This document shows, piece after piece, positions 1-7,137 of a stretch of 7,137 bases of DNA (position 1 is the stretch's first letter; each line of letters starts with the position of its first letter). A program made the position numbers and the translations under genes. The stretch is taken from NCBI GenBank assembly GCA_025358235.1, contig JANYKH010000318.1, positions 1-7,137 of the forward strand, written 5' to 3'. The stretch comes from Chloroflexota bacterium (GTDB lineage: Bacteria > Chloroflexota > Dehalococcoidia > Dehalococcoidales > RBG-16-60-22). The notes beneath the pieces were generated by a model. That model searched no databases, was not told the DNA's origin, and saw only the letters and a program-made list of their open reading frames with translations.

Positions 1-180
1 TTTGAAATAATCAAAAAGGATAATACAATTTGATAATTATAAATAATAATTTCTATTATTTTATTGATAAATTCCTATTATCATTTCCATTCAAAAATTA
101 TTTCTATTGATATATCATAATTATTTTTTAATAAACATTTATTAAAAAGTGATCAAAACTACGTTAAATAAAATTGTGAA
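1..180. other. Very AT-rich non-coding leader upstream of rny
   Basis: Only 26 of these 180 bases are G or C (about 14%), against clearly GC-richer genes that follow. I see no convincing gene on either strand. Short words such as TTCTATT (51-57 and 102-108) and TTGATA (30-35 and 107-112) recur. Several loose sigma-70-like pairs can be drawn, for example TTGATA 107-112 with TAATAA 129-134, but in sequence this AT-rich such matches are expected by chance. The segment probably holds the promoter of the rny cluster. Its sharp compositional edge near 175-180 could also mark an inserted or rapidly drifting intergenic region. Confidence 0.6.
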
Positions 181-184
181 AGAG

Positions 185-227
185 CAGGCCGAGGCATCAG
201 TAATACATTAGCCGGGGCCTGTGAGGA
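185..227 (+). promoter_or_regulatory. rny 5' leader: possible hairpin plus ribosome binding site
   Basis: CAGGCC at 185-190 is the exact reverse complement of GGCCTG at 216-221, giving a 6-bp stem around a 25-nt loop; GGC 193-195 and GCC 211-213 could pair inside it. The stem ends directly next to the Shine-Dalgarno-like TGAGGA at 222-227, which lies 9 nt before the ATG at 237. A structure abutting the ribosome binding site could modulate rny translation, but the stem is short and this is inference. The ribosome binding site itself is well placed. Confidence 0.35.
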
Positions 228-236
228 TATAATAAA

Positions 237-1781
237 ATGGAATTAGCACCTATTTACTACGTCGCACTCATATCCGCCTTGTTTATCGGCGTCGTGTTGG
301 GCGCCATCATCACTCTGGTTTACCGCCGCATGGTGTTTAACCGGCAACTGAGAGTCGCCGAACGCAAAGCCGCCAAAATGGTTGGTGATGCACGCACCGA
401 AGCCAAGGATATCACTACGGAAGCCCGTGAAGAAGCCAAGAAAGCCAAGACCGCCCAGGAAACCGAATACCGGGACCGCCGGGCGGAAATTCAGCGGTCT
501 GAAAACCGCCTGAACCAGAAGAGCGAACACCTTGACCGGAAACTGGAAGCCGTTGACCAGCGCGAGCGCGGACTGGCCAACCGTGAGAAGGAAATGGATA
601 ATCTCCGCGCGCAGATCCAGGAAATCAAAGACAAGCAATTGAAGCAACTGGAAATCGTAGCCGGCATGTCACAGGAAGATGCCAAAACCCTGCTGCTTCA
701 GGCCATGGAATCAGAAACCAAGCAGGAAACTTCCCGCCGCCTGCGAGATTGGGAAGCCAAGCTCAAGGTAGAAGCCAATGAAAAGGCCCAGGACATTCTG
801 GCCCAGGCTATCCAGCGCAGCGCCTCGGAAGTCGTCGCAGAAACTACGGTTTCCGTAGTCCCGCTGCCCAACGATGAAATGAAGGGACGCCTGATCGGCC
901 GCGAAGGCCGCAACATCCGCGCCCTTGAACAGGCCACCGGCGTCGATCTGATTATCGATGATACGCCCGAGGCTGTAACTATCTCCAGCTTTGACCCGGT
1001 AAGACGGGAAGTAACGAGGCTGGCCCTGACCAAACTGATTTTGGACGGGAGAATTCACCCCGCCCGCATCGAAGAGGTTGTGGCCAAAGCCCGTGAAGAA
1101 GTAGACGCTGATATTCAGGCCGCCGGTGAAAAGGCCGCCTATGAAGAGGGCGTACACGGACTGCATCCGGAACTCATCAAGCTGCTGGGCAGGCTGAAAT
1201 ACCGCACCAGCTACGGCCAGAACGTGCTGGCCCACAGCATCGAGGTATCTTACATGGCGGGCATGATCGCTTCGGAAATCGGGGCGAACGTGGGTCTGGC
1301 CAAACGCGCCGGCTTGCTGCATGACATCGGCAAGGCTGTTGATCATGAAGTGGAAGGAACGCACGCCCAGATCGGCGCCGATATCGTCAAGCAGTGGGAT
1401 AAATCTCCGGAGGTTGTCAAAGGCATCTCCGAGCACCACATGGAAATGGGTACCGTCAGCTTCTGGGGCTACCTGGTCTCAGCGGCGGACGCCATCAGCA
1501 GCGCCCGGCCCGGAGCCAGACGTGAATCGCTGGATTCCTACCTCAAGAGACTGCGCGCACTGGAAGATATTGCCAACAGTTTCAAGGGCGTGGAGAAATC
1601 ATACGCCATCCAGGCGGGCCGCGAAGTGCGCATCCTGGTAAAGCCGGATGAAATCGATGATCTGGGCGCCATGAGACTGGCCCGGGACATCGCGAAAAAG
1701 GCCGAAGAAACACTGGATTACCCCGGCCAGATCCGCGTGACGGTAATACGCGAAACGAGAGCCGTGGATTACGCGAAATAA
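237..1781 (+). CDS. rny: Ribonuclease Y (membrane-anchored endoribonuclease)
   Basis: RNase Y is a membrane-tethered endonuclease that starts mRNA decay and processing in many bacteria lacking RNase E. The 514-aa length is typical. Visible domains in order: one N-terminal membrane segment (about residues 7-29, followed by RR), a long charged coiled coil (about 35-195), a KH RNA-binding domain with the [10 protein letters not shown] motif at 218-227, and an HD phosphohydrolase domain with His333, the His362-Asp363 pair in [12 protein letters not shown], His400-His401 and Asp418 in [15 protein letters not shown] as likely metal ligands. The C-terminal region (about 450-514) matches the family's conserved tail. 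The ATG at 237 is chosen because it has TGAGGA 9 nt upstream and puts the membrane helix at the N terminus. The gene heads a cluster with ymdB 30 nt downstream, a conserved pairing in bacteria. Nothing is missing or broken. Confidence 0.97.
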
Positions 1782-1784
1782 GAG

Positions 1785-1811
1785 AAAGGACCGGGGCGTC
1801 GCCCTGATTGA
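1785..1811 (+). promoter_or_regulatory. Hairpin-bridged ribosome binding site of ymdB
   Basis: No Shine-Dalgarno sequence lies at normal distance from the ymdB ATG at 1812. The nearest is AAAGGA at 1785-1790, 21 nt away. Between them GGGC (1794-1797) and GCCC (1801-1804) form a 4-bp stem with a GTC loop, extended by a G-U pair (1793/1805). Folding out these 13 nt leaves an effective spacing of 8 nt. The start cannot move upstream because 1809-1811 is an in-frame TGA. The hairpin function is inference; simple translational coupling from rny is the alternative. Confidence 0.35.
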
Positions 1812-2579
1812 ATGAAATTTCTAGTAGTAGGTGATGTTATCGGCCGTCCCGGCCGCCAGGTCCTGAACCAGTTTCTGCCGCGTCTGCGGAAAGAGCTGGG
1901 TCTGGACATGGTAATAGTTAACGGGGAAAACTCCGCGGGCGGGTTCGGGCTTAATCTCCAATCAGCCATGGAAATGTATGATGCCGGCACGGATATTATC
2001 ACGTCCGGCAACCACATCTGGGCTCAAAAAGAGATTCTGCCCCACCTGAACGGAGAACTCCCCATTTTGCGCCCGCTGAACTATCCGCCGGGGGTGCCGG
2101 GGCGGGGATTTATCGTTACGGAAAAAGCTATCATCGTCAATCTCATCGGACGCACCTTTATCGGCGATTTTGACTGCCCCTTCCGGTGCATGGACGCACT
2201 GTTGGACCAACTGCCCAAGACGCCAAAGATCATTATCATCGATTTTCATGCCGAAGCAACGAGTGAAAAACAGGCGATGGGCTGGTACCTGGATGGGCGT
2301 GTCAGCGCCGTGCTGGGCACGCACACCCATGTCGGGACAATAGATACAAGGGTCTTACCTCACGGCACCGCCTTTGTCAGCGACATCGGCATGACCGGCC
2401 CGATTGATTCCGTCATCGGGGATGATATTGACCTGGTGATACAGCGTTTTCTCACCAAAATGCCCAACCGGCTGTCCGTCGGCAAAGGCAAAGCGGTCTT
2501 AAACGCAATTATGGTCACCGCAGACGAGACAACCGGACGGGCCACCGCGATCGAGCGCATTACCAGGATGGAACAGTGA
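1812..2579 (+). CDS. ymdB: YmdB-family metallophosphoesterase (TIGR00282 type)
   Basis: This is a binuclear-metal phosphodiesterase of the YmdB family. In Bacillus subtilis YmdB acts on 2',3'-cyclic nucleotides and influences biofilm and motility decisions; the physiological substrate here is unknown. The metal-site residues fall where the family has them: Asp8 in VVGDVIGRPGR, Glu39-Asn40 in VNGENSAGGFG, Asn67-His68 in TSGNHIW, His146 in DFHAEATSEK, and His171/His173 in GTHTHVGT. The length of 255 aa is slightly under that of well-studied members but complete. The ATG at 1812 is fixed by an in-frame TGA just upstream and by Asp8 lying 8 residues in. It follows rny by 30 nt and its TGA stop overlaps the GTG start of the PHP gene by 4 nt, indicating co-translation. 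A cytoplasmic enzyme, with no signal peptide or membrane segment. Confidence 0.95.
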   Translation: MKFLVVGDVIGRPGRQVLNQFLPRLRKELGLDMVIVNGENSAGGFGLNLQSAMEMYDAGTDIITSGNHIWAQKEILPHLNGELPILRPLNYPPGVPGRGFIVTEKAIIVNLIGRTFIGDFDCPFRCMDALLDQLPKTPKIIIIDFHAEATSEKQAMGWYLDGRVSAVLGTHTHVGTIDTRVLPHGTAFVSDIGMTGPIDSVIGDDIDLVIQRFLTKMPNRLSVGKGKAVLNAIMVTADETTGRATAIERITRMEQ

Positions 2580-3424
2580 GCGGAGTCGACCTTCACCTGC
2601 ATTCCAACGCATCGGACGGCCGATTGTCACCTTCAGATCTGGTAAAAAAGGCGGCGGGGGTGGGGCTGCATGTCATTGCGCTGGCGGATCATGACACCGT
2701 CAACGGAGTGCAGGAAGCGCTGGACACGGCTCGCCAGTTTGAATCTTTGCAGGTAATACCCTGTGTGGAAATAAGCACAGATATTGAAGGCGGCGAAGTC
2801 CACATACTGGGGTATTTTATAGACTATAAAAACCCTGATCTCAAGACAAAGCTGGCCGAATTCCGGGATTCCCGTGAAGGCCGGGCAGAAAAAATGGTCT
2901 CCAAATTGGCGGGGTTAGGGTTGAAACTGGAATGGGAACGGGTTAAACAGATTGCAGGAGACGGTTCTATCGGCCGCCCCCATATCGCCCAGGCGCTGCT
3001 TGAAAAAGGGTATATTCCCAGCCTGAGAGAGGCTTTTTCATGGTATATCGGCCAGGACGGGCCGGCCTTCGTAGAAAGACAGAAAATGACCCCGGTGGAG
3101 GCCGTAACCATGGTTTTAAAGGCCAGCGGACTACCGGTAATGGCTCACCCCTTCACGGTCAACGATCCCGAAGCGGTGGTCGCTGAGTTGGCGCCGGCGG
3201 GATTGGTGGGAATTGAGGCTTACTATACCAATTCCAGCGCGGAACAAATTAACAAACTGCTGCGACTGGCTAACAAGCATAAATTGATTGTTACCGGGGG
3301 CAGCGACTATCATGGTCTTGATGATGGGACAGATACCCCGTTGGGGACGATAGACGTGCCCATGTCAGCAGCAGAAAACCTCATCGCGCTGGCAAGGGAA
3401 AGGAAACTGGTTTGTGACCGGTAA
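2576..3424 (+). CDS. PHP-domain phosphoesterase (YciV/RNase AM-like)
   Basis: A stand-alone PHP (polymerase and histidinol phosphatase) domain metal-dependent phosphoesterase of 282 aa. Ligand motifs visible in order: His7-x-His9 with Asp14 (DLHLHSNASDG), Asp38-His39-Asp40 (ALADHDTVNG), Glu65 (CVEIST), His76 (VHILGYF), Arg134-Pro-His136 (GRPHIAQALLEKG), His191 (VMAHPF), and Asp244-x-His246 (GGSDYHG). The GRPHIA block and overall layout match the YciV/TrpH group, whose studied members remove 3'-phosphate from 3',5'-nucleoside bisphosphates (pAp) and act as 5'-3' exonuclease on short RNA. That activity is a family-based inference here. The GTG start at 2576 has AGGA at 2565-2568 (7 nt spacing) and overlaps the ymdB stop by 4 nt. 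Its place after RNase Y and YmdB suits a role in RNA fragment or nucleotide turnover. Confidence 0.9.
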   Translation: MSGVDLHLHSNASDGRLSPSDLVKKAAGVGLHVIALADHDTVNGVQEALDTARQFESLQVIPCVEISTDIEGGEVHILGYFIDYKNPDLKTKLAEFRDSREGRAEKMVSKLAGLGLKLEWERVKQIAGDGSIGRPHIAQALLEKGYIPSLREAFSWYIGQDGPAFVERQKMTPVEAVTMVLKASGLPVMAHPFTVNDPEAVVAELAPAGLVGIEAYYTNSSAEQINKLLRLANKHKLIVTGGSDYHGLDDGTDTPLGTIDVPMSAAENLIALARERKLVCDR

Positions 3425-3432
3425 ATAGCCCG

Positions 3433-4125
3433 ATGGTCATTCGGTTCATTTTCCTTGTTTTCGGAGCCTACGTTCTCGGTTCTATTCCAGTCTCTTACCT
3501 GATCGGGCGTCACCGTAAGGTAGATCTCGCTCGTTCAGGGACAGGGCAGGTAGGGGCGGGGAATCTGGCGCGGATGGCCCATTCCAAGAAACTGGGTGTC
3601 ACCGCGGGACTAATTGACGCCGCCAAAGGCGTCTTCGCAGTCTGGCTGGGTTACAGTCTAGGCCTGGATTTAAGCCTGCAAATTTGGGTCGGCCTTGCAG
3701 TAATCGCGGGTCATAACTGGTCGATATTTTTAAATTTCAAAGGGGGGCGGGGCGTCGCTATCGTTATCGGATTGATCTGGGCGCTCCTGTTTAACCCGGA
3801 ATATTCTATTTGGATACCCATATTATATGTGGTGATCGGTTTATCGCTGGTGGCTTTAATACACAGCACCCCTTTGCCTGTACTTGTAATGACGGCCTTA
3901 TTGCCCGTCTTCTCCGCGGTGTTTATGCACGATTACGGGGTTACCGGGGCTTTCATCGCTTTACTGGCTGTGGTAGTTTTGAAAAGGTTGTTACCGTCCC
4001 GCAGGGCATTGACGGTTAACCGCCACGTCATGATAAACAGGTTGCTTTATGACCGGGACATTAAAGACAGTAAAGTCTGGATGTACCGGGAAAGTACCGA
4101 AGAAAAGAAGGAAATCAACCCGTGA
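3433..4125 (+). CDS. PlsY-like acyl-phosphate:glycerol-3-phosphate acyltransferase, divergent
   Basis: An integral membrane protein of 230 aa related to PlsY, which transfers an acyl group from acyl-phosphate to glycerol-3-phosphate in the first step of phospholipid synthesis. The three family motifs are recognisable: GSIPVSYLIGR (16-26), SGTGQVGAGNLAR (35-47) and NFKGGRGVAI (101-110), plus His94 in AGHNW. Hydrophobic segments lie near 3-23, 55-75, 82-100, 107-120, 126-143 and 148-185. Motif 2 departs from the usual GSGNxGATN (Thr, Gln and Gly replace Ser, Asn and Thr), and the protein has a charged tail of about 40 residues (189-230) beyond the usual length near 200, so it may be a paralogue with altered substrate. 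The ATG lies 8 nt after the PHP stop with no clear Shine-Dalgarno, suggesting coupling. Its stop overlaps the next start by 4 nt. I leave the symbol blank because of the divergence. Confidence 0.85.
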   Translation: MVIRFIFLVFGAYVLGSIPVSYLIGRHRKVDLARSGTGQVGAGNLARMAHSKKLGVTAGLIDAAKGVFAVWLGYSLGLDLSLQIWVGLAVIAGHNWSIFLNFKGGRGVAIVIGLIWALLFNPEYSIWIPILYVVIGLSLVALIHSTPLPVLVMTALLPVFSAVFMHDYGVTGAFIALLAVVVLKRLLPSRRALTVNRHVMINRLLYDRDIKDSKVWMYRESTEEKKEINP

Positions 4126-4607
4126 AATGCGGTGAACATACTGAAGCCGAGACCAACCTGCGGTGCGGCAAGTGCGAAAAACTGATCTGCCCGAAATGCA
4201 TGGTGCAAACCCCGGTGGGGGCGAGGTGCCACGATTGTGCTGGCTTGAAGCGTCTGCCCGTTTTTGACATGAGTGCGGCCTTCTATATGAGGGGTATTGC
4301 GGCAGGACTGATAGCGGCATTTGTTGCCGGCTTTGCCTGGAGTGTAGTTGAAGGTGTAATACATTTCTTCTATGTTGGGTTATTAATAGCGGCGGGGATG
4401 GGATGGGGGGTGGGGGAAGTGATAAGCCGGGCGGTCAACCGTAAACAAGGGACCGGGTTGGCGGTGGTGGCGGGGGTGAGTATGGTAGTTTGTTTTGTAG
4501 TCTATCTTCTTTTTTCAGGGGGACTGCATTTCAGTTTTATGAGTATTGGTCTCGGGCTCGTTTCGCTCATAATTGGGATATATACTGCTGTAAAACATTT
4601 CAAATAG
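4122..4607 (+). CDS. B-box-type zinc-finger membrane protein of unknown function
   Basis: A 161-aa protein with an N-terminal zinc-binding module and a hydrophobic C-terminal part. Putative ligands are Cys3, His6, Cys15, Cys18, Cys23, Cys26, Cys36 and Cys39, in a CxxH...CxxC...CxxC...CxxC order resembling bacterial B-box zinc fingers (the stretch CPKCMVQTPVGARCHDC is characteristic). Four hydrophobic segments follow, roughly 57-75, 78-98, 112-132 and 138-157. I recognise the architecture, common in Chloroflexota and Actinobacteria, but no function; a sensing or protein-interaction role is possible. The GTG start at 4122 overlaps the plsY-like stop by 4 nt and places the first CxxH at residue 3. 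The gene ends in TAG, the only complete gene in the window to do so. Its coding strand has a strong G-run cluster at 4394-4416. Confidence 0.8.
   Translation: MKCGEHTEAETNLRCGKCEKLICPKCMVQTPVGARCHDCAGLKRLPVFDMSAAFYMRGIAAGLIAAFVAGFAWSVVEGVIHFFYVGLLIAAGMGWGVGEVISRAVNRKQGTGLAVVAGVSMVVCFVVYLLFSGGLHFSFMSIGLGLVSLIIGIYTAVKHFK
4394..4416 (+). other. Potential G-quadruplex inside the zinc-finger membrane gene
   Basis: Four G-runs of 4, 3, 6 and 5 bases are separated by loops of only AT, AT and T, satisfying the classical G3+N1-7 pattern. It lies on the coding strand, so it would form in the mRNA as well as in DNA. The encoded residues are in the glycine-rich loop after the second membrane segment, so coding for Gly/Trp/Met may explain part of the G richness, though the six- and five-base runs use G at synonymous positions. 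Folding in the cell is not shown. Confidence 0.5.
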
Positions 4608-4751
4608 TACCTGTTTTTAACAATTTTTAGCCGGTGTTTGACATTTCCCGATCAAATATAGTAACCTATTTTTACCCTCAGTCACATTATTTAGCGTATC
4701 TATTACTATTTTTATCAGTAATCAATCTTTTCGGTTAATGGAGGTAAGTTG
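4608..4751 (+). promoter_or_regulatory. AT-rich intergenic region, probable promoter of thiolase cluster
   Basis: The 144-nt gap is only about 31% GC over 4621-4740. A perfect TTGACA -35 hexamer lies at 4638-4643, but the best -10-like word, TATAGT at 4657-4662, is only 13 nt away and words at 15-18 nt are poor, so the promoter call is tentative. CTATTTTTA followed by TCAGT occurs twice (4666-4682 with a CCC insert, and 4706-4719), offset by 40 nt. ATTACT at 4702-4707 and AGTAAT at 4717-4722 form a 6-bp inverted repeat around 9 nt, a possible operator. The ribosome binding site GGAGG is at 4740-4744. No intrinsic terminator for the upstream cluster was found. Confidence 0.4.
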
Positions 4752-5939
4752 ATGAGGAAAGTTGCAGTTCTCGGGGTGGGGGTAACTAAATTTACAGGAG
4801 CGCAAGAGAAAACCGGGGTGGAACTTTTTGCGGAAGCCGCGGGGGACGCGTTCCTCGACGCAAGGATGAAACCCAAGGACATTCAGGCGCTGTTTATCGG
4901 CAACGTACTCGGTGATTTCTCCGAAGGCCAGGGAATGCCCCAGTGCCTCGCGGCGGAAAACATCGGCTGTTTTAACATTCCCGCTAACCGTTATGAAGGT
5001 GCGTGCGCTTCCGGCAGTATGGCCATCCGCGACGCATTTTTACTGATCGCCAACGGCGCTTATGACGTGATCATGGCAGGCGGACTGGAAAGAGCGGCCA
5101 CCATGGGCACTCCTCTCGCCACCCGTACTTTCGCCATGTTCAGCGATGCTCGGTATGAATACCCCGCTGGCATCACATTCCCTGCCGTTTTCGCGCTTCT
5201 CGCTCACTTATATTCGGATAAATACAAAATACCGGTTGACCGGCTTAGGGAACAGATGGCCCGTGTATCCATCCAAGCCTGCAAGCACGGCTCGGTCAAT
5301 CCCAAAGCCCAATTCTTCGGCAAGTACGGCGATTTGACCATAGATAAAGTCCTCAAGGCTTTTGTGGTGGCATCCCCCCTGGGATTACACGACTGCTGCC
5401 CGTTTTCTGACGGCGCTTCATCAGTGATCCTGGTCTCGGAAGACATCGCCAAACGCATGACAGATAAACCGATATGGATTACCGGCGCAGGCCAGGCTTC
5501 TTCCGGCACTCTTTCCAACCAGAAAGCCTATCTGCCGCGAATTTATGCCCGTGAAGTCGCTTCGAAGCAAGCCTACGCCATGGCCGGTATCAAGCCGGAT
5601 GATGTAGATTTGATTGAATTACACGATTGTTTCAGCATCGCATCAATAATAGCTTCGGAGAGCCTCGGCTTCTTCGATTACGGCAAGGCCGGCGAAGCCT
5701 GGGAAAAAGGCCAGGCGGACATCGGCGGCAAAATCGCCATCTGCCCGTCCGGCGGTCTTAAAGCCAAGGGGCATCCCATCGGGGCCACGGGCGGCGGCCA
5801 GGTATATGAAGTAGTAAAACAACTACGAGGGGAAGCTATTCCCGCCAACCAGGTCCCGAACGCCAAAATCGGCATGACGGACACTCTCGGCGGCGAGGGC
5901 GGCACTCTGGTGAACCTGATTCTGGAAAAGGGTTATTAA
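4752..5939 (+). CDS. Thiolase (SCP-x/acetyl-CoA acetyltransferase-like)
   Basis: A 395-aa thiolase-superfamily enzyme of the SCP2/non-specific lipid-transfer type, which cleaves a 3-oxoacyl-CoA with CoA (or runs the reverse condensation). Numbered from this ATG, the nucleophile is Cys85 in EGACASGS; His291 lies in ELHDCFSIASI and His341 in KGHPIGATGGG. The C-terminal active-site loop is GGEGG (about 380-384) instead of the CxGGG of classical thiolases, as usual for this branch. An in-frame TTG at 4749 would add one residue, but GGAGG at 4740-4744 is 7 nt from the ATG and only 4 nt from the TTG, so the ATG is preferred. A DUF35 gene follows after 24 nt; such pairs form complexes, for example BbsA/BbsB in toluene degradation and archaeal thiolase-DUF35. 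The retained Cys argues for a thiolase over a steroid side-chain aldolase. The substrate is not determinable here. Confidence 0.92.
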   Translation: MRKVAVLGVGVTKFTGAQEKTGVELFAEAAGDAFLDARMKPKDIQALFIGNVLGDFSEGQGMPQCLAAENIGCFNIPANRYEGACASGSMAIRDAFLLIANGAYDVIMAGGLERAATMGTPLATRTFAMFSDARYEYPAGITFPAVFALLAHLYSDKYKIPVDRLREQMARVSIQACKHGSVNPKAQFFGKYGDLTIDKVLKAFVVASPLGLHDCCPFSDGASSVILVSEDIAKRMTDKPIWITGAGQASSGTLSNQKAYLPRIYAREVASKQAYAMAGIKPDDVDLIELHDCFSIASIIASESLGFFDYGKAGEAWEKGQADIGGKIAICPSGGLKAKGHPIGATGGGQVYEVVKQLRGEAIPANQVPNAKIGMTDTLGGEGGTLVNLILEKGY

Positions 5940-5963
5940 GGCTGAGGTTAAGGAGGCAGTAAA

Positions 5964-6371
5964 ATGAATTATCCGCTTACTTTTAAACAATACAGCGATG
6001 CGCTGAAAGAAGATAGACTGATGGGCCTCAAATGTAAGGTCTGCGGCTCGATCACCGTCCCGCCGAAAATGGCCTGCCGCAACTGCGCCAGCTTTGAAAT
6101 CGAACCGATGGCCATGAAAGGCACGGGTAAAATCAGGACTTATACTTCGGTCTTCGTGCCCTCTGAGGGCCGTGAAACCGAATGTCCCTACATCATCGCC
6201 ATGGTGGAACTGGATGAGGGTCCATGGATCATGGGCAACCTCAAGGGCGTCACGCCGGCCAGCGCCGGCCTGGACGTTATCGGCAAGAGTGTGAAAATGG
6301 GGCATGAAGTTTTCCCGGGGGATAAATATTCCGCCGGCGAAGGCGCCCGCCCGGTCTTTACCATCGTTTAA
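5964..6371 (+). CDS. DUF35 zinc-ribbon/OB-fold protein, thiolase partner
   Basis: A 135-aa protein with the two-part DUF35 architecture: a rubredoxin-like zinc ribbon with Cys24-x2-Cys27 and Cys38-x2-Cys41 (LKCKVCGS and ACRNCASF), then an OB-fold domain (about 50-135) beginning GTGKIRTYTSVFVPSE. Family members bind acyl-CoA and scaffold or channel intermediates for an adjacent thiolase, aldolase or HMG-CoA synthase. The gene is 24 nt after the thiolase and has a near-perfect AGGAGG at 5951-5956, 7 nt before the ATG. The length is normal for the family and all four zinc-ligand Cys are present. It is most simply read as the small subunit of the upstream thiolase complex. Confidence 0.92.
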   Translation: MNYPLTFKQYSDALKEDRLMGLKCKVCGSITVPPKMACRNCASFEIEPMAMKGTGKIRTYTSVFVPSEGRETECPYIIAMVELDEGPWIMGNLKGVTPASAGLDVIGKSVKMGHEVFPGDKYSAGEGARPVFTIV

Positions 6372-6420
6372 CGGTATCCAGTCAATAAACATTGTCGAGG
6401 CTCTAAGAGCAGGGTGAAAC

Positions 6421-7137
6421 ATGGTTATTGAAGAAAAAAAGAAAAAAAGCATTAACCGCCTGAAGACGATGTACCCGCTGCGGGCGCTCGTTGATGGCAT
6501 GTATGAAAAGGCAGTTGAGGCCAGCAATGAAGGCAAGCCGGTCGCCTGGTGCATGGTGAACTGGTGGGGCGGGGACATTCTGCTGCGGGCCATGGATGTG
6601 GCCTGCGTTTACCCGGAAGACTACGGCGCGGCCTGCGCGGCTTTTGGGGCGGCCCCCAATTACCTCGCCCGCTCTGATGCGGACGGATTTCCCACCCACC
6701 TCTGCGGCTACGCCCGCAATTGCCTGGGCTACGCCTCTTATCTTAAAGAACTGGGCGTGATCCCCCCCGGCGCCCCCATGGCGGGTATGCCAAAGCCGGA
6801 TATCATCCTGGGGTCAGGCTATTTCTGCGATACGCGGTTCAAATGGTTTCAGGCCATGGGCCGGTATCTGGACGCGCCCATGTGGGTGCTGGAAATGCCC
6901 CACCCCGGCGTGAACGAAAACCGCCTCCCGGGATCAAAGGAACATGATATCCACTTTCTCGTCAATGAACTGTAGGAATTTGCCGCGTTCATCGAAAATA
7001 AGCTGGGTAAGAAAATGCCGTGGGATAAAGTAGATCAACTGGTCACGGACGGCATCGAGATGAACCGGGTCTGGCATGAAGTGAACGAACTGCGCAAAGC
7101 CAAACCCTGCCCCATGCACTCCCGCGATTTCTGGAGC
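6421..7137 (+). CDS. 2-hydroxyacyl-CoA dehydratase/benzoyl-CoA reductase-type subunit, partial, with in-frame TAG
   Basis: The N-terminal part of a HgdB/BcrB/BcrC-family subunit (COG1775 type), an iron-sulfur enzyme that dehydrates 2-hydroxyacyl-CoA or reduces benzoyl-CoA when energised by an ATP-dependent activator. The first 184 codons are open, codon 185 is TAG (6973-6975), and the same frame continues 54 codons to the window edge with typical family sequence, including ELRKAKPCPMHSRDFWS. Likely cluster ligands are Cys95 in HLCGYARNCLGYA and Cys136 in GSGYFCDTRFKWF; the family's third Cys and second domain would lie beyond the window. A 184-aa product would therefore lack essential parts. 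Either this is a nonsense-disrupted pseudogene, the TAG is a base error, or it is decoded. The ATG has a modest AGGGTGA upstream at 6411-6417. It sits 49 nt after the DUF35 gene. Full family length is usually near 400 aa or more. Confidence 0.85.
6973..6975 (+). other. In-frame amber codon in dehydratase gene
   Basis: TAG interrupts the phrase FLVNEL-TAG-EFAAFIENKLGKK. From my memory of the family, this helix position usually holds Lys, Glu or Gln, all one base from TAG (AAG, GAG, CAG). No insertion or deletion is needed to keep the frame, so this is a single-codon interruption, not a frameshift. Whether it is read through, mutated or a sequencing error is unresolved. Confidence 0.9.

What the first reader, a model, noticed from the sequence alone, without database searches (positions are those of the whole stretch)
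6973..6975. In-frame TAG inside an otherwise intact 2-hydroxyacyl-CoA dehydratase gene: amber decoding, nonsense mutation or base error
The frame before and after the TAG encodes one continuous family protein, and the 54 codons downstream have no other stop and keep family-typical sequence (for example RKAKPCPMHSRDFWS). Anaerobes with pyrrolysine machinery read TAG as an amino acid, and this enzyme family is not among the well-known pyrrolysine proteins (methylamine methyltransferases), so true decoding would be new. Against this, the zinc-finger gene at 4122-4607 ends naturally in TAG, and a single base change from AAG, GAG or CAG explains it equally well.
Basis: partly seen in the sequence, partly recalled or inferred. 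Interest (0 to 1): 0.7.

Follow-up and report, generated by a model that had tools for sequence, protein, structure and literature searches.

The report
Ordinary nonsense codon in dehydratase gene
A TAG stop codon interrupts an otherwise open enzyme gene in the draft genome of an uncultured bacterium, and since the searches of that incomplete genome found no sign of machinery that reads TAG as an amino acid, it is likely an ordinary recent mutation or a base error, not a new use of the genetic code.

Summary
In detail: codon 185 of a 2-hydroxyacyl-CoA dehydratase gene (6421 to the contig end) is TAG, and the 54 codons after it stay open and family-typical. Amber decoding is not supported. In the window's own draft genome (76% complete) searches found no PylS N- or C-terminal protein, no PylD over cut-off, no MttB, and no CUA anticodon among the 24 tRNA genes found (a set that lacks six amino acids, so this part is weak). 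No relative of 60 has PylS over cut-off. At this codon 18 distinct homologous loci have Lys, Arg, Glu or Gly codons; the nearest listed full-length homologue (89% identical over the window's stretch) has Arg. TAG is a normal stop here (93 of 349 scored gene ends). The same assembly holds a second gene, a nitronate monooxygenase, cut by in-frame TAA at a mostly-Glu site, so interruptions are not amber-specific. Both lie within 340 bases of a contig end, so a base error or strain mixture is open. Best reading: a recent single-base nonsense change, real (about 0.5) or an assembly error (about 0.44); decoding about 0.03. Low interest; read-level data would decide mutation versus error.

The parts
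6421..7137 (+). 2-hydroxyacyl-CoA dehydratase gene (HGD-D family, large/alpha-type subunit), interrupted by TAG and cut off by the contig end
   Evidence: PF06050 matches on both sides of the stop; five same-family genomes hold 72-76% identical copies without a stop
6973..6975 (+). in-frame TAG, codon 185
   Evidence: sequence; 18 of 18 distinct homologous loci have Lys, Arg, Glu or Gly codons here
6976..7137 (+). open continuation of the same frame, 54 codons up to the contig end
   Evidence: family match, codon score 0.24, 72% and 74% identical to L063 and L031 over these codons
5964..6371 (+). zinc-ribbon/OB-fold protein (ChsH2-like), partner gene upstream in the same order as in relatives
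   Evidence: PF01796 and PF12172; same order in L063 and L033
4749..5939 (+). thiolase-domain acyltransferase gene, upstream neighbour
   Evidence: PF22691, PF00108; same order in L063 and L033

Best explanation
The TAG at 6973-6975 is likely an ordinary stop codon made by a recent single-base change, probably from a lysine codon AAG, that would end translation after 184 of about 445 residues. It is read here as a real nonsense allele of the sampled population. The cut product is predicted to lack the C-terminal part of the enzyme, with the place of the third cluster cysteine, and so to be inactive (inferred, not tested). Shown: position, open continuation, sense codons in relatives, no Pyl parts in the searched assembly. 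Inferred: that the change is recent, that it came from AAG, that it is real and not a base error, and that the enzyme is lost.
For: No PylS_N, PylS_C (0 of 61 genomes over cut-off, own genome without any match) or MttB match, no PylD over cut-off, no CUA anticodon among 24 tRNA genes. At the codon 18 of 18 distinct homologous loci have AAG/AAA/AGA/AGG/GAA/GGC/GGT, and 132 of 133 spanning homologous proteins have R 71, K 37, G 18, T 2, N 2, M 1, E 1, the last a gap. TAG ends 93 of 349 scored genes in 496 kb of the own genome, and coding-like extensions are not enriched after TAG (9 of 93) against TAA (14 of 170) and TGA (14 of 86). A second gene of the assembly, a nitronate monooxygenase on C87, is cut by TAA where 3 of 5 relatives have Glu. 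Two other genomes' homologues carry in-frame stops, TAG and tandem TGA-TAG, at other places in otherwise open genes. Passages of PMC13288992 report 125-527 pseudogenes per high-quality sediment MAG, in a set that includes Dehalococcoidia.
Against: The stop lies 165 bases from the contig end and the second one 339 bases from its own contig end; such closeness by chance is about 0.02 for the pair (worked out after seeing them), which favours an assembly error. No further decay is seen on the window's side: of 12 differences from P0080 after the stop, the window has the rarer residue at 6 and P0080 at 6, so a long-standing loss is excluded and a real mutation must be young. On the other side, differences from P0080 are denser after the stop (12 of 54) than before it (12 of 181; Fisher p 0.003), which could hint at relaxed constraint, but P0080, which has no stop, shows nearly the same drop in profile score.
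Confidence: 0.5

Rival explanations
1. The TAG is a wrong consensus base, or a minor-strain base taken into the consensus, near the end of a metagenome contig; the living cell would have a sense codon (Lys or another) and a working gene.
For: The stop begins 165 bases from the contig end and the only other confirmed interruption, TAA in the nitronate monooxygenase of C87, lies at 337-339 of a 10300-base contig; chance of both being so close about 0.02, post hoc. The frame after the stop is not decayed more than that of P0080. The assembly is fragmented: 329 contigs, 76% complete.
Against: Stops in two other genomes' homologues, L073 and L076, lie kilobases from their locus ends, so real interruptions of this gene may exist; 24 of 24 ABC-transporter matches in the own genome have no stop inside, so stops are not strewn through the assembly.
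Confidence: 0.44
2. The TAG is decoded as an amino acid, by pyrrolysine machinery or a suppressor tRNA, and the full enzyme is made.
For: The downstream frame is open and conserved. Pyl systems exist in some Chloroflexi according to passages of PMC5424206. The genome is only 76% complete and contigs under 3,000 bases read as N when fetched (39 of 120 fetched), so genes could be missed; tRNAs for Ala, Asn, Asp, Glu, His and Lys were not found either. L073 shows another TAG in a homologue.
Against: No PylS_N, PylS_C or MttB match and no PylD over cut-off; no PylS over cut-off in 60 relatives; the pylT-like pattern gave one one-mismatch site, as many as the reversed control, with no tRNA there; no homologue has a stop at this codon; TAG is a common stop; the site varies between Arg, Lys and Gly, unlike a conserved catalytic Pyl; another gene is interrupted by TAA.
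Confidence: 0.03
3. The gene is naturally split: the 184-residue part would work alone or with a second part started after the stop.
For: The part before the stop keeps the places of two of the three cysteines aligned with Cys84 and Cys117 of 3o3m.
Against: The other members seen run through this place as one frame; the stop falls inside the conserved helix-rich stretch and the place of the third cysteine (P0068 C380, aligned with Cys346) lies beyond it.
Confidence: 0.02

Closest known systems
Nonsense pseudogenes/alleles and base errors in metagenome-assembled genomes
   Same: One stop in an otherwise open family gene, no decoding parts, relatives with sense codons; stop type not uniform across the assembly (TAG here, TAA in the nitronate monooxygenase).
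   Different: Nothing found that sets it apart, except closeness to the contig end.
Pyrrolysine (amber) decoding, pylTSBCD with methylamine methyltransferases
   Same: In-frame TAG with a conserved frame after it, in an anaerobe-type gene.
   Different: No PylS, no PylD over cut-off, no MttB and no CUA tRNA found; TAG not conserved in the family; site variable.
2-hydroxyacyl-CoA dehydratase / benzoyl-CoA reductase superfamily (HadB 3o3m, MbdO 9g87, BzdO 8s02)
   Same: PF06050 membership; the orthologue P0068 aligns with 3o3m_A over 22-433 (E 7.6e-24) and keeps cysteines at the places of Cys84, 117 and 346.
   Different: P0068 is far under the NCBIfam cut-offs for HadB (109.7 of 750 bits), BzdO (75.7 of 448.6) and BcrB (57.6 of 486.55), so the substrate is unknown.

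Membership tests
Pyrrolysine-decoding system | pyrrolysyl-tRNA synthetase (PylS N- and C-terminal parts) | tested here: not met
   TIGR03912: no match in the own genome. TIGR02367: none in the own genome, 0 of 61 genomes over cut-off; weak matches under cut-off in 47 relatives. Genome 76% complete.
Pyrrolysine-decoding system | tRNA with CUA anticodon (pylT) | tested here: inconclusive
   24 tRNA genes, none CUA; the set lacks six amino acids, so it is incomplete. Pattern search at control level.
Pyrrolysine-decoding system | biosynthesis genes pylBCD | tested here: not met
   Only PylD was searched: three weak matches of 18.6-20.6 bits, cut-off 150.05. PylB and PylC not searched.
Pyrrolysine-decoding system | TAG at the same place in homologues | tested here: not met
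   18 of 18 distinct loci with sense codons; 30 of 31 class-wide matches without a stop, the other being the window.
Genome-wide TAG reassignment | TAG rare or absent as a terminator, frequent inside genes | tested here: not met
   TAG ends 93 of 349 scored genes; extensions after TAG are no more coding-like than after TGA or TAA (about a third of the genome).
Nonsense allele or pseudogene | stop in an otherwise homologous frame, sense codon in relatives, no decoding parts | tested here: met
Nonsense allele or pseudogene | base supported by reads | not testable with these tools
   no reads are held
2-hydroxyacyl-CoA dehydratase family (PF06050) | match to the family profile over its cut-off | tested here: met
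   86.5 bits for the read-through stretch, 42.7 bits for the part before the stop, cut-off 28.4

The most novel reading that the evidence does not exclude
The TAG is translated, by a Pyl or suppressor system lying in the missing quarter of the genome, giving a dehydratase-family enzyme with a TAG-encoded residue outside methylamine methyltransferases.
Probability: 0.03. Interest if true: 0.85.

Novelty: already known. Interest (0 to 1): 0.1.

Why it matters
If decoded, it would be a TAG-encoded residue in an enzyme family where I found none in print (0 papers in the held library with both terms). As an ordinary nonsense codon it matters little, except as a caution: the same draft genome has at least two single-stop interruptions, both near contig ends, and two other genomes have them in this very gene family, so a lone in-frame stop in such assemblies is weak evidence for recoding.

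Tried and rejected
Amber decoding by pyrrolysine machinery: rejected as the main reading. Genome-wide reassignment of TAG: rejected. Looking for the rest of the gene elsewhere in the assembly: the PF06050 fragment on C293 resembles, read by eye, the second (small) subunit of L033, not this gene. First protein search left out full-length relatives because of the tool's length limits; repeated with a full-length alignment (120 of 934 hits listed). Test for faster decay after the stop: unclear, the window ranks 9 of 134 and the stop-free P0080 shows nearly the same drop. A first codon-score scan failed because withheld stretches read N; mended. Of the 37 coding-like extensions, five besides the window were followed: the nitronate monooxygenase is a true interruption, the other four (L113, L105, L130, L197) have no Pfam match and score higher on the opposite strand; the remaining 31 were not tested, only read in the print-out, where several look like the start of a next gene. 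Rfam on the window: nothing.

Full report
Observation. The TAG at 6973-6975 is codon 185 of a gene that begins with ATG at 6421. The 54 codons after it, up to the window's end, are open. Both sides match PF06050 (HGD-D) at consecutive profile positions, 8-101 and 104-155, and the codon score after the stop equals that before it (0.24 and 0.21; other forward frames negative). The window is a whole contig, C37 of genome G000 (1,523,098 bases, 329 contigs, 76% complete), so the gene is cut 162 bases after the stop by the contig end.

Relatives. In 31 genomes of the same family, five hold copies 72-76% identical over the whole stretch with no stop. Of 31 matches in 27 of 393 genomes of the class at E <= 1e-60, only the window's has a stop. 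A scan of public genome contigs gave 17 loci, named as Chloroflexota or Dehalococcoidia-type MAGs with a few others (Desulfotomaculum, Syntrophaceae). Aligning these and seven loci from the genome searches (24 in all; five are the same records twice and one covers only the first part, which leaves 18 distinct loci, one of them the window genome's own paralogue), the codon at this place is AAG 4, AAA 1, AGA 4, AGG 6, GAA 1, GGC 1, GGT 1. None is a stop. Among 133 proteins that span the stretch, of 186 compared, the residue is R 71, K 37, G 18, T 2, N 2, M 1, E 1 and one gap; a protein list cannot show a stop except as a shortened protein. The nearest listed protein, P0080, is 445 residues, 89% identical over 4-239, with Arg. 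TAG is one step from AAG, GAG and CAG; from AGG or AGA it is two or more, so a Lys codon is the likeliest forerunner (inference).

Decoding machinery. In the own genome: no match to PylS_N (TIGR03912), none to PylS_C (TIGR02367), three weak PylD matches of at most 20.6 bits against a cut-off of 150, none to MttB (PF06253). Over 61 genomes (own plus 60 relatives) none passes the PylS_C cut-off; 47 have weak matches, as 13 of 14 control genomes do, only one control (Methanosarcina acetivorans is the one that rings in the PylS_N and MttB controls) over it. The 24 tRNA genes found have 24 different anticodons, none CUA; ARAGORN on the fetched stretches finds none either. This is weak, since tRNAs for Ala, Asn, Asp, Glu, His and Lys are missing too. 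A recalled 13-base pylT pattern gave one site with one mismatch, as did its reversed control, and no tRNA lies there. PylB and PylC were not searched. Against my reading: passages of PMC5424206 say that a group of Chloroflexi has Pyl systems, so the idea is not absurd for this phylum; and contigs under 3,000 bases read N when fetched (39 of 120 contigs, 96,015 of 584,706 bases), so part of the genome may not have been visible.

Use of TAG. In 81 readable fetched contigs plus the window (495,828 bases), 349 gene ends passed a codon-score filter: TAA 170, TAG 93, TGA 86. Coding-like same-frame extensions follow 14 TAA, 9 TAG and 14 TGA. Five of these besides the window were followed. One is a true interruption: a nitronate monooxygenase on C87 whose parts before and after a TAA match PF03060 at 104-273 and 286-330; relatives run through without a stop, and at the place of the TAA three of five aligned relatives have Glu, one Trp, one Pro. 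The other four look like shadows of the opposite strand. So this assembly interrupts genes with more than one kind of stop, which speaks against an amber-specific cause. As a control on general quality, 24 ABC-transporter matches in the genome hold no stop.

Mutation or error. Both interruptions are near contig ends: 165 bases here, 339 on C87; by chance about 0.02 for the pair, reckoned after the fact. This favours an assembly error or strain mixture. The downstream frame shows no one-sided decay: of 12 differences from P0080 after the stop the window has the rarer residue in 6 and P0080 in 6; the window's drop in profile score after the stop ranks 9 of 134, P0080's is nearly as large. Differences from P0080 are nonetheless denser after the stop (12 of 54 against 12 of 181, Fisher p 0.003), which I cannot assign. 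For a real mutation speak two homologues in other genomes with in-frame stops away from contig ends: L073 has TAG at 3022-3024 (window residue 29) and L076 has TGA-TAG at 5441-5446 (window residues 48-49, Trp-Trp), each in a gene otherwise open to its natural end. In these two genomes 15 of 33 and 15 of 19 tRNA loci were read; no CUA anticodon among them. Passages of PMC13288992 give 125-527 pseudogenes per high-quality sediment MAG; passages of PMC8629427 note that in-frame stops in pseudogenes arise most often by single transitions such as from UGG, and warn that such stops mimic recoding. I put a real recent nonsense allele at 0.5 and an error at 0.44; reads would decide.

Function lost. 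The stop-free orthologue P0068 aligns with the alpha subunit of 2-hydroxyisocaproyl-CoA dehydratase, 3o3m_A, with cysteines C94, C135 and C380 at the places of Cys84, Cys117 and Cys346. That these three hold the iron-sulphur cluster is recalled, not taken from a call. A product ended at residue 184 would keep two of the three places. The substrate is unknown: the orthologue is far below all curated cut-offs. The gene stands after a thiolase and a ChsH2-like zinc-ribbon/OB-fold gene, the same order as in L063 and L033.

Verdict. The stop is truly there, but ordinary. Literature searches for Pyl with Dehalococcoidia gave four papers (one looked at, in passages), with the dehydratase none.

Noticed in passing
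L073:3022-3024 (JAUXAE010000037.1, Dehalococcoidales MAG): A homologue of the window gene has an in-frame TAG at the place of window residue 29 (Glu in the window), in a gene otherwise open to its end.
   Followed up: partly
L076:5441-5446 (JAUVWD010000036.1, Chloroflexota MAG): Another homologue has tandem TGA-TAG where the window has Trp-Trp (residues 48-49), otherwise open to its end.
   Followed up: partly
L167:337-339 (G000:C87): Nitronate monooxygenase gene of the same assembly cut by an in-frame TAA, 339 bases from the contig end; relatives run through.
   Followed up: yes
L048 / L002 (G000:C79:1-2154): A second, paralogous dehydratase pair (large and small subunit genes), the large one 52% identical to the window's and free of stops; its small-subunit gene is cut by the contig end, and C293 holds a fitting end piece of a small subunit.
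   Followed up: partly
P0040: A 187-residue homologue on a 12,421-base contig ends within a residue of the window's stop place; whether by a stop or by the contig end could not be seen.
   Followed up: no
window 1-4125: Upstream genes: ribonuclease Y, YmdB-like phosphoesterase, a PHP-domain protein and a PlsY-like acyltransferase.
   Followed up: no
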